Source: Akkermansia muciniphila
GTDB taxonomy: Bacteria; Verrucomicrobiota; Verrucomicrobiia; Opitutales; Opitutaceae
DNA: 64,000 bases
Assembly: GCA_945888375.1 (NCBI GenBank)
Contig: CAMCZZ010000008.1
Location: forward strand, 1 to 64,000
Direction: 5' to 3'
Below are positions 1-64,000 of this stretch, one piece after another. The translations under genes and the position numbers were made by a program. The notes under the pieces were generated by a model, which saw nothing but the letters and a program-made list of their open reading frames with translations, did not search any database and was not told the origin of the DNA. The first letter of the stretch is position 1; each line of letters begins with the position of its first letter.

Positions 1-441
1 GGTGTCATGTTCGGTAATCCCGAGACCACCTCGGGTGGCCGCGCACTGAAGTTTTTCTCTTCCATCCGCATCGACATCCGGCGCAAGGACCAACTCAAAA
101 CCCCCGATGGCAAGATCATCGGCAACCGCACCAAGATCAAGGTGGTCAAAAACAAGATCGCCCCCCCTTTCACCGAGTGCGAGTTCGACATCATGTATGA
201 CGAGGGCATCAGCCGCACTGGCTCGCTCCTCGATCTCGGCATCGAGCACAAGATTCTCGATAAAAAGGGGGCGTGGATCGCCTATCAGGGCGAACTCATC
301 GGCCAAGGTCGTGATGCCGCCAAGCAGGCCCTCAAGGACAAGCCCGAGCTCGCCGCTAAAGTGCAGGCGGCTATTCAGGAAAAGGTCTCCGTCGCCGGCG
401 GCACCGTCGTGACGGGCGCAGCCGAAGACGCGGCCGAGTGA
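1..441 (+). CDS. recA: RecA recombinase, C-terminal part (5' truncated by window)
   Basis: The reading frame is open from the first base. It encodes the end of the RecA core, with the segment [19 protein letters not shown] and the following R-R-x-D stretch typical of the subunit-interface and DNA-binding region, then the small C-terminal domain ([12 protein letters not shown], where RecA proteins carry the conserved G-x-x-x-x-x-x-L-x-D-x-A/G segment). RecA binds single-stranded DNA, drives strand exchange and activates LexA-type self-cleavage. The last residues are acidic, as is usual for RecA tails. The ATP-binding Walker motifs lie upstream of the window. The stop is TGA at 439-441. An inverted repeat (467-556) follows, in the gap before the next gene. 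Confidence 0.95.
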
Positions 442-466
442 GCGGAGCGCCAAGTCGCTCGGCGGG

Positions 467-556
467 GACCGGTTCCGCAGAGCGACGGCCTGGTATGGCC
501 TCGTTTCCAGCGGGACAGCGCGACTGGTTTCCCTGGCCTTGGGGCGGGAACCGGTC
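467..556. repeat. Inverted repeat between recA and next gene
   Basis: Arm GACCGGTTCCGC at 467-478 is matched by its reverse complement, with one extra G, at 544-556. The interior holds a further GGCC...GGCC self-complementary piece around 487-504. There is no run of T after the right arm, so this is not a standard intrinsic terminator. It may shape the recA mRNA 3' end or be a remnant of a palindromic repeat. No related copy is visible elsewhere in the window. Confidence 0.5.
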
Positions 557-616
557 TGCTCGGTGGGGGGCGTTAGACGGATTGCACCCGGTGCTCCACC
601 TCCTCTCAATGCGATT

Positions 617-1303
617 ATGAGCAAGAAAATCTGGGCGGGAGTCGCGTTGGCGGCGGCTGTGATCGCGGCGGGTTGGTGGTGGCTGGAGCGCAGCACCCGC
701 CCCGCCCTTCCATCCGCCCCGACCCCTTTGGCGGAAATAGCGAGTCCGCCCTTTGTCCCGGCCCCGCCACCGCCGCTTGCTCCGGTGCAGACTGTATCTG
801 CACCAAACAACTTGGCTCCCGCTTCTAAGCCAGAGGCGCCCGCCCCCGGCCTCGCCGGCGAACCTGAGCCGGAGACGCCGCCGGCTCAGGCCTTGCCCAC
901 GGCCGGGGATATTCTGGCCGAGCCGGGCGATGATTTTGTCAAAATAGCCCAAAAGCTCGGTGCGCTCGCGCTCGATGCCCGTGCGCCCATGGAAAACCGG
1001 CGTGAGGCACTGGCGCACACGCTGAACCTCTCCGTTGGCCATGAGGCCGAGGTGCTCATTCCCTTGGTGAAGGATCTGCGGTTGCCGGATGAGTTGGCCG
1101 AGGACATCCTCTCCGAGGCGCTTAACCGCCCGTTGCGTTTTCAAGCCGATCTTTATGTCGAGGCTTTGGCTACCCGCACCACGCCGGATTTATCGCTTCG
1201 AATCCGGCAGCACCTTGTTTTTCTTACCGATGGCCCCGATCTTGGCCCCCTGCCCTCAGCCTGGCGGGCCGCTCTCACCAAGGCGAAAGCGGGTTGGGAG
1301 TGA
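617..1303 (+). CDS. Membrane-anchored Pro/Ala-rich protein of unknown function
   Basis: I do not recognise a family. The 228-residue product begins with MSKK and a hydrophobic stretch (about residues 6-21, rich in A, V, I and W), which fits an N-terminal signal anchor. A low-complexity Pro/Ala/Glu region follows (about 30-95), then a helical segment (about 100-228). The spacer suggests the C-terminal part sits in the periplasm. The start at 617 is preferred over in-frame codons further up because the hydrophobic helix then lies directly at the N terminus. The gene lies 26 nt ahead of the TPR-protein gene and is probably co-transcribed with it. Confidence 0.7.
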   Translation: MSKKIWAGVALAAAVIAAGWWWLERSTRPALPSAPTPLAEIASPPFVPAPPPPLAPVQTVSAPNNLAPASKPEAPAPGLAGEPEPETPPAQALPTAGDILAEPGDDFVKIAQKLGALALDARAPMENRREALAHTLNLSVGHEAEVLIPLVKDLRLPDELAEDILSEALNRPLRFQADLYVEALATRTTPDLSLRIRQHLVFLTDGPDLGPLPSAWRAALTKAKAGWE

Positions 1304-1329
1304 GCTGGAATCCATTTTTATCTCCCGGC

Positions 1330-2280
1330 ATGCCGTGTCGTATTTTGCCCCTGCTGCTTCTCGCCCTGCTCTCGGGCGGGGTCTCGGTGCGGGCGGAGCC
1401 TGCGGCGGCCGGCGGTGTGGATCCGGTGAGCGGTCTGCCCCGTCCCGATGCGGGCGGCACGTCTGAGGCGGTGAGCGCGCTGGCCGGGCTCGTCAGCCGG
1501 CAAAAAGCGATTTTGAACGAGGCGCGACAGGCGAAGGATGCGAGCGAGTTGGAGGATGTGCGGCCGCGCCTGCAAAAGGTGGTTCAGGGTTACGAAGACC
1601 TGCTCCAAAAACACGGTGATTTCGCGGCGGCTTGGGCGGCCTATGGTTTGTTTCTCTGCGATCCGTTGGTCGAGGATCGACGTGTGGCCCTTTCGCTTTT
1701 GCTGAAGGCCAACGGTTTGGACTCCGAGTTGCCGGTGGTGAAAAACCAGATCGGCGTGCTCATGGCGGAGCAGGGCCGAGTCATTGATGCCCTCAACTAC
1801 TTTCTCGCCGCCACGGATCTCGCTCCGCGCGAGCCGCTTTATCATTTTCAAATCGGTCTCGTGCTCGATGAGGCCCGGGACGTTTTTTTGAAAACTAGGG
1901 CGTGGTCGCCGGAGACCATTGACCGGAGCCTTTTGGAGGCGTTTGCCCGTGCTGTTGAGTTGGCGCCTGACCGTCCGGACTACGCCTACCGAGCCGCCGA
2001 GGCTTATTACAGTCTGGCGACCCCCCGCTGGGAGGAGGCGCTGGCGAAGTGGACTGCCTTGGAAGACCGTCTGGAAGGTAAGGTGGAGGTGCAGGCGGTC
2101 CGGTTGCACCGGGCTCGGGTGCTGTGGAAGCAGGGGCTGGCGGCGGACGCCCGCGAACTGGCGGACTCGGTGGATGCGTCCGAACTGCGCGGCAGCCGCG
2201 AGAAGTTGCTGGCCGAATTTGCGGCGGAGGATGCCGCCGAAGCGGGCCAGTCTTCTGCGCCGGCGGAGGACGCCAAATAG
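1330..2280 (+). CDS. Exported TPR-repeat protein
   Basis: The product starts MPCRILPLLLLALLSGG and has a likely Ala-x-Ala-like cleavage site near VRAEP, so it is probably exported. The body contains helical pairs with tetratricopeptide character: a run around residues 75-175 with A-x-Y-G-L-F-L and N-Q-I-G-V-L-M-A-E-Q-G, then Y-H-F-Q-I-G-L-V-L and Y-A-Y-R-A-A-E-A-Y-Y. TPR proteins are scaffolds, and no enzymatic motif is visible. An in-frame TTG at 1294 would extend the protein but would bury the signal peptide, so ATG 1330 is chosen. The acidic, Ala-rich tail (EDAAEAG) looks disordered. Likely operon with the preceding membrane-anchored protein. Confidence 0.75.
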   Translation: MPCRILPLLLLALLSGGVSVRAEPAAAGGVDPVSGLPRPDAGGTSEAVSALAGLVSRQKAILNEARQAKDASELEDVRPRLQKVVQGYEDLLQKHGDFAAAWAAYGLFLCDPLVEDRRVALSLLLKANGLDSELPVVKNQIGVLMAEQGRVIDALNYFLAATDLAPREPLYHFQIGLVLDEARDVFLKTRAWSPETIDRSLLEAFARAVELAPDRPDYAYRAAEAYYSLATPRWEEALAKWTALEDRLEGKVEVQAVRLHRARVLWKQGLAADARELADSVDASELRGSREKLLAEFAAEDAAEAGQSSAPAEDAK

Positions 2281-2332
2281 GCTGGCCCGCCGGGCTGCTG
2301 GCGGCAGCGTAAGGTGCCTTCAAATTTCGTCC

Positions 2333-3121
2333 ATGTCTCTTCTGCCAAAGCTCGAACGCCGGCTCCAACCGCTGGCCCTCCCCCATGTCTTGCTGGCCCT
2401 CGTGGCGGGCCAGACTTTTTTCTACATCGCGGCCATGCTCGAGGTGGTAAACCTCGATCGTCTGGTGCTTAAATGGGGGCTGGTGCACTTGGGGGAGTGG
2501 TGGCGTCTGGCCAGTTTCGCGCTCATGCCCCCGGCTTCGCACTGGGCCTTGGTGGCCTTTGCGCTCTACATGGTCTATTTTCTTGGTGATGCGCTGGAGA
2601 AGGAGTGGGGCACGTTGCGGCTGAATCTCTTTCTCCTCACCGGCTGGGTGTTGACGGTGGGTGCGTCCTGGATCGCGCCGGAAGCGGTGATGGGGAACGG
2701 ATTCATCAGTGGCTCGGTTTTTCTGGCCTTCGCTTATTTGAACCCGAACTTCACTTTCTACGTCTTTTTTATCCTCCCGCTTCGGGTAAAGTGGCTCGCG
2801 CTCATCACCTGGATTTTTTACGGCTACACCTTGATTACCGGCGGCATGGTGGACCGGCTCGCGGTGCTCGCCTCGACGGGCAACTTCCTGATTTTCTTTG
2901 GTGCTCGCATCGTCTCGGATCTGCGGACGGGCAAGCGACACATGGAGGGCCAGCGCCGGCGGGCGGTTGAGCGCCGCGAGGAAGAGGCGGCGGGGCCGCG
3001 CCACTGCTGCGTCACTTGCACCAAAAATAGCGACACCCATCCGGATGAGGATTTCCGCTACGCGGCGGATGACCGGTGTTATTGTGCGGAGCATCTGCCC
3101 CGGCGTCTGCCCGCCCCATGA
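2333..3121 (+). CDS. Rhomboid-like membrane protein without catalytic dyad, Cys/His-rich tail
   Basis: A 262-residue polytopic protein. Hydrophobic helices lie at about residues 15-37, 60-85, 95-115, 120-140, 150-170 and 175-195. The acidic-aromatic segment LGDALEKEWGTLRLN and the segment F-I-S-G-S-V-F followed by a proline-containing F-F-I-L-P-L-R-V-K-W resemble rhomboid-family TM2-TM5. The usual G-x-S motif is altered (Phe two residues before the Ser), and the position expected to hold the TM6 histidine reads T-G-N-F, so protease activity is unlikely. The cytosolic tail is strongly charged and ends with C-C-x-x-C and C-x-C-x-x-H, a possible metal site. Its stop overlaps the prmB start (ATGA), indicating translational coupling. 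Confidence 0.65.
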   Translation: MSLLPKLERRLQPLALPHVLLALVAGQTFFYIAAMLEVVNLDRLVLKWGLVHLGEWWRLASFALMPPASHWALVAFALYMVYFLGDALEKEWGTLRLNLFLLTGWVLTVGASWIAPEAVMGNGFISGSVFLAFAYLNPNFTFYVFFILPLRVKWLALITWIFYGYTLITGGMVDRLAVLASTGNFLIFFGARIVSDLRTGKRHMEGQRRRAVERREEEAAGPRHCCVTCTKNSDTHPDEDFRYAADDRCYCAEHLPRRLPAP

Positions 3122-4089
3122 GTGCCGCCCGAGCCAAAATCAAGACCGCGCCCGGCGCGGCTCCGCGTCCCGCCGGCCTGGCGGCGCTGCCGCCGACCTC
3201 CCAACTAGCCACGCTTGCGGGCTGGCTGGCCTTTGCCGAGGAGGTCTATGCCAAGGCCGGTCTGGCCCTTGGCCAGATCACCGACAACGCCCACGACGAG
3301 GCGCTGTATCTCCTGTTGCGCACGCTCGATTGGCCGCTGGAGAGCGGGCCGGAGATTTTGGAAAAGCCTCTCGCGCCGGCCCAGCGCATCGCCTTGCGCG
3401 AAGTCTTGCACGCGCGGGCGGTGAAGCGCGTGCCGGCCGCCTACCTGACGAAGGAGGCGTGGCTGGGCGGCCTGCGGTTTTACGTGGATGAGCGCGTGAT
3501 CATCCCGCGTAGTTATTTCGTGGAGTTGATTCCGGGGCTAGCGGAGCTCCTGCCTGAGGGCATGCCGGTGCGCCGGGTGGCGGATGTGTGCACCGGCTCG
3601 GGTTGCCTTGCCATCCTCCTCTCGGAAGCATTTCCCGCGGCCAAGGTCGACGGGCTGGATATATCGCCCGCCGCGCTGGCGGTGGCGGGGATGAATGTAA
3701 AAGCCCTCACGGCCGGGGGACGGGTCAAGTTGCACCAGAGCGATGTGTTTGATGCGGTGCCGCCGCCGAAGGGCGGTTACGATCTGATCGTGAGCAACCC
3801 GCCTTATGAGCCGAGCGCGCACGTGGACCGGCAGGATCCCGAATTCAAGGCCGAGCCGCGCCTAGCGCACGATGGCGGGGCGGATGGTCTGGTGATCGTG
3901 CGTAAACTCCTGCGCCAGGCGCGAGACCGGCTGGCGCCGCACGGGGTGGTGGCGGTGGAGGTCGGCGGACTTCGCAAGGCGGTCAATCGCGAGTTCGCGG
4001 CCCTCGCCCCGGAGTGGCTCGAGACCGAGGACGGCAGCGATTGCGTCTTCGTGGTCCGGGAGGCGCTCCTGCGAGACTGGAACGGCTGA
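3118..4089 (+). CDS. prmB: Protein-(glutamine-N5) methyltransferase, PrmB type
   Basis: This is a SAM-dependent methyltransferase. The N-terminal helical domain carries the PrmB-like sequence AYLTKEAWLGGLRFYVDERV followed by IPRSYF. The catalytic domain has the SAM-binding V-C-T-G-S-G-C-L-A-I and the catalytic N-P-P-Y tetrad (S-N-P-P-Y-E-P-S). In this family the tetrad methylates a glutamine side chain; PrmB acts on ribosomal protein L3 (uL3), whereas PrmC/HemK acts on release factors. The AYLT-E-AW-G-L-FYVDERV signature favours PrmB. The start ATG overlaps the stop of the rhomboid-like gene, and the gene converges on the histidine kinase with a 23-nt gap. Confidence 0.85.
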   Translation: MSAARAKIKTAPGAAPRPAGLAALPPTSQLATLAGWLAFAEEVYAKAGLALGQITDNAHDEALYLLLRTLDWPLESGPEILEKPLAPAQRIALREVLHARAVKRVPAAYLTKEAWLGGLRFYVDERVIIPRSYFVELIPGLAELLPEGMPVRRVADVCTGSGCLAILLSEAFPAAKVDGLDISPAALAVAGMNVKALTAGGRVKLHQSDVFDAVPPPKGGYDLIVSNPPYEPSAHVDRQDPEFKAEPRLAHDGGADGLVIVRKLLRQARDRLAPHGVVAVEVGGLRKAVNREFAALAPEWLETEDGSDCVFVVREALLRDWNG

Positions 4090-4112
4090 GCCGGAGACCG
4101 GCGGCCTTTGGG

Positions 4113-4937
4113 TCAGGCCCGCGGGAGGGTAAGCAGGAAACGGGCTCCGGCGCCGGGGACGTTGCCGGCGGCGATGTGGCCGCCTTGCAGGCGAGCCAGT
4201 TCGCGGGCGAGGGCCAGGCCGTGGGAGCTCTCCCCGGCGGTAGGCCGGGCCGAGAGTTTTTGGTAGGGATGCAAGATGCGGGTGAGGTCGGCCAAGGTGA
4301 GTCCGGGGCCGTTGTCTTCGACGGTGCACCAGATGGCATCGGGGGTCTCGCCAAACGCGAGGGTGATGCGTCCGCCGCAGGGGGTGTGTTTCACTGCGTT
4401 CTCAATCAGGTTGCCGAGGATTTGCTCGACCCGCGCGGGATCGGCGACGGCCTGGGCGGGGTGGGCGGAAGGGGGCAGCAGGGCGAGGGTATGCCGTTTG
4501 GCCTCCGCAGCTGAACGGTGTTCGTCCAGCACACCGGCGGCGAGAAACGGGAGATCAAAGGCCTTTTTGGCCAGACGCAGAGAGCCCTCGTCGATCGAGG
4601 AACGGTCGATAAAATCATTCACCAGCCTGGACATGCGGCGGGCTTCACCCGCCATGAGTCGGGCGAGGGCACGAACTTCCGCGGGATCCTCGGCGGCGTC
4701 CTCCAACATCTTGCTGGTGGTATTCAGAGCGATCAAAGGGGACTTAAGGTCGTGTAAAATCCAGTCAGGTAGGTGCGCGCCGGCACGCTCAACAGCGGCA
4801 CGGGCTGCGGGTGAGGCCGGTTCCGTCCCGGTTTCGAGCCGAGCGGTTTTCGGCTCAAGTAACTCGTTAATAAACAGGTGTTCCACCCCGACTGGAGCAA
4901 TCTGGCCGTGAGGGATGGTGATGTCTGGGAAAATCAT
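4113..4937 (-). CDS. Small soluble sensor histidine kinase
   Basis: The product has a HisKA H-box (L-H-D-L-K-S-P-L-I-A-L, phosphoacceptor His about residue 60), an N-box (N-L-I-E-N-A-V-K-H-T-P), G1 (E-D-N-G-P-G-L) and a G2-like segment (G-L-A-L-A-R-E-L-A-R-L-Q-G-G). It therefore autophosphorylates and presumably passes phosphate to a response regulator. No transmembrane helix and no recognisable sensory domain precede the H-box, and no response regulator is adjacent. ATG at 4937 is chosen; the frame stays open to 5075, but the extra residues look non-coding and are lower in GC. It lies 150 nt downstream of mlaD on the same strand. Confidence 0.8.
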   Translation of the reverse strand: MIFPDITIPHGQIAPVGVEHLFINELLEPKTARLETGTEPASPAARAAVERAGAHLPDWILHDLKSPLIALNTTSKMLEDAAEDPAEVRALARLMAGEARRMSRLVNDFIDRSSIDEGSLRLAKKAFDLPFLAAGVLDEHRSAAEAKRHTLALLPPSAHPAQAVADPARVEQILGNLIENAVKHTPCGGRITLAFGETPDAIWCTVEDNGPGLTLADLTRILHPYQKLSARPTAGESSHGLALARELARLQGGHIAAGNVPGAGARFLLTLPRA

Positions 4938-5086
4938 GGTGGCGCCGGTTTTTGAACCAAAGCTGACTCCTTTTTTCAGGGGACATTTGGACCTGTAAAC
5001 GGCCAACACCGGTTTCCCTTCCTTAGCGCAAAAATGTAACATGTCCGCCCGATAAGGGCGCCGGCTGAGGGGCAAACTCCGCCGGA

Positions 5087-5566
5087 CTATTTACCGTCCC
5101 CTTTGTCCTTTACGCCACCGAAGGCAAAGCGGCTGATGAGGGACTCCAGATCGACGGCACTTTCGGTATCGGTGATGAGTTCACCGGGCTGCAGGAGTAT
5201 ATCTTCGGAGCCCGGGCTGAGGGCGATGTGTTTATCCCCGATCAGGCCGCTGGAGCGGATCGCGGCGAAGGTATCGGCCGGGAGCTTGAGATCGCGACGC
5301 ACGCGGAGAGTGGCGACCGCAGCGTAGCGTTCGTCGAGTTCGACTTTTTCCACCTGGCCGACGGCGACCCCGGAGATGAGCACGCTGGCCCCGGGGGCGA
5401 GGCCGCCGAGGTTGGTGAAGCGGGCCCGCACGGTGGTGGTATCGACCGCGACGAGGGCGCCGCCGCCGATTTTGACAGCGAGGAATACGAGAGCGGCGAG
5501 GCCCGCGAGGACGAAGGTGCCGACGGCGAGGTCCAGCCGGGTGTATTTAACGGGAGAGGGTTGCAT
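5087..5566 (-). CDS. mlaD: MCE-domain lipid-transport protein MlaD
   Basis: A 159-residue single-pass protein. A short cytoplasmic N terminus (KYTRLDLAVG) leads to a transmembrane helix at about residues 13-33 and then one MCE domain. The domain carries the typical G-G-L-A-P-G-A-S-V-L-I-S-G-V-x-V-G-x-V and S-G-L-I-G-D-K-H-I motifs. MlaD hexamers bind phospholipids in the periplasm and sit on the MlaFE ABC complex, which keeps the outer membrane asymmetric. The length matches a basic MlaD. It is the third gene of mlaE-mlaF-mlaD, 20 nt after mlaF. mlaB and mlaC are not present here. The leader just upstream of the start is almost wholly pyrimidine. Confidence 0.88.
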   Translation of the reverse strand: MQPSPVKYTRLDLAVGTFVLAGLAALVFLAVKIGGGALVAVDTTTVRARFTNLGGLAPGASVLISGVAVGQVEKVELDERYAAVATLRVRRDLKLPADTFAAIRSSGLIGDKHIALSPGSEDILLQPGELITDTESAVDLESLISRFAFGGVKDKGDGK

Positions 5567-5586
5567 GGCGGAAGGGGAGGATGGGT

Positions 5587-6411
5587 TTAGCCGAGATCGG
5601 CGGGCAGGGCGGCGCCGGCGCGGAGCGCGGCGATGTCGCGGGCGAGGGCGGCGGGGCTATCGCGGAAAGAGGCCACCACCGGATCGGGCGTGGCGGCAAA
5701 CTCGGCGGGAGTGCCGGAAAACCGGATTCGCCCTTGGTCGAGCAAGGCGAGGTGGTCGCACGAGGCCAGGGCCTCGGGCAGATCGTGAGTCACGACCACG
5801 GCGGTAAAGCCGAATTCGCGTTGCGCGTGGGCGATCAGGGCGAACACGGCATTGCGCCGGAGGGGGTCGAGGCCGGCGGTGGGCTCATCAAACAGCACGA
5901 TCTCCGGGCGGGTCACGAGAGCGCGGGCCAGCGCGAGGCGTTTCTGCATGCCGCCGGACATCTGCGAGGGGTAGCGGGTGGCGTCGGTTTCCAATTCGAG
6001 CCGGTGCAGGGCCTCGCTCACGCGCAGGCGGATTTCAGCCTTGGGCAGGAGGGTGGCCTGCTCGAGCGGCAGGGCCACGTTTTCCCAAGCGGTCAGCGAG
6101 TCCAGCAGGGCGTTGCCCTGAAACAGATAGCTGCAACGGCGGCGGAAGGCGGCGAGGGACTCCGCGCCGCTGGCTTCGGGGGCGTTGGCACCCAGCGGGC
6201 GACCCTCGAACAACACTTCACCGCCATCGTGGGGGAGCACGCCGGCGAGGCATTTTAAAAGCACCGATTTGCCGGTGCCGGACTTGCCGATAATCGCGAG
6301 CACGCGGCCGCGGGGCACTTCCAGGGTGACGTCGGCGAGCACGACCTGGCTGCCGAAGCGTTTGACCAGACTGCGGGTGGCGAGGAGGGGGGCTGTTGCG
6401 GTTTCGCTCAT
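5587..6411 (-). CDS. mlaF: Lipid ABC transporter ATPase MlaF
   Basis: An ABC ATPase of 274 residues. It has Walker A G-K-S-G-T-G-K-S (about residue 42), the signature motif Q-M-S-G-G-M-Q-K-R-L-A-L-A-R, and Walker B I-V-L-F-D-E-P-T-A-G-L-D-P with the switch histidine in V-T-H-D. The S-G-G-M-Q-K-R form of the signature is characteristic of the MlaF/Ttg2A group. It powers the MlaE permease. It sits 10 nt downstream of mlaE and 20 nt upstream of mlaD on the minus strand, which supports one transcript. Confidence 0.9.
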   Translation of the reverse strand: MSETATAPLLATRSLVKRFGSQVVLADVTLEVPRGRVLAIIGKSGTGKSVLLKCLAGVLPHDGGEVLFEGRPLGANAPEASGAESLAAFRRRCSYLFQGNALLDSLTAWENVALPLEQATLLPKAEIRLRVSEALHRLELETDATRYPSQMSGGMQKRLALARALVTRPEIVLFDEPTAGLDPLRRNAVFALIAHAQREFGFTAVVVTHDLPEALASCDHLALLDQGRIRFSGTPAEFAATPDPVVASFRDSPAALARDIAALRAGAALPADLG

Positions 6412-6421
6412 CGGGACGGGG

Positions 6422-7198
6422 TCAGACCAGCAGAGAGGTGATCAAGTAATCGGCGGCGAGCACGCCAATGCTGGAGAAAACCACCGCGCGGGTGGTGGAG
6501 GCGGAGACGGCGCGGGCCCCGGTGGCGCCGGTGCGACGGTGCGCATTGAAGCCGTTGTGGCAGCAGAGGGCGATGGTGAGTGCCCCGAAAACGAGGGCCT
6601 TGACCAGACACTCGGAGACGTCCGCGCCCTTCACGGCATTATCGATGGAGGCCCAGTAAACATTGCCGGCCAGCGGCAGGAGAATGCAGGCGGAGAGCCA
6701 GCCGCCGATCAGGCCGACCAGCGCGAAGAAGGCGGTCATGATGGGAAATACGATCAGGGCGGCGAGCAAGCGAGGCGCCACGAGGAAACCGAAGGGATCG
6801 ATCCCCATCGTCTCGAGGGCATCGATCTGCTCGGAATTGCGCTGGATGCCCAGTTCGGCGGTGAGGGCCGAGCCGGCCTGGCCAACCAGCATGAGGGCGG
6901 CGAGGACGGGCGCGAGTTCGCGTATGAGGGTGAGGGCGACGAGGGGGCCGAGCAAGGCGGACGAACCGAAGCGATTGAGGGTATGGTAGGCCTGCAGGCC
7001 GAGCACGAGACCGGTGAAAAGGCCGACGATCAAAATAACGGGCACGCAACGCACGCCCTGTTCGTAAACCGAGCGGGCGAGGCGCCGGCCGAGGCGGCGG
7101 GAGCCGACGGCGGAGTAAAACCCGCGGACGGTGAAGCGGGCGAGGTCGCCGGCTTCGGAGACGATGCGCAGGGAAGATTGGCCGAGGGCGGAAAGCAT
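6422..7198 (-). CDS. mlaE: Lipid ABC transporter permease MlaE
   Basis: A 258-residue integral membrane protein of the MlaE (DUF140) family. It has an amphipathic N terminus, several hydrophobic helices, and the family segment V-G-Q-A-G-S-A-L-T-A-E-L-G followed by E-Q-I-D-A-L-E-T-M-G-I-D-P, the coupling region that contacts MlaF. It forms the transmembrane core of the MlaFEDB-type phospholipid transporter in the inner membrane. It is the first gene of the mlaEFD run and is divergent from rsmD across about 115 nt, where its promoter must lie. Confidence 0.9.
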   Translation of the reverse strand: MLSALGQSSLRIVSEAGDLARFTVRGFYSAVGSRRLGRRLARSVYEQGVRCVPVILIVGLFTGLVLGLQAYHTLNRFGSSALLGPLVALTLIRELAPVLAALMLVGQAGSALTAELGIQRNSEQIDALETMGIDPFGFLVAPRLLAALIVFPIMTAFFALVGLIGGWLSACILLPLAGNVYWASIDNAVKGADVSECLVKALVFGALTIALCCHNGFNAHRRTGATGARAVSASTTRAVVFSSIGVLAADYLITSLLV

Positions 7199-7313
7199 GG
7201 ACGCGAGTCATGAAGACCCGGACAGGGAGCTTTTGTCGAACGTGCAGTGACCGGGCCGTGCGTTCTATTTGGCGGTTGCGGCGGCCGGGGCGGGGTTTTG
7301 GCTGGGATCCATT

Positions 7314-7880
7314 ATGCGAATCAGCGGCGGAGCAGCTCGCGGGGCGGTGTTGGTGGTGCCCAAGGGCGACGCGGTGCGTCCGGCTACCGATGGGATGCGC
7401 CAGGCGGTATTTTCGTCGCTCGGGGCGCGGCTGGCCGGGGCGCGTTTCGCGGACCTCTTTGCGGGCAGTGGCGGTTACGGTTTGGAGGCCTGGAGCCGGG
7501 GCGCGGCCGGTGGGGTTTTCGTCGAGCAAAACGCGAAGGCGGCGGCCTGTTTGCGGCAAAATATCACCACGGTCGCGAAAAGTGCGCGGCGGGAGTCGGA
7601 CGAGCTGCGACTAGTGCTGGGCGACGCCCTCGCCTGGCGGCCGGCGGCGGGCGAAGCCGGGCCAGATCTTGTTTTTGCCGATCCGCCTTATCCGATCATC
7701 CCGGAGATCGCGCCTCGGCTTTTCGCAGGCCTGCTCGAGGTGACCGCGCCGGGAGACGATCCCATCGTGGTGCTCGAATACCCGGGCGAGCTGGAGTTGG
7801 CCCCGGCGGGTTGGGTATTGATCAAACGGATCGGTCGCGGGGCGCGGCAGCCGACGGCGGGTTTTTTCCGGCGGGCTTGA
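7314..7880 (+). CDS. rsmD: 16S rRNA (guanine-N2) methyltransferase RsmD-like
   Basis: A 188-residue Rossmann-fold methyltransferase. M-R-I-S-G-G-x-A-R-G at the N terminus, R-P-A-T-D-G-M-R-Q-A-V-F, the SAM motif D-L-F-A-G-S-G-G-Y-G-L-E-A and the catalytic A-D-P-P-Y are the hallmarks of RsmD, which methylates G966 (E. coli numbering) of 16S rRNA during 30S assembly. ATG 7314 is chosen because the conserved R-I-S-G-G block begins there. The gene is divergent from mlaE and converges with the nucleoside transporter gene. Confidence 0.88.
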   Translation: MRISGGAARGAVLVVPKGDAVRPATDGMRQAVFSSLGARLAGARFADLFAGSGGYGLEAWSRGAAGGVFVEQNAKAAACLRQNITTVAKSARRESDELRLVLGDALAWRPAAGEAGPDLVFADPPYPIIPEIAPRLFAGLLEVTAPGDDPIVVLEYPGELELAPAGWVLIKRIGRGARQPTAGFFRRA

Positions 7881-7924
7881 CGTCTTTTATCTTTCGCAGA
7901 ACCGCCACCGTTGCTGGGTTCGAA

Positions 7925-9268
7925 TCAGAATAGCATGCCGGCGATGCTCGCGGTGAGGAAGCAGGTGAGGCTGCCGCCGAGCAGGGCGCGCCAGCCGAGC
8001 CGGGCGAGCTCGGTCCGTTTACCCGGGGCCATCGCGCCCAGGCCGCCGACCTGGATGCCGATGGACACGATGTTGGAAAAGCCACAGAGGGCGTAGGTGA
8101 GGATGATGCGCGTGCGGTCATCGGTCAGCTGGCCCGCGATTTTCATCTGGGACATGCTAAAATAGGCGTAGAACTCGTTCAGCACGGTTTTCTCACCCAG
8201 CAGGCGGCCGGCGGCGAGCAGGTGTTCACTGTCCACGCCGATGAGCCACGCGATGGGGGCACCCACCATGCCGAAGAGGAACTGGAGTGACAGGTCTTGA
8301 AACTGGCCGCCCGTGGCGGTGGCGATGAGGCCGTTCAGGCCGGTCCAGTCGCCGAGGCCCTGGGCGAGGCAGTAGTTGGCCATGGCGACGAGGGCGGTGA
8401 AGACGATTAACATGCCGCCCACATTTACGGCGAGTTTCAGACCGTCGGTTGTGCCGATGCAGATGGCGTCGATCAGGTTGGCGCCGGGGCGTTCGGCGTT
8501 CAGGTGCATGGCGGCCTCGACGGGCTCGGTCTGGGGCAGGAGGATCTTTGAAATCACCAGCGTGGCGGGGGCGGCGATGATGGAGGCGGTGAGCAGGTGG
8601 GTGGCCCAGCGCACGCGCTCGGCGGGGTCGTCGCCGCCCAGCAGCACGATATAGACGGCCATGACGCCGCCGGCGATCGTGGCCATGCCGCCCACCATGA
8701 TGGCGAGCAGTTCGGAGCGCGTCATTTTTTCCAGATACGGCTTGATCAACAGCGGTGCCTCGGTCTGGCCGAGGAAGATGTTGGCCGAGGTGCTCAGGGT
8801 TTCGGCTCCGGACAGGCGGAGGGTTTTGGACATCACCCAAGCGAAGGCTTTCACCACGATCTGGAGCCAGCCGAGGCGGTAGAGCAGGGTGGTGAGGGCG
8901 GAGAAGAAGATGATGCTCGGCAGGATGGTGATGGCGAAGATCGGAGCATGGGTGGCGAAGGTGCGCCCGTCTTGGGCGGCGATGATGATGCCGCTGCCGC
9001 CGCTGGGGACGTTCATGAGCCAGCCGAAGATCAGGCGGCTGCCTTCGCCGGTAAAGTCGAGCAGGCGCACAAAAAAGCCGCCCACAGCATCGAAAATCCC
9101 GCGGACGAGGTCGATTTTGAGCACCACCCAGGCGATTATGATCTGCATCACGGTGCCGATGGCGACCATGCGCCAAGGGATGGCGCGGCGATTGGTGCTG
9201 AAGAGGGTGGCAAGACCGAGCATGGCGGCTATGCCAAGCAGGCCGCGTAGGACGTGAGTGATTTCCAT
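7925..9268 (-). CDS. Concentrative nucleoside transporter (CNT/NupC family)
   Basis: A 447-residue polytopic protein. It starts with two or three hydrophobic helices, then shows CNT features: the Q-T-E-A-P-L-L-I-K-P-Y segment (family consensus G-Q-T-E-A-P-L), I-V-G-G-M-A-T-I-A-G-G-V-M-like M-V-G-G-M-A-T-I-A-G-G-V-M, and a C-terminal L-C-G-F-S-N-I-x-S-I-G-I-Q-x-G-G-L-G motif. CNT proteins import nucleosides using Na+ or H+ gradients. Substrate preference cannot be told from sequence here. The gene is monocistronic and converges with rsmD. Confidence 0.88.
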   Translation of the reverse strand: MEITHVLRGLLGIAAMLGLATLFSTNRRAIPWRMVAIGTVMQIIIAWVVLKIDLVRGIFDAVGGFFVRLLDFTGEGSRLIFGWLMNVPSGGSGIIIAAQDGRTFATHAPIFAITILPSIIFFSALTTLLYRLGWLQIVVKAFAWVMSKTLRLSGAETLSTSANIFLGQTEAPLLIKPYLEKMTRSELLAIMVGGMATIAGGVMAVYIVLLGGDDPAERVRWATHLLTASIIAAPATLVISKILLPQTEPVEAAMHLNAERPGANLIDAICIGTTDGLKLAVNVGGMLIVFTALVAMANYCLAQGLGDWTGLNGLIATATGGQFQDLSLQFLFGMVGAPIAWLIGVDSEHLLAAGRLLGEKTVLNEFYAYFSMSQMKIAGQLTDDRTRIILTYALCGFSNIVSIGIQVGGLGAMAPGKRTELARLGWRALLGGSLTCFLTASIAGMLF

Positions 9269-9342
9269 TTTACTAAATTGGGGTGGCGGGCCGGAGGTGG
9301 AGCAGGCTTGTCGCAGGGCGCGTGCCGCGCGAGCGTTTTGGA

Positions 9343-9897
9343 ATGAACTTGGCCGAACGATTAAAAAGGCATCTGGGTTGCGTTCCCGACCAGACGGGGG
9401 CGGCGTTTGTGGCGGCCAGCGCCACCGTCTGTGGCGACGTGCGTTTGGGACGGGATTCGAGCGTCTTCTACGGTGCGGTGCTGCGAGGAGATATCCACTC
9501 CATCGTGATCGGAAATGGCAGTAACCTGCAGGACAACGTGGTCGTGCATCTTTCGGATGACCACGGCACGATCGTAGGCGACTGGGTGACGGTCGGGCAT
9601 GGTGCGACCCTGCATGGCTGCACGGTGGAGGACGGCTGCCTGATCGGCATGGGTGCCATCGTGCTCGACGGGGCGCGGATCGGGGCGGACAGCATTGTGG
9701 GGGCGGGTTCCTTGGTGACGATGGGCTTTGCCTGTCCGGCTGGCTCCCTGGTTATGGGAAGACCGGCCAAGGTCACGCGGGCCTTGCGGCCCGAGGAGGC
9801 GGGGGCGGGGCGGCGACTGGCGGAAAAATACGTCGCAGTGGCGAGGGCTCACGCCCGGCGGGCGGCGGGCGGGGAAGGGGGAAACGAGGCTGGGTGA
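9343..9897 (+). CDS. Gamma-class carbonic anhydrase-like protein
   Basis: A left-handed beta-helix protein of 184 residues with hexapeptide repeats (I-V-I-G-N-G-S-N-L-Q-D-N, V-T-V-G-H-G-A-T-L-H-G). The three zinc-ligand histidines of the gamma-CA/YrdA/PaaY group appear in place: one in N-V-V-V-H and two in V-G-H-G-A-T-L-H-G. Family members are either true carbonic anhydrases (CO2 hydration) or uncharacterised metal-binding proteins, so activity is not assured. ATG 9343 precedes N-L-A-E-R-L. It is followed 43 nt later by a second beta-helix protein on the same strand, which may be functionally linked. Confidence 0.8.
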   Translation: MNLAERLKRHLGCVPDQTGAAFVAASATVCGDVRLGRDSSVFYGAVLRGDIHSIVIGNGSNLQDNVVVHLSDDHGTIVGDWVTVGHGATLHGCTVEDGCLIGMGAIVLDGARIGADSIVGAGSLVTMGFACPAGSLVMGRPAKVTRALRPEEAGAGRRLAEKYVAVARAHARRAAGGEGGNEAG

Positions 9898-9940
9898 TTT
9901 TCGCGGTGGAATCCCTGCGCGGGTCGGCTTTTCTACCGGC

Positions 9941-10627
9941 ATGCACCTGACCGCCTCCGACTACTTTGCCCTGCCTGCTTCGTTGGCGGCATTTGCCGGT
10001 TTTTTTGATCCGGCGGCGGAGCCTTGGGCCTGGTTAAAGGCCATCCCGGTCGCCTTGGCGGGTTTGCCCGACGCCGGGTCAACGAGCGTATTGCCCCCGG
10101 GGGTGCGCATCGAGGGCGAGGTGCACCTCGCGGCCGACGTGCGGCTGCCGGCTTACTGCACCTTGATCGGCCCTTGCTGGATCGGGCCGGGGACGGAGAT
10201 CCGGCCGGGTGCCTTCGTGCGCGGCAATGTTATCGTCGGGGCGGGTGGGGTGCTGGGCAATGCCTGCGAGTTCAAGAACTGTCTCCTGATGGACGGGGTG
10301 CAGGTCCCTCATTTTTCCTACGTTGGCGACTCCATATTGGGAAATCGCGCCCACCTCGGGGCGGGCGCTATCTGCTCGAACCTGCGTCTGGACCAAAAGC
10401 CCGTCGTGGTGCGCACGCCGGAGCGGGTTTACGAGACGGGTTTACGGAAGTTCGGGGCCATCCTGGGCGACGGCGCCGAGGTCGGCTGCAACGCGGTCCT
10501 TAATCCCGGCAGCGTGCTAGGCCGGCGCGCGCTGGTGGCTCCGGGCACGGTTTTCAGCGGCGTGCTGCCGGCTGGCACCATCGCCCGCCAGCGAGGTGCG
10601 GTGGCGCTTCTGCCACGGAGGGATTGA
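9941..10627 (+). CDS. Left-handed beta-helix nucleotidyltransferase-like protein (GlmU C-domain-like)
   Basis: A 228-residue protein. An approximately 50-residue helical N terminus is followed by hexapeptide repeats (V-R-I-E-G-E-V-H-L, G-P-C-W-I-G-P-G-T-E-I-R-P-G-A, G-R-R-A-L-V-A-P-G-T). The central part (A-F-V-R-G-N-V-I-V-G, N-A-C-E-F-K-N, H-F-S-Y-V-G-D-S-I-L-G) resembles the acetyltransferase half of GlmU-like sugar-phosphate nucleotidyltransferases, but no nucleotidyltransferase domain is present. It may acetylate an unidentified amino sugar. The ATG at 9941 is preceded by pyrimidine-rich sequence. It lies between the gamma-CA gene and trpS on the same strand. Confidence 0.7.
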   Translation: MHLTASDYFALPASLAAFAGFFDPAAEPWAWLKAIPVALAGLPDAGSTSVLPPGVRIEGEVHLAADVRLPAYCTLIGPCWIGPGTEIRPGAFVRGNVIVGAGGVLGNACEFKNCLLMDGVQVPHFSYVGDSILGNRAHLGAGAICSNLRLDQKPVVVRTPERVYETGLRKFGAILGDGAEVGCNAVLNPGSVLGRRALVAPGTVFSGVLPAGTIARQRGAVALLPRRD

Positions 10628-10665
10628 AACACGGCCCGGTTTCGGCGCATCTTCTTTTCTCCCTC

Positions 10666-11634
10666 ATGCGCACTCTCACCGGCATCCAGCCTTCGGGCAT
10701 CCTTCATCTTGGCAACTACCTCGGTGCCATGCAGCCGGCGATCGCGGCGCAGGACCTAGCGGGTGACTGTTTCTATTTTATCGCCGATTACCACTCGATG
10801 ACGTCGCTCACGGATCCGCAAAAGCGGCGAGACTACACCCTCGGCGTCGCCCTCGACTGGCTGGCTTGCGGGCTGGATCCAGCCAAGAGCGTGCTTTGGC
10901 GCCAAAGCGATGTCCCTGAGGTATGCGAACTCGCCTGGATGCTCGGCACGCTGGCGCCGATGGGGCTTTTGGAGCGAGCCCATAGCTACAAGGACAAGAC
11001 CGCCCGCGGCCTTGCCGCCAACGTGGGCCTCTTCACCTACCCGGTGCTCATGGCGGCCGACATCCTCCTCTACGACACCACTCATGTTCCGGTCGGTCGC
11101 GACCAGAAGCAGCACGTGGAGATGACTCGCGACATGGCGATCAAGTTTAACCTGGCCTACGGAGAGACCTTCGTAGTGCCCGAGAGTGTGATCCGCGACG
11201 AATCCGCCGTCGTGCCCGGGCTGGACGGACAAAAGATGAGCAAGAGCTACGGCAATACCCTCGATCTCTTCGGCGACGAGAAAACCACGCGCAAAAAAAT
11301 CATGGGCATCCCGATGGATTCGCGAGCCCCCGGTGAGCCCAAGCCTGACGCCGATCAGAACCTCGCCATCCGCTTGCTCAAGGTGGTCGCCGCCCCGGCG
11401 TTTGCCCTCGAAACGGAGGAGCGTTTACGCGCCGGCGGGCTGGGTTACGGTGACCTGAAGAAAATCCTTTTTGAACAGGTCTGGACTCACTTTGAGGGAG
11501 CTCGGGCGCGCCGCGCCGCGCTCGCCGAGGACTCCGCGCATGTGGAGGCAGTGTTGCGCGAGGGCTCCGGCCGGGCCCGGGCGGTGGCCGAGGTCGTGCT
11601 GGCACGCGCCCGCCGGGCCTGCGGTTTGCGCTGA
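10666..11634 (+). CDS. trpS: Tryptophanyl-tRNA synthetase
   Basis: A class I aminoacyl-tRNA synthetase of 322 residues. The HIGH-type motif is P-S-G-I-L-H-L-G-N-Y-L-G near the N terminus and the KMSKS loop is G-Q-K-M-S-K-S-Y-G-N. D-Q-K-Q-H-V-E-M-T-R-D, typical of TrpRS, lies between them. It charges tRNA-Trp in the cytoplasm. ATG 10666 is chosen because R-T-L-T-G-I-Q-P-S-G follows at once; the 15 nt before it (10651-10665) are all pyrimidines and contain no Shine-Dalgarno sequence. The TGA stop (11632-11634) is one base from the terminal inverted repeat of an interspersed element. Confidence 0.95.
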   Translation: MRTLTGIQPSGILHLGNYLGAMQPAIAAQDLAGDCFYFIADYHSMTSLTDPQKRRDYTLGVALDWLACGLDPAKSVLWRQSDVPEVCELAWMLGTLAPMGLLERAHSYKDKTARGLAANVGLFTYPVLMAADILLYDTTHVPVGRDQKQHVEMTRDMAIKFNLAYGETFVVPESVIRDESAVVPGLDGQKMSKSYGNTLDLFGDEKTTRKKIMGIPMDSRAPGEPKPDADQNLAIRLLKVVAAPAFALETEERLRAGGLGYGDLKKILFEQVWTHFEGARARRAALAEDSAHVEAVLREGSGRARAVAEVVLARARRACGLR

Positions 11635-11635
11635 G

Positions 11636-11850
11636 CCGGGATCAGGCAGTTGCCTGGGTTCCCACCGAGGCGAACTGGCGGCGCCTTTCGGTGGGGCCCT
11701 CGGCGAAATACCCTTCGGGTAATTTTCGCCGAGGGCGCACCCTCCGACTACCGCTCCGGGCTTCGCCATCTCCGCTTCACTCCGTCCTTTACCCGGTCCG
11801 CCTCGAAAGACACTCGCCATTCTAGCCGCTGCTCAACTGCCTGTCCCCGG
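11636..11850 (-). repeat. Interspersed palindromic element, copy 1
   Basis: One of four related 198-225 bp elements in the window. Read on the minus strand it begins CCGGGGACAGGCAGTTG and ends CAACTGCCTGATCCCGG, a 17-bp terminal inverted repeat with one mismatch and the best preserved of the four. Inside are a TACCC/GGGTA hairpin (11709-11721) and a CC-GAAA-GG hairpin. It fills most of the gap between the convergent trpS and kdgK genes and starts one base after the trpS stop. No reading frame with coding character is present. It may be a non-autonomous transposable element or a structured RNA repeat acting at mRNA 3' ends. Confidence 0.85.
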
Positions 11851-11889
11851 CAGAGGTCGGCCTTCCCTGGCTCATCGTCCTGCCGGCGC

Positions 11890-12984
11890 TTAGCGAACCA
11901 CGCGGGCGCCGCCGCCGCCGATGGTCTTCTCGACCTCCTTGCGGGTGGCCATTGACGTGTCGCCGGGGGTGGTCGAGGCGAGCGCGCCGTGGGCGGCGCC
12001 GTATTCGACCGCCTTTTTCGGGTCGTTGAACTCGAGGAACCCAAACTGCAGTCCCGAGGCGAAACTGTCGCCGCCGCCGACGCGGTCGAGGATTTCGAGG
12101 CGGGGATACTGCTTGCTCTCGTAGAACTGGCCGTCGTGCCAGAGGATGGCCGACCAGTCGTTTACGGTGGCGGTGTGGACGTGGCGGAGAGTGGTGGCGG
12201 CGACCTTGAAGTTGGGAAACTCCTTCACGGCGGTCTCGATCATCGCCTTGAAGGCATCGGTCTCGATGTGCTTCAGGTCCTCGGCGCCCTTGACCGCAAA
12301 GCCGAGCGACGCGGTGAAGTCTTCCTCATTGCCGATCATCACGTCGACGTATTTGGCGATCTCGCGGTTGACCTCCTGGGCTTTCTTCAGGCCGCCGATG
12401 GTCTTCCAAAGCGAAGGACGGTAGTTGAGATCGTAGGACACGATCACGCCGTGTTTTTTGGCAGCCTGCACGGCCTCGATGGTGGCCTCGGCGGTGGAGG
12501 CGGAGAGGGCGGCGAAGATGCCGCCGGTGTGAAACCAGCGCGCGCCCAGTTCGCCGAAGATATGATCCCAGTTAAAATCTCCGGGTTTGATTTGCGAGGC
12601 GGCGGTGTTGCCACGGTCGGGATTCCCGACGGCGCCACGAATGCCGAAGCCACGCTCGGTGAAATTCAGGCCGTTGCGCACGTTGCGACCGATGCCGTCG
12701 TCCTCGCGCCATTGGATGAAATCAGTGGCGACGCCGCCCTGCATGATGAAGTCCTCGATCAGATGACCGATCTCATTGTCCACGAATGAGGTGGCGACGG
12801 CGGTCTTCAGGCCGAAGCACTTACGGAGACCGCGAGAGGTGTTGTATTCGCCGCCGCCTTCCCAGGCGGCAAAGGAGCGCGCGGTGCGGATGCGGCCCTC
12901 GCCGGGATCGAGGCGGAGCATGACTTCGCCGAGCGAGATCTGGTCAAAAACGGTGGATTTGGCGGGTTTGAGGGGGAGGCTCAT
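11890..12984 (-). CDS. kdgK: PfkB-family sugar kinase, probably 2-keto-3-deoxygluconate kinase
   Basis: A ribokinase-fold kinase of 364 residues. It starts with S-L-G-E-V-M-L-R-L-D-P-G and G-G-G-E-Y-N-T-S-R-G-L (substrate loop), and carries the catalytic-base and anion-hole motif V-G-G-G-D-S-F-A-S-G near residue 312. The E-V-M-L-R-L-D and Y-N-T-S/A-R-G-L features match KdgK-like enzymes, which phosphorylate 2-keto-3-deoxygluconate in uronate and pectin breakdown before aldol cleavage. Other 2-keto sugars remain possible. The minus-strand leader is strongly pyrimidine-rich (12985-13007). The gene stands alone; an element copy lies 39 nt beyond its stop. Confidence 0.75.
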   Translation of the reverse strand: MSLPLKPAKSTVFDQISLGEVMLRLDPGEGRIRTARSFAAWEGGGEYNTSRGLRKCFGLKTAVATSFVDNEIGHLIEDFIMQGGVATDFIQWREDDGIGRNVRNGLNFTERGFGIRGAVGNPDRGNTAASQIKPGDFNWDHIFGELGARWFHTGGIFAALSASTAEATIEAVQAAKKHGVIVSYDLNYRPSLWKTIGGLKKAQEVNREIAKYVDVMIGNEEDFTASLGFAVKGAEDLKHIETDAFKAMIETAVKEFPNFKVAATTLRHVHTATVNDWSAILWHDGQFYESKQYPRLEILDRVGGGDSFASGLQFGFLEFNDPKKAVEYGAAHGALASTTPGDTSMATRKEVEKTIGGGGARVVR

Positions 12985-13139
12985 AGGAAAAAGATGAAGG
13001 GGAAAGGTGGCGTTAAGTTAGGGGAAGAGCGGGCGGGAGGAGAAGCCCGGGAGGCGGGCGGGACTGGAGGCAGACGACCCCGTCTAGCACGCAAGCGACC
13101 GTCACGACCGGCAAGCAGGCGCCTTCTGCAAACAGATGC

Positions 13140-14255
13140 TTAACCCGTGTGGGCCGCACGCGTCTTTGCCACGAGGCGGGCAAGGGCGGCCGGGGTGGCG
13201 GGGCAGGCGCCGCTTTCGGTGATCAGCGCGGTGACGAGTGCGGCTGGCGTGACATCGAAGGCGTCGTTGCGGGCGGGGGTGGTCGGGGTGGTTAATAAAA
13301 CTTCGGTGCGTGCGCCCCTCGCGTCGTTGCCGACGGCGTGGGTGACTTCGCGGGCGGAGCGTTGCTCGATAGGGATGTCGCGCACGCCGTCGGCGGTAGT
13401 GGGGTCGAAGGTGCTCAGCGGCAGGGCCACGTAGAAAGGCACGTTGTGGGCTCGGGCGGCGAGGGCCTTCAGATAGGTGCCGATCTTGTTGGCGACGTCG
13501 CCGTTGGCCGCGACGCGGTCGGCCCCGACGATGCAGAGATCGACCAGTCCGCGCTGGAGCAGGTGGCCGGCGGCGTTGTCCACCACGAGGGTGTGGGGCA
13601 CGCCGTGTTGAGTGAGTTCCCACGCGGTCAGGGACGCGCCCTGGTTGCGCGGGCGGGTCTCGCTCACCCAGACGTGCACGGGCAGGCCGGCGTCGTGGGC
13701 CTGGTAAACCGGGGCGAGGGCGGTTCCCCAATCCACGCAGCCGAGCCAGCCGGCATTGCAGTGGGTGAGGACGTTCAGGACCGGGCGCTCGGCAGCAGGT
13801 TTGGCGGCGAAGACGGAGCGAAAGAGCTCCAGCCCGTGGAGGCCGATGGCGGCATTGGTGGCGACGTCGTCGGCGCAGATTTGGGCCGCCTCGGCCCAGG
13901 CGGCGTCGGCGCGGGCGGCGGGCGGGAGCGGGGCCACTCGGGCATGCACCCGGTCAAGGGCCCACCGCAGGTTTACGGCGGTGGGGCGGGTGGCGAGCAA
14001 CTCGGCGTGAGCCGAGGCGAGGGCCGCGTCGGACGGGTCGGCGGCGAGGGCGAAGGCGAGGCCGTGGGCGGCGGTGGCGCCGATCAGGGGGGCACCGCGG
14101 ACCTGCATGACCCGGATGGCGTGGGCGGCCTCGGTGGCGGAGGTGAGTTCGCGCCACACGATTTCGTGGGGCAGGAGGGTTTGGTCGAGGATTTGCACGG
14201 CGCGGCGGCCGGGCAGGGGCTCGATGGTGTGGCGGGGGCGGCCTTCGACGTTCAT
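13140..14255 (-). CDS. mtnA: Methylthioribose-1-phosphate isomerase
   Basis: An eIF2B-like isomerase of 371 residues. R-G-A-P-L-I-G-A-T-A-A-H-G-L-A-F near the N terminus is the phosphate-binding block. The catalytic cysteine is in L-T-H-C-N-A-G-W-L and the catalytic aspartate in V-G-A-D-R-V-A-A-N-G-D-V-A-N-K-I-G-T-Y. It converts 5-methylthioribose 1-phosphate to methylthioribulose 1-phosphate in the methionine salvage pathway. ATG 14255 overlaps the mtnC stop by 4 nt (ATGA), so translation is coupled. It is the last gene of mtnB-mtnD-mtnC-mtnA. No MTA phosphorylase or MTR kinase is seen nearby. Confidence 0.92.
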   Translation of the reverse strand: MNVEGRPRHTIEPLPGRRAVQILDQTLLPHEIVWRELTSATEAAHAIRVMQVRGAPLIGATAAHGLAFALAADPSDAALASAHAELLATRPTAVNLRWALDRVHARVAPLPPAARADAAWAEAAQICADDVATNAAIGLHGLELFRSVFAAKPAAERPVLNVLTHCNAGWLGCVDWGTALAPVYQAHDAGLPVHVWVSETRPRNQGASLTAWELTQHGVPHTLVVDNAAGHLLQRGLVDLCIVGADRVAANGDVANKIGTYLKALAARAHNVPFYVALPLSTFDPTTADGVRDIPIEQRSAREVTHAVGNDARGARTEVLLTTPTTPARNDAFDVTPAALVTALITESGACPATPAALARLVAKTRAAHTG

Positions 14256-14965
14256 GGGGCGATTTCGAGCAGGGAGGAGAAGGTCGGATGGTCGTGAGTC
14301 GGGGCAGGGGGATTTCCAGGCCGCAGGGCGAGGGCGGTGCGCAGGCCGGCGGCGCGCGCGGCGTCGAGCTCGGCGACGATGTCGCTCAAAAACAGGATCG
14401 CATCCGGCGCGTGGCCGGCGACGGCAGTGATGGCGGCGTAGCTGGCGGCGGACTTTTTCGGGCCGACGGTGGTGTCGTGATGGCCGCAAAGGAGCGGGGT
14501 GAGGTCCCCGTCGACGGTGTGGGCGAAAAACAATTTCTGCGCGTGCACGCTGCCGGACGAGTAGATGCGTAGCTCGACGCCGCCGGCGTGCCAGGCGCGG
14601 AGGGCGGGGGCTACGTCAGGGAAGAGGTCGGCGCGGAGTTCGCCGGAGCGGAAGCCCCCTTCCCAGATCAGTCCCTGGAGTTGTTTCAGGCCGGTGGCCT
14701 TCACGTCGCGGTCCATCAAGTCGTGGAGGTGGGCGACGAGGGCGCGCAGATTTTCGGCGGCCGGGGGCGGAAGGGTAAGGCCGGTCGCGGCGGCATCGGT
14801 GGCGACCTGCGCGAGGGCGGCGGAGACCTCGGGGCGGGCGAAGTGGTCCTCGAGAAACTCCGCCAGGCGGGTGCGGGCGAAGGGGAACATCGTCGCGTGG
14901 ACGTAGGCCAGGGGCGAGACGGTGCCCTCGATATCGAGGAGCACGAGGGCGGCGGGCGCCGTCAT
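14252..14965 (-). CDS. mtnC: 2,3-diketo-5-methylthiopentyl-1-phosphate enolase-phosphatase
   Basis: A HAD-superfamily protein of 237 residues. Motif I is L-D-I-E-G-T-V-S-P (D-x-E-G-T is diagnostic of the E1 enolase-phosphatase), motif II is Y-S-S-G-S-V-H-A-Q-K, then G-P-K-K-S-A-A-S-Y, and motif IV is F-L-S-D-I-V-A-E-L-D-A-A. It enolises and dephosphorylates the diketone to give acireductone, the substrate of MtnD. Four-nucleotide overlaps with both mtnD (upstream) and mtnA (downstream) show a tightly coupled operon. Confidence 0.93.
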   Translation of the reverse strand: MTAPAALVLLDIEGTVSPLAYVHATMFPFARTRLAEFLEDHFARPEVSAALAQVATDAAATGLTLPPPAAENLRALVAHLHDLMDRDVKATGLKQLQGLIWEGGFRSGELRADLFPDVAPALRAWHAGGVELRIYSSGSVHAQKLFFAHTVDGDLTPLLCGHHDTTVGPKKSAASYAAITAVAGHAPDAILFLSDIVAELDAARAAGLRTALALRPGNPPAPTHDHPTFSSLLEIAP

Positions 14966-15549
14966 ACGAGGGCGGGGCCGGGGGTGAGGCGGGGTTGGTT
15001 GGGGTTAAAGTAGCCGGGGCCGAAGCAGAGGGGCTCGTGGGCGGCGGCGATAGCGTCGCCGGTGTAGAGCGGGGACCAGCCGGCTTTTTCACGGAAGAGG
15101 CGGATGGCACGGATGGTGCGGTCGCGGCAGAGGTCGAACCAGTGTTTGGTGCCGGCGGGGACGTTCATTAAATCGCCCTCCTCGACCTCGACGGAAAACA
15201 CCGGATGGGCATCCGGATGAATAAAGAACAGGCCGCGACCTTTCACGATGAAGCGGACCTCGTCCTCGGCGTGGGTGTGCTCTTTGTTAAAGCGGTCGAG
15301 CATGGCCTGGAGGCCGGGGACATCGGGGGTGACGTCGATGACGTCGGCGGTGATGTAGCCGCCGCGGCGGTTTAGTTCCTGAATCTCGGGATCGTAGGCG
15401 CGGAGGATCTCCTCGGAGGTGGCGTCGCGGTCGATGCGGCCGGCGACGGCCCAGCGGTCGTATTCGATGCCGAAGGGAGCGAGGAAGGCGCGGATCTCGG
15501 CCTTGTCGGTCAGCGCGCGGTTTTGTTCAGGGATGCGGACGGTGGCCAT
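14962..15549 (-). CDS. mtnD: Acireductone dioxygenase
   Basis: A cupin of 195 residues. The metal ligands are visible: H-T-H-A-E-D-E (two His and a Glu) and the fourth ligand in A-G-T-K-H-W-F-D-L. The Fe2+ form cleaves acireductone to formate and the 2-oxo acid precursor of methionine; the Ni2+ form gives CO instead. Sequence alone does not tell which metal is used. The gene overlaps mtnC by 4 nt and follows mtnB by 14 nt. Confidence 0.93.
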   Translation of the reverse strand: MATVRIPEQNRALTDKAEIRAFLAPFGIEYDRWAVAGRIDRDATSEEILRAYDPEIQELNRRGGYITADVIDVTPDVPGLQAMLDRFNKEHTHAEDEVRFIVKGRGLFFIHPDAHPVFSVEVEEGDLMNVPAGTKHWFDLCRDRTIRAIRLFREKAGWSPLYTGDAIAAAHEPLCFGPGYFNPNQPRLTPGPALV

Positions 15550-15563
15550 GGCGGAGGGTCGGT

Positions 15564-16235
15564 TTATCGCGACAAGTCGCGCTTTTGGGTGAAAACCTCA
15601 AACAGGAACTCAAAAACCTCGATGTGACGGCGGGCGGCGGCGAGGTTTTCACCCCAGGCGTAGAGCCCGTGGCCGGCGATAAGGAAGCCGGGCGGCACGG
15701 GGGCGTCGGGAGTGGCGGCGGCGGCAGCCGCGCGGAGGTAGTTTTCCACCTGGGTGGCAAGGGCGGGAATGTCCTGAGTGTTGGCGAAAATGGGCACGCG
15801 GATGGCGGTCTCGTGGGTGGTGATGCCGGCGAGGCCCTTGAGCATCTCGTAGCCGGCGAGGGGTAGGGCGCCGTCGGCCAGAAAAAGCTCGGACAACACG
15901 GTGCCGCGCACGGAGTGGGTGTGGAGGATGGAGCCGGCGCCGGCGACGCGGGCCAGCACCACGTGGAGCATGGTCTCGGCGGAGGGCTTGGGCAGGGCGG
16001 GGTCGAGGACGCGGCCGTCGGGACCGACGAGGGTGAACTGGGCGGGCTGGAGCCGGCCCTTGTCGAAGCCGCTGCCGGTGAGCACAAGGGCGAGCGGGTC
16101 CTGGCTGGCGACGACGCTATAGTTGCTGCTGGTGCCGAGGGACCAGCCGCGGGTGTGGAAATCACGGCCGGTCTCGATTAGGCCGGCTAGGGCGGCCTCA
16201 TGGGCCTGGAGGGCGGGGGGCGTGGCGGCGGACAT
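15564..16235 (-). CDS. mtnB: Methylthioribulose-1-phosphate dehydratase
   Basis: A class II aldolase-like protein of 223 residues. The zinc-binding histidines occur in I-L-H-T-H-S-V-R-G-T and in I-A-G-H-G-L-Y-A-W-G, and S-L-G-T-S-S-N-Y-S (about residues 33-41) binds phosphate. The G-H-G-L-Y-x-W-G segment distinguishes MtnB from L-fuculose-phosphate aldolases. It dehydrates MTRu-1-P to the diketone consumed by MtnC. It is the first gene of mtnBDCA. ATG 16235 is preferred to the codon 39 nt upstream because it starts at the family N terminus. Confidence 0.9.
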   Translation of the reverse strand: MSAATPPALQAHEAALAGLIETGRDFHTRGWSLGTSSNYSVVASQDPLALVLTGSGFDKGRLQPAQFTLVGPDGRVLDPALPKPSAETMLHVVLARVAGAGSILHTHSVRGTVLSELFLADGALPLAGYEMLKGLAGITTHETAIRVPIFANTQDIPALATQVENYLRAAAAAATPDAPVPPGFLIAGHGLYAWGENLAAARRHIEVFEFLFEVFTQKRDLSR

Positions 16236-16286
16236 GCACCCTAGATGAAGCCGAGTGGCGGGCGGGGGTGTCAAGGCGTGGCGGGG

Positions 16287-16820
16287 CTAGGCGCGGTTCC
16301 AGGGGGCTTTCGCAAGGAGTAGGCCCATGCCGCAAAAGCCGGTGATGCCGGCGAAGACCAGTCCGGCGCCGATGAAGCCGGACAGCCAGATGAAGTCGGG
16401 ATGCACGGTGCGGGCCAGCGCGACGCCCAACACGACCAGGGCGCCCGCGCCGATGCGCACCTGGCGTTCCACGCCGACGGCCCGGGTGTGGCCGTGCACG
16501 ACCGGCAAGCCGGCCGCCGTCCAGGCCTCGGTCCCGCCCGTCACCACCATGGGCTGGGCAAAGCCGGCGGCGGCGAGGCGCGCGCAGGCCGACTGGGCGC
16601 GTTGGCCGCTTTGGCACAGCACATAGACCGGTGCCGCCGGATCGGGGTGGCCGAGGGCGGTGAGTGCGGCGGGCGAGACCTCGGGCAGGGGCAGGTTTCG
16701 CGCCGGGGCAGCGTGTAAGGCGGCGAATTCGCCCGGCGTGCGCACGTCAATCACGGTAAGGCTCGCGTCCGTGGCGAGGCGGGCGGCGAGTGTGGCGGCG
16801 GAGAGGGCGGCAGGTTTCAT
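16287..16820 (-). CDS. Membrane-bound rhodanese, YgaP-like
   Basis: A 177-residue fusion. Residues 1-105 form a rhodanese domain (T-V-I-D-V-R-T-P-G-E-F near the start, active-site loop V-L-C-Q-S-G-Q-R-A with its catalytic Cys). Residues about 120-172 form two transmembrane helices of the DUF2892 type ending G-F-C-G-M-G-L-L-L-A. This matches inner-membrane sulfurtransferases of the YgaP type, which carry persulfide on the loop cysteine. It is divergent from the helicase gene and precedes mtnB by 51 nt on the same strand, so a link to sulfur recycling is possible but unproven. Confidence 0.82.
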   Translation of the reverse strand: MKPAALSAATLAARLATDASLTVIDVRTPGEFAALHAAPARNLPLPEVSPAALTALGHPDPAAPVYVLCQSGQRAQSACARLAAAGFAQPMVVTGGTEAWTAAGLPVVHGHTRAVGVERQVRIGAGALVVLGVALARTVHPDFIWLSGFIGAGLVFAGITGFCGMGLLLAKAPWNRA

Positions 16821-16953
16821 GGTTTTATCATGATAACGTGGACAGGTTTCGACAAGCGTTCAGGCGACAAGACTCCCGGTCACTGCAGGCCCGCTGGTTC
16901 CGGCTGGGCAACATTTCATGGCTTTGCGCGAAAACCGAGCCAACGTGACCTGC

Positions 16954-18273
16954 ATGTCGTTTTTATCCCTGGGCCTCACCGAACCACTCCAACGCGCCGT
17001 GGCCGCGTGGCATTACGAAGAACCGACCCCGATCCAGGCGGCGGCCATTCCGGCCATCCTGCGCGGTGCGGACGTGTGGGCCTCGGCCCAGACCGGCTCG
17101 GGTAAGACGGCGGCTTTCGCCCTGCCCCTGGTGCAAAAGCTGGCGGCGGCGCGCCGGCCGCACGGCCGCTATGTGAGCGCTCTGATTCTGGTGCCCACCC
17201 GTGAACTGGCGACCCAGGTGGTGGAGGCGGTGCGGCGCTACGCTCGCTACCTGCCCCAGCCGCTCAAGACCCTCGTCGCGGTCGGCGGCCTCTCGATCAA
17301 CCCGCAGATGCTCGCGCTTGGCGGCGGGGCCGATCTGCTCGTCGCCACGCCCGGGCGCCTGCTCGACCTGATCGACCACAACGCGCTCTCGCTCGCGGAG
17401 GTGTCGGTGCTCGTGCTGGACGAGGCGGACCGCCTGCTCGACCTCGGCTTCAAGGCCGAACTCGACCGCATAGTGGGGCTGCTCCCAGCGCGGCGGCAGA
17501 GTTTGTTGTTCTCTGCGACTTTCCCGCCCGAGGTGCAGACGCTGGCGGCGGCTTTATTGCGTGATCCGCTCCGCATCGAGACGCCGGATACGGCGGAGAA
17601 CACGCCGGAGATTTTGCAACGCGTGATCGAGGTGGACGCGCCGCGCCGGACGCAGCTTCTGCGGCACTTGGTCGAGACGAACGGGTGGTCGGGCGTGCTG
17701 GTGTTCGTGGCGACGAAATACACCTGCGAGCATGTTGCGGAGAAGCTGGTCCGCGCGGGCATCGCGGCGGCGGCGCTGCACGGTGAGCTGAGCCAAGGCG
17801 CGCGCACCCAAGCGTTGGCCGACCTGAAGGCGGGCAAGGTGAAGGTCCTGATCGCGACCGATCTAGCGGCGCGGGGTATCGACATCCCGAAGCTGCCGGC
17901 GGTGGTGAACTACGACCTGCCGCGCTCGGCGGTGGACTACACCCATCGCATCGGCCGCACGGGGCGCGCGGGCGAGGCGGGGGTGGCGATCAGTTTTGTG
18001 AGCGCGGGCACGCACGCGCACTTTCGCCTGATCGAAAAACTTCACTCGCTAACGCTGGAGCGGGAGCAGATCGCGGGCTTCGAACCGCGCGAGACGGAGG
18101 TCGTCACACCCTTGGTGGCGCCCGATGGCGGCGGTATCAAAGGCCGACGCAAAAGTAAGAAAGACAAGATCCGCGAGGTGGCAGCGCGCGCGGTCGGCGA
18201 GCCGGTGCCAGTGCGGGTGGTGCCGCCCAGGCCGGCGCGGGTGGTGTCGCCGCGGACGGGTGGAGGCTTTTAA
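16954..18273 (+). CDS. DEAD-box RNA helicase, RhlE-like
   Basis: A 439-residue superfamily 2 helicase. It carries the Q motif (E-P-T-P-I-Q-A-A-A-I-P), motif I A-Q-T-G-S-G-K-T, Ia P-T-R-E-L-A-T-Q, II D-E-A-D, III S-A-T, and VI H-R-I-G-R-T-G-R-A-G. The basic Arg/Val/Pro-rich tail is usual in RhlE proteins, which remodel rRNA precursors and the degradosome. ATG 16954 places the Q motif at the normal distance from the N terminus; the 12 extra codons upstream look unrelated. The gene stands alone and converges with the Ldh_2 gene. Confidence 0.9.
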   Translation: MSFLSLGLTEPLQRAVAAWHYEEPTPIQAAAIPAILRGADVWASAQTGSGKTAAFALPLVQKLAAARRPHGRYVSALILVPTRELATQVVEAVRRYARYLPQPLKTLVAVGGLSINPQMLALGGGADLLVATPGRLLDLIDHNALSLAEVSVLVLDEADRLLDLGFKAELDRIVGLLPARRQSLLFSATFPPEVQTLAAALLRDPLRIETPDTAENTPEILQRVIEVDAPRRTQLLRHLVETNGWSGVLVFVATKYTCEHVAEKLVRAGIAAAALHGELSQGARTQALADLKAGKVKVLIATDLAARGIDIPKLPAVVNYDLPRSAVDYTHRIGRTGRAGEAGVAISFVSAGTHAHFRLIEKLHSLTLEREQIAGFEPRETEVVTPLVAPDGGGIKGRRKSKKDKIREVAARAVGEPVPVRVVPPRPARVVSPRTGGGF

Positions 18274-18350
18274 CCCCCAAGCACACGAAGCCGGACCCGC
18301 TGGGCCCCAGACTTAGCGGCTTTGCGGCCTGCGTGGTTACCTGAGTTTAT

Positions 18351-19448
18351 TTAGACCGTGTGGGTCTTGAGCGCGGCGACGTCCCACTCGGGTTGGCCGC
18401 ACTCGCGCGCGACCTCGTTGAAGGCGTCGACCTCGGCCTTGGTGAACCGTAGGCCGCCGGCGGCGGTGGTGTGTTTGGCGAAGGTCGCCTCGATCTGGCC
18501 GGGGATGATGGCGCCGTCGTTGCCGTGGCCTAGGACGTCGGCGAGGACGGCCTTGACGTTCTCGGTCTGGGTGCGGCCTTTCGCGAAAAGTCCGCCGCTC
18601 AGCGCTTCGGGGTGGATGACTTGGAAGAAGAAGGCGCAGGTGCCCTTTTCGCCCTCGGGCACGTTTTGCCAGCGGTTGCGGATGGTGGGGAGCGATCCGC
18701 CGATGAAGGCGCCGACGACCTCGTTGAGCAGGGAAAGGCCGTAGCCTTTGTGGGCGCCGAAGGGCAGGAGGGCGGCGACCTCGTCGGGGTTGGTGGTGGG
18801 TTTGCCGTCCTTATCCACGGCGGCGAGCGGGGGAAGTTGTTTGCCCTCGCGTTTGAGTTGTTGGACGCGGCCCATGGCGATGACCGACGTGGCCCAGTCG
18901 ATCACGAGGGGGAAGCCGACGGCTTCGGTGGTGGGGAAACCCCAGGAATGCGGGTTGGTGCCGAGGGTGGGGAACTTGCCGCCGAAGGGAACGACCTCGG
19001 CGAGGGCCGCGGTGCAGTTGGTGTAGGCGATGTAGCCGCGGCGGGCGGCGTCCATGACGTAGCCGGCGCCCCAGAGGTAGTGGAAGGCGTTGTCCACCGA
19101 GACGGTGCCGACGCCGTAGATGTCGGCCAGGCGGATGGCCTCGTCGATGGCGCGGTAGGCGGTGGCCTGGCCGAGCTTTTTGTTGGCGTTCCAGATCTTG
19201 GCGGAGGGAAAGCGGGAGGGGCGCTCCTCGATTTGGGCGCCGGGGACGCAGCCCTTTGAGCCGGAGCCGAAAAGGTGGTCAAGGTGGAGAGCCTTGAGGC
19301 CGTTGTGGGTGCGGATGCCGTGGCGGGAGGCCTCGGCGCAGAAGCGGGCGCCCTCGGCGGCTTCGTCGCCGTGGTAACCGCGATGTTGATACGCGGCGGC
19401 GACGAGGGCGTTGTGGGCGGATTCGGGGACGACGAGGTAGGTTTCCAT
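18351..19448 (-). CDS. Malate/L-lactate dehydrogenase family (Ldh_2) oxidoreductase
   Basis: A 365-residue NAD(P)-dependent oxidoreductase of the Ldh_2 fold, unrelated to classical LDH. N-terminal S-R-H-G-I-R-T-H-N-G supplies the substrate-binding Arg/His, and D-N-A-F-H-Y-L-W-G-A, L-G-T-N-P-H-S-W-G-F and G-A-H-K-G-Y-G-L-S-L-L are conserved family blocks. Members oxidise malate, L-lactate, ureidoglycolate or 2,3-diketogulonate; the substrate here cannot be assigned. The minus-strand leader before the ATG is nearly all pyrimidine. It is the distal gene of a minus-strand pair with the D-2-hydroxyacid dehydrogenase. Confidence 0.82.
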   Translation of the reverse strand: METYLVVPESAHNALVAAAYQHRGYHGDEAAEGARFCAEASRHGIRTHNGLKALHLDHLFGSGSKGCVPGAQIEERPSRFPSAKIWNANKKLGQATAYRAIDEAIRLADIYGVGTVSVDNAFHYLWGAGYVMDAARRGYIAYTNCTAALAEVVPFGGKFPTLGTNPHSWGFPTTEAVGFPLVIDWATSVIAMGRVQQLKREGKQLPPLAAVDKDGKPTTNPDEVAALLPFGAHKGYGLSLLNEVVGAFIGGSLPTIRNRWQNVPEGEKGTCAFFFQVIHPEALSGGLFAKGRTQTENVKAVLADVLGHGNDGAIIPGQIEATFAKHTTAAGGLRFTKAEVDAFNEVARECGQPEWDVAALKTHTV

Positions 19449-19471
19449 GGTAAGAAAGGTGGAGAGTAGAA

Positions 19472-19550
19472 AGTAGTGAGTAGAAAGTAGCGAGTAGGGC
19501 GGAGGCGCGTGTGTGCGGGATGCTCGCTACTCACTACCCGCTACTCGCTC
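19472..19550. repeat. AGTAG-type inverted repeat between two dehydrogenase genes
   Basis: The left block (19472-19497) contains GTAGTGAGTAG and GTAGCGAGTAG. The right block (19522-19550) contains the exact complement CTACTCACTAC and then CTACTCGCT. Eleven bases pair perfectly between 19473-19483 and 19527-19537. The unit is short-period and internally repeated, unlike the coding sequence around it. It occupies the spacer between the two minus-strand genes and could form a hairpin in their shared transcript. Confidence 0.7.
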
Positions 19551-19559
19551 TTCAAGAAA

Positions 19560-20510
19560 TCAGACCGCGCGGGCGATGGGTTCCTTGCCGGCGAGGAAGC
19601 GGGTCAGGTTTTCGACCGCGCAGGAAGCCTGACGCTGGACGCTCTCGTGGGTGCGGCTGCCGATGTGGGGGGTGAGAATGACACCGGGCAGGCCGAGGAG
19701 AGGGTGGTCGGCAGGTGGGGGTTCCTGGTCGAGCACGTCGGCAGCGTAGCGAACATGGCCGGACTTCAGGGCGGCCACGAGGGCGGCGAGGTCGAGGAGT
19801 TCACCGCGGCCCGTGTTCACGATGACGGCGCCTTGGGGGAGCAGGGCGAGGCGGCGGGCATCAAGCAGGCCCTTGGTCTCGGCGGTCAGCTTGGTGTGTA
19901 GCGAAACGAAAGCGGCGCTGCGCAGGGCTTCGTCCAGGGTTTCGGCTCGTTCGAGGCCGTGCCAGCGGGCGAAATCCTCGTCCCAGTGGTTGGCGAAAAC
20001 GACGACACGCAGACCGAAGGCGCGGGCGCGGATGGCGACCTCCTTGGCGATGCGGCCGAGGCCGATCAGGGCGAGGGTTTTGCCGCAGACTTCGTTGCCG
20101 GTGATGCGTGTCCAGCGGCCGGCGGCGACGTGGTTGGCCTCGACAACGAGATTGCGCACGGTGGCAAGGAGTAGGGCGAAAGTGTGTTCGGCGACCGTGG
20201 TGTGGTTGACGCCGGGGGTGAAGAGCACGGGCAAGCCGAGGTCCTTGGCGGCGGCTAGGTCGATCTTGTCCAGGCCTATGCCGTATTTGCTGATGACCTT
20301 CAGCCGCGGCAGGGATTTTTGCATGACGGCGCGGGTCATGGCGTCGTCGCCGCAAAGATAGGCGTCGAATTGCCCGGCGAGTTCCAGCATGCGGGACTCG
20401 GGCAAGGGGCCGCGCTCGCGCACGATTTCAAAGCCGGCTTCGGCGAGCATCGTGTGATGGATGCCGGGCGTGTCTTGGAAGGAGGTGGTGGTAAGAAGGA
20501 CGCGGGTCAT
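19560..20510 (-). CDS. D-2-hydroxyacid dehydrogenase (phosphoglycerate dehydrogenase-like)
   Basis: A 316-residue NAD-dependent enzyme. It has the Rossmann motif L-A-L-I-G-L-G-R-I-A-K-E-V, the substrate Arg in N-T-G-R-G-E-L-L-D, and a catalytic Glu/His pair (D-Q-E-P-P and T-P-H-I-G-S-R-T-H). It reduces a 2-keto acid or oxidises a D-2-hydroxy acid. SerA-type regulatory domains are absent, so a glyoxylate/hydroxypyruvate or phosphoglycerate role is equally possible. ATG 20510 is used because V-L-L-T-T-T-S-F begins there. It is divergent from the glcD-like gene, suggesting a shared control region at 20511-20645. Confidence 0.83.
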   Translation of the reverse strand: MTRVLLTTTSFQDTPGIHHTMLAEAGFEIVRERGPLPESRMLELAGQFDAYLCGDDAMTRAVMQKSLPRLKVISKYGIGLDKIDLAAAKDLGLPVLFTPGVNHTTVAEHTFALLLATVRNLVVEANHVAAGRWTRITGNEVCGKTLALIGLGRIAKEVAIRARAFGLRVVVFANHWDEDFARWHGLERAETLDEALRSAAFVSLHTKLTAETKGLLDARRLALLPQGAVIVNTGRGELLDLAALVAALKSGHVRYAADVLDQEPPPADHPLLGLPGVILTPHIGSRTHESVQRQASCAVENLTRFLAGKEPIARAV

Positions 20511-20645
20511 GGAAAAGTCGGCGAGGGTGTGCAGGAAGAGACTGAAACCAAGAACCACGCGAGGACGAGCGAAGAGCGTATGAAAAGGTTTGCAGACGGC
20601 TTGGGCGTTGCGCTGCTAGGAACGATCAGGGATGGGTGTTTAATT

Positions 20646-22103
20646 ATGGCTACATCGGATGAGGATAAAGTTGCCTTCGTTTCCGCCACTCGGGCCTTGC
20701 GCCGGCGTTTGGGGTCGGGGGTGGTGCGCACCGATGAGGTTGCGTTGAAGGAGGCTTCGTTCGATTCCAGCCGTATCGCGGTGCGTCCGGTGGCGGTGAT
20801 TCGGCCGGTCAAGCGCGAGCAAATCGGCGTGGTGCTTAAGCTGGCCAATCTGCACGGAGTCCCGGTGACGCCTCGCGGACGCGGCACGACCCTCATGGGA
20901 TCGGCCGTGCCGCTCCACGGGGGCTGGGTGTTGGATCTGATGGGGCTGGACGCCATCCGCATCGACGCCGAGGCGGGGCTGGCCCATGTGCAGGCGGGCG
21001 CGAACGTCGGTGCGATCCAGGACGCGGCGGCGGCGGCGGGCTGGTTTTACCCGCCCGATCCGTCCTCGAAGCAGTATTGCACCATCGGCGGAAACATCGC
21101 TTGCAATGCCGGCGGCATGCACGGCGGCAAATACGGGGTGACGCGTGATTTCGTGGTGGCGCTAAAGGGTTTTTTGCCGACCGGAGAGTTTGTGGAGTGG
21201 GGGACGGCGACGCGGAAATTCGCGGCGGGTTTTAATCTCCGCGATCTTTGGATCGGGAGCGAGGGCATGCTCGGGGTCGTGACGGACGCGGTGCTGCGGC
21301 TCCTTCCGGCGCCGGCGGCGCGGTGGACGCTGTTGACCAGTTTCGCCGACGAGGTGTCGGCTTTCCGGGCGGCGCGGGCGCTCTTTGCGGCGCGGGTGCA
21401 GCCGGCGATTTGCGAGTTTCTCGATCGGGCTTCGGTGACTTGTGCGGAGGCGGCGATGAAGACGACAATCTTTCCCGGCCAGCCTGGGCGTCCGGTAATT
21501 TTGCTGGAATTGGCGGGCTCGCCAGCGGAGCTCCGCGACACGAAGAAGACGGTGCTGGCCTGGGCGGCGGCGCATGCGGCGGGGCATCGGGCGGCGAAAA
21601 ACCGCGCGGAGGCCGAGGCGCTCTGGGCGGTGCGGCGCAAGTGCTCCGGGGCGATGTTCCAGATGGGCGATGCGAAACTCAACGAGGACATCACCGTGCC
21701 GCTCGGCGCCTACGAGGAGTTTGCCGTCTGGCTGGAAAAACTCCGGGCGTCGTCGGGGCTGGCGATTCCGACCTTTGGGCATCTGGCCGATGGCAATCTC
21801 CACGTGAACATCATGTATCACAAGGCGGTTCCGGCCGAGTGCCGGGCGGCGGAGAAGGCGGTGCTGGCGTTGATGAAAAAGGTCGTCGCGCTGGGCGGGG
21901 CGATTTCGGGCGAGCATGGCATCGGTCTGGCGAAGACGCCTTTTTTACGGCTCCAGCACTCGGCGGCGGCGATTGGCGCGATGCGGGCGGTCAAGCACGC
22001 GCTCGATCCGAAGGGGATTTTGAACCCTGGGAAAATGTTCGAGGTTTTCGAGGTCTGGAAGGCCCCTCGGGTGACAGCCAGTTTTCCTTGGGACCACAAG
22101 TGA
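20646..22103 (+). CDS. FAD-linked glycolate/D-lactate oxidase subunit, GlcD-like
   Basis: A 485-residue FAD-binding type 4 oxidase. The PP-loop region is P-R-G-R-G-T-T-L-M-G-S-A-V-P and the pyrophosphate-binding block is G-G-N-I-A-C-N-A-G-G. The C-terminal domain has G-H-L-A-D-G-N-L-H-V-N and I-S-G-E-H-G-I-G. This is the GlcD/D-LDH fold that oxidises glycolate or D-lactate. No GlcE or GlcF partner lies nearby, so the electron acceptor is unclear. Divergent from a D-2-hydroxyacid dehydrogenase that makes or uses the same class of compounds. Confidence 0.86.
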   Translation: MATSDEDKVAFVSATRALRRRLGSGVVRTDEVALKEASFDSSRIAVRPVAVIRPVKREQIGVVLKLANLHGVPVTPRGRGTTLMGSAVPLHGGWVLDLMGLDAIRIDAEAGLAHVQAGANVGAIQDAAAAAGWFYPPDPSSKQYCTIGGNIACNAGGMHGGKYGVTRDFVVALKGFLPTGEFVEWGTATRKFAAGFNLRDLWIGSEGMLGVVTDAVLRLLPAPAARWTLLTSFADEVSAFRAARALFAARVQPAICEFLDRASVTCAEAAMKTTIFPGQPGRPVILLELAGSPAELRDTKKTVLAWAAAHAAGHRAAKNRAEAEALWAVRRKCSGAMFQMGDAKLNEDITVPLGAYEEFAVWLEKLRASSGLAIPTFGHLADGNLHVNIMYHKAVPAECRAAEKAVLALMKKVVALGGAISGEHGIGLAKTPFLRLQHSAAAIGAMRAVKHALDPKGILNPGKMFEVFEVWKAPRVTASFPWDHK

Positions 22104-22194
22104 GCGCAGCCCGCTTGGGTAAATTCTCGTTGCCCGAGGCCCTGCGAAACGGCTTTGCTGACCCTTTACGACTTTTGCCAACTCTTCTCCGCCC

Positions 22195-23997
22195 ATGACG
22201 AACACGCACCACTGCGCCCAGCTCACCGCCGCCGATCTTGGCGCCACCGTATCGCTCGTTGGCTGGGTGGATTCCATCCGCGACCACGGCGGCATCCTCT
22301 TCATCGACTTGCGTGACCGCAAGGGTGTGACCCAGGTGAAGTTTGACCCTCAAGATCACGCCGAACTGGCGGCCCAGGCCGCCACGGTGAAGCCCGAGTC
22401 GGTCATCGCCATCAGCGGCGTGGTGGTCGCCCGTCCCGAGGGCACGACCAATGTCTCCCTGCCAACCGGCGCCATCGAGGTCGCCGCCACCACGCTCATC
22501 ATTCATAACATTTCCGACACCCCTCCCTTTCCGCTCACCGATGCGGGCGGGGACAAGGTTAACGAAGATCTGCGCCTGACCTACCGTTACCTCGACCTGC
22601 GCCGGCCAAAGATGCGCCATAACCTCCAGGTGCGTCACAAGGCGACCAAGGCCATCCGTGACTACTTCGATTCCCAAGAGTTTATCGAGGTCGAGACGCC
22701 CGCCCTCTTCAAATCGACGCCCGAAGGCGCGCGCGAATACCTCGTGCCCTCGCGCATCCATGCCGGCCAATTCTACGCGCTCTCGCAGTCGCCGCAGCAG
22801 TTCAAGCAGATCCTCATGGTTGCCGGGGTGGAGCGCTACTTCCAGATCGCCCGCTGTTTCCGCGACGAGGATTTGCGCGCCGACCGGCAGATGGAGTTCA
22901 CCCAAGTGGACGTCGAAGCCTCGTTCATCGATCGCGAGGATGTTTACCGCCTGTTCGAGGGCATGGTGAAACGCATCTGGAGCACGGTCCTCGGCGTGGA
23001 CATTCCGGCGCCCTTCCTGCGCATGCCATTTCACGAGGCGATGAACCGCTTCGGCGTGGACAAGCCCGATATGCGTTTCGGCCTAGAGTTGACCGATCTT
23101 TCCGACGTTTTCCAAAACTCCGCCTTCAAGGTTTTCCAGGCCACGGTGGCCGGTGGTGGTGTTATCAAGGCCTTTAACGCCAAGGGTCTCGCCGACCTTA
23201 CGCAGGGTGAGCTCAAAGCGCTCGAGGACATCGCCAAGAGCCTTGGCGCGAAGGGGCTCGCGTTCATCAAGAGCGAGGGCGGCGAGTGGAAGTCGCCCAT
23301 CGTGAAGTTCTTCTCCGACGCCGAGAAGGCCGCGCTCACCGCCCAACTCGGCATTGAGGATGGCGACATGGTTTTCTTCGCCGCTGCGCCGTGGGAAAAG
23401 GCTTGCTCCATCCTCGGCCGCATCCGCCTCGAGGCCGCGCAACTGCTGGTGAAGCGCGGCAAGATGACCATCCGCCACGACGACTGGAAATTCCTCTGGG
23501 TGGTGGAGTTTCCGCTCATGACCTACGATGAGGAGGCCAAGCGCTATCTCGCCACCCATCATCCTTTCACCGCGCCGGTCCCCGAGGATCTACCCCTGCT
23601 CGCCACCGCTCCCGACAAGGTGCGCGGCCAGCATTACGACCTCGTGCTCAACGGTATGGAACTCGGCGGCGGCTCCATCCGCATCCACCAACCGGCGGTG
23701 CAGGAAATGGTCTTCAAGGATGTGCTCAAAATCCCCGCTGATGTGGTCGAGAGCCGCTTTGGTTACATGCTCAAGGCCTTCACCTACGGCGCTCCCCCGC
23801 ACGGCGGCATCGCCTTTGGCCTCGACCGGATGTGTGCCCTGCTCTGCGGAACCACCAGTATTCGCGATGTCATTGCCTTCCCGAAGACCCAGAAGGGCCA
23901 GGATCTCATGGCCCAGTCGCCCACGCCGGTGACCGACAAGCAGCTCAAGGAGTTGCACATTGCGGTGGTGGCGCCGGTGACGCCCGAAGCGGGCTAA
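22195..23997 (+). CDS. aspS: Aspartyl-tRNA synthetase
   Basis: A class IIb synthetase of 600 residues, the normal size for the bacterial type. It has an N-terminal OB fold (V-G-W-V-D-S-I-R-D-H-G-G), motif 2 around R-C-F-R-D-E-D-L-R-A-D-R-Q, the bacterial GAD insertion (about 285-420) and motif 3 G-G-I-A-F-G-L-D-R. It attaches aspartate to tRNA-Asp. Whether it also charges tRNA-Asn cannot be decided here. The start is preceded by pyrimidine-rich sequence (CTCTTCTCCGCCC) and lacks a Shine-Dalgarno sequence. Confidence 0.95.
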   Translation: MTNTHHCAQLTAADLGATVSLVGWVDSIRDHGGILFIDLRDRKGVTQVKFDPQDHAELAAQAATVKPESVIAISGVVVARPEGTTNVSLPTGAIEVAATTLIIHNISDTPPFPLTDAGGDKVNEDLRLTYRYLDLRRPKMRHNLQVRHKATKAIRDYFDSQEFIEVETPALFKSTPEGAREYLVPSRIHAGQFYALSQSPQQFKQILMVAGVERYFQIARCFRDEDLRADRQMEFTQVDVEASFIDREDVYRLFEGMVKRIWSTVLGVDIPAPFLRMPFHEAMNRFGVDKPDMRFGLELTDLSDVFQNSAFKVFQATVAGGGVIKAFNAKGLADLTQGELKALEDIAKSLGAKGLAFIKSEGGEWKSPIVKFFSDAEKAALTAQLGIEDGDMVFFAAAPWEKACSILGRIRLEAAQLLVKRGKMTIRHDDWKFLWVVEFPLMTYDEEAKRYLATHHPFTAPVPEDLPLLATAPDKVRGQHYDLVLNGMELGGGSIRIHQPAVQEMVFKDVLKIPADVVESRFGYMLKAFTYGAPPHGGIAFGLDRMCALLCGTTSIRDVIAFPKTQKGQDLMAQSPTPVTDKQLKELHIAVVAPVTPEAG

Positions 23998-24032
23998 AAC
24001 CTCCTCCCGCTATAGGGCCAGACGGCTTTTTT

Positions 24033-24064
24033 GCCGCGCTCCTGCTGGGGCGCGGCTTTTTTTG
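24033..24064 (+). terminator. Intrinsic terminator after aspS
   Basis: GCCGCGC (24033-24039) pairs with GCGCGGC (24050-24056), followed by seven T residues. It lies 36 nt after the aspS stop and upstream of the symporter start. Confidence 0.85.
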
Positions 24065-24102
24065 TTCGAGCTTGGCGGGAATTCTGCGGAGGTGGGTCGC
24101 GT

Positions 24103-25443
24103 ATGCCGAACAACTGGTGGAGACCCTGGCGCTGGCCGCTCGCCAACCGTATCCTGCTGGGGCTCCTTTGTGGCGTGCTTGCGGGGCTGGTGGCGAATCA
24201 AGCGATCACCTCCGACGCGGGGCGGGCCGCGCTCGACGGTTGGCTCGTGCAGGTGATCCAGCCGTTAGGTAAGTTGTTTATTCGCATAGTTTTCATGATT
24301 GTGATCCCGCTTATTTTCTCGGCGATCACCCTGGGTGTTTCGGAGTTGGGGGATGCGCGTAAACTGGGACGGGTGGGTCTGCGCTCGGTGGGTTACACCG
24401 TGTTGCTCTCGGCGGTGAGCGTGCTGGTGGGGCTGGTGCTGGTGAATTTCTTCGCGCCCGGGCGGCAGCTTGACCCCGCCACACGGGATGCGCTGGTGGC
24501 GCGATATCAAGGCGACGCCGCCGCGAAGGTCGCCCAGGGCACGCAGGTGGCCAAGCCGCTCGCGGAGAGCCTGCTCGCGCTCATTCCGCAAAATCCGCTG
24601 GCCGAGGCAGTGAACGCCTTCACGCCCAACTACTCTGGCGGTGGCCTGCTTTCGGTCATGGTATTCAGCCTCTTTTTCGGCATCGCGATGGCCCTCTCAC
24701 CGCCGGAAAAAATCGGGCCGCTCACCGGTTTTTTGCAGGCGGTTTTCGAGGTCTGCATGCGAGTGATCGGCTTTGCCATGAGGCTGGCGCCGCTGGGTGT
24801 GGCGTGCCTCGGCTTCGGGCTCACTGCCACTCTCGGGCTGGGTTTGCTCAAGACCCTGGGTTTTTACGTCGCCGTGGTCTTGCTGGGGTTGGCGATCCAG
24901 CAATTCGGCGTTTATTCGCTGTGTCTGCGATGGCTCGGCGGGGTGTCGCCGCGCTGGTTTTTTGGCCAGTCTCGCGAGGCGATGTTGACGGCCTTCAGCA
25001 CTTCTTCGAGCAACGCCACCCTGCCGGTTTCGCTGCGCGTAGCGGAGCAGCAACTGGGGTTGCCTCGGCGCATCAGCCGTTTCGTGCTCACGGTGGGGGC
25101 GAGCGCGAACCAGAATGGCACTGCGCTCTACGAGGGCGTCACGGTCTTGTTTCTCGCGCAGGTTTTCGGGGTCGAGCTTTCGCTCGCGCAGCAAGTCGTA
25201 GTGGCGTTGATGTGTATCCTCGCCGGGCTGGGCACGGCGGGCGTGCCGGGTGGGTCGCTGCCTCTGGTCGTGGGGGTATTGGTGACCATCGGCGTGCCGG
25301 GGGAGGGTATCGCCATAATCCTCGGCATTGATCGCCTGCTGGATATGTGCCGGACCTGCCTGAACGTCACGGGCGATCTGGTTTGTGCCGTTTTGGTCGC
25401 CAAGGGCGAGCCAGCGGAAGAAACGCAGGCCACTGCACTCTAG
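24103..25443 (+). CDS. Dicarboxylate/amino acid:cation symporter (DAACS family)
   Basis: A 446-residue GltP/DctA-type transporter with about eight hydrophobic helices. The first re-entrant loop serine-rich motif is S-T-S-S-S-N-A-T-L-P and the substrate/ion site is G-A-S-A-N-Q-N-G-T-A-L-Y-E-G (G-A-T-I-N-M-D-G-T-A-L-Y in GltP). A-G-V-P-G-G-S and the C-terminal D-R-x-x-D-M-x-R-T-x-x-N-V-x-G block are present. It imports glutamate, aspartate or C4-dicarboxylates with Na+ or H+. ATG 24103 has a good Shine-Dalgarno sequence (GGAGGTG at 24088-24094), unusual in this window. Confidence 0.88.
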   Translation: MPNNWWRPWRWPLANRILLGLLCGVLAGLVANQAITSDAGRAALDGWLVQVIQPLGKLFIRIVFMIVIPLIFSAITLGVSELGDARKLGRVGLRSVGYTVLLSAVSVLVGLVLVNFFAPGRQLDPATRDALVARYQGDAAAKVAQGTQVAKPLAESLLALIPQNPLAEAVNAFTPNYSGGGLLSVMVFSLFFGIAMALSPPEKIGPLTGFLQAVFEVCMRVIGFAMRLAPLGVACLGFGLTATLGLGLLKTLGFYVAVVLLGLAIQQFGVYSLCLRWLGGVSPRWFFGQSREAMLTAFSTSSSNATLPVSLRVAEQQLGLPRRISRFVLTVGASANQNGTALYEGVTVLFLAQVFGVELSLAQQVVVALMCILAGLGTAGVPGGSLPLVVGVLVTIGVPGEGIAIILGIDRLLDMCRTCLNVTGDLVCAVLVAKGEPAEETQATAL

Positions 25444-25532
25444 GCATTTTGGGGATTTAGATTAAGTTTAGCGCTTTCTTTGCGCCGGCGTTGCGGCGGG
25501 GTGGTCAAAGTTGGCCGCTAGGCGCTTAATAG

Positions 25533-25958
<426 letters not shown>

Positions 25959-25990
25959 TCGCCGTTTTCGCAGGCTGAACCCTGCGTTTG

Positions 25991-26022
25991 CCGGCCCTTC
26001 CTGGCGGGAGGGCCGGTTTTTT
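25991..26022 (+). terminator. Intrinsic terminator after first PII gene
   Basis: CCGGCCCTTCC pairs with GGAGGGCCGG (one bulge) and is followed by six T residues. It separates the first PII gene from amt. Confidence 0.85.
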
Positions 26023-26226
26023 GTGCCTTTCGCTGAGCGCGGCAGTCGCGCGCGGTATCGGAGCGCGCGGACGGGTGGCGGTTGACCACGCGAGTTGATG
26101 GCACAAGCGCACCGGCCGGTGTTTAAAAGTTACCAGTTACCCGCCAAATGATTTTTTTATTTTATAATATATTGATAAACAACAATTTATTTTTACCTGA
26201 TTTTTTTTCATGCGAAACACCGAGGA

Positions 26227-26242
26227 TGGCCTGCCGTTTGCT
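26227..26242 (+). promoter_or_regulatory. Sigma-54-like promoter immediately upstream of amt
   Basis: TGGCCTGCCGTTTGCT fits the sigma-54 consensus TGGCAYRNNNNTTGCW at every defined position but one, with correct GG-GC spacing. Ammonium transporter genes are commonly driven by RpoN, which supports the reading. The expected transcription start would leave only about 6 nt before the ATG at 26259, so either the mRNA is nearly leaderless or the match is chance. The 100 nt before it (26140-26220) are very AT-rich, with a TATAAT at 26163-26168 that could be an alternative sigma-70 -10 box. Confidence 0.45.
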
Positions 26243-26258
26243 AATCTTGTTTTCGTCT

Positions 26259-27710
26259 ATGAAGTCATTCCTCAAATCCATCCTTTGTTCGCTAGCTCTG
26301 GCCGGCGTGACAATCCCATCCATCGCGCAGGATGCGGCCGCACCGGCCGCGCCTGCTGAAGCCGCCGCCGTGGCGGCTCCGACTGAACCGACGGTCGAGC
26401 AGCGGCTCGGCGATATCGAAGCATACCTGAACAACACCGCTCGCGTCACGGACGGTAATTCAAAGATTTCCGGCCCCGGTCCGGGACACAACGCGTGGCA
26501 GATGGTCAGCACCGCGCTCGTCATTTTCATGACCTTGCCTGGTCTGGCGCTTTTTTACGGTGGTCTGGTCCGCAAGAAGAACATTCTCTCCGTTTTCGCG
26601 CAGTGTTTTGCCATCGCCGGTCTCGTCTCCATCCTTTGGTGGGCAGTCGGCTACAGCCTCTCCTTCGGCTCCGGTGGCAATGCGTTCATCGGCGGCCTGG
26701 GCAACATGATGCTGAGCGGCGTCGAGCCCGGTGTCACGGGTGCTGGATACTACTGGATCAGCGACACCATGTGGAGCATGTTCCAGCTCTCTTTCGCCAT
26801 TATCACCCCGGCTCTTATTCTCGGTGCCATCGCCGAGCGCATGAAGTTCGCCGCCGTGCTCGCGTTCGTCGCCCTCTGGATGTTCGCCGTTTACTTCCCC
26901 TTCGCCCATATGGTTTGGGCGACCGATGGTCTCATGTGCGGCCCGCTAAATCCGAATGCCGCCATCAAGGCCATCGACTTCGCCGGCGGCACCGTCGTTC
27001 ACATGACCTCCGGCTGGTCCGCGCTCGTGCTCTGTATCATCCTCGGGCCGCGCCTCGGGTTCGGTAAGGAGAAGATGACTCCGCACTCCATGACGCTTTG
27101 CGCGATCGGCACTGGAATGCTGTGGGTCGGCTGGTATGGGTTTAACGCCGGCTCCGCCTTGGGCGCCGACGCCATCGCCTCCAACGCCTTCGCCACCACC
27201 ACGCTTGCGGCCGCGACCGCCGGGTTTGTCTGGGGTATCGCAGAGTGGGTCCTCAAGGGCCACGCCTCCGTGCTGGGCTTCTGCTCGGGCATCGTCGCGG
27301 GCCTGGTTGTCATCACCCCCGGTGCCGGCTTTGTGACGCCCTCCTCCGCCGTGATCATCGGTGTTCTTGCCGGTATCATTCCCTTCGTGTTCGTGAGCTA
27401 CCTCAAGGCCAAGCTCGGTCTCGACGACGCGCTCGACACGTTCGGCATCCACGGCGTAGGCGGCACTCTTGGCGCCATCCTCACGGGTATCTTCGCCAGC
27501 GAAAAGGCCAACTCGGTCGTCGCCGGCCTCAAGGATGGTCTCCTCATGGAGCAGCTGAAGGCCGTGGCCTTGACCATCGTGTGGAGCGTGGTAGCCACCG
27601 CGATCATTGCTTACCTCATCAAGTTCACCATCGGCCTCCGGCCCACCGCCGAGGTCGAGCGTCAGGGTCTCGACATCAACGAGCATGGCGAAGAGGGTTA
27701 CGTAGACTGA
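26259..27710 (+). CDS. amt: Ammonium transporter
   Basis: A 483-residue Amt/MEP/Rh channel. An N-terminal signal peptide (M-K-S-F-L-K-S-I-L, cleaved near S-I-A-Q-D) precedes an Ala/Pro-rich periplasmic extension of about 50 residues and then 11 hydrophobic segments. The pore twin histidines are in G-G-T-V-V-H-M-T-S-G and F-G-I-H-G-V-G-G-T-L-G, and F-Y-G-G-L-V-R-K-K-N is the conserved first-helix loop. It conducts ammonium inward and is normally blocked by unmodified PII. The extension is longer than in E. coli AmtB. A second PII gene follows 37 nt later. Confidence 0.94.
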   Translation: MKSFLKSILCSLALAGVTIPSIAQDAAAPAAPAEAAAVAAPTEPTVEQRLGDIEAYLNNTARVTDGNSKISGPGPGHNAWQMVSTALVIFMTLPGLALFYGGLVRKKNILSVFAQCFAIAGLVSILWWAVGYSLSFGSGGNAFIGGLGNMMLSGVEPGVTGAGYYWISDTMWSMFQLSFAIITPALILGAIAERMKFAAVLAFVALWMFAVYFPFAHMVWATDGLMCGPLNPNAAIKAIDFAGGTVVHMTSGWSALVLCIILGPRLGFGKEKMTPHSMTLCAIGTGMLWVGWYGFNAGSALGADAIASNAFATTTLAAATAGFVWGIAEWVLKGHASVLGFCSGIVAGLVVITPGAGFVTPSSAVIIGVLAGIIPFVFVSYLKAKLGLDDALDTFGIHGVGGTLGAILTGIFASEKANSVVAGLKDGLLMEQLKAVALTIVWSVVATAIIAYLIKFTIGLRPTAEVERQGLDINEHGEEGYVD

Positions 27711-27726
27711 TCCCTGCCCCGCATAA

Positions 27727-28086
<360 letters not shown>

Positions 28087-28114
28087 ACCTGTTTTCCCCG
28101 GTTGATTCTACCCC

Positions 28115-28147
28115 CCGGCCGCGCCCTGCGCGCGCCGGGTTTTTTTG
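28115..28147 (+). terminator. Intrinsic terminator of the amt-PII operon
   Basis: CCCGGCCGCGC pairs with GCGCGCCGGG allowing one bulge, followed by seven T residues, about 28 nt after the PII stop. Confidence 0.8.
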
Positions 28148-28181
28148 CTGACGGCGCGCCGTCAGTGCCCCGGTAGCCGGG

Positions 28182-28871
28182 CTAATATTTTTTCTCGTAG
28201 TGGTGGCCGAGCGCGTCGGTAAACACGAGCACCCCAGCGCGGACCCCGCTCAGACGCAGACCTAAATCCTGGTCAACCGTATCGTTTAGCCGGAAAACTT
28301 TTTCGTTCATCAGCACGCGGGCTTGGTCTTCCCGGCCCCGGACTCCAGTGATGCGGGCCGCGGCGAGAAAACTGCGGATGCGCGGGGCAGGATCCAGTGG
28401 CGCGGGTGCCGGGGGTAGTGACGGTGCGGCGGGAGCAGCAAGGCTGACGACGGGATCTGCTGGTGTCTCCGGGCCATTGACCGTGGTGGGGGCGGCCGGA
28501 GGGGAGGCGGGCGCGGAATGGGGAGCCGTGAGCGGTGGCAGGGTTACAGCCGCCAGTGGCTCGGGCGGGGTTGCCTTTACCGGCAAGGCGGGCCCGGAAG
28601 TTGGGGTGGGGACGGTCGGTTTGTCGCTTGCGACCGGGGCCTTGGTGGCGGGCGTGACGCCGTAGTGCAGGATCAGGGCGGTGGCTCCTGCGCCGGTCGC
28701 CAGCAAGCCGAGCCCGAACCACAAGGGAGCAAGCGTGCGGTGATGGCTGGCGGCGCGGACGTGCGTGGTGACCGCCGCCGCCGCCACGCCGCTAGGCGCG
28801 CGGGAAAGCGGGGCCGACTCGAGAGTCCGCTGGCGCTGGGCTTTTTTTAGGGCTTCGTTAATCAGGCTCAT
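28182..28871 (-). CDS. GspB-like single-pass membrane protein
   Basis: A 229-residue protein. M-S-L-I-N-E-A-L-K-K-A-Q at the N terminus matches the cytoplasmic start of GspB/ExeB proteins. A transmembrane helix (about 50-72) follows, then a long Pro/Ala/Thr linker, then a compact C-terminal domain of about 60 residues (I-T-G-V-R-G-x-x-x-x-A-R-V-L-M-N, L-N-D-T-V, G-V-R-A-G-V-L-V-F-T-D) like the GspB periplasmic domain. With GspA it forms a peptidoglycan-associated complex assisting type II secretin assembly. The gene lies 40 nt after gspA on the same strand. Family assignment rests on the pairing and motifs. Confidence 0.7.
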   Translation of the reverse strand: MSLINEALKKAQRQRTLESAPLSRAPSGVAAAAVTTHVRAASHHRTLAPLWFGLGLLATGAGATALILHYGVTPATKAPVASDKPTVPTPTSGPALPVKATPPEPLAAVTLPPLTAPHSAPASPPAAPTTVNGPETPADPVVSLAAPAAPSLPPAPAPLDPAPRIRSFLAAARITGVRGREDQARVLMNEKVFRLNDTVDQDLGLRLSGVRAGVLVFTDALGHHYEKKY

Positions 28872-28911
28872 GGCACGGACGTGGTTTGGGGTTCGGGGCG
28901 GGTCAAGGGGC

Positions 28912-29730
28912 TCAGTCGGTGAGCCGTCGGACGTCTTGGATTGCACGACGCACGTCCCACCAATTCACCTCGTCGGACTCGCGGATGTAGGCGGCGAGGA
29001 GGGCCTTGTCGCAGAGGTTGTTCACTACCCTGGGCACGCCTTGGCTGTGCCGGTGGAGAAGGTGCAGGGCCCAACGAGTGAAAAAAGGCCGCCCCGTGCT
29101 GCCGGCGAGGGTGAGACGGTGCTGGACGTAGTGGGTGAGTTCGTGGCGGGTCAGCGGCTTTAACTCGTAGTGGACGAGCACGCGCTGGCGAAGCTGGCGG
29201 AGCTCGGGCTGGCGGAGCAGATCTTTCAGTTCCGGTTGCCCCATTAACACGATTTGGAGGAGTTTGTGTTTATCCGTCTCCAGATTGGACAGCAGCCTCA
29301 CCTGCTCGAGCACCGCGTAGGACAGGTTCTGGGCTTCGTCGATGATCAGTAGGATCTCGCGCCCGGCGGCGATGCGGCGGAGGAGCACCTGGTTGAGCTG
29401 GGCCAGCAAATCGGGCTGGGCCTCATGTTGCGTGGGCTCGCCGAGTTCGGTCAGGATGGCGCGCAGCATCTGCGACTCGTTGATGGAGGGATTTAGAATC
29501 AGGGCGGTGTCAAAGCGACCGTCCTGCTCCAGATCATTCAGGAATTGACGGCACAGGGTGGTTTTTCCGCAGCCGACTTCGCCCACGATCACGATAAATC
29601 CCTTTTTCTCAAAAACCCCGTATTTCAAGTGCTGCAAGGCTTCCTGATGGGTGGGGCTGAGGTAGAGAAACCTGGGATCGGGCGTGATGTGGAAAGGGAG
29701 TTCCGACAGCGCGTAGTAGCTCTGATACAT
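28912..29730 (-). CDS. GspA/ExeA-like AAA+ ATPase
   Basis: A 272-residue ATPase. It begins Y-Q-S-Y-Y-A-L-S-E-L-P-F-H-I-T-P-D-P-R-F-L-Y-like sequence, the hallmark of ExeA-type proteins, then has Walker A G-E-V-G-C-G-K-T-T, Walker B L-L-I-I-D-E-A-Q-N and the sensor region I-V-L-M-G-Q-P-E-L. ExeA/GspA couples ATP hydrolysis to cell-wall remodelling for secretin insertion. A C-terminal transmembrane and peptidoglycan-binding half, present in Aeromonas ExeA, is missing, so this is the short cytosolic form also used with type IV pilus or MSHA loci. Divergent from the ftsB-like gene. Confidence 0.83.
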   Translation of the reverse strand: MYQSYYALSELPFHITPDPRFLYLSPTHQEALQHLKYGVFEKKGFIVIVGEVGCGKTTLCRQFLNDLEQDGRFDTALILNPSINESQMLRAILTELGEPTQHEAQPDLLAQLNQVLLRRIAAGREILLIIDEAQNLSYAVLEQVRLLSNLETDKHKLLQIVLMGQPELKDLLRQPELRQLRQRVLVHYELKPLTRHELTHYVQHRLTLAGSTGRPFFTRWALHLLHRHSQGVPRVVNNLCDKALLAAYIRESDEVNWWDVRRAIQDVRRLTD

Positions 29731-29849
29731 CGCGGCGAGAGGTAGCGGGCATGGCGGGGGCAAGGCACGCCAAATCACACGCGCAAAAAAAACCGGCGCG
29801 TGATTTACACCGGCAGGCCTCCTCGTCACAACGGGTCACGCTGTCTTCC

Positions 29850-30137
29850 ATGCCTGCCTGGCTCCATCGTCTTACTCTGGCCCTTTCCGCTCTCGTCGCC
29901 CTCGGCGTCATTGGCGGTCTGGCGGTGGTGCTGGCCCAAACCCGGGCCGAATATGCACAGGTGAGGCAACTAGAGATTCGCACGCGGCAGCGGCTTGCAG
30001 AGGTGGAGACCAAGCTGGCGGAGCAGGAATTGGTGCTGGAGCGGTTGCGCTCCGATCCCGCCTACGTCGAGCGGGTCATCCGCCGCCGTCTGGGCTACGC
30101 CAAGCCCGATGAGTTCGTCTTTCGGTTCGAGGAATAG
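29850..30137 (+). CDS. FtsB/DivIC-like septum protein
   Basis: A 95-residue bitopic protein: a short N terminus, one transmembrane helix (about 8-28), then a coiled coil (A-E-Y-A-Q-V-R-Q-L-E ... L-E-R-L-R-S-D-P-A-Y-V-E-R-V-I-R-R-R-L-G-Y) ending with the D-P-x-Y-x-E-x-x-x-R-x-x-L-G-Y-x-x-P-x-E signature of the septum-formation initiator family. It presumably works in the divisome with FtsL and FtsQ. The start at 29850 keeps the membrane helix at the N terminus. The next gene on the strand is 72 nt away. Confidence 0.82.
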   Translation: MPAWLHRLTLALSALVALGVIGGLAVVLAQTRAEYAQVRQLEIRTRQRLAEVETKLAEQELVLERLRSDPAYVERVIRRRLGYAKPDEFVFRFEE

Positions 30138-30209
30138 GCCGCGCCGGAATGTTGCGCGAAAAGGCGTTGCCGGGCGCCGCGGCGGGCGCCTTCACTGCAT
30201 TTACTTCCC

Positions 30210-31628
30210 ATGGTTTCCCAACCTCTCATCGCGGCGTTTCAGCAGGCCGGCCAAGGCCACGTATTCGCGTTTTACGACCAGCTTTCGCCGGAGCGGCAGG
30301 CGGACTTGCTGGCGGATGCGGCCGAGATCGACCTCGCTGAAATCAGCCAACTCAACCGCACGCTGGTTCAGGGCAACGCCGCCGCCGGGATCGATCTCTC
30401 CGATCTTGCCCCTGCGCCTTACGAGGCCCTGCCCCAAAACGGCGGTGACGCCGCCGCGTGGTCCGAGGCCAAGCGTTTGGGCGAGGAAGCACTGCGCGCC
30501 GGCCGCGTGGCGGCTTTCGTCGTCGCGGGCGGCCAGGGCACGCGCCTCGGCTACGACGGCCCCAAGGGCACTTATCCGGTTACACCGGTGTGTAAAAAGA
30601 CCCTCTTTCAAGTCTTTGCCGAAAAGATCCGCGCGGCGGGCTTACGTTATGGCCGGCCCGTCCACTGGTTTATCATGACCAGTCATCTCAACCATGCCGC
30701 GACCGAGGAGTTTTTCCGCGACCACGGTTTCTTCGGCCTCGCCGAGACGCAGGTGCATTTTTTCCGTCAGGGGCGCATGCCGGCGGTGGGTCTGGATGGC
30801 CGTATTTTGCTGGAGGAGAAGCATCGTATCGCGATGTCGCCAGACGGCCACGGCGGCTCTCTGCGTGCCCTCCAGCGTAGCGGCGCGGTGGACCTCATGG
30901 CTCGGGAAGGTATCGAGATCCTCAGCTACTTCCAGGTGGATAACCCGCTGGTGCGCTTCATCGATCCCGCGTTCGTGGGCTGGCATCTAAAGAACCGGTC
31001 CGAGATGAGCAGCAAAATGGTGCCGAAGGCCTATGCGGGTGAGAAGGTCGGCCACTTTTGCGCCCAGCGGGGCAAGACCGTGGTTATTGAGTATTCCGAT
31101 TTGCCCCAACCTCGCCAGCAGGAGACCGACGCGGCCGGGCGGCTGCGTTTTCTCGCCGGCTCCATCGCTATCCATTTGCTGGATCGTGACTTCATTCGTC
31201 GCATGGCCACCGGTTTGGACGCGTTGCCCTTTCATCGGGCGGACAAAAAAATCCCCTGCCTGGACGCCGCGGGTTTGCCCCAGAAGCCGGAGAAACCCAA
31301 TGGCGTTAAGTTTGAGCTTTTTGTTTTCGACGCGCTGCCCTTCGCGAAAAATCCGGTCATAATCGAGACCGATCGCGCCGACGATTTCTCGCCCGTTAAG
31401 AATGCCGAGGGCCTCGACTCCCCGCGCACCTGCGCTGAGGACCAGCTGCGGCAGTTTGCGCGCTGGGCCAACGCCGGCGGGGCCAACATTCCTTTGGACG
31501 CCACTGGCCTGCCGCCCTTTGCTTTTGAAGTGTCACCGCTCTTTGGTTACGATGAAGACAGCTTCGCCGCCTCTTGGGCCGCCTGTTCTTCGCCGCCCGC
31601 CGTCGCTGCCGGCGTGGTGCTCGGGTAA
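30210..31628 (+). CDS. UDP-N-acetylglucosamine/UDP-sugar pyrophosphorylase (AGX1-like)
   Basis: A 472-residue nucleotidyltransferase of the eukaryotic UAP/AGX1 type, not the GlmU type. The nucleotide loop is V-A-G-G-Q-G-T-R-L-G-Y-D-G-P-K-G, with M-T-S-H-L-N and Y-F-Q-V-D-N-P-L-V further on and K-F-E-L-F-V-F-D-A-L near the C terminus, all conserved in the family. It makes UDP-GlcNAc (or UDP-Glc/GalNAc) from UTP and the sugar 1-phosphate. The next gene, 17 nt away, encodes a phosphohexomutase that would supply that sugar phosphate. Leader is pyrimidine-rich. Confidence 0.88.
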   Translation: MVSQPLIAAFQQAGQGHVFAFYDQLSPERQADLLADAAEIDLAEISQLNRTLVQGNAAAGIDLSDLAPAPYEALPQNGGDAAAWSEAKRLGEEALRAGRVAAFVVAGGQGTRLGYDGPKGTYPVTPVCKKTLFQVFAEKIRAAGLRYGRPVHWFIMTSHLNHAATEEFFRDHGFFGLAETQVHFFRQGRMPAVGLDGRILLEEKHRIAMSPDGHGGSLRALQRSGAVDLMAREGIEILSYFQVDNPLVRFIDPAFVGWHLKNRSEMSSKMVPKAYAGEKVGHFCAQRGKTVVIEYSDLPQPRQQETDAAGRLRFLAGSIAIHLLDRDFIRRMATGLDALPFHRADKKIPCLDAAGLPQKPEKPNGVKFELFVFDALPFAKNPVIIETDRADDFSPVKNAEGLDSPRTCAEDQLRQFARWANAGGANIPLDATGLPPFAFEVSPLFGYDEDSFAASWAACSSPPAVAAGVVLG

Positions 31629-31645
31629 ACGCTGCTTTTCTCCTC

Positions 31646-33607
31646 ATGTCTTCACCTCTCCCCCTCAAGGATGCGTTCCTCGGCGCGGAATTGCTCCCGT
31701 CCACCCTCGTCAATTTGCACCGCTGGCTGGACGCTGGCCTGCCCGCGTGGGCGATCGCCTCGCTGGAGGAACTCGTCGCCGCCAAGGCTTGGGGCGAGTT
31801 GAACGACCGCTTTTACCAAGATCTTGAATTCGGCACCGGCGGCATGCGCGGCCGCACGATCGGCCGCGTCTCGACCGCCGCCGAACAGGGCGTGGCTGGT
31901 CCGCTTGGCACGCCGGAGCACGCTGCCATCGGCAGCAACATTCTCAACGACTACACTCTGGTCCGCGCGACCATCGGACTTTACCGCTACACCGCCTCCG
32001 TGCTCGCGGCCCAGGGCGACCCGCGCCCGCCCGCGCTCGTGATCGCGCACGACGTCCGGCACTTCTCGCGGCACTTCTGCGAGCTGGCCGCGTCCGCCTG
32101 GTCCCGCCTCGGCGGCCAAGCCTACATCTTCGCCGGCCCCCGGTCCACGCCCCAGCTGAGCTTCACCGTGCGGCACCTTGGCGCGCACTGCGGCGTGGTC
32201 ATCACCGCCAGCCACAACCCGCCCCACGACAACGGCTTCAAGGCCTACTTCGGGGACGGCGCCCAGCTCGTCGCCCCCCACGACGCCGGCGTCGTGGCCG
32301 AGGTCGGCCAGGTGCCGCTCGGCGATCTCGCCGCCTTCCTAGCCAAGGACCTCGCGCGCGTGGTCACGCTTGGCGGTCCGGCCGACGCAGCCTACCGCGC
32401 CGCCGCCGCTACCGCCGTGATCGATCCCGCCGTCTTCGCCGCCGTGCGCCTGAAAGTCGCCTACACCTCGATCCACGGCGTCGGCAACGTCATGTCCGTG
32501 CCGCTGCTCCAGGCCGCCGGGGTGGAGCTGCACGAGGAGCCCGCCCAGGCCGTCCACGACCCGCGTTTCCCGACTGTGAAATCGCCCAACCCCGAAAACG
32601 CCGAGGCGCTTTCGCTCGCGGTCAAGTTGGCCGAGGAGAAGGGCCTGGATCTGGTCATGGCCACCGACCCAGATTGCGATCGCATGGGCTGCGCGGTGCG
32701 CGGATCCGACGGCAAGATGCATTTGTTGAGCGGCAACCAGATCGGTGCGCTCATGACCGACTACCGTCTGGGCCGGTTCAAGGAGCTGGGTATCATCCCC
32801 GCCTCCGGCTCCGATCGCGTCGCGCTGGTCAAGACCTTCGTCACCACCTCGCTGCAGGACGAGATCGCCCGCTCCCACGGCGTGAAGGTCGTCAACACCC
32901 TCACCGGCTTCAAGTGGATCGCGGCCAAGATCCGCGGCTACGAGGAGGCCCTCAAGGCCGGCTACCTCGCAAAACACGGCGTCGCGATCGACTACGACGC
33001 CACGCCCTTCGCCAGCCGCGCGAAATTGCTGCAGGAATTCTCCACCTTTTACGCCTTCGGCTGCGAGGAGAGCTACGGCTACCTCGCGAATGACTTGGTG
33101 CGGGACAAGGATGGTAATTCCGCCTGCCTGATGCTGGCCGAACTTTGCGCCTATGTGAAGGGCCGCGGGATCACCGTGCCGGAGTATCTGGACGAGATTT
33201 ACCTTCGCACCGGCTACTTCCTTGAGGGGGTTATCAATTTATACTACGAGGGCGCGAGCGGTGCGGCCAAGATCAAGCGCATCCTTACCACCTACCGCGA
33301 GCAGCCGCCGGCGGCTTTCGGCGACGTAGCGGTGACTCAGTTCCAGGATTTCGGGCGTATGGATATCCACGACGCCGATGGCGAGCTCGTGCCAAAGCAG
33401 GATCTCTACCTCGTGACCCTGGCCAACGGCTATACCTTTGCCGCGCGCGGGTCGGGCACGGAGCCGAAGATGAAGTTCTACGTTTTTGCCAAGGCTCCGG
33501 TTGCCACCGCTGCCATGCTCCCCGCCGTCAAGTTGGCGGTGAAGGCCGAGCTCGATCGTGTGAAGACGCTGATCGAGGTCGATGCGCAAGCCCGGGCCGC
33601 TGGCTGA
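31646..33607 (+). CDS. Phosphohexomutase (phosphoglucomutase/phosphomannomutase family)
   Basis: A 653-residue alpha-D-phosphohexomutase. The phosphoserine loop is I-T-A-S-H-N-P-P-H-D-N-G, the Mg2+ loop A-T-D-P-D-C-D-R, the sugar-specificity loop C-E-E-S-Y-G-Y, and the phosphate-binding loop R-G-S-G-T-E-P-K. G-T-G-G-M-R-G near residue 63 is the usual entry motif of the large PgcA/PGM2-like branch. It interconverts hexose 6- and 1-phosphates. It lies 17 nt downstream of the UDP-sugar pyrophosphorylase. The start ATG follows an 11-nt pyrimidine run (31635-31645). The 426 bp beyond the stop hold an interspersed element (33681-33905) and no gene. Confidence 0.9.
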   Translation: MSSPLPLKDAFLGAELLPSTLVNLHRWLDAGLPAWAIASLEELVAAKAWGELNDRFYQDLEFGTGGMRGRTIGRVSTAAEQGVAGPLGTPEHAAIGSNILNDYTLVRATIGLYRYTASVLAAQGDPRPPALVIAHDVRHFSRHFCELAASAWSRLGGQAYIFAGPRSTPQLSFTVRHLGAHCGVVITASHNPPHDNGFKAYFGDGAQLVAPHDAGVVAEVGQVPLGDLAAFLAKDLARVVTLGGPADAAYRAAAATAVIDPAVFAAVRLKVAYTSIHGVGNVMSVPLLQAAGVELHEEPAQAVHDPRFPTVKSPNPENAEALSLAVKLAEEKGLDLVMATDPDCDRMGCAVRGSDGKMHLLSGNQIGALMTDYRLGRFKELGIIPASGSDRVALVKTFVTTSLQDEIARSHGVKVVNTLTGFKWIAAKIRGYEEALKAGYLAKHGVAIDYDATPFASRAKLLQEFSTFYAFGCEESYGYLANDLVRDKDGNSACLMLAELCAYVKGRGITVPEYLDEIYLRTGYFLEGVINLYYEGASGAAKIKRILTTYREQPPAAFGDVAVTQFQDFGRMDIHDADGELVPKQDLYLVTLANGYTFAARGSGTEPKMKFYVFAKAPVATAAMLPAVKLAVKAELDRVKTLIEVDAQARAAG

Positions 33608-33680
33608 ACCGCTCGGCCCCCCTCTTGGCGCCACCGATGGCCTTTGGGGGAGGGCGTCGGGTCTCCGAGGTCGTGCCGTG

Positions 33681-33905
33681 CCGGGATCCTGCCGTAGAAC
33701 GGCGGAGCAGCAGGGTGGAATGGCGAATGTATTTCGGTGCGGAGCGAGTAAAGGACCGAGTGAAGCGGAGATGGCGCCGCTCGGAGCCGTAGGCGGAGGG
33801 TGAGACCGCAGGGCGAACCATACTCGATGGTTATTTCGGGCGAGGGCCCGACCGAAAGGCGACGCCAGTTCGCTTGATGGGACCCGGGCAACTGCATGAT
33901 CCCGG
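33681..33905 (+). repeat. Interspersed palindromic element, copy 2
   Basis: The longest copy (225 bp), from CCGGGATCCTGCCGTAG to CAACTGCATGATCCCGG. It lies 73 nt after the mutase stop and 128 nt before cobA-hemD. Its central hairpin is AACCAT/ATGGTT (33816-33832), where the other copies have TACCC/GGGTA: both sides of the stem have changed together. The CC-GAAA-GG hairpin is intact. Shared core blocks with the other copies include GCGGAGCAGC, AGTGAAGCGGAGATGGCG, and GCAGGGCGAAC. The rest of the intergenic space (33608-33680, 33906-34033) shows nothing else recognisable. Confidence 0.85.
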
Positions 33906-34033
33906 TTGTGGTGTCAGTTGAAACGTCGCGGAATCCGGTTTGAATCAATCTTGCCTGTCAGCGTGCCTTGCGGTGCGGGTATTGGCTTTGTTTTCGTGTG
34001 CCCCGTTCGGGGTTGACGGTATTTCTCTCCTCC

Positions 34034-35581
34034 ATGTCCGAATTCTCTTCTGGTCTTGTTTATCTTGTTGGCGCCGGCCCCGGCGATCTCGGGCTGGTCA
34101 CCTTTCGCGCCAAGGAGCTTATCGCGGCGTGCGACGTGCTGGTCTATGACTACTTGGCGCACCCGGAGCTGGTGAAATGGTGCCGGCCCGGCTGCGAGGT
34201 TTTCTATGTCGGCAAGAAGGCCGGCTGCCACACCGTGCCGCAGGAGGAGATTGAGAATCTGCTGGTCACGCATGCGCGGGCTGGGCGCAAGGTCGTGCGG
34301 CTCAAGGGCGGCGATCCCTACGTCTTCGGTCGTGGCGGGGAGGAGGCGAGGGCCTTGGCGCGCCAAGGCATACCCTTTGAGGTCGTGCCCGGCGTCACCG
34401 CTGCGCTGGCAGCCGGGGCCTACTCGGGTATCCCGCTGACCTATCGCAACCTCAGCACTTCGCTGGTGCTGCTCACTGGTCACGAAGATCCAGTGAAAAC
34501 CGAATCGCAGGTCGCCTGGCGGAGCTACGGGGCCCTGAAAAACGCCACCCTGGCGATCTACATGGGTATGGGTCGGCTCGGCTTTATTCTTGGCGAGTTG
34601 CGGGCGGGCGGGCTTTCCGCAGACACCCCGGCGGCGGTCGTGCAGTGGGCTTCGCTGGGCCGGCAACGGAGCGTGGCCGGCACGGTCGCCGATCTGGAGG
34701 CGCGCGTGGCGGCGGCCGGGCTGGGCGCGCCCGCGATCATCTTTATTGGCGAGGTGGTCCGGGACCATGAGGCCATCGATTGGTTTGAGCGTCTGCCTTT
34801 GTTCGGACGGCGGGTGGCCATCACCCGGACCCGCGATCAGAATAGCGAACTGCGGGAAAAGCTCGAGGCACTCGGCGCCGAGGTGTTGGAGCTGCCCCTC
34901 ATCACTATTTCCAAGGATGTGGACAAGGTCGGCTTCGTCGAAATTTTGAGCGAGCTCGGCACCTACGATTGGATCGTATTCACCAGCGCCAACGGCGTGC
35001 GTTTCTTTTTCGAGGACTTCCTCAAGGGCTACGCCGACATCCGTGCGCTCGGCCTGCTGCGCTTTGCCTGCATCGGCCGGGCCACCGCGCGCGAGATCGA
35101 GCGGCACCACATCAAGGTCGAGTGCATGCCCGATACCGCCACCGGCTCCTCCCTGGCGGATGCATTGATCGCCACCGGCAGCCTCGACAGCGCGAAAGTG
35201 ATCGTCGTCACGGGTAATTTGAATCGTGACCGCCTGGTGAAAAAGCTCGAGGCCGCCCGCGCCATCGTGGATCGCATGCAGCTTTACAAGACCGAGAAAA
35301 CCGATCTTTCCGCCGACCCGGTCGCGGACGATTTCCGCACTCGCGGGGCGGATGCCATTCTCTTTGCCAGCTCTTCCGCGGCCGAGTCTTACCACGCCCA
35401 GGGCGACGCCCTTGCGCTCGGCCCGGACGCGCAAAAGCCTCTCATTGGCAGCATCGGGGAGCAAACCACCGAGAGTTTGGCGGAAATCGGTCTCTCGCCT
35501 GATTTCATCGCGCCCAAGCCCAGCCTCGACGCCCTCGTTAACTCGCTGATTGCCCGCCTCGGGCCGGCCCAAGGGCTTTAG
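34034..35581 (+). CDS. Fused uroporphyrinogen-III C-methyltransferase / uroporphyrinogen-III synthase
   Basis: A 515-residue two-domain protein. Residues 1-245 are a CobA/SUMT methyltransferase: V-G-A-G-P-G-D at the start, V-V-R-L-K-G-G-D-P-Y-V-F-G-R-G-G-E-E, and V-V-P-G-V-T-A-A. Residues about 255-510 are a HemD-like synthase (R-R-V-A-I-T-R-T-R-D-Q, D-W-I-V-F-T-S-A-N-G-V, F-A-S-S-S-A-A-E-S). The protein can close the uroporphyrinogen-III ring and then methylate C2 and C7 toward precorrin-2, feeding siroheme or cobalamin. No other tetrapyrrole gene is nearby. The ATG follows a 12-nt pyrimidine run (34022-34033). Confidence 0.92.
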   Translation: MSEFSSGLVYLVGAGPGDLGLVTFRAKELIAACDVLVYDYLAHPELVKWCRPGCEVFYVGKKAGCHTVPQEEIENLLVTHARAGRKVVRLKGGDPYVFGRGGEEARALARQGIPFEVVPGVTAALAAGAYSGIPLTYRNLSTSLVLLTGHEDPVKTESQVAWRSYGALKNATLAIYMGMGRLGFILGELRAGGLSADTPAAVVQWASLGRQRSVAGTVADLEARVAAAGLGAPAIIFIGEVVRDHEAIDWFERLPLFGRRVAITRTRDQNSELREKLEALGAEVLELPLITISKDVDKVGFVEILSELGTYDWIVFTSANGVRFFFEDFLKGYADIRALGLLRFACIGRATAREIERHHIKVECMPDTATGSSLADALIATGSLDSAKVIVVTGNLNRDRLVKKLEAARAIVDRMQLYKTEKTDLSADPVADDFRTRGADAILFASSSAAESYHAQGDALALGPDAQKPLIGSIGEQTTESLAEIGLSPDFIAPKPSLDALVNSLIARLGPAQGL

Positions 35582-35675
35582 CAGCTTCGCCGGCGCCCCT
35601 GCTTATTCCCTGCGGGTTGAGGCTCCGAGCTTGTGCCGGCTTGCGGACGGCCCGTAGTCTGTTGGGTTTCTCACC

Positions 35676-37283
35676 ATGCCACGCCTCGTCGCCATCGTCG
35701 GACGCCCCAATGTGGGCAAGAGCCGCCTCTTCAACCGGCTCACGCGGTCGCGTATATCGATCGTCCATGACCAGCCCGGTGTGACCCGCGACGTTGTGTC
35801 CGCCGAGGTCGCAGAGGGTTCCTACACGCTGATGGACACCGGCGGTCTGGGCCTGAAGGGCGGCGATTCGCCGGCCGAATTGACCGTGGCCTCCGAGCGC
35901 CAGGTCGAATTCGCCATCTCCTCGGCCGACCTCGTGCTTTTTGTCATCGACGGGCTCGCCGGCCTCACCGCGCTTGATACGAAAATCGCCACCATGCTCC
36001 GCCGGGGCAAAAAAGACGTGGTCCTGGTGGTCAACAAAGCCGACTTCAACGACGACAAGCTCGAACTCGGCGAGATCTACCGCCTCGGGCTCGGCGAGCC
36101 TATCCGGTTCTCCGCCGAGCACGGGCGCGGCGAGGCTGAATTGCGTTCCGTCATCTTGGCGAAGCTCGGCCCGGCCCCCGAGGTTGCTCCGGTCGCGCCG
36201 CGACCGACCACCGACGAGGAGGGCCGCCCGCTGATGCCTGGGGCACGCGATCCCTCCGCTCCGCTTTGCGTTTGCTTCATCGGCCGTCCCAATGTCGGCA
36301 AATCCTCGCTGAGCAATCGCCTGCTCGGCAGTGACCGCCTGATCGTCTCCAACATCCCCGGCACCACCCGCGACGCGGTTGAGATACCGTTCACTTTCCT
36401 TGGCCGTAACGAGAAGGAATACCCCTTCCGCCTGATCGACACCGCGGGCATCAAGGCCCAGACCAAGCTCGCCTCGCCCGTGGAGTATTTCTCCCGCCTG
36501 CGTTCGCTCGACGCCATTAACAAGTGCGACGTCGTCTTCCTCGTGCTCGACGCCATCGACGGCGTCACCGCGCAGGACAAGGCCATCGCGGGCGAGGCCA
36601 TCAAGGAGCGCAAGCCCATCATCATCATCGTCAATAAGTGGGACGTGGTGAAGGATGCCTTCCGCAAAAAGCTCGAACCTGACTGCGCCCCCGAGGCCGG
36701 CCTGCACGATTACAAAACCGAGCGCGAATACCGCGTGAAATATGAGAACTCGCTGCGTTCCAGCCTGTTCTTCACGCCCGGCGCCCCGGTGCTGTTCGTA
36801 TCCGCGCTGAGCGGCTACGAGGTCGACCGCATGCTCAATGCCGCCGTGCAGCTCAATCGGTCCCTGGATAAGCGTATCGCCACCGCCAAGTTGAATGCCC
36901 TTATCGGCGACCTCGCCGAGCGCGTGCCAGCCCCTGCCATCGGCGGCAAGCGCTTCCGCGTTTACTACGCCCTCCAGACCGGCGTGCGGCCTTTCCGCAT
37001 CAAACTATTCTGCAACCGCGAGGATAAATTATCCGAGCAATACCGCCGCTACCTTGAAGCGGGCATGGTCAAGGAATTCGGCATCGACGGCTGTCCGGTC
37101 TATTTCGATCTGGTTGGCAAACCGAAGCACACCCCGGGCACGCCTTACACCGGCAAGGCGGCGATACTGGAGAAAAAACGGGCTGAAAACGAACTGACCG
37201 GCGTGCCCAAGTGGAAGATCAAGGAGGCCCGCGAAGAGCAGGGTCTCGGCGAGGCTTTTGACTATGAAACACTCGAAGATTGA
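35676..37283 (+). CDS. der: Ribosome-assembly GTPase Der (EngA)
   Basis: A 535-residue tandem-G-domain protein. G1 motifs are G-R-P-N-V-G-K-S-R and G-R-P-N-V-G-K-S-S; G3 motifs D-T-G-G and D-T-A-G; G4 motifs N-K-A-D and N-K-W-D. A KH-like domain ends with the basic tail. Der acts in late 50S assembly. It is longer than most Der proteins (commonly 440-490), with extra residues between the G domains (about 165-190) and after G4 of the second domain (about 325-355). Its 3' end overlaps the next gene by 20 nt in another frame. Confidence 0.93.
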   Translation: MPRLVAIVGRPNVGKSRLFNRLTRSRISIVHDQPGVTRDVVSAEVAEGSYTLMDTGGLGLKGGDSPAELTVASERQVEFAISSADLVLFVIDGLAGLTALDTKIATMLRRGKKDVVLVVNKADFNDDKLELGEIYRLGLGEPIRFSAEHGRGEAELRSVILAKLGPAPEVAPVAPRPTTDEEGRPLMPGARDPSAPLCVCFIGRPNVGKSSLSNRLLGSDRLIVSNIPGTTRDAVEIPFTFLGRNEKEYPFRLIDTAGIKAQTKLASPVEYFSRLRSLDAINKCDVVFLVLDAIDGVTAQDKAIAGEAIKERKPIIIIVNKWDVVKDAFRKKLEPDCAPEAGLHDYKTEREYRVKYENSLRSSLFFTPGAPVLFVSALSGYEVDRMLNAAVQLNRSLDKRIATAKLNALIGDLAERVPAPAIGGKRFRVYYALQTGVRPFRIKLFCNREDKLSEQYRRYLEAGMVKEFGIDGCPVYFDLVGKPKHTPGTPYTGKAAILEKKRAENELTGVPKWKIKEAREEQGLGEAFDYETLED

Positions 37284-38178
37284 AATCGACGGGGCTGACG
37301 GCCTCCGTCTGGAAACCGGCGCATTCGCCCTCGAAGTCACCACCGGGGTCGGCCCGCGCATCACCTCCTTCCGCTCGAAAAAGGGCAAGGCGGGCAACCT
37401 CTTCCTGGAGATGGGCGCCGATCAACCGGTTTTCCCCGGCGGCTTCAAATTGCGCGGCGGTCACCGTCTCTGGCACGCCCCCGAGCACGGGGTGCGGACT
37501 TACCAGCCCGATAACGATGCCCTTGCGCTCAAGCCCCTCAAAACGGGCGTCGCCCTCGCCCAGCCGGTCGAGCCGCTCACCGGCATGCAAAAGGCGATCA
37601 AGATCGAGGCGCGCGGCGAACGCACCGTGCGCGTCACCCACGCCCTGACCAACCAGGGGCTCTGGCCGGTCGAGACCGCCTGCTGGGCGTTGACCATGTT
37701 CCGCGCGGGTGGTTACGGCGTCGTGCCCCTGCTCCCCAAGGGCGATCACGCCAAAGGTGACTTTCTGCCCACCTATTCGCTCGTGCCCTGGAGCTACACC
37801 GATCTCTCTGACGACGTCTGGGATCTGCACCGCGACTACTTCGGCATCGACGTCGCCGCCGCCGACCGCCCGCACAAGCTTGGCCTGACCAACTATCCCG
37901 GCTGGTCCGCCTATTTCTACGAAGGCACCACTTTCGTGAAGCACGCCGCGCTCGTGGCGGGGGCGGTTTATCCTGACAACGGTTGCGCCTTTGAGACCTT
38001 CACCAACGGCCAGATGTGCGAGCTCGAGACCCTCAGCCCGCTGGTAAAGCTGGCTCCGGGCGAGTCTATCCAGCACGTCGAGCACTGGACGCTTTTCGAT
38101 GGCCTCAAGGAGCCTGCCACCGACGGAGCCTTCGCCGCGCTTTCCGCCGCTGCGAGCGAGTGGATCGCGACGCTCTGA
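37264..38178 (+). CDS. DUF4380-like protein, mutarotase-type fold
   Basis: A 304-residue protein. G-A-F-A-L-E-V-T-T-G-V-G-P-R-I-T-S-F, R-G-G-H-R-L-W-H-A-P-E and L-T-N-Q-G-L-W-P-V-E-T-A-C-W-A-L-T-M resemble the aldose-epimerase superfold and the DUF4380 family, whose function is not established. The H-R-L-W and C-terminal acidic residues suggest carbohydrate binding. The gene starts inside der; TTG 37258 is an alternative start two codons upstream. Tight overlap suggests translational coupling with der, though a functional link is not evident. Confidence 0.6.
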   Translation: MKHSKIEIDGADGLRLETGAFALEVTTGVGPRITSFRSKKGKAGNLFLEMGADQPVFPGGFKLRGGHRLWHAPEHGVRTYQPDNDALALKPLKTGVALAQPVEPLTGMQKAIKIEARGERTVRVTHALTNQGLWPVETACWALTMFRAGGYGVVPLLPKGDHAKGDFLPTYSLVPWSYTDLSDDVWDLHRDYFGIDVAAADRPHKLGLTNYPGWSAYFYEGTTFVKHAALVAGAVYPDNGCAFETFTNGQMCELETLSPLVKLAPGESIQHVEHWTLFDGLKEPATDGAFAALSAAASEWIATL

Positions 38179-38216
38179 GCTGGATGCGTCGCACGGCGCG
38201 TCGCCCAACGCCGCCT

Positions 38217-39236
38217 ATGGCCATGTCCCGCCCGCGCACCGTTTTTTTTGGTTCTGACGCCATCGCGTTGCCCCTGCTCGACTGGCTGGTCGGGCCGGAG
38301 GGGGCGGCGCAGGTCGAGCTGACGGCGGTTTACACCCAGCCGGACCGTCCGGTCGGGCGCGGGCAGCAGGTGCAGGCCAACGCGATCAAGCGCTGGGCGC
38401 TGGATCGCGGTCTGCCGGTTCATCAGCCGGCAAAACTCACGCCCGAGGTGCGCGCCGCCTACATCGCGGCGCCGCCCGACCTCGCCCTAGTTATGGCCTA
38501 CGGGCATATCTTGCGGGAAGACTTCATCGCCGCCGCGCCGCTCGGCACGATTAACTTCCATGCCTCGCTACTTCCCGCGTTTCGCGGGGCTTCGCCGATT
38601 CAGACCGCCGTCGCTGCCGGCGTGTCCGGGACCGGCGTATCCTTCATGCGTATCGTGCGGGCGCTCGACGCCGGACCGGTGGCGGATCGCGAGGCGGTGC
38701 CCGTCGAAGCTCTCGATACCGCGCTCGATGTGGAGCAAAAACTCGCCGCCGCCTGCGTGCCGCTCCTCGCCCGGGCCCTGCCAAGCCTGCTGGCGGGCGG
38801 GCTGGATTTCGCCGCGCAGGACGCCGCCGCCGCGACCTTTTGCCGCAAACTTACCAAGGATGACGCGGCGCTCGACTTTGCGGCTCCGGCCTGCGCCCTT
38901 GCCGCCCGTATCAACGGCCTAAACCCCTGGCCGGCGGCTCAGGTCGAGTGGCGCGGGCAAGCCTTGAAATTTGGGCTGGCGGACGCGCCGTCCGAAATGG
39001 GGACAGAAGTCGCCGCGGGAACGGTGCTGGGCGCCGACGAGGCCGGACTGCTCATCGCCACCGGGGCGGGGGTGCTCCGGGTGCGGCGTCTGCAAAAACC
39101 GGGTGGCCGTATGCTGGCAGCGGCGGAGTTTTTGCGCGGCTCGCCCATCGCACAGGGCACGGTCTTCGCCTCCCGCTCGATGGCCCCGCTGGTGGCCTCG
39201 CAACCTTTTCCTGCCGGAGCGCGGCCGGGCCCGTGA
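38217..39236 (+). CDS. fmt: Methionyl-tRNA formyltransferase
   Basis: A 339-residue enzyme. V-F-F-G-S-D at the start, A-Y-G-H-I-L, the formyl-transfer catalytic block I-N-F-H-A-S-L-L-P-A-F-R-G-A-S-P-I (Asn, His), and F-M-R-I-V-R-A-L-D-A-G-P-V identify Fmt. The C-terminal OB-like domain (N-G-L-N-P-W-P-A-A) binds tRNA. It formylates Met-tRNAi for initiation. Two in-frame ATGs (38217 and 38223) are equally plausible starts. No def gene is adjacent. Confidence 0.92.
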   Translation: MAMSRPRTVFFGSDAIALPLLDWLVGPEGAAQVELTAVYTQPDRPVGRGQQVQANAIKRWALDRGLPVHQPAKLTPEVRAAYIAAPPDLALVMAYGHILREDFIAAAPLGTINFHASLLPAFRGASPIQTAVAAGVSGTGVSFMRIVRALDAGPVADREAVPVEALDTALDVEQKLAAACVPLLARALPSLLAGGLDFAAQDAAAATFCRKLTKDDAALDFAAPACALAARINGLNPWPAAQVEWRGQALKFGLADAPSEMGTEVAAGTVLGADEAGLLIATGAGVLRVRRLQKPGGRMLAAAEFLRGSPIAQGTVFASRSMAPLVASQPFPAGARPGP

Positions 39237-39246
39237 GCCGGTTGAA

Positions 39247-39978
39247 TCAGGGCGTGGCGGCGGGGCTGGCCGCCTGCAAGGCCCGCAGTTGGGCGTTTAA
39301 CTCGGCGAGGCGGGCGAGGATACGGCCGTTACCTAGCTCGAGCGTCTTGTCGTAGTGGGGGCGGCGCTTGTATTCGCTCGAGTAGAGGATGCGGGGCTCG
39401 AGTCCGGCCTTTAGCGCGGCGATGGCCTCGGCGAGGGCGGCCTCGCGTTCCTGCTGGAGTTTGATGGCAGCGAGGCGGGCGGCTTCGCGCTCGGCGGCGG
39501 CTTTTCGGGCGGCTTCCTCGGCCTGGAGTTTTTCCATGGCAATCAGGCGGGCGCGGGTCGCCTCGGCGTGTTCGCGGGCGCGTTGCTCGGCGAGGCGGGC
39601 GGCCTCGGCCTCGGCGGCGGCTTTTTGGGCGGCCAGCGCGCTGGCTTTTTCGGCGGCGGCTTTTTCGGCGGCTTGCTCCGCGGCGAGACGCTCTGCGGCG
39701 GCGGCGGCCTCGGCCGCTTTCAGACGTTTCTCCTCCTCGGCGGCTTTTTCGGCAGCGAGGCGGGCCTGTTCCGCGGCGAGGCGGGCGGCCTCGGCAGCCT
39801 GGTTGACGGCTTTTTGCTCGGCGGCAAGACGCTCGGCGTCGGAGCCTTGGGCGGCGGCTTCGCGACTGGCAGCCAAGGTGCGGGCGGTCTCGGCTTGGCG
39901 GGATTTGTAGGAGCTCCAGCCGAGGTAGCCGACGAGGAGCAGGAGCAGGGCAACGACTAGGCTGATGGTGCGTTTCAT
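39247..39978 (-). CDS. TolA-like Ala/Glu-rich coiled-coil membrane protein
   Basis: A 243-residue protein. A short basic N terminus and a transmembrane helix (about residues 4-20) lead to a very long Ala/Glu/Arg/Lys helix (about 28-185) with repeating R-L-A-A-E-Q and K-A-A-A-E units, then a small C-terminal segment (E-P-R-I-L-Y-S-S-E-Y). Composition is that of TolA domain II or other extended single helices. No TolA domain III is recognised. Its start overlaps the pfkB-like stop by 4 nt, so it is translated with a sugar kinase, an odd pairing. High-GC coding drives long antisense frames, which are artefacts. Confidence 0.7.
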   Translation of the reverse strand: MKRTISLVVALLLLLVGYLGWSSYKSRQAETARTLAASREAAAQGSDAERLAAEQKAVNQAAEAARLAAEQARLAAEKAAEEEKRLKAAEAAAAAERLAAEQAAEKAAAEKASALAAQKAAAEAEAARLAEQRAREHAEATRARLIAMEKLQAEEAARKAAAEREAARLAAIKLQQEREAALAEAIAALKAGLEPRILYSSEYKRRPHYDKTLELGNGRILARLAELNAQLRALQAASPAATP

Positions 39979-40931
39979 GGGTTGAGCTTGGGACCAGGGG
40001 CGGAGGCGGCAAGTTCCATGCCGGTAAGATCGAAGTCCGCCACGCCCGGGTGGGCGGCGTTGGCGGAGGCCAGCGGCAGGGCGTAGGCCAGTGCCTCTGG
40101 CCAATCGCAGCCCCGGGTAAAGCGGGCGTGGAGCAGGCCTGCGAGGAGGACGTCACCGCTACCGGTGGCGGAGACTTCGTGCACAGCCGGCGGGTTGAGA
40201 GTGAGGACTGGTTGATCCGGGCGGACCAAGTGCACGGGACCGGGTCCGTCGGATACGATCCATGCCCGGGCGGGAGAGCGGCGGGCGATTGCTTGCAGGG
40301 CATCCAAGGACGTGGCCTGAGCGGGGGCGGAGCCGCCTAGCGCGGCGAATTCATCGGCGTTGATTTTGATCAACTCGGCCGGCCGGGTGGCGAGTTCAAC
40401 CAAGGGGGCACCGTAGGTATCAACTACAAGGCGGCCGTTGGCGGCGCGGTGGGCAAGGGCGGAACGGAGCGGTGCGGCGGCCGGCGAGGCCCAGCCGGGC
40501 ACGCTGCCGCAGAGGGCCACAATGGTTTCGGGTGGAGTCGCCTGGACCCGGGCGGCGAGGGTGGCAAAGGCCTCCGCGCAGAGGGGGTTGTCGGGCCCGA
40601 GAAAGGTGGTCTCGGGCGCAGCGGCGGGGTCCGGACCGCGCACCACCAGTCCGCGGCGGGTGGGCGTGCCGGTGGGGAGCAATTCGATCCGCCAGGGCAG
40701 GCGGGCGGCCCAGGTGCTGCACTCCTGACCCGCGGGTCCCCCGGCGGCGGCCAAGGCGAGGGCCGGGGTGCCGAGGCGAGTCAGCATCTTGGCCACGTTC
40801 AGCCCCTTGCCGCCGGCTTGGAAAGAGGTAGTCGTCGCGCGCTGGGTGCGGCCTAGGGCGGGGGCTGCGGCAAGCGTGAAGGTGGTTTCCGCGAGCAGGT
40901 TTGCGGTCAGGGTGAGGACTGCCGGGGGCAT
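39975..40931 (-). CDS. PfkB-family sugar kinase (1-phosphofructokinase/tagatose-6-phosphate kinase-like)
   Basis: A 318-residue ribokinase-fold kinase. T-L-T-A-N-L-L at the start and A-G-G-K-G-L-N-V-A-K-M-L form the substrate part; V-S-A-T-G-S-G-D-V-L-L-A-G is the anion-hole and catalytic Asp motif. The K-G-x-N-V-A segment points to the FruK/LacC branch, but the substrate is not determinable. It lies 20 nt after an MFS transporter gene and overlaps the coiled-coil gene, consistent with uptake followed by phosphorylation of one sugar. Confidence 0.75.
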   Translation of the reverse strand: MPPAVLTLTANLLAETTFTLAAAPALGRTQRATTTSFQAGGKGLNVAKMLTRLGTPALALAAAGGPAGQECSTWAARLPWRIELLPTGTPTRRGLVVRGPDPAAAPETTFLGPDNPLCAEAFATLAARVQATPPETIVALCGSVPGWASPAAAPLRSALAHRAANGRLVVDTYGAPLVELATRPAELIKINADEFAALGGSAPAQATSLDALQAIARRSPARAWIVSDGPGPVHLVRPDQPVLTLNPPAVHEVSATGSGDVLLAGLLHARFTRGCDWPEALAYALPLASANAAHPGVADFDLTGMELAASAPGPKLNP

Positions 40932-40951
40932 GGTGTGTCGGAGGACCCGGT

Positions 40952-42448
40952 TCAGGAATGGTTTCGCGGGCGGCGGGGGGCGCGGTAAAAGACGTATTGG
41001 GAAAGGAACGATACACCGGAAAGCGCGGCGAGGGTGCGCACGTTGCGCATGGCGCCCACCACGTGGGTGAGCGGGGCCGCGGCGGGTTCCTCGACCTTGA
41101 GCAAAAGCCAGGCGGAGGCGAGCGCGAGTGTCGGTTGGGCGATGAAGCACACGTGGTAGATGGCGAGGTTTTGGCCGGTCCAGCGGGCCTGGGCCCAGTC
41201 GAGAACGAGGCCGCCGAGGACGGGGGCGACGGCGGCGAAGATGGAGGTCACGGCGAGGTTGAGGCCGATGGCGAGGTTACGGGCCGGGAGCGGGATGAGT
41301 TTCAGCAGCAGGGTAAACTGGCCGAGGAAAAAGCCCGCGTTGGCCAGACCACTGAATAACCACTGCAGATAAAGCCAGTCATGGTTGGCGGGGGTGACGA
41401 AGCACCAGATGACGTTGGAGAGCTGCCACAGCACCAGCGAGACGGTCATCACTGACTTGTTGCCGAAGCGGTCCAGCAGTTGTCCCCATGCCGGCATGGA
41501 GAGGGCGGCGCCGGTCGCGCCGCAGACCGACAGCAGGCTCACCTGCAACGTGGACAGGGCGAGTTCTTTAAACATGAACACGTGGTAAAAGGGGCCGAAG
41601 CAGTTTGCGGCGAAGGCCCAGGATGCGCCGAAAATGATGAACCACAGGTAGGAGCGGGCTCGGCGCAGGGTGATGAACTGGTCAGCCAGGCCGACGGCCC
41701 GGACGACCGGGTGGTCGGTGGCTTCGGTGGGCATGCGGTATTGCCACAGAATGGAGAGCGCGCGCAGCAGCACGGCGAAGGCGATGATCAGCTGGAAGGC
41801 GGGCCGGGTGTAGTCCCATGCGGCGAGCACCCAGCCGCTCAGGAGCAGGAAGGCCAAATTGGATATTTGGCAGATGCGATTGCGGCGCCCGAAATATTTA
41901 CCCCGCAGCCGGGCGGGCACCCATTCTTGGATCCAGGCGCTCCACGATACGCCGGTGATGGCGCCGCAGAAGCTGGAGACGAAAAACCAAAAGCCGATCA
42001 TCAGACCCGCCGTGGCGGGGTCGTTTTCGGGCAGGTAGTTGAGCAGGCCGGCAAAAAAAACCCAGGACAGGAGTTGCAAGGAGCCTGCGACCAAGGTGGT
42101 GGACTTGGCGGCAAACCAGCGGGACAGTAGCGGAGTGAGGCCGACCTGGAGGCAATTGCACACGAAGGGCAGGGCGGTGATGATGCCGATGGTGTGGTTG
42201 GGCAGGGCCAGAGTCTTGGTGAACAGGGCCGCCAGCACGACATTCACCGGCAGGGTCATGATCACCAGCGGGGTGGCCACTACGCCTTCACTGGTGCAGA
42301 GCCGGAAGCTGGTGGTGAGGGCGTGTTTTCGCCCGCGGGCGTTGGCATATCGGGTGGCTGCCGGTGCTGGAGAAGGCGGGTCGCCGCAAGGACCGGAAGG
42401 AGAGGGCTGGGTTGCGTTCAAGGCGTGGGGCACGGGACAGTGGTCCAA
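40952..42448 (-). CDS. MFS transporter, sugar-type
   Basis: A polytopic protein with about 12 hydrophobic helices beginning near residue 54 (T-P-L-V-I-M-T-L-P-V-N-V-V-L). An R-G-K-Y-F-G-R-R-N-type loop in W-I-Q-E-W-V-P-A-R-L-R-G-K-Y-F-G-R-R is the usual MFS loop after helix 4. The first start codon on this frame is TTG at 42448 and the first 50 residues look non-coding, so the true start is uncertain; other GTG/TTG codons lie further in. The gene heads a minus-strand run with the PfkB kinase. Substrate unknown. Confidence 0.72.
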   Translation of the reverse strand: MDHCPVPHALNATQPSPSGPCGDPPSPAPAATRYANARGRKHALTTSFRLCTSEGVVATPLVIMTLPVNVVLAALFTKTLALPNHTIGIITALPFVCNCLQVGLTPLLSRWFAAKSTTLVAGSLQLLSWVFFAGLLNYLPENDPATAGLMIGFWFFVSSFCGAITGVSWSAWIQEWVPARLRGKYFGRRNRICQISNLAFLLLSGWVLAAWDYTRPAFQLIIAFAVLLRALSILWQYRMPTEATDHPVVRAVGLADQFITLRRARSYLWFIIFGASWAFAANCFGPFYHVFMFKELALSTLQVSLLSVCGATGAALSMPAWGQLLDRFGNKSVMTVSLVLWQLSNVIWCFVTPANHDWLYLQWLFSGLANAGFFLGQFTLLLKLIPLPARNLAIGLNLAVTSIFAAVAPVLGGLVLDWAQARWTGQNLAIYHVCFIAQPTLALASAWLLLKVEEPAAAPLTHVVGAMRNVRTLAALSGVSFLSQYVFYRAPRRPRNHS

Positions 42449-42649
42449 GGCGGGTGGAAGGGGAAGCGAAAGTGAGGCGGGGTTGTGAACCGGCTCAGGC
42501 TCGGTTTATCGGAGGGGGCGTGGAAGGAAGGCTGGAGAGGGCGATGCCGGCTTGGTTGACGTAAGCGTGAAAAGGCGGCCTCGTTTTGCTTTGGCAACAA
42601 CTGACCCTTGCCGGTGCCTTTCTTTTCCCCTTCCGATCTCAACTTTCGT

Positions 42650-43225
42650 ATGCCGCTTGCCATTATCGATCTGCTCAAAGGTGCCGATATCCTCATCTAT
42701 CCGCTCGCGCTTTGTTCTCTGGTGCTCGTTTACATTTTGTGCGAGCGGGCCCATGCCTTGCGGCGGAGTGCCATCATCCCGGATGACATGGCGGATGCCA
42801 TTGTGGGGGGGCAGCCCGTGCAGGGCGGGGAGCACTCGGTGCTGGGGCGCATCGTGCGTTTTGCAGTGACGCATCCGGGTGATGCCGAGGGGGTGCGGGC
42901 GTTTGCCCGGTTGGAAGTGTCACGGATGGAGCGGGGCCTGCCCTACTTGGATGTGATTTATGCCGGTGCGCCGCTGATCGGTCTTACCGGCACGGTTTGG
43001 TCTCTCATTCGGGTTTTCTCGAGCATCAGCGGCCAGAGCGGACTGCCTGATCCGGCCAAGTTCACCAGTGGCGTCTCGCTCGCCCTTTCCGCCACGGTGA
43101 TCGGACTCTGCATCGCGCTCCCGGCCTTGATCGGAGGGGGCATTTTGCAGCGCCGGGTGGATACTTTCGCGGCGCAGTTGGATGTGCTGCTGGCCCGCTT
43201 GCTGGCGGAAAAGCCCAAGGCTTGA
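42650..43225 (+). CDS. ExbB/TolQ/MotA-family proton channel subunit
   Basis: A 191-residue membrane protein. N-terminal helix (about 15-33), a cytoplasmic loop with M-E-R-G-L-P-Y-L-D-V, then two helices carrying A-P-L-I-G-L-T-G-T-V-W-S-L-I and S-V-S-L-A-L-S-A-T-V-I-G-L-C-I-A-L-P-like segments typical of ExbB/TolQ. With ExbD it forms a proton-driven motor energising TonB or Tol systems. The leader is pyrimidine-rich. exbD follows 19 nt later. No tonB is adjacent. Confidence 0.88.
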   Translation: MPLAIIDLLKGADILIYPLALCSLVLVYILCERAHALRRSAIIPDDMADAIVGGQPVQGGEHSVLGRIVRFAVTHPGDAEGVRAFARLEVSRMERGLPYLDVIYAGAPLIGLTGTVWSLIRVFSSISGQSGLPDPAKFTSGVSLALSATVIGLCIALPALIGGGILQRRVDTFAAQLDVLLARLLAEKPKA

Positions 43226-43244
43226 ATCCCGAGCTTTTCCGCCC

Positions 43245-43658
43245 ATGAGTGGTTTGCAAATTCGCCGACGCAAACGTCCCGAGCTGAACCTCGTGCCGCT
43301 GATTGATGTGCTCGTGATGCTCGTTTTTTTTGCCTTCGTGACCATGCAGTTCCGCTCCCCCGGGACGCTTAATATCACGCTGCCGCGGGTGGAGACAGCC
43401 GGCAAAAATGCTTTTGGGGGCACCGTTATCCTTGGCATCGGCAAGGAGGGTGAGCTCTCGTTTGCCACGGATGATTCCCCGCCGCGGCGTATTGCCGAGG
43501 GGGAGTTGGCCGGTTTATTGGCGCGGGTGGGGGATCTTAATCGGGATGTTCCGGTGCTGATCCGTGCCGACGAGTCCACGCCGCTCAAAACGTTGGCGTT
43601 TGTCATGGATAGCTGCCGGAAGGCCGGGCTGAATAAGTTCAGCCTGCAGAGCCGCTGA
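43245..43658 (+). CDS. ExbD/TolR-family protein
   Basis: A 137-residue bitopic protein. Basic start R-R-R-K-R-P-E-L-N-L-V-P-L-I-D-V-L contains the essential transmembrane aspartate (P-L-I-D-V-L), then a helix V-M-L-V-F-F-A-F-V-T and a periplasmic domain (P-V-L-I-R-A-D-E-S-T-P-L). It pairs with the preceding ExbB-like channel. The downstream spacer of 85 nt is AT-rich and ends in a pyrimidine-rich leader for the HDOD gene. Confidence 0.88.
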   Translation: MSGLQIRRRKRPELNLVPLIDVLVMLVFFAFVTMQFRSPGTLNITLPRVETAGKNAFGGTVILGIGKEGELSFATDDSPPRRIAEGELAGLLARVGDLNRDVPVLIRADESTPLKTLAFVMDSCRKAGLNKFSLQSR

Positions 43659-43743
43659 GGCCGGCCTTTGCATGAAGGTAATCACCTATTCTATGCGTAT
43701 TTTAGCTCAAGTTTCTGCTTTTTGTGCCGTTTAAGTTTTTCCG

Positions 43744-44595
43744 ATGTCTTTTGCTACCACCCTAGACCGCGAAGCGATCATCGCCGTCGCTTCCCAGTTG
43801 CCTGTCGCGCCCCAGATCATGGCGCGTTTGTATCTTTTGTTGTTGGACTTTAATACCGGCCTGCGGGCGATCGCGGATTTGTTAAAGCGCGATCCGGCGC
43901 TCACGGCCCGGGTTATACGGATCGCCAACAGTCCTGCCTACGGTGCCAGCGGGGTGGGGTCGATCGAAGACGCCATCCAACGCGTCGGTTTTAGTGAAGT
44001 TTATCGGCTGGTGGGTTCGGCTTCCAATGCGAGTCTGGGTGATAAAGGATTGCGTTGCTACGGGTTCAGTGGGGAAGCATTTCGCCAGCATAATCTTTTT
44101 TGTGCGCTGGTGGCGGAGCGTCTGGCGGATGCCGCCGGATTGGATGCCCGCTCCGCCTACACCGCGGGTTTGTTGCGTCGCATCGGCCAGCTCTTGCTCG
44201 ATGAGATCGGTCGTGAGCAGATCCCGACGGCCGCGACTTTTGTCGAGTGTGGTGCCGGTCATGAGGTGGAGTGGGAGCGTCGCACCTTTGGTTTTTCCCA
44301 TTACGAGGTGGCCGGTATTCTTTTGGCGGAGTGGGGTTTTCCTGAAGATATCGTCGCGGCGGTCGAGCACGGCCACAGCCTGGGTGGGCAGATTTTGCGC
44401 CTGGGGCGGGTCGTCGACTTAACGGATCATGTCGTGCGTGTGGCCGGTTTGGGTCTTATTGCGGATCTGTCGGGCGCCTTGGTGCCGCAGGAAAAACTCG
44501 ATGCGCTCGGGCTTGATCAAGACTTGATCCAGCGGGTGCAGGCCGAGGCGAAGGTGCGCTTGCAGGCTTTGGAGGCGTCCGGTCAGGCGGGTTGA
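43744..44595 (+). CDS. HDOD-domain protein
   Basis: A 283-residue protein. The HDOD domain spans about 15-215: L-P-V-A-P-Q-I-M-A-R-L near the start, I-R-I-A-N-S-P-A-Y-G-A-S-G-V-G-S-I-E-D-A-I (the diagnostic N-S-x-x-x-x-G block), and F-S-H-Y-E-V-A-G-I-L-L-A-E-W-G-F-P. Metal-binding HD residues are absent, as is normal for HDOD. Such proteins are regulatory and often linked to c-di-GMP or chemotaxis, but no partner domain is present. It ends 5 nt from the convergent dciA-like stop, the two stops lying in a small GGTTGA/TCAACC hairpin. Confidence 0.82.
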   Translation: MSFATTLDREAIIAVASQLPVAPQIMARLYLLLLDFNTGLRAIADLLKRDPALTARVIRIANSPAYGASGVGSIEDAIQRVGFSEVYRLVGSASNASLGDKGLRCYGFSGEAFRQHNLFCALVAERLADAAGLDARSAYTAGLLRRIGQLLLDEIGREQIPTAATFVECGAGHEVEWERRTFGFSHYEVAGILLAEWGFPEDIVAAVEHGHSLGGQILRLGRVVDLTDHVVRVAGLGLIADLSGALVPQEKLDALGLDQDLIQRVQAEAKVRLQALEASGQAG

Positions 44596-44600
44596 GTCAA

Positions 44601-44990
44601 TCAACCGGCGCGGATGGCGAGTGCCTTTACGTGTGCGCAGCCTGGGAGGGCGCGGATGCGGGTCAGGATGGCTTGTTGGTGGAAACGCAGTTCGTTCCCG
44701 GCAACGGCTTGATTGTAGAGCACCGTGAGCGTGCCCCGGGTGTCCAGGGTTTTGGCGTGGGAATAGTGGGCGATGGCCGGTCCGGCTACGGCCGGCCAGT
44801 TTTCACGGATGGCATCCTCGGGCGCGGCTCGGCCGATGCGATGCTCGACCAGAAGGGCCTCGAGCAAGGGGGACAAGCTTTGGGTGGGGCGTCGGCGTTG
44901 CCGGGCGGGCACGTCGTTGGCCACGCCCCGGAAGGCGGCGATGAGCTCGCGCGCGGCATGTTTGAAGGGGGTGTCGGGGTCGGCGGACAT
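44601..44990 (-). CDS. DciA-like (DUF721) protein
   Basis: A 129-residue protein. The W-P-A-V-A-G-P-A-I-A-x-H-S block (about 66-78), followed by L-T-V-L-Y-N-Q-A-V-A-G-N-E-L-R, matches the KH-like DUF721/DciA family (consensus W...vG..i..ht.p...-G.L.v...s..w..eL). DciA loads replicative helicase in many bacteria lacking DnaC. Assignment is by motif only. It lies 17 nt after oppC on the minus strand. Confidence 0.75.
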   Translation of the reverse strand: MSADPDTPFKHAARELIAAFRGVANDVPARQRRRPTQSLSPLLEALLVEHRIGRAAPEDAIRENWPAVAGPAIAHYSHAKTLDTRGTLTVLYNQAVAGNELRFHQQAILTRIRALPGCAHVKALAIRAG

Positions 44991-45007
44991 GGGGGCGGGG
45001 CGGGGGC

Positions 45008-45961
45008 TCAGTCCCTGGCGGCGCGGACATCGAGCGCATCCCGCAGACCGTCGCCGAGCAGGTTAAGCGCGAGCAGGGTCGAGGCAAAGACGCTGCCTGG
45101 GAAAACCAGCAGCCAGGGGAAGTTCTCCATCTTATCCGCGCCGTCTTTGATTAGGGTGCCCCAACTGCTCAGGGGGGCATCGACCCCGAGGCCGAGAAAA
45201 CTCAGAAAACTCTCCAGCATCATCACGGCCGGGATAGTCAGGGTGGTGAAGACGATGACCGGACCGAGCAGGTTGGGCACGATATGTTTAAAAATGATGC
45301 GCGCGTGGCCGAAGCCCAAGGTGCGCGCGGCCTCGATGTATTCCATTTTTTTCAGGCTTAGCACCTGGCCCCGCACAATGCGCGCCATGGTGAGCCATTC
45401 CACTGCACCGATGGCTGCGAACAGGCCGACGATTTTGCCGATGCCCTGGAGATTTTTCAAAAAACTGAACTGGCGCAGCCAGGCATCGAGTTGATCCATC
45501 GGTTGCTTGAGGAACACCATCATCAGGATGACAAAAATGGTGAAAGGGAGGGCGTAGAGGATGTCCACCACCCGCATCAGGAAGGCGTCGAGTTTGCCGC
45601 CTGCGTAACCCGCAACCGCCCCGTAGCTCACGCCAATGACCAGTGCGACGAGCGAGGCGATGAAGCCGACCATGAGGGAGATGCGGCCGCCGTAGAGCAG
45701 GCGGGCGAAGAGATCCCGTCCGAGCTCGTCGGTCCCAAACCAGTGGGTGCCCGAGGGCGGGGTGGCGCCGAGCGAGAGGTTCTGATCGGCGTAGCCGTGG
45801 CCGAGAAAGGGCGGGGCCACGATACAGATGGCGGCGAGCACGATCACAAAGACGCCGGACACAACCGCGAGGCGGTTGCGGCGCAGGCGCAGCCAGGCAT
45901 CGCGTCCGGGTGAATGCGGGCGCTCGGCGGCGGGCGGGGCGGGGGGCTCGGCGGCGTTCAT
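45008..45961 (-). CDS. oppC: Oligopeptide ABC transporter permease OppC-like
   Basis: A 317-residue permease. N-terminal helix about 30-52, then H-W-F-G-T-D-E-L-G-R-D-L-F-A-R-L-L-Y-G-G-R and the EAA loop E-A-A-R-T-L-G-F-G-H-A-R-I-I-F-K-H-I-V-P-N that docks on the ATPases. An insertion of roughly 35 residues (Q-L-D-A-W-L-R-Q-F, about 155-190) extends the second membrane pair compared with E. coli OppC. It overlaps oppB by 4 nt. The OppD/OppF ATPase genes are not in the window. Confidence 0.9.
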   Translation of the reverse strand: MNAAEPPAPPAAERPHSPGRDAWLRLRRNRLAVVSGVFVIVLAAICIVAPPFLGHGYADQNLSLGATPPSGTHWFGTDELGRDLFARLLYGGRISLMVGFIASLVALVIGVSYGAVAGYAGGKLDAFLMRVVDILYALPFTIFVILMMVFLKQPMDQLDAWLRQFSFLKNLQGIGKIVGLFAAIGAVEWLTMARIVRGQVLSLKKMEYIEAARTLGFGHARIIFKHIVPNLLGPVIVFTTLTIPAVMMLESFLSFLGLGVDAPLSSWGTLIKDGADKMENFPWLLVFPGSVFASTLLALNLLGDGLRDALDVRAARD

Positions 45962-46956
45962 TCGAATTTCAGGCGGGGATCTAGCCAGACCTGAACGACG
46001 TCGACGGCGAGGTTCAACGCCACGATCAGGCCGGCGTAAAGCAGCACGGTGCCGCTCACCAGAGTGTAATCGCGGTTAAAGGCCGAGGTCACAAACTCGC
46101 GCCCTAGGCCGGGAATCTGGAAGATGGTCTCGATCACAAAGGAGCCCGAGATGATACCGGCGATGGCGGGGCCGAGAAAGGTGACTACGGGGAGCAGGCC
46201 ACCGCGCAAAGCATGGCGGAGCACAATACGGGTCTCGCCCGCGCCCTTCGCGCGAGCGGTCCGGATGTAGTCCTGGTTCAGCACCTCCAGCATACCACCG
46301 CGAGTCAGGCGGGCGACGTAGGCGGCGTAGACCAGCCCGAGGGTGGCGGCGGGCAGCACGCGGTCGGAGGCAAAATACCAACCGGAGGCGTTGAACCAGC
46401 GCAGGTGCAGGGCGAAAAACAACACTAGCAGCGGCCCCATCACGAAGGTAGGCACGCAGATACCCACCATCGCGAGGGTGGAGGCGGTATAGTCGACCGC
46501 GGTGTTCTTTCGCATGGCGGCGAGCACTCCAAGCGGTATGCCGAGGGCGAGGGCGACGGCGAGGGCCCAGAGGCCGAGTTCGAGGGAGTGGGGGAGTTTA
46601 TCGGCGATGATCTCGTTGACCGTGCGGTTGGGGTATTTGAAGGAGGGGCCGAGGTTGATGCCGAAGGCGGCCTTCAAGTCGAAATCGGGAGACTCATTCC
46701 GGTCGGCGTCGGCGAAGAGGTGCCAGGGGGCGAAGCGTTTGGGGGTGATGTCCCAGAGGTAGGCGGCGTATTGGACAGGCAGGGGCTTATCCAGGCCGTA
46801 GTGGGCCTGAAGGTTGCGCAGGATCTCCTTGGAAACGGCTTTCTCGGCGGTGAATGGCCCGCCGGGCACAAGCCGGAGCATGAAGAAGGTCGCCGATGCG
46901 ATGATCAGGAGCACCGGGATGGTCTCCAGCAGGCGGCGAAGGATGAAGCGGAGCAT
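45958..46956 (-). CDS. oppB: Oligopeptide ABC transporter permease OppB-like
   Basis: A 332-residue permease. M-L-R-F-I-L-R-R-L-L-E-T-I-P-V-L opens the typical OppB/DppB N-terminal helix. The EAA-type loop is Y-I-R-T-A-R-A-K-G-A-G-E-T-R-I-V-L-R-H-A-L and the C-terminal E-T-I-F-Q-I-P-G-L-G block is conserved. An extra periplasmic segment (about 65-100, D-I-T-P-K-R-F-A-P-W) lies after helix 1. ATG 46956 is used, as the 24 codons before it look non-coding. It lies 102 nt after oppA and overlaps oppC by 4 nt. Confidence 0.9.
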   Translation of the reverse strand: MLRFILRRLLETIPVLLIIASATFFMLRLVPGGPFTAEKAVSKEILRNLQAHYGLDKPLPVQYAAYLWDITPKRFAPWHLFADADRNESPDFDLKAAFGINLGPSFKYPNRTVNEIIADKLPHSLELGLWALAVALALGIPLGVLAAMRKNTAVDYTASTLAMVGICVPTFVMGPLLVLFFALHLRWFNASGWYFASDRVLPAATLGLVYAAYVARLTRGGMLEVLNQDYIRTARAKGAGETRIVLRHALRGGLLPVVTFLGPAIAGIISGSFVIETIFQIPGLGREFVTSAFNRDYTLVSGTVLLYAGLIVALNLAVDVVQVWLDPRLKFE

Positions 46957-47058
46957 GGGGCGTTGGTCGGCCGGCCAGGTTAAAGGGTAAAGTGCAAGGG
47001 AAGGGGGTCCGGTCTTGGCAGGGGGCAAACGGGGATGGTTCGACGGGCAGCTTTTGCC

Positions 47059-48690
47059 TTAATCTTTCCCCTGCAACTCTCCGGTGGCGAGGCCGGGCTG
47101 CAGATCGAGGTATTGCCAGCCGCGGTTGTCGATGATGTTGGGCACCCAGTTTTTCACGCGCGGGCTAAGGAGGTGGACGCGCTTATAGAAATAAAGGGGG
47201 ATCTCGGGGATGTCGCGGGTGAGCATGGAGTCGAGCTGGCGGTAGACATCCATACGGGCGGTCTGGTCGGGCATGCCCAGGGCGGACTTGAGCAGGCGAT
47301 CGTAGTCGGGGTTGGCATAGCCGGTGTCGTTATTGCCGCCGCCGGTCATGAAGACCTCGAGGAAGCCGTGAGGGTCGGGGAAATCCCCGATCCAACCGGC
47401 GCGGCAGATGTCGTAGGCGAGGTTGTCCTTGGAATCTAGATACACCTTCCACTCCTCGTTACGCAGGGCGACTTCGACTCCCAGGCCGGTCTGCCACATT
47501 TGCTGAATGGCCTCGGCGACGGCCTTGTGGGTTGCGGACGTGTTATAGAGGATTTCGAGACGGCGCAGGCCCTTGCCCTCGGGGTAGCCCGCCTCGACCA
47601 GCAGGCGGCGAGCCTCGGCGAGGCCGCCGGTCAGTTTTGCGCCCGGGGTGTAGCCGGCGTAGGGCGGGGTGAAGTGGTAGGCGGGTTCCTGGCCGGCGCG
47701 CAGGATGGTTTTGACCATGGCTTCGCGATCCAGCGCGAGGGCGAGGGCGCGGCGCACGCGGACGTCATCGAGCGGGGGGCGGGTGAGGTTCAGGTTGTAG
47801 TAATAGGTCCCGTAGAAGGGGTCCACGCGGAGCAATTCAGGGTGGTCCCGGCGGTAGGCGTCGATCTTGTCGGCCGGAATGGTCTGGGTGACGTCAAGTT
47901 GGCCGGAACGGAACATCCGCTCCTCGGTATTGGTGTCTTCTACGGGGTGAAAAATAATGGCGTCCAGTTTCACTGCGGCCGCGTTCCAGTAAGTGGGCGA
48001 ACGTTCGACGGTAATGGCTTGGTTAGGCAACCATTTGGTAAGGATGAACGGACCGTTGCCGACGAGGTTGCCGGCGCGGGTCCAGGCGCTGCCCTTGCGA
48101 TCGGGGGGGCCGAATTTCTCGATGGTGGGCAGGTGGACTGGGAACCACGAGGTGTGGCGGAGGGCGTGGAGGAGGTATGGGACGGGTTGGACGAGGCGGA
48201 GGACGAGGGTGTGGTCATCGACCGCGGCGAAGCCGGTTTTCGTGAAGTCGGTCAGCTTGCCCTTGTTGAAGTCCTCGGCGCCCTCGACCACGTAGAGTTG
48301 GTAACTGTATTCGGCGGCAAAGGCGGGGGTGAGGATGCGCTGGTAGGATCGAAGAAAATCCTGGGCGGTGACGGCGTCTCCGTTCGACCACTTGGCATTG
48401 GCGCGGAGGTGGAAGGTCCAGGTGAGTTGGTCGGCGGAAGTTTCCCAGGAACCGGCTACACCCGGTGCGATACCCTCGCCGGAGGGGTGTTCGGCGACGA
48501 GGCCTTCAAACAAGGCCATCAGCACGTGGTGTTCGGTCACGCCAGTGGTGACCTGAGGATCGAGGTCCTGGGGTTCGGCGCCATTGCCCACGTTCAGCAC
48601 TTTCTTGGCCTGACTAGCCGGGCTGGAGGGGTTGGTTTTGCCGCAGCCCGCCAAAAGCAGGAAGGCGAGGGCGAGCGCGAAACGGAACAT
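47059..48690 (-). CDS. oppA: Oligopeptide-binding lipoprotein OppA-like
   Basis: A 543-residue solute-binding protein of the SBP_bac_5 family. The lipoprotein signal is M-F-R-F-A-L-A-L-A-F-L-L-L-A-G-C with the lipobox Cys at residue 17. G-A-E-P-Q-D-L-D-P-Q-V-T-T-G and the W-T-F-H-L-R-A-N-A-K-W-S-N-G-D segment are family hallmarks. It delivers peptides to OppBC. ATG 48690 puts the signal at the N terminus; ATG 48711 is possible. It is the first gene of the minus-strand oppA-oppB-oppC run. Confidence 0.92.
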   Translation of the reverse strand: MFRFALALAFLLLAGCGKTNPSSPASQAKKVLNVGNGAEPQDLDPQVTTGVTEHHVLMALFEGLVAEHPSGEGIAPGVAGSWETSADQLTWTFHLRANAKWSNGDAVTAQDFLRSYQRILTPAFAAEYSYQLYVVEGAEDFNKGKLTDFTKTGFAAVDDHTLVLRLVQPVPYLLHALRHTSWFPVHLPTIEKFGPPDRKGSAWTRAGNLVGNGPFILTKWLPNQAITVERSPTYWNAAAVKLDAIIFHPVEDTNTEERMFRSGQLDVTQTIPADKIDAYRRDHPELLRVDPFYGTYYYNLNLTRPPLDDVRVRRALALALDREAMVKTILRAGQEPAYHFTPPYAGYTPGAKLTGGLAEARRLLVEAGYPEGKGLRRLEILYNTSATHKAVAEAIQQMWQTGLGVEVALRNEEWKVYLDSKDNLAYDICRAGWIGDFPDPHGFLEVFMTGGGNNDTGYANPDYDRLLKSALGMPDQTARMDVYRQLDSMLTRDIPEIPLYFYKRVHLLSPRVKNWVPNIIDNRGWQYLDLQPGLATGELQGKD

Positions 48691-48801
48691 CGGGGCTAGT
48701 AGGAATGGCATGGGCGCCCACATGGGGAGCTCCAGCATTCAGCCACTGGCTGGCCAAGAGCAAGCGGCGGCGTCGCCTCTTGCGGAGAGCGGGCCAAATT
48801 G

Positions 48802-48852
48802 GCCCGGCCCTCTTCGGCCTGAAGAAAAAGCCGGAGAGGGCCCGGCTTTTTT
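48802..48852. terminator. Strong hairpin between beta-CASP hydrolase and oppA
   Basis: GCCCGGCCCTCTTCGGC (48802-48818) pairs with GCCGGAGAGGGCCCGGC (48830-48846), a near-perfect 17-bp stem with a purine-rich loop and six T residues on the plus side. On the minus strand it directly follows the hydrolase stop codon. It lies ahead of oppA and would separate the two transcripts. Confidence 0.75.
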
Positions 48853-50209
48853 ACACCAGGTAGGTCTGGCCGGGAACCGGGTCGATTACCTGGGTGCCGG
48901 GCAGGCGGGCGGTGAGCTCTTTCATAAACCAAGCGCGGGCGGCGGGTTCCCCGTGGGCGAGGACGATGCTGCGGGCCTGGGTCTGGACGGCGAACTGGAG
49001 CAACTCTTCGCGGTCGGCATGGCCGGACAGTTCGAAGCGCTCGACCTTGGCGGCGATCTTTACTCGGATGTTGATCGTCTCGAAGAGGAAGCTGTCGCCG
49101 AGTTTTGCTTTTTGCAAATGGCCGCCGGGCGTATCGGGGTCGCAGTAGCCGACGAAGGCGACGGTGTTGCGGGCGTGCCCGAGCAGGCCGGAGGCTAGGG
49201 TGTAGCTGGGGGTGTTTTCCACCAACATGCCGGAGCTGATCAGGTAAAGGGCGCGTTGTTTGGGATCGACCCCGGGTTCTAGGCGGCGGGGGAGGGGCTT
49301 GGTCCGAAGGTCTTTTAGGATACCTCGGCTGAAATTCACGTGTTTGGTCTTGCGGGCAATCTCGTCGAAGTAGTCGCAGAGGTCGAGACCGAGGCCGGAG
49401 GTGTAGATAGGGCAATCGACGAGTTTGCCGAAGCGGCGGGCGTCGTGGAAGATGGCCAGCAACTCCTGCATGCGGCCAAGGGCGAAGACGGGGATGAGGA
49501 CGGAACCTCCGTTTTGGATGGTCTCGTTGATCGAATCGATCAGGCGGGCGACCTCGTTGATGCGTTCCTTGCCTTCCGGGCGTTCAGTGGTGCCGCGAGT
49601 GGTTTCGGTGATCAGGGTATCGAAGTGGCCGGCGGGGAAGCGGGCGCCTTTCACGACACGCTGGTCTTCGAACAAGACGTCGCCGGTCACGAAGATATGG
49701 CGCTCCTTGTGGCGGATCTCGACCGCGCAGGCGCCGGCGACGTGTCCGGCGGGGTGCAGGGTGATCTCGACCTCGTCTTTGCCGTTGGAAAAACGTTTGG
49801 GCTGGTTGAAGGCCAGGCCGGTGAAGCGCGGGGCGCAGCGATCGATGTCGTCGTGGGTGAAGTGGGGGGCATCCTTGGTCTGGCCTTCGGTCACCTGGCG
49901 GCGCATGACGTTGGCCGAGTTATGCAGCATGCGCTCCACAATCATGCGGCTGGAGAGCGACATGAGGACCGGGGCGTGGGGCTGCTCGCGCATGGCGACG
50001 GGCAGCGTGCCGAGGTGATCGAGGTGACAATGGGTCAACACGATCAGGTCAACGGTGAGGCCGGCCAGTTTGGCAAATTCAGGCATGGCCGCCCGGCCGG
50101 TCATCTTGGGGTGCAACCCGCTGTCGATGAGGATATTAATTTCGCCGATTTGGAGCAGGGTGCAGCTGCACCCGATGCCGCCCTCCCGGTTGAGGTCGAT
50201 TAGTTTCAT
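48851..50209 (-). CDS. Metallo-beta-lactamase/beta-CASP RNA-processing hydrolase
   Basis: A 452-residue MBL-fold protein of the CPSF-like branch. The metal motif is L-T-H-C-H-L-D-H-L-G. P-A-G-H-V-A-G-A-C-A and F-V-T-G-D-V follow, and a beta-CASP cap carries V-L-I-P-V-F-A-L-G-R-M-Q-E-L. The C-terminal RMMBL segment has F-E-L-S-G-H-A-D-R-E-E-L and V-L-A-H-G-E-P. Bacterial members are predicted nucleases related to eukaryotic CPSF73; some have RNA endonuclease or 5' exonuclease activity. It lies between oppA and lpdA, divergent from the latter. Confidence 0.87.
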   Translation of the reverse strand: MKLIDLNREGGIGCSCTLLQIGEINILIDSGLHPKMTGRAAMPEFAKLAGLTVDLIVLTHCHLDHLGTLPVAMREQPHAPVLMSLSSRMIVERMLHNSANVMRRQVTEGQTKDAPHFTHDDIDRCAPRFTGLAFNQPKRFSNGKDEVEITLHPAGHVAGACAVEIRHKERHIFVTGDVLFEDQRVVKGARFPAGHFDTLITETTRGTTERPEGKERINEVARLIDSINETIQNGGSVLIPVFALGRMQELLAIFHDARRFGKLVDCPIYTSGLGLDLCDYFDEIARKTKHVNFSRGILKDLRTKPLPRRLEPGVDPKQRALYLISSGMLVENTPSYTLASGLLGHARNTVAFVGYCDPDTPGGHLQKAKLGDSFLFETINIRVKIAAKVERFELSGHADREELLQFAVQTQARSIVLAHGEPAARAWFMKELTARLPGTQVIDPVPGQTYLV

Positions 50210-50389
50210 TCTTGGAATCGGTCAGACGACACACTGCGCGGGGTGAGCGCAAGCGTAACCTCGGAATTGACGAAGCGAAAGGTTGGGAAGCGCGGACGGC
50301 CCTTGGTTTTCCCCTTGCCGCGTGTGGGTCGCGGGGCGACTTTTGCAGCGCTTGTTTTCCGGAAGATCCGGAACAGAATTTTTTTAATC

Positions 50390-51790
50390 ATGGCTGAAAC
50401 CACTACGGAATACGACCTCATCGTCATCGGCGGCGGCCCCGCGGGCTACGCCGGCGCCATTCGCGCCGGACAACTCGGCAAAAAAGTCGCCTGCATCGAA
50501 ATGGAGCGCGCAGGCGGCACTTGTTTAAACTGGGGCTGCATTCCCACCAAGGCCCTGCTGAAGAGCGCCGAGCTTTACGTGAAGATGAAGAAGGCCGAGG
50601 CCTACGGTTTGAGCGTCAAGGAGGTCGGCTTTGATTTCGCCGCGGTGATGCTGCGTTCGCGCGATGTGGCGAAGCAGATGGCCAAGGGTATCGAGTTTCT
50701 CTTCCGTAAGAACAAGGTGGACTACATTATCGGCAAGGCCCACGTGCCCGCCGCCGGGATGGTGGAGATCACCGAGGGCGAGAAAAAGGGACAGCTACTG
50801 AAGACCAAGGCTATCCTTATCGCTACCGGTTGCAAAATGCGGCATATCCCGGGCTTGGAGTATGACGGCACGCGGGTGATGACCTCGCGCGAGGCGCTCG
50901 ACTCCAAGGTGCAGCCCAAATCTATCACCATCGTCGGCGCTGGCGCCATCGGGGTGGAGTTTGCCTATTTTTTCAATGCGCTTGGCACTAAGGTGACGCT
51001 GGTGGAAATGTTGCCCAACGTCTTGCCCGTCGAGGATGAGGAGATCTCCAAGGGGCTCCATCGCTCCTTTGAAAAACAGGGCATCCAGATCCACGTGAAC
51101 ACGAAGTGCGAAAACTTCCGCGTGGGTCCCGCCTCGGTGAAGGTGGACCTGGTCGAGGGCGACAAGCGCACCGAGATCGAATCCGATGTGTTACTTTCGG
51201 CTATCGGCGTGACAGCCAATACCGACGGCCTGCTCGGCCGGGGTGCTCAGCTCGAGTTGGAACGCGGCTACGTCAAGGTGGACGCCCGCTACCAGACCTC
51301 CATCAAGGGCATTTATGCCGCGGGCGACATTATCGGGCCGCCCTGGCTGGCGCACATCGCCACCTTCGAGGCGGTCAATGCGGTCAACGGCCTGTTTGGA
51401 CATGGCGAACCCAAGCGTGTAACGGGGTTTCCAGGCTGCACCTACTGCCAGCCCCAAATCGCTTCGACCGGCCTCACTGAAAAGCAGGCACGGGAGAAGA
51501 AACTCGATTTCAAGATCGGCAAGTTCCCGTTCACCGCTTCCGGCAAAGCGGTGGCCTCGGCCGACAGCGAGGGCTTTGTGAAGGTGATTTCGGATGCCAC
51601 GACGGGCGAGATCTACGGTGCGCATATCCTTGGCAGCGACGCGACCGAACTGATCGCCGAATACGGGCTGGCCATCCAGCTCGAGGCGACGGTCGAGGAC
51701 GTGCACCAGACCATCCACGCTCACCCCACGCTCTCTGAAGCATTGGCCGAGGCGGCGGCGGACACCACCAAAGAGGCAATCCACATTTGA
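50390..51790 (+). CDS. lpdA: Dihydrolipoyl dehydrogenase
   Basis: A 466-residue flavoprotein disulfide reductase. FAD motif V-I-G-G-G-P-A-G-Y, redox disulfide G-G-T-C-L-N-W-G-C-I-P-T-K-A-L, NAD motif G-A-G-A-I-G-V-E-F, second FAD block A-A-G-D-I-I-G, and C-terminal catalytic H-A-H-P-T-L-S-E identify E3. It reoxidises dihydrolipoamide in pyruvate, 2-oxoglutarate or glycine complexes. Those partner genes are not in the window. ATG 50390 is preceded by an AT-rich stretch without a Shine-Dalgarno sequence. Confidence 0.93.
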   Translation: MAETTTEYDLIVIGGGPAGYAGAIRAGQLGKKVACIEMERAGGTCLNWGCIPTKALLKSAELYVKMKKAEAYGLSVKEVGFDFAAVMLRSRDVAKQMAKGIEFLFRKNKVDYIIGKAHVPAAGMVEITEGEKKGQLLKTKAILIATGCKMRHIPGLEYDGTRVMTSREALDSKVQPKSITIVGAGAIGVEFAYFFNALGTKVTLVEMLPNVLPVEDEEISKGLHRSFEKQGIQIHVNTKCENFRVGPASVKVDLVEGDKRTEIESDVLLSAIGVTANTDGLLGRGAQLELERGYVKVDARYQTSIKGIYAAGDIIGPPWLAHIATFEAVNAVNGLFGHGEPKRVTGFPGCTYCQPQIASTGLTEKQAREKKLDFKIGKFPFTASGKAVASADSEGFVKVISDATTGEIYGAHILGSDATELIAEYGLAIQLEATVEDVHQTIHAHPTLSEALAEAAADTTKEAIHI

Positions 51791-51826
51791 GGCCGGGCGC
51801 CCCTTCGATCTAGACTATGCGGGTGG

Positions 51827-51892
51827 GCGCGCGTCCCTGCGCGCGCTGCTTTGAAGTGGTCGCCCAATGCACGGGCGGAGGGATCCGCCCGT
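51827..51892. terminator. Two consecutive hairpins between convergent lpdA and ppk1
   Basis: GCGCGCG/CGCGCGC (51827-51846) and ACGGGCGGA/TCCGCCCGT (51871-51892, four-base loop) sit in the 178-nt convergent gap. Neither has a clear T run. They could act as bidirectional mRNA 3'-end structures. No gene is visible here. Confidence 0.5.
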
Positions 51893-51968
51893 CCACCATG
51901 AGGCCAGAAGCCTGGGGCATTTGATATGAAAACGCCGTCAAGCCTGCCATAGGCCCGCCTGGTCTTGC

Positions 51969-54227
51969 TCAGGTTTCCAGAGTGCGGGCGCGCTGGCTGG
52001 CGGCGGCCAGGAAGTAATTCTGGGCGGAGAAGGCGGGCACGCCCTCGGCGCGGGGGATGGGCAGATAGCCTCCGCCGGCGGAGAGCAGGCGGGCTGATTC
52101 GGTGTCCTGCAGTTCCATCGCGAAAAGTTCCTCCACCATCCATTTCCGCAGGTTGGCGTCGAGGATGGGGAAAACGACCTCTATGCGGCGGAAAAAGTTG
52201 CGGGGCATCCAGTCCGCGCTGCCGGCATAGATCGCGGCCTCGCCGCCGTCGTTGAGGAAGTAGTAGGCGCGCACGTGTTCGAGGAAGCGGCCGACGAGGG
52301 AGCGCACGCGGATGTTTTCGGAGAGCCCCGGCACGCCGGGGACGAGGCAGCATACGCCGCGGATGATCAGGTCGACCTGCACGCCGGCGCGGGAGGCGGC
52401 GTAGAGGGCGTCGATGATGGCTTGGTCAACTAGCGAGTTCATCTTCGCGAGGATACGCGCGGGCCGGCCGGCGGCGGCGTTGGCCGCTTCGCGTTTAATG
52501 AGCTCCAGCATGCGGCGGTGGAGTGTGAAGGGGGCCACCAGCAGGTGGTCGAACTCGGGGGCGCGGCCGAAGCCGGTGAGGGCGTTGAATAGGGTGGCCG
52601 CGTCGGCGGTGAGTTCAGCGCGCGAGGTGAAGCAGCTCAGATCGGTGTAGATCCGGGCGGTGCGCGGGTTGTAGTTGCCGGTGCCCAGATGGGCGTAGCG
52701 GCGGAGCTTGCCGTCGGCTTCGCGGCGCACGACGAGGGCGACTTTGCAATGGGTCTTGTGACCGACCAGACCGTAGACGACGTGCACGCCAGCCTCTTCC
52801 AGTTGGCGGGCCCACTGGATGTTATTGGCCTCGTCGAAACGGGCCTTCAACTCGACCAGAGCGGTGACCTGTTTTCCGTTGCGCGAGGCCTCGATGAGGG
52901 CGCGCACGAAAGGCGAGTCTCCGCTGGTGCGGTAGAGCGTCTGCTTGATGGCGAGGACGCGGGGGTCGCGCGCCGCCTGCTCGACGAAATCGACCACGGG
53001 CTGGAACGAGTCGTAGGGGTGGTGAAGGAGGACGTCCCGATCGCGCAGGGTGTCAAACATGAGCGCGGGCTCGCGCAGCGGGGAGACGTTGACCGGGGAG
53101 AACGGGGGGTATTTCAGGTCGGGGCGGTCGATGTCGGCCAGCGCCATCAGGCGCAGGTGGTTGATCGGGCCTTCGAGTCGGAATACATATTCGTGCGACA
53201 ACGACAGGTGGTCGCAGAGGGTGGCGAAGATGGTGTCGTTCACGCCGTCCTCGATCTCCAGGCGGACGGCGGCGCCGCGGCGGAGGTTGCGCAGCTCTTC
53301 CTCGATTTTCTTGAGCAGGTTTTCAGCTTCCTCCTCGTCGATGTAGAGATCGCTGTTGCGGGTGACGCGGAAAGCGTGGGCGCCTTCGATCTGGTAGCCG
53401 GGGAAGAAGTCGGCGGCGCAAAGTTTAATGATGTCGGACAGGAAAATGAACCGGCGGCCGCGTTTATCGGCGTCGGCGGCATCGATCGGCACGATGCGGG
53501 GCAGAACCCGGGGCACGGGCAGGATGGCAAAGTGGCGGTCGGGTTCGGGCGTGGTGGGGTCGTCCAGGGAGACGACGATATTGAGCGTCTTGTTGCCCAG
53601 TTGGGGGAAGGGGTGGGACTGGTCGATGGCCAGCGGGGTGAGGACGGGGAAAACCTGTTCCTCAAAGTAGGTGCGCACCCAAGCGAGTTCACCCGGATTG
53701 AGGGCGTTGGTGGTGGCGAAGGTGATGCCCTCGGCGGCCAGGGAGGGGATCAGTTGTTCGCGCCAGCAACGGTATTGGTCATCAACCAGCGAGGCGACGA
53801 CGCTGTGGATACGGCGCAATTGTTCGCGGGGCCCTAGGGCGTCCACGCCGCCGGACTCGAGGACATTGTTGTCCACCTGCTGGATCAGGCCGGCGACGCG
53901 GATTTCAAAGAACTCGTCGAGGTTGCTGGAGACGATGGCGAGGAAGCGGACGCGTTCCAGCAGCGGGTGGCGGGCATTTTGAGCCTGTTCCAGAACACGG
54001 CGGTTAAAGGCGAGCCAACTCAGTTCGCGGTTGAAATAAGCGGCCTTGGTGGGGGCGCCTCCGAGGGTGATGGGAGCGGGTTGGTTGCCGGGCAGAAGGA
54101 TGGTCTCGTCATCCTTGTCGAGGACGACGGGTGCGGGGCGCGGCGTGGGCGGCTGGGGGGCCGCAGCGTCGGATGCGGCGGAGACGGACGGGGCGGGAGA
54201 CTGGGCTGGGCGGCGCTTGGAGGCCAT
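51969..54227 (-). CDS. ppk1: Polyphosphate kinase 1
   Basis: A 752-residue PPK1. [17 protein letters not shown] opens the conserved N domain after a Pro/Ala-rich leader of about 60 residues. The catalytic histidine lies in [14 protein letters not shown] and the second active-site block is [12 protein letters not shown]. The enzyme makes long-chain polyphosphate from ATP and reverses the reaction. It is slightly longer than E. coli Ppk (688) mainly because of the leader. No ppx or phoU gene lies nearby. Confidence 0.93.
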
Positions 54228-54316
54228 ACTTGGATGGATAAAAGAATAAAAGCACCCCAAGGCGGGGCGGCAGACGAGGATATTGCGGATAGTCGCTTGT
54301 TTTTAACAACCCGAGT

Positions 54317-55684
54317 TCAGGCGAACCAAAGAGTCTTGGGGTTGGTAAAGGCGAGCACACCGGCGCGCCCGAGCTCGCGGCCAAGGCCGGAGGCCTTGCT
54401 TCCTCCGAAGGGCACGGCGACATGGGAGCATACGGCGTGGTTGACAAAAACCATGCCGGCCTGGAGCCGGGGGACGAACTCAGCGCGGGCGCGGCGGACG
54501 TCGCGGGTGAAGATGGCGCCCCCGAGCCCGTAGGTTGAGCGGTTGGCGGCGGCGAGCAGGGCCTCGTCGTCGGTCGCGGTCTCGACCGCGGCCACCGGCC
54601 CGAAAAGCTCTTCGTCGGCGGCGGGCATACCGCCGACCACGCCGGTGAGCAGGGTCGGCGGATAGAAGGCACCCGGCCCGGCGGGCACGCGGCCGCCGAG
54701 CACGCGCCGGGCGCCGCGTCGGATCGAGCGGGTCACTTGGGCGTGAAGTTCCTCGCGTAAATCGAGCCGGGCGAGCGGGCCGAGGCGGACGCCGGAGACG
54801 AGGGGATTGCCGTAGCAAAACGTGGCGAGCTCGGCGGCGAGCAGGCGGGTGAACTCGTCCGCGACCCGGTCGTGCACGAGAAAGCGTTTGGCGGCGATGC
54901 AGCTCTGGCCGTTGTTCACCAAACGGGCGGCGGCGCAGACGCGGGCGGCGGCGGGGAGGTCGGCATCAGCTAGAATGAGGTAGGGATCGCTGCCGCCGAG
55001 CTCTAGCACGGCGGGCTTCAGGGCGGCGCCCGCGAGGGCCGCGATGCGGCGGCCGACGGCGGTGCCGCCGGTGAAGGTGACGCCGCGCACGCGGGGGTCG
55101 GCGAGCAGCGGCTCGACCTTCGCGCCGGGCGCCAGCAGGCAGTCGAAAACGCCTTCGGGTAGACCGGCGCGGCGGAAGGTGTCCGCGAGCGCGAGCGCGG
55201 TGCCGGTGACGTTACCGGCGTGCTTGAGCAACATTACGTTGCCGGCGACAAGGGCGGGCACGGCGGCGCGGATCACCTGCCAAAGCGGGTAGTTCCACGG
55301 CATGATGGCGAGGATGACGCCGAGTGCTTCGGGTGCTACCGAGACTCCCGGGGGCACGTGAGGGGAGGTCTCGGGACGGAGCAGGGCAGCGCCGTGGCGG
55401 GCGTAGTGCCGGCAGCAGTCCACGCACTTGGCGACCTCGGCGAGGGCGTCGACGAGGGGTTTGCCCATCTCGGCGGTCACGAGCGCGGCGAGGGAGCGGC
55501 GCTCGCGGTGCAGCGTGGTGGCGAGGGCGCGCAAGTGGCGGGACCGGGCGGTGGCCGGGAGTCCGCGCCAGCTGGTCGCGGCCATGTGTGCGGTGGCGAG
55601 GCGCCGTTCGATCTCGCCGGGGGAGTGGACGGGGTGGCGGGCAAGGGTTTGCCCGGTGGCGGGATTGACGGAGACGAGCGCCAT
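54317..55684 (-). CDS. Aldehyde dehydrogenase family protein
   Basis: A 455-residue NAD(P)-dependent ALDH. V-N-P-A-T-G-Q-T-L at the start and M-P-W-N-Y-P-L-W-Q for the cofactor site lead to the Glu block L-E-L-G-G-S-D-P-Y and the catalytic cysteine in N-N-G-Q-S-C-I-A-A-K-R. The M-G-K-P-L and G-Q-S-C-I-A-A-K-R features fit the succinate-semialdehyde dehydrogenase (GabD/SsdA) group, but substrate remains open. ATG 55684 starts the family N terminus. The gap to the tRNA (55685-55954) shows no gene. Confidence 0.85.
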   Translation of the reverse strand: MALVSVNPATGQTLARHPVHSPGEIERRLATAHMAATSWRGLPATARSRHLRALATTLHRERRSLAALVTAEMGKPLVDALAEVAKCVDCCRHYARHGAALLRPETSPHVPPGVSVAPEALGVILAIMPWNYPLWQVIRAAVPALVAGNVMLLKHAGNVTGTALALADTFRRAGLPEGVFDCLLAPGAKVEPLLADPRVRGVTFTGGTAVGRRIAALAGAALKPAVLELGGSDPYLILADADLPAAARVCAAARLVNNGQSCIAAKRFLVHDRVADEFTRLLAAELATFCYGNPLVSGVRLGPLARLDLREELHAQVTRSIRRGARRVLGGRVPAGPGAFYPPTLLTGVVGGMPAADEELFGPVAAVETATDDEALLAAANRSTYGLGGAIFTRDVRRARAEFVPRLQAGMVFVNHAVCSHVAVPFGGSKASGLGRELGRAGVLAFTNPKTLWFA

Positions 55685-55954
55685 GTGCGGTTGCGGGAAG
55701 TTGCCGGTCAACTCTTGGAGGCGGCAACTCCGAATCGGTGCGCCGGTTGGTGGGCGCGGTTTGTGGCAGAGGTGCGAGGGAACCGGCTGGGGCGGCGAGG
55801 CGGAGAAGTGCGCGGGTAGCGGGCTTAGTCGCAGGGGCATGCGGGTGATACGCCCGGTGACCTTAATTCGCCGGCACAGTGCCTGGCTCTTGATTTGAGC
55901 TTTGGGTGGAAGGTAACCCGCCCCAAAAACCTTGTCCTTTTACAGAGGGGAAAG

Positions 55955-56030
55955 TGGTGGCAAGACCCGGAATCGAACCGGGGACACGTTGATTTTCAGT
56001 CAACTGCTCTACCGACTGAGCTATCTTGCC
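55955..56030 (-). tRNA. tRNA-Phe (anticodon GAA), CCA encoded
   Basis: Read on the minus strand, the 76-nt sequence starts GGCAAGATAGCTCAGTCGG and ends GGTTCGATTCCGGGTCTTGCC-ACCA. The acceptor stem GGCAAGA/TCTTGCC is complete. The anticodon loop is CTGAAAA between TTGA and TCAA, giving GAA. The CCA end is encoded. Confidence 0.97.
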
Positions 56031-56123
56031 GACGTCGCAGCTATCTGCGGGAGAGGTGAGCAAAGGGCGGTCAGGGGGGGCGTCAACGGGAATTTTGTCC
56101 GGTGCTCCGGCTTCTGGTCTCAG

Positions 56124-56324
56124 CCTGGATCATTCAGTTAAACGGCGGAGCAGCGGGGCGTGGGGCGAGTAGATTATGGCGCGGACCGAGCGAAGGCCGG
56201 AGCGGAGCGGAGCTGGCGCAGCCCGCAGGGCGAACAATACCCGGAGGGTATTTCGAGCCGAGGGCCCCAGCGAAAGGGGGCGCCAAGTCGCCTCGAAGCG
56301 ACCCGGGCAACGGAAGGCTCCCGG
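56124..56324 (+). repeat. Interspersed palindromic element, copy 3
   Basis: A 201-bp copy from CCTGGATCATTCAGTTAAAC to GCAACGGAAGGCTCCCGG. It contains an ATACCC/GGGTAT hairpin (56236-56252), a G-GAAA-like loop in CCCAGCGAAAGGGGG, and a GTCGC/GCGAC hairpin near the right end. Its right boundary abuts the SNF2 helicase stop codon: the next three bases are the complement of TAG (56325-56327). The element occupies nearly all of the gap between the tRNA-Phe upstream region and the SNF2 gene. Confidence 0.85.
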
Positions 56325-58778
56325 CTAAGGCGTCAGCAAGTCGCGCAGATCGGAAAGGGTCAGTTTCGCATTCACCGCGTCGCTCGCCTCGAATACGTCG
56401 GCCAGCAGGCGGCGTTTCTCGTCCTGTAGCATCATCACTTTTTCTTCGACTGTGCCGGCGCAGATCAACTTGTAGCTGGTCACGACCTTGGTCTGGCCGA
56501 TGCGGTGGGCGCGGTCGGTTGCCTGGGCTTCCGCGGCCGGGTTCCACCACGGGTCGAAATGCACCACGGTGTCGGCTCCGGTGAGATTCAGGCCGGTGCC
56601 GCCGGCCTTCAGCGAGATGAGGAAAACCGGGATATCGGGCGAATTGTTGTAACGATCGACTTCCAGCTGGCGTTGTTTCTGTGGAGTGGAGCCATCGAGG
56701 TAGCAGAAGTTGATGCCTTGTTTTTCGAGTTCGTCGCGCAGCAGGCTGAGCAGGCTGGTGAACTGGGAGAACACCAGCAGGCGGTGGCCGTCGTCGATCG
56801 CCTCGGCGAGGAGTTCGCGGAAGGTCTCGAGCTTGGCCGACGAAGAGGCTTCGGCCATCTGCTCGACCAAACGAGGGTCGCAGCAAATCTGGCGCAGGCG
56901 GAGGAGCTGGGTAAGGGTCGCGAGGCGTTGGGAGTTTTCCGATGCGCCGTCGGCGGCGAGGGCGTTGAGCTGTTCCTCGGAGCGGCGCTGGTAATCCTGG
57001 TAGAGTGCGAGTTGTTCGCTGGTTGGGGTGCAGAAAATCACCTGCTCGATCTTGGGCGGTAGCTCGGTGGCGACGATGGACTTGGTGCGGCGGAGGATGT
57101 AGGGCGCGGTTTGTTTGCGCAGGCGATCATCCTGCCAGTCGCGGTCAGCGGATTTCACGCCTGAACCGAGGGAGGCGGGGAGCTTGCCGTCGACGTAGCC
57201 GGGCAGCACGATTTCGAAAAGGGTGCGCAAGTCCTCGAGCGAGTTTTCCACCGGGGTGCCGGTGAGCAGGATGCGACTCTGGGCGTGCAGGCCGCGGAGT
57301 GCGCGGGCGTTGAGGGAGCGCCGGTTTTTGGCGTGCTGGGCCTCGTCGGCGACCAGCGTGGCGAGGTCCAGTTCGGCGAAAAGATCCGCGTCGCGACCGA
57401 GGGTGCCGTAGGAGGTGATAAACAAATCGTGCGCGGCGGCGGCCTCGGCCGAGGCGAGGCGGTTTGTGCCGTGGTGAATGAAAACCCGCAGGCCGGGGGC
57501 AAAACGGGCCGCCTCGCGGCGCCAGTTCTCGACCAGCGAGGCGGGGCAGACCACGAGGGAGGGGCGGCGGTCCTTCGCGGCGGTGGCGTGGACTATGGCG
57601 GAGAGCAGGGCGAGGGCCTGGGCGGTTTTGCCGAGGCCCATCTCGTCGGCGAGGATGCCGCCCAGGTCATGCCGATGGAGGTGCCAGAGCCAGGCGGCGC
57701 CAATCTGTTGGTAGGGACGGAGAGTGGCGGCGAAATCGGTTGGCAGTGGGGCTGGCTCGAGACGCGACAGATCGCGCAGCGCCTCGGCGCGGCGTCGCCA
57801 GCCGTCGGGCGTCTGGGCGTCGGGCGAGATCTCGTCGAGCATATCCTGGAGTTCGGGTATGCGGGCGGCGGTGACGCGCTGGATTTTGCGGGCGACGACA
57901 GGGGCGGCGGTGCCACCGGCGAGGGCAGCCTGGGCCTTGGCGAGGCGTTCCAGCTGGTCGGGCGGGAGCAGGTAGATTTTTTTGCCGTCCTCCACGAAGC
58001 GTCGACCGGCGGCTAGAGCGGCGCGCAACTCTTCCTCGGTGACTTTGCCGGCGGCCAGACCCACGGTCACCGCAAACTCGTCCCCGCCGGCCTCGGCGAC
58101 TTTTGCCTCCACTCGGGCGTTGGCTAGGCCGGCGGTGTTTTTTTCGAAATTCGGAGTAAAGTCGGCGTGGAAGCGATTGCGCAGGGACTCCCCGTGGGTG
58201 GCGAGGAAGTTGAGGACTTTGTGCCGGTCGCGCAGCCACCATTTTTTAGTCGAAGGATCGAGGGCGAAACCATGGGTGGAAAGCAAGTCGCGGGCGGAGG
58301 CGTAGCCGGGGGCTTCACGGGAGGGCAGACCGATGGCCAGATAGTGTTCGCTCCCGTCAACTTGCAGCGGGGTGACGGGTTCGTCGCGCGGCACGATACG
58401 CGGGGTGCGGGCCGAGAGGGACCGGGGGCCCACTGGGGTGGCGGGCACGGCGGCGGAGGGCAGAGGCGTGGCAGGCGCCAGGTGTTCACTCACGCCGCGC
58501 AGGCGTGGGCCTAGCCACAGCAGATTTTTATCCGGCTCCGTCAGGGCGGCGAATACGGGCTGACCGGCCAGAGCCGACACCAACTCACGCAATTGGGCGC
58601 GGGTTAGCTGAAGAAAAGGGGGAGGTGTTGCGCCGCCTCCGCCGATGCGAGCAAGCACGGCCAAGCCGGGGAATTGGGCGGGCACGGGCGGGGCTTGTGG
58701 ATCCAGCTGAATTTTGACGGGTATGGCGTCACGCAAAGCGGCGGTGGGCAGATTCGGAGGGAGCAAAAGGCGCAACAT
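56325..58778 (-). CDS. SNF2-family helicase-like ATPase
   Basis: An 817-residue SWI2/SNF2 protein. The N-terminal 330 residues carry no recognised domain apart from a W-W-L-R-D segment. The motor has motif I D-E-M-G-L-G-K-T-A-Q-A-L, motif II D-E-A-Q-H, motif III L-L-T-G-T-P-V-E-N, and C-terminal L-K-A-G-G-T-G-L-N-L-T-G-A-D and D-R-A-H-R-I-G-Q-T (motif VI). Bacterial SNF2 proteins translocate on DNA and may displace proteins or RNA polymerase; specific roles are mostly unknown. No SWIM zinc finger is seen. Its stop abuts element copy 3. Confidence 0.88.
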   Translation of the reverse strand: MLRLLLPPNLPTAALRDAIPVKIQLDPQAPPVPAQFPGLAVLARIGGGGATPPPFLQLTRAQLRELVSALAGQPVFAALTEPDKNLLWLGPRLRGVSEHLAPATPLPSAAVPATPVGPRSLSARTPRIVPRDEPVTPLQVDGSEHYLAIGLPSREAPGYASARDLLSTHGFALDPSTKKWWLRDRHKVLNFLATHGESLRNRFHADFTPNFEKNTAGLANARVEAKVAEAGGDEFAVTVGLAAGKVTEEELRAALAAGRRFVEDGKKIYLLPPDQLERLAKAQAALAGGTAAPVVARKIQRVTAARIPELQDMLDEISPDAQTPDGWRRRAEALRDLSRLEPAPLPTDFAATLRPYQQIGAAWLWHLHRHDLGGILADEMGLGKTAQALALLSAIVHATAAKDRRPSLVVCPASLVENWRREAARFAPGLRVFIHHGTNRLASAEAAAAHDLFITSYGTLGRDADLFAELDLATLVADEAQHAKNRRSLNARALRGLHAQSRILLTGTPVENSLEDLRTLFEIVLPGYVDGKLPASLGSGVKSADRDWQDDRLRKQTAPYILRRTKSIVATELPPKIEQVIFCTPTSEQLALYQDYQRRSEEQLNALAADGASENSQRLATLTQLLRLRQICCDPRLVEQMAEASSSAKLETFRELLAEAIDDGHRLLVFSQFTSLLSLLRDELEKQGINFCYLDGSTPQKQRQLEVDRYNNSPDIPVFLISLKAGGTGLNLTGADTVVHFDPWWNPAAEAQATDRAHRIGQTKVVTSYKLICAGTVEEKVMMLQDEKRRLLADVFEASDAVNAKLTLSDLRDLLTP

Positions 58779-59206
58779 GCAGGGTCGTTCAGCTTGGGGG
58801 CGAAAGGGAGTTGCGAAAGGAAAAAGGCGGAATGCGCCTCCTGTTAAAAATCAGCCCCTTCTCGATTAATCGCTTATCGTTCCCCGATCTTCATTCCAGA
58901 TTCTTGCGGATGGGTAGGGATTGATCCTTGCGGTCTCCATTGTGGTCCGTGGCTACATCTTTAAAAAATCGTATTTTTAAGTCTTAAATAGATAATCTAC
59001 AATAATATATGAAAATAAAGGACTAGTGTTTCAGCAGTTCAAACCGATAGGGATGCCGGATAAAACCGGCCGTTTTTGCTACAAATCCGTGACGTTAAGC
59101 GTGAAATGACCGGGGAAGCGTTTGCGCGCTTGCATGTCGAATCCCAATCCTCACAATAAGTTCGTTGACCGTATTTCGCCATTACTTTGCTTTTCTAATT
59201 ACGCTT
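58779..59206. promoter_or_regulatory. AT-rich divergent intergenic region upstream of fecR-like gene
   Basis: 428 bp with no gene. The part from 58955 to 59030 is far richer in A/T than its surroundings and probably holds the promoters. A terminator-like GCCGG/CCGGC stem with five T residues (59055-59077) and an AAGCG/CGCTT hairpin (59116-59131) lie in what would be the leader of the downstream gene, so attenuation or a structured 5' UTR is possible. I recognise no known riboswitch. Confidence 0.45.
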
Positions 59207-60145
59207 ATGAAAAATATACTTCGTTGGATCACTGCTGGTCTTACCGCTACCTTCGTAGCCTTGGCGGCTCACGCCGCTGATATGGCTCCCGGCACTTTTG
59301 CCGCCTCTACCGTGAAGGGCGACGTTTCCTACAAACTCGCTGGCTCGACTACTTACGTGAAGCTCGCTCCTGGCACCACCTTGCCCCAAGGTTCGACCAT
59401 CAAGACGGCTCCTGGCTCCTTGGCCATCGTCGTTTTCGCGAGTGGTTCCACTGCTACCGTGCGTCCCGCCTCTGAAGTGGTGGTCAACTTCGACCAGAAG
59501 CCCTTCAGCGGGCCCATCCCGGTTGGCGCCGAGCCCTCCGTTTCCAAGACCCAGATCCACATCGTCGACGGTTCGGTGATCTCAAAGGTTGCCAAGCTCA
59601 AGAAGGGTTCCGAATTCAACATCACCTCCCCGGTCGGCGCGGCCGGCGTGCGTGGCACCACTCTGGAAGTGTCCTATAGTTCCTCCACTGGCGCCATGAC
59701 GGTTCTTTGCGCTGAGGGTGCGGTTGTGGTGCAAAATTCGGACGGCACGTCCACGGCAGTGAATGCCGGTCAATCTATTAGCTCCGCCGGTGGTGGCGTT
59801 GTCGAGGCTACTCCTGCCGCTCTCGCGGCGGTCGAAACGGCGATGGAGTCGCCCACTGCCCCATCCGCTACCGAAGTTCAGTCCGGTGCGGCTCCCGCTA
59901 CGACTCCTGCCGGCACTCCTCCTGCCGGTGAGTCCTCCACCTCCACGGGCGAATCCACCCCCTCTAACGATCAAGGTTCTTCTTCCGCGGCTGATGCGGC
60001 CAACAGCGGCGGCCAAGCTGGTGTAGGCAATGTCGGTGGTGGCGATACAGCTGGTGGTTCTACTGGTGGTTCCACGGGCGGTGGTATTCCTTCCGGTCCC
60101 ACGATTCCTGATACCACGGTTGTGGACCCCGTCAGCCCGAACTAA
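59207..60145 (+). CDS. Secreted FecR-domain protein with low-complexity tail
   Basis: A 312-residue protein. The signal peptide M-K-N-I-L-R-W-I-T-A-G-L with A-A-H-A-A-D cleavage region precedes a FecR domain (about 35-200): G-D-V-S-Y-K, the typical L-P-Q-G-S-T-I-K-T-A-P-G-S, and G-A-A-G-V-R-G-T-T-L-E-V. The last 110 residues are Ala/Ser/Thr/Pro/Gly-rich and look disordered. Unlike FecR of iron signalling, no sigma factor or TonB receptor gene is adjacent, and no inner-membrane helix follows. Such exported FecR proteins may bind surface polysaccharide; role unknown. Confidence 0.78.
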   Translation: MKNILRWITAGLTATFVALAAHAADMAPGTFAASTVKGDVSYKLAGSTTYVKLAPGTTLPQGSTIKTAPGSLAIVVFASGSTATVRPASEVVVNFDQKPFSGPIPVGAEPSVSKTQIHIVDGSVISKVAKLKKGSEFNITSPVGAAGVRGTTLEVSYSSSTGAMTVLCAEGAVVVQNSDGTSTAVNAGQSISSAGGGVVEATPAALAAVETAMESPTAPSATEVQSGAAPATTPAGTPPAGESSTSTGESTPSNDQGSSSAADAANSGGQAGVGNVGGGDTAGGSTGGSTGGGIPSGPTIPDTTVVDPVSPN

Positions 60146-60172
60146 TCCAGGGTTCGTAGTTCTAACTTTTTC

Positions 60173-60201
60173 AGCCCGCCTTTTTCGAGGCGGGCTTTTT
60201 T
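60173..60201 (+). terminator. Intrinsic terminator after fecR-like gene
   Basis: AGCCCGCC pairs with GGCGGGCT followed by six T residues, 27 nt after the stop. Confidence 0.9.
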
Positions 60202-60471
60202 GTGCCTCTTGCTCTATGGCTCTAGGCGAAGTGGATAGTGGCTAAACCCCAATTTTCTTAACCTGGATTCCGCGATCAACGCAGATTTCTGGCGCAACCT
60301 TTTGGCCGTTTGCTCGCCGCGTCCTCTGCGCGCAGCACCTTGCCGGCGTAGGCGGGGATTCCGCACCGACCCCACGGCTTAAAATTTTGCGCGATGTCTG
60401 CTGGGGACTCGCGGTCTCCGCGCTAAGCGCAAAACCACCTGCAACAGAATCTTGTGTCGAGATCTCCTCAG
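60202..60471. other. Gene-free stretch before element copy 4
   Basis: No reading frame with coding character. It contains short pieces such as GATCAACGCAGATTTC and GCGGTCTCCGCGCTAAGCGC that look like degraded intergenic repeat sequence, but no second clear copy is found in the window. Together with copy 4 and the hairpin beyond it, the total gap to the kinase stop is 572 bp. Confidence 0.4.
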
Positions 60472-60669
60472 CCCGGATCATGCCGTTGGACGCCAGAGCA
60501 GCGCGGCGAGGGGCAAGCAGATTTTGACGCGGACCGAGCAAAGAAAGGCGCGAAGCGGAGGGTGAGCAGGCAGGGCGAACACTACCCGGAGGGTATTTGG
60601 AGCGAAGGCCCCCGCCGAAGGTTGCCGCCAAATCGGCTCGACGCGACCCGGGTAACTGAACGATCCCGG
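60472..60669 (+). repeat. Interspersed palindromic element, copy 4
   Basis: A 198-bp copy from CCCGGATCATGCCGTTG to TAACTGAACGATCCCGG. It has the TACCC/GGGTA hairpin (60583-60595) and shared blocks GCGGACCGAGC, GCGAAGCGGAGGGTGAG and GCAGGGCGAAC. It is the most diverged in the tetraloop region (CCGAAGG). Its right end faces the stop of the minus-strand hybrid kinase, 48 nt away. Confidence 0.83.
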
Positions 60670-60670
60670 C

Positions 60671-60689
60671 CCCAAAATGTTCTTTTGGG
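60671..60689. other. Perfect hairpin between element copy 4 and the hybrid kinase gene
   Basis: CCCAAAA (60671-60677) and TTTTGGG (60683-60689) with a 5-nt loop. It lies 29 nt downstream of the kinase stop on the minus strand and may act as a transcript end. There is no T run. Confidence 0.5.
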
Positions 60690-60717
60690 TCTGTTTGGCG
60701 ATTTGGGTAAAATAGGC

Positions 60718-63700
60718 TTAAACCGAGCGGCGGGGGGCGAGGCCTTCGACGGCGCGATCGATGGCAGCGGCGAGGGCCGGGCCGCTGATGGGTTTGCTGA
60801 TGTAATCATCCATGCCGGCGGCGAGGCAGCGCTCGCGGTCACCATCCAAAGCATTAGCGGTCATAGCGATAATCCAAGGGCGGCTCGAGGGCGAGTATTG
60901 TTCGCACAGACGCTTGGCGCAGGTGAAGCCATCCATTTCAGGCATCTGGATATCGAGAAAAAGGATGTCAACCGGCTGGCGTGAGATGAGGGCGAGGGCT
61001 TCAAAGCCATGATTGGCGACGCTCGCGGAGTGGCCGAGTTTCTCAAGAATAAGAAGGGCCACGCGCTGGTTCACGGGCAAATCCTCGGCCAGCACGATAT
61101 TCAGGCGGGCGGGGGCTTGCGAGCGCGGTCGCGCGGGAGGGCTGGGTTCGATGGGCAGTAGCAGTTGCACGACGGCATCGAGCAACTCGACAGATTTTAC
61201 GGGCTTTGCGATAATTCGAAAGAGAGGCGAGGCGGCGAAGGCCGGGAGCGTGTCCCCTGCCTGTGCAAGTAGCACGAGTGGCAGCGGCTGAGGGTGGGCC
61301 GGCGGGAGCAGGGTGGGGCTGAGTGAGGCCCCGGCCAGGTCTGGCATGCGACTATCCACCACGGCGACGGCGAGGGGACGGCCTGACTCCATCTGGGAGC
61401 GGGCGGAGGCGGTGTCATCGGCTGCGAGGACGTGGAAGCCCCAGGCGTCCAGTTGTGCGACGAGTTGGCGCCGAAGGCCGGGATGAGCGACGACGACCAG
61501 CACGCTATAGCCGCGCAAGCAGACGGGTAGGGTGGGTGGGGCGACCGGTGGCGTCGCGGGCCTAAGTGGGAGCTCGATGTGAAAAGAGGAGCCAAGGCTT
61601 AGGATGGATTCTGCCCAGATCCGTCCTCTCATCAACTGGACTAGGCGGGCGGTGATAGCGAGGCCGAGCCCGCTTTTGCTGGAGCCTCGAGGCAAGAAAG
61701 AGGTGGTTTGAGTAAAGGTTCTGGTCAGGCGGGCTAAATCGCGGGGGGCGATGCCGACGCCGGTATCGCGCACCGTGAAACGCAGGGTGGCGGCGCGGTC
61801 ATTCTCCACGGGCGGGGCGGTGAGGCTCAGTTCGACTTCGCCTGCGGGGGTGAATTGGACGGCATTGACGAGAAGATTGATCAGAATCTGGCGCAGGCGT
61901 GCGGCGTCCCCCAGGACACCGGGGGGGAGGGCCGGGTCCATGGTTAAAAACAACTCCACGTTTTTGGCGGCGGCCGGTCCGGCGACTATTTCTAGGGCTT
62001 GTTCGGCGCAATCGCGCAGGCTGAGGGCGGAGTCTTTTAACTCTAGGGCGCCGGCTTCGATTTTGGAGAAATCGAGAATGTCGGTTATCAGCGCGAGCAG
62101 GTTCTCGCTACTGGTGCGGATCGTGTCGGTGAATTCGGTTTGTTCGGGACTGAGGCGAGTATTTTTAAGCAACTCCGTCATGCCGACAACCGCGTTAATG
62201 GGGGTGCGGATCTCGTGGCTCATGCTGGCGAGGAATTCAGCTTTGGCCTTGGTGGCGGCCTCGGCCTCATCCCGGGCGGCGGCGAGGTTGTCTTTTTGCT
62301 GGTGAAAATCGCTAACGTCTTGAATGGCCCCGCGAACGGCTACGGTAACACCGCCGACGCGCACGGCCTCGCCGAGGGTCCGGACCCAGCGCGGATTGCC
62401 TCTGGCGGTGGTGAAGGGTAGCTCGATATCGAAGGATTCCCCGCGATCGATGGCGCTCTGAATCAGCCGGGAGATTTTGCCTTCGGCGGTGCCGGGGTAG
62501 AAGGCGCGGGCGGTGGCCGGATTGGGCACGTAGCCTGCGGGCACCTCATGGATGGCGCGCGTAGTGTCGTTCCAATGGAGGGTGTCGGTTGCCAAATCGA
62601 GTTCCCAGCAGCCGATGTGGGCCAGACGACCGACTAGGTTTAAGGACTGCGATTCCCGTTCTAAATGGAGCTGTTGTAAATGCGAGTGGGTGACGTCCTG
62701 GTGGGTGCCGACCAGTTGGAGCGGGTTACCTTCGGGGGTGCGGGAGACGAGGTGGCCGCAGGCCAGAATCCAACGCCAGGAGCCTTCACGATGGCGCAAG
62801 CGGTGCAGGTATCGGAAAACAGGGGTTTCGCCTGAAAAATGCCGTTGTTGGGCCGCTCTAGCCAAGGGCAGGTCCTCGGGGTGGCAGCGGCTTGACCATT
62901 CTTCGATGCGGGGGGCGAGCTGCGTGACCTCTTCGCCGATCTGGGCGGCCCAACGGGCGTCAAAAAAGGTCTCTCCGCTGGGCACATGCCACTCCCAAAG
63001 TGCGAGTCCGCTGGCAGTGAGCGCCTGGGTCTGGCGTTCGTTGTTCTCGCGGAGTTTTACCGCCGCCTCCTTGCTGGCGGTGACGTCGGTGGAAACGGCC
63101 ATGAAACCGGTCAGTGAGCCGGCGGTGTCGTGCAGTGGCACGATTTCCAGATCGGTCCAGTATTCGCTCCCGTTTTTTCGACGGTTGAGGATTTCATGCT
63201 GAAAGGAGCAACCTAGATCGAGGGCTTCGCGCATGGCCTTGATCACCTCGGGGTTGGAGTGTTCGCACTGCAGCAATTGGCCGGGGTTACGGCCGAGTGC
63301 CTCGGCGAAAGGGTAGCCGGATAAACGGGTGAAACTGGCGTTTACCCAAGTGATGCGGCGACGGGCGTCGGTCAAAACCACGGCGTTTTTGGTGTGGGTG
63401 GCGACGAGGGCGAGCAGGCGTGCGTTCTCGGCCGGGGCGCTTGGTGCGGGGCTCGCGCCGGTGAGAGCTTGGCGGGCGCGGCGGCGTAGCAGCAAGAGGT
63501 GGCTGATCAGGGCTAGGCCGAGGCCTATTCCGCAAATCAAAGCGGTGCGAAACAAGAGGCGGGAGGCGGCGGCAAAATTCGGGGCGGGCTTCGCGATCAG
63601 TTGCCAAGTATTCTCGGCGAAGGACAAAGTTTTGCGATACTCGGGGGCGAGCCAGGGATGCTGGGAAATAGTTAAAGGAGCGCGGGGGGGCGAGGCCGGG

Positions 63701-64000
63701 GCGGTAGACGGGTTGCCATGGGTCAACTCCAGAACCAGCTCACCCCCGAGCTCCCTCTCGAGTTCTGCGAGCAGGCGGGGGGCTGCCACGCTCAGGCAAG
63801 TCCAGCCGGCGAGGTGTTTTCGGCGTTCCGTCAGGGAGGCGGGGAGGGGCCCGGAAGTATAGACGGGCTGAAGCAGGAGAAACCCGGGTCCGGCGTTGGG
63901 GGTTTGGGCGGACGGGAGGGGCTGGCTGGAAATGCTTTTGCCGGAGGAGGCCGCCTCTTGGGTGGCTTCGTCGAGCGCCGGGTTTTGGCCGAGATCGAGT
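60718..64000 (-). CDS. Hybrid histidine kinase, CHASE-like sensor, three PAS, HisKA-HATPase, two receivers (5' end outside window)
   Basis: The frame is open to the right edge, so the N terminus is missing. In order: a periplasmic CHASE-like segment (P-G-F-L-L-L-Q-P-V-Y, L-A-G-W-T-C-L-S-V), a transmembrane helix (A-L-I-C-G-I-G-L-G-L-A-L-I-S-H-L), three PAS regions, HisKA (S-M-S-H-E-I-R-T-P-I-N-A-V), HATPase (N-L-L-V-N-A-V-Q-F-T, D-T-G-V-G-I, S-G-L-G-L-A-I), a first receiver lacking the acidic pair, and a complete second receiver (A-E-D-L, F-L-D-I-Q-M-P-E-M-D-G, M-T-A-N, I-S-K-P). It senses an external signal and relays phosphate internally; no Hpt domain or output regulator is seen. GTG 63789 is an internal codon. 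Confidence 0.9.
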   Translation of the reverse strand, partial: LDLGQNPALDEATQEAASSGKSISSQPLPSAQTPNAGPGFLLLQPVYTSGPLPASLTERRKHLAGWTCLSVAAPRLLAELERELGGELVLELTHGNPSTAPASPPRAPLTISQHPWLAPEYRKTLSFAENTWQLIAKPAPNFAAASRLLFRTALICGIGLGLALISHLLLLRRRARQALTGASPAPSAPAENARLLALVATHTKNAVVLTDARRRITWVNASFTRLSGYPFAEALGRNPGQLLQCEHSNPEVIKAMREALDLGCSFQHEILNRRKNGSEYWTDLEIVPLHDTAGSLTGFMAVSTDVTASKEAAVKLRENNERQTQALTASGLALWEWHVPSGETFFDARWAAQIGEEVTQLAPRIEEWSSRCHPEDLPLARAAQQRHFSGETPVFRYLHRLRHREGSWRWILACGHLVSRTPEGNPLQLVGTHQDVTHSHLQQLHLERESQSLNLVGRLAHIGCWELDLATDTLHWNDTTRAIHEVPAGYVPNPATARAFYPGTAEGKISRLIQSAIDRGESFDIELPFTTARGNPRWVRTLGEAVRVGGVTVAVRGAIQDVSDFHQQKDNLAAARDEAEAATKAKAEFLASMSHEIRTPINAVVGMTELLKNTRLSPEQTEFTDTIRTSSENLLALITDILDFSKIEAGALELKDSALSLRDCAEQALEIVAGPAAAKNVELFLTMDPALPPGVLGDAARLRQILINLLVNAVQFTPAGEVELSLTAPPVENDRAATLRFTVRDTGVGIAPRDLARLTRTFTQTTSFLPRGSSKSGLGLAITARLVQLMRGRIWAESILSLGSSFHIELPLRPATPPVAPPTLPVCLRGYSVLVVVAHPGLRRQLVAQLDAWGFHVLAADDTASARSQMESGRPLAVAVVDSRMPDLAGASLSPTLLPPAHPQPLPLVLLAQAGDTLPAFAASPLFRIIAKPVKSVELLDAVVQLLLPIEPSPPARPRSQAPARLNIVLAEDLPVNQRVALLILEKLGHSASVANHGFEALALISRQPVDILFLDIQMPEMDGFTCAKRLCEQYSPSSRPWIIAMTANALDGDRERCLAAGMDDYISKPISGPALAAAIDRAVEGLAPRRSV

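Follow-up and report, generated by a model that had tools for sequence, protein, structure and literature searches.

Short intergenic repeats in a bacterial genome and their probable partners among IS1380-family insertion sequences

Results

The window analysed here (the whole stretch of DNA, 64,000 nucleotides of contig CAMCZZ010000008.1) carries four copies of a short interspersed repeat, which we describe as a putative MITE (Table 1). A covariance model built from 15 short copies, with no window copy among them, gives all four exactly and end to end, at the coordinates and on the strands reported in the first-pass annotation of this DNA. That annotation also held them to be intergenic and non-coding, and this agrees with our results: none of the four overlaps a frame predicted by a GC-based caller, and the longest closed ORFs within them are 44, 27, 58 and 34 aa. 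The 17-bp terminal inverted repeats that it described are present, but they are imperfect, with 15, 14, 12 and 12 of 17 positions agreeing in the four copies. Its claim of common interior blocks holds in so far as the copies align over their length, but the blocks that it named differ from copy to copy.

Table 1 Features of the repeat family in the window.
Feature	Position	Strand	Details
Putative MITE copy, 215 bp	11636..11850	-	Flanks CTGAG (11631-11635) / CAGAG
Putative MITE copy, long form, 225 bp	33681..33905	+	Ends 33681-33697 and 33889-33905; eroded flanks CCGTG / TTGTG
Additional internal block (long form)	33756..33819	+	Missing from the 162-163-bp short form
Putative MITE copy, 201 bp	56124..56324	+	Flanks CTCAG / CTAAG
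Putative MITE copy, 198 bp	60472..60669	+	Flanks CTCAG / CCCCA

The family has CCGGGATCATGCAGTTG-type ends, the right one in inverted orientation; their 17 bp are imperfect here and perfect in many relatives. Its two main forms are 162-163 bp long and, with the extra block, about 225 bp, and with the 33681 copy as query the short copies of relatives match query positions 1-75 and 140-225 side by side. A block similar to the extra one is present in two copies from another genus (genome G200), and shorter derivatives occur, for example one of 64 bp in G013. L114 (1819-1841), L115 (1028-1091) and L126 (944-981) hold very short derivatives, 23, 64 and 38 bp long, with CTNAG-like flanks adjoining or on both sides. 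A second MITE-like repeat lies in the window as a diverged copy of about 160 bp (60262-60422), 50 bp before the 60472 copy; its ends are CCCGGATACCGCGATTATC, and among the 12 further copies in the comparison several have TTTAA- or TTCAA-like flanks on both sides.

A high genome-wide copy number had been predicted from the four window copies, and we find the repeat at 51 or more places, fragments included, in the 3.2-Mb genome, which refutes the possibility that there are only these four. The count is the union of 45 distinct places from a profile search of those stretches of the genome that had been retrieved (29 places extend to both ends), and 6 new places among 35 from the covariance model. 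BLAST of the same genome with the 33681 copy gives at least 44 matching pieces (40 of the 68 candidates scored), with an E value of 5.4e-59 for the best match outside the copy itself. The first-pass annotation had also considered that the repeat might turn out to be a known named repeat or Rfam family. No Rfam match was found: the whole 64-kb window yields nothing but a tRNA at the gathering score, and 33600-34000, around the 33681 copy, yields only chance-level matches at a relaxed threshold.

Within the genus, BLAST finds matches in 10 of the 14 other genomes, and outside it one weak 40-base match among the other 42 genomes searched. The covariance model detects the repeat in relatives that BLAST missed: with at most 14 candidates scored per genome it reports 23 of 200 genomes of the family and 9 of 49 genera, or 20 genomes and 7 genera after removal of G157, G186 and G207 (two genera), which carry a different element. 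A scan of genome contigs for CTNAG plus the end returned 41 stretches, all of which are titled as Verrucomicrobiota or as taxa within it, such as Akkermansia and Pedosphaera. The CAMCHD01 records L163, L164 and L188, titled Akkermansia muciniphila, carry the repeat. Mean pairwise identity is 74% for 27 copies of the window's own genome and 93% for 11 copies of G013; judged by their sequences, the former appear to be fossils and the latter recent.

CTNAG adjoins the CC ends of the copies. For the 27 copies of this genome with both ends recognised, the middle flank base is equal in 17 (permutation mean 7.9, p 5e-5), the flanking 5-mers are identical in 4 and strict CTNAG stands on both sides in only 5. 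Copies of relatives have an equal middle base in 18/24 (mean 7.8; 0/20000 permutations as high) and identical 5-mers in 11/24, and among 57 copies from other genera CTNAG is found at the left in 37 and at the right in 34, with identical 5-mers in 21. The target duplications that had been suggested as a check are visible as CTNAG flanks with a middle base that is equal on both sides far more often than by chance, although the flanks of all four window copies are eroded and none of the four retains an intact duplication.

Empty sites in relatives, another suggested check, were sought by joined-flank searches at six loci, and three of these, two of them in the window, are empty in the relative G011. 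At C2:229449 a 173-bp element is missing in G011, which has one CTCAG compared with TTCAG and CTCAG here; such a single target copy in the empty site favours gain in the lineage of this genome over loss in the other. At the 56124 locus the G011 alignment crosses the junction with single-base gaps only, and G006, G014 and G009 are without an insert of such size, though their spacers differ. At the 33681 locus the alignment crosses the junction without an insert in G011 and, poorly, in G014. The C24:21786, 11636 and 60472 loci gave no information, because the flanks lie on different contigs, have 1.2 kb between them or are repetitive. The repeats have the properties by which a MITE is recognised: they are short, contain no transposase gene, have inverted ends, show a target duplication and an empty site, and occur in many copies.

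Many copies lie on the stop codon of a gene, with the stop duplicated, because a stop can be read from CTNAG in one frame or on one strand. Among 133 flank ends from this genome and its relatives, 96 have a converging frame, whose stop falls within the 5-bp flank in 32; at any other offset from -30 to 20 there are at most 2, and 50 are farther off. Counted by copy, the flanking 5-mer contains a stop codon in 11/39 copies of this genome and 21/49 of relatives. Two of the four window copies are placed in this way: the left flank of the 11636 copy contains the TGA stop of a + strand frame ending at 11634, and the right flank of the 56124 copy contains the TAG stop of a - strand frame (56325-58850). 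As background, 37 of 127 CTNAG sites outside genes hold a stop (a smaller sample held 6 stop and 24 intergenic CTNAG sites), and in comparison with this an attraction to stops beyond the motif is rejected for both this genome (p 1.0) and the relatives (p 0.11). In other genera a looser ORF rule places a stop in the flank of 33/56 copies; we do not claim this excess (p 0.0002), the looser rule having also scored fixed internal stops, at up to 7 of 109 ends. Row L356, being a different element, is excluded from these stop counts and from the pairing counts below. The motif and the presumed loss of insertions inside genes together explain most of the stop-codon placement.

The compact form of the repeat, a 163-nt copy from G013 (L085), is predicted to fold into a single hairpin over its whole length (-102.3 kcal/mol, z -10.4), and the long window copy is predicted to fold less well (z -2.7). 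A structured repeat RNA was the second reading offered by the first-pass annotation; what stands of it is that the compact form is one long hairpin with pairs that covary across relatives, while selection on pairing is not seen in the copies of this genome. We weighed the possibility that the repeat is an RNA hairpin that acts to the host's benefit on the 3' end of the gene upstream of it, through stability, processing or termination, and that mobility merely spread it. Consistent with this, many copies lie directly after a stop codon, and in the 15 short copies 96% of cells are paired and both sides have changed in 20 of 63 pairs, compared with 6.3 in shuffled and 1-4 in slid controls. In 39 mixed copies, however, the 28 double-change pairs are no excess over the 21-29 of slid controls (18.2 in shuffles; 82.5% of cells paired), although the number of cells is higher (83 compared with 34-54 when slid).

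Strand-symmetric mutation produces equal numbers of one-sided transitions giving G-U and A-C. With the count restricted to reference pairs of the Watson-Crick kind, and row L356 left out, the G-U to A-C ratio in other genera is 67:33 (26 sister pairs, p 0.0009; rows aligned to the model) and 68:33 against the genome consensus. In contrast, it is 54:58 in the window's own genome (13 sister pairs, p 0.78), or 86:113 against the consensus (p 0.07), and for the genus it is 14:9 (p 0.40 from 7 sister pairs). The events in all these counts are non-independent, being of common ancestry. Transversion breaks are common in other genera too (78), and a palindrome could also owe its symmetry to DNA repair or to which ends the transposase selects. 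The counts provide weak evidence for what may be a constraint on one strand in active lineages, with no sign of such in this genome. The hairpin tip is found again in an element of another kind, with ends of its own, which fits a role for the RNA. On balance, we consider it unlikely that usefulness to the host as RNA, rather than transposition, accounts for the family.

The different hairpin element itself (L356 and L360-L363, in G157, G186 and G207) has ends such as GACTGTCC or GGCTGTTT and the tip AATACCCGGAGGGTATTTCG, or one near it, in common with the family, and the tip may be a module, given that it is common to two different elements.

A DDE_Tnp_1 search of the 15 genomes of the genus found none in the window's own genome, in which no intact partner IS was detected, only a decayed transposase piece with stop codons. 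In G003 we found a cut-off element with the end CTTAG plus CCGAAAACGTGCAGTTG. The IS1380 model NF033539 recognises its 289-aa partial transposase (E 2.4e-35, 122 bits), which is incomplete and falls below the cut-off of 180. Used as a query, this transposase has matches in 35 of 150 genomes of the family. Ends like those of the repeat stand 1490-1498 bp apart in 5 of the 30 IS1380-transposase loci inspected (L203, L204, L205, L206 and L211). In L203, L204 and L206 identical CTNAG flanks are found on both sides, and the transposases score 248, 231 and 245 bits against the IS1380 cut-off of 180; the flanks of L205 and L211 do not match. A transposase with matching ends, the remaining proposed check, is thus present in relatives in full-length IS1380-family elements of about 1.49 kb. 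The IS copy of L206 sits on the TGA stop of an upstream frame (21-926), and one Opitutae MAG has two contig ends with exact CCGGGATCATGCAGTTG followed by sequence that resembles the IS end of L204. More distant IS1380 loci (L213, L214, L216, L218-L221 and L229) have a different end, of the type CCTAAATTCCGCAGTTG.

Comparison of the putative MITE with the IS shows no common sequence except the ends. The end variants of the MITE are CCGGGATC, CCGGACTC, CCGTAACG or CCGTAAAG, and CCGGGACG, those of the IS are CCGGGATC, CCGGACTC, CCGGAACG and CCGTAACG, and the two sets appear to run parallel; in G164, MITEs of the CCGTAA type occur together with an IS copy that has a CCGTAACG end. In G013, despite its apparently young copies, no intact partner IS was detected, only a cut-off relic. 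Other Opitutia MAGs carry the same ends and CTNAG flanks around other interiors, of about 157 bp in L169, L175, L177, L186, L193 and L194 and of about 145 bp in L171 and L190. With different interiors between the same ends, the ends alone cannot tie one MITE to one IS, and one transposase group probably serves several MITEs.

Two further candidates were rejected: a weak DUF4096 match in the window's own genome (C26:31804) has no MITE-like ends at up to 4 mismatches, and viral contigs gave one single end, with no second end within the 1144 bases examined. It is very improbable that the MITE is moved by a transposase from a different DDE family, for example IS5, in which case the duplication would be the 3-bp TNA. 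The flanks do allow this reading if the outer C and G are assigned to the ends, and other DDE transposases are present in the genus, but among 32 PF01609 and PF13340 loci a MITE-like end (at most 4 mismatches) is found in L140 alone, itself IS1380-type, and the full-length IS1380 elements have both ends and the whole CTNAG in common with the MITE.

Discussion

From these sequence comparisons we conclude, with a probability of roughly 0.88, that the repeats are non-autonomous MITEs of about 160-225 bp, moved by the IS1380-family transposase of a separate IS with like 17-bp ends and inserting at CTNAG. The first-pass annotation had suggested a MITE-like element mobilised in trans, and this is supported by the inverted ends, the target duplications, the empty sites, the copy number and the IS with matching ends, from which we infer that an IS1380 transposase moves the MITE in trans.

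In the proposed mechanism, an IS1380-family transposase from a separate IS with 17-bp ends of the same type would recognise the ends of the MITE, which would be inserted at CTNAG, and fill-in would leave CTNAG on either side. CTNAG presents TGA, TAA or TAG in one frame (for CTCAG, on the other strand), and an insertion on a stop codon would restore the stop and leave the protein unchanged. Insertions inside genes would presumably be lost, probably because selection removes them. In the window's own genome the transposase has decayed, and the MITE copies are probably fossils.

A more far-reaching proposal, which we advance as speculative and rather doubtful, is that these are mobile 3'-end hairpins. 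CTNAG would steer them to stops, the duplication would rebuild the stop, and every insertion would put a conserved hairpin RNA, some 160 nt long, right behind an intact frame. In several genera, selection acting on the RNA would preserve the hairpin in active lineages, above all its tip, with the ends changing to suit the IS1380 transposase of the host.

At the title and abstract level, no description of an IS1380-family MITE was found in the literature searched, and the term 'IS1380' is absent from the text of a review on prokaryotic MITEs (PMC10969869). An unannotated repeat found at 51 places in one genome now has a likely partner transposase, a target and a distribution. The overlap between target and stop codon would offer a transposon a simple route to enter gene-dense DNA harmlessly, and the MITE family supplies many natural cases that bear on the effects of hairpins at mRNA 3' ends.

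ISEcp1 is an IS1380-family insertion sequence, and IS630 is the partner of RUP. The full-length IS1380-family relatives, whose transposases score above the family cut-off, agree with the MITE in type of ends and in target; unlike them, the MITE has no transposase, and it has no likeness to them beyond the ends. IS1247, another member of the IS1380 family, has a 5-bp duplication and a length of 1672 bp (PMC3281130). ERIC is a short palindromic intergenic mobile repeat of enterobacteria that forms a stem-loop, with 127 bp, 7-bp ends and TA termini (PMC2229807), and the MITE, with its 160-225 bp, 17-bp ends and CTNAG, is set apart from it by length, ends and flanks. RUP of Streptococcus pneumoniae and other IS-dependent MITEs are described as short and non-coding, with inverted ends and a target duplication, and are thought to depend on an IS transposase (PMC2229807, PMC10969869). 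On that description, the MITE resembles RUP in being short and non-coding and in having inverted ends and a target duplication, whereas RUP differs in its ends and TA termini. The family is very probably served by IS1380-type transposases and has an unusually well-kept hairpin; it would work like ERIC or RUP, but is not classed with either.
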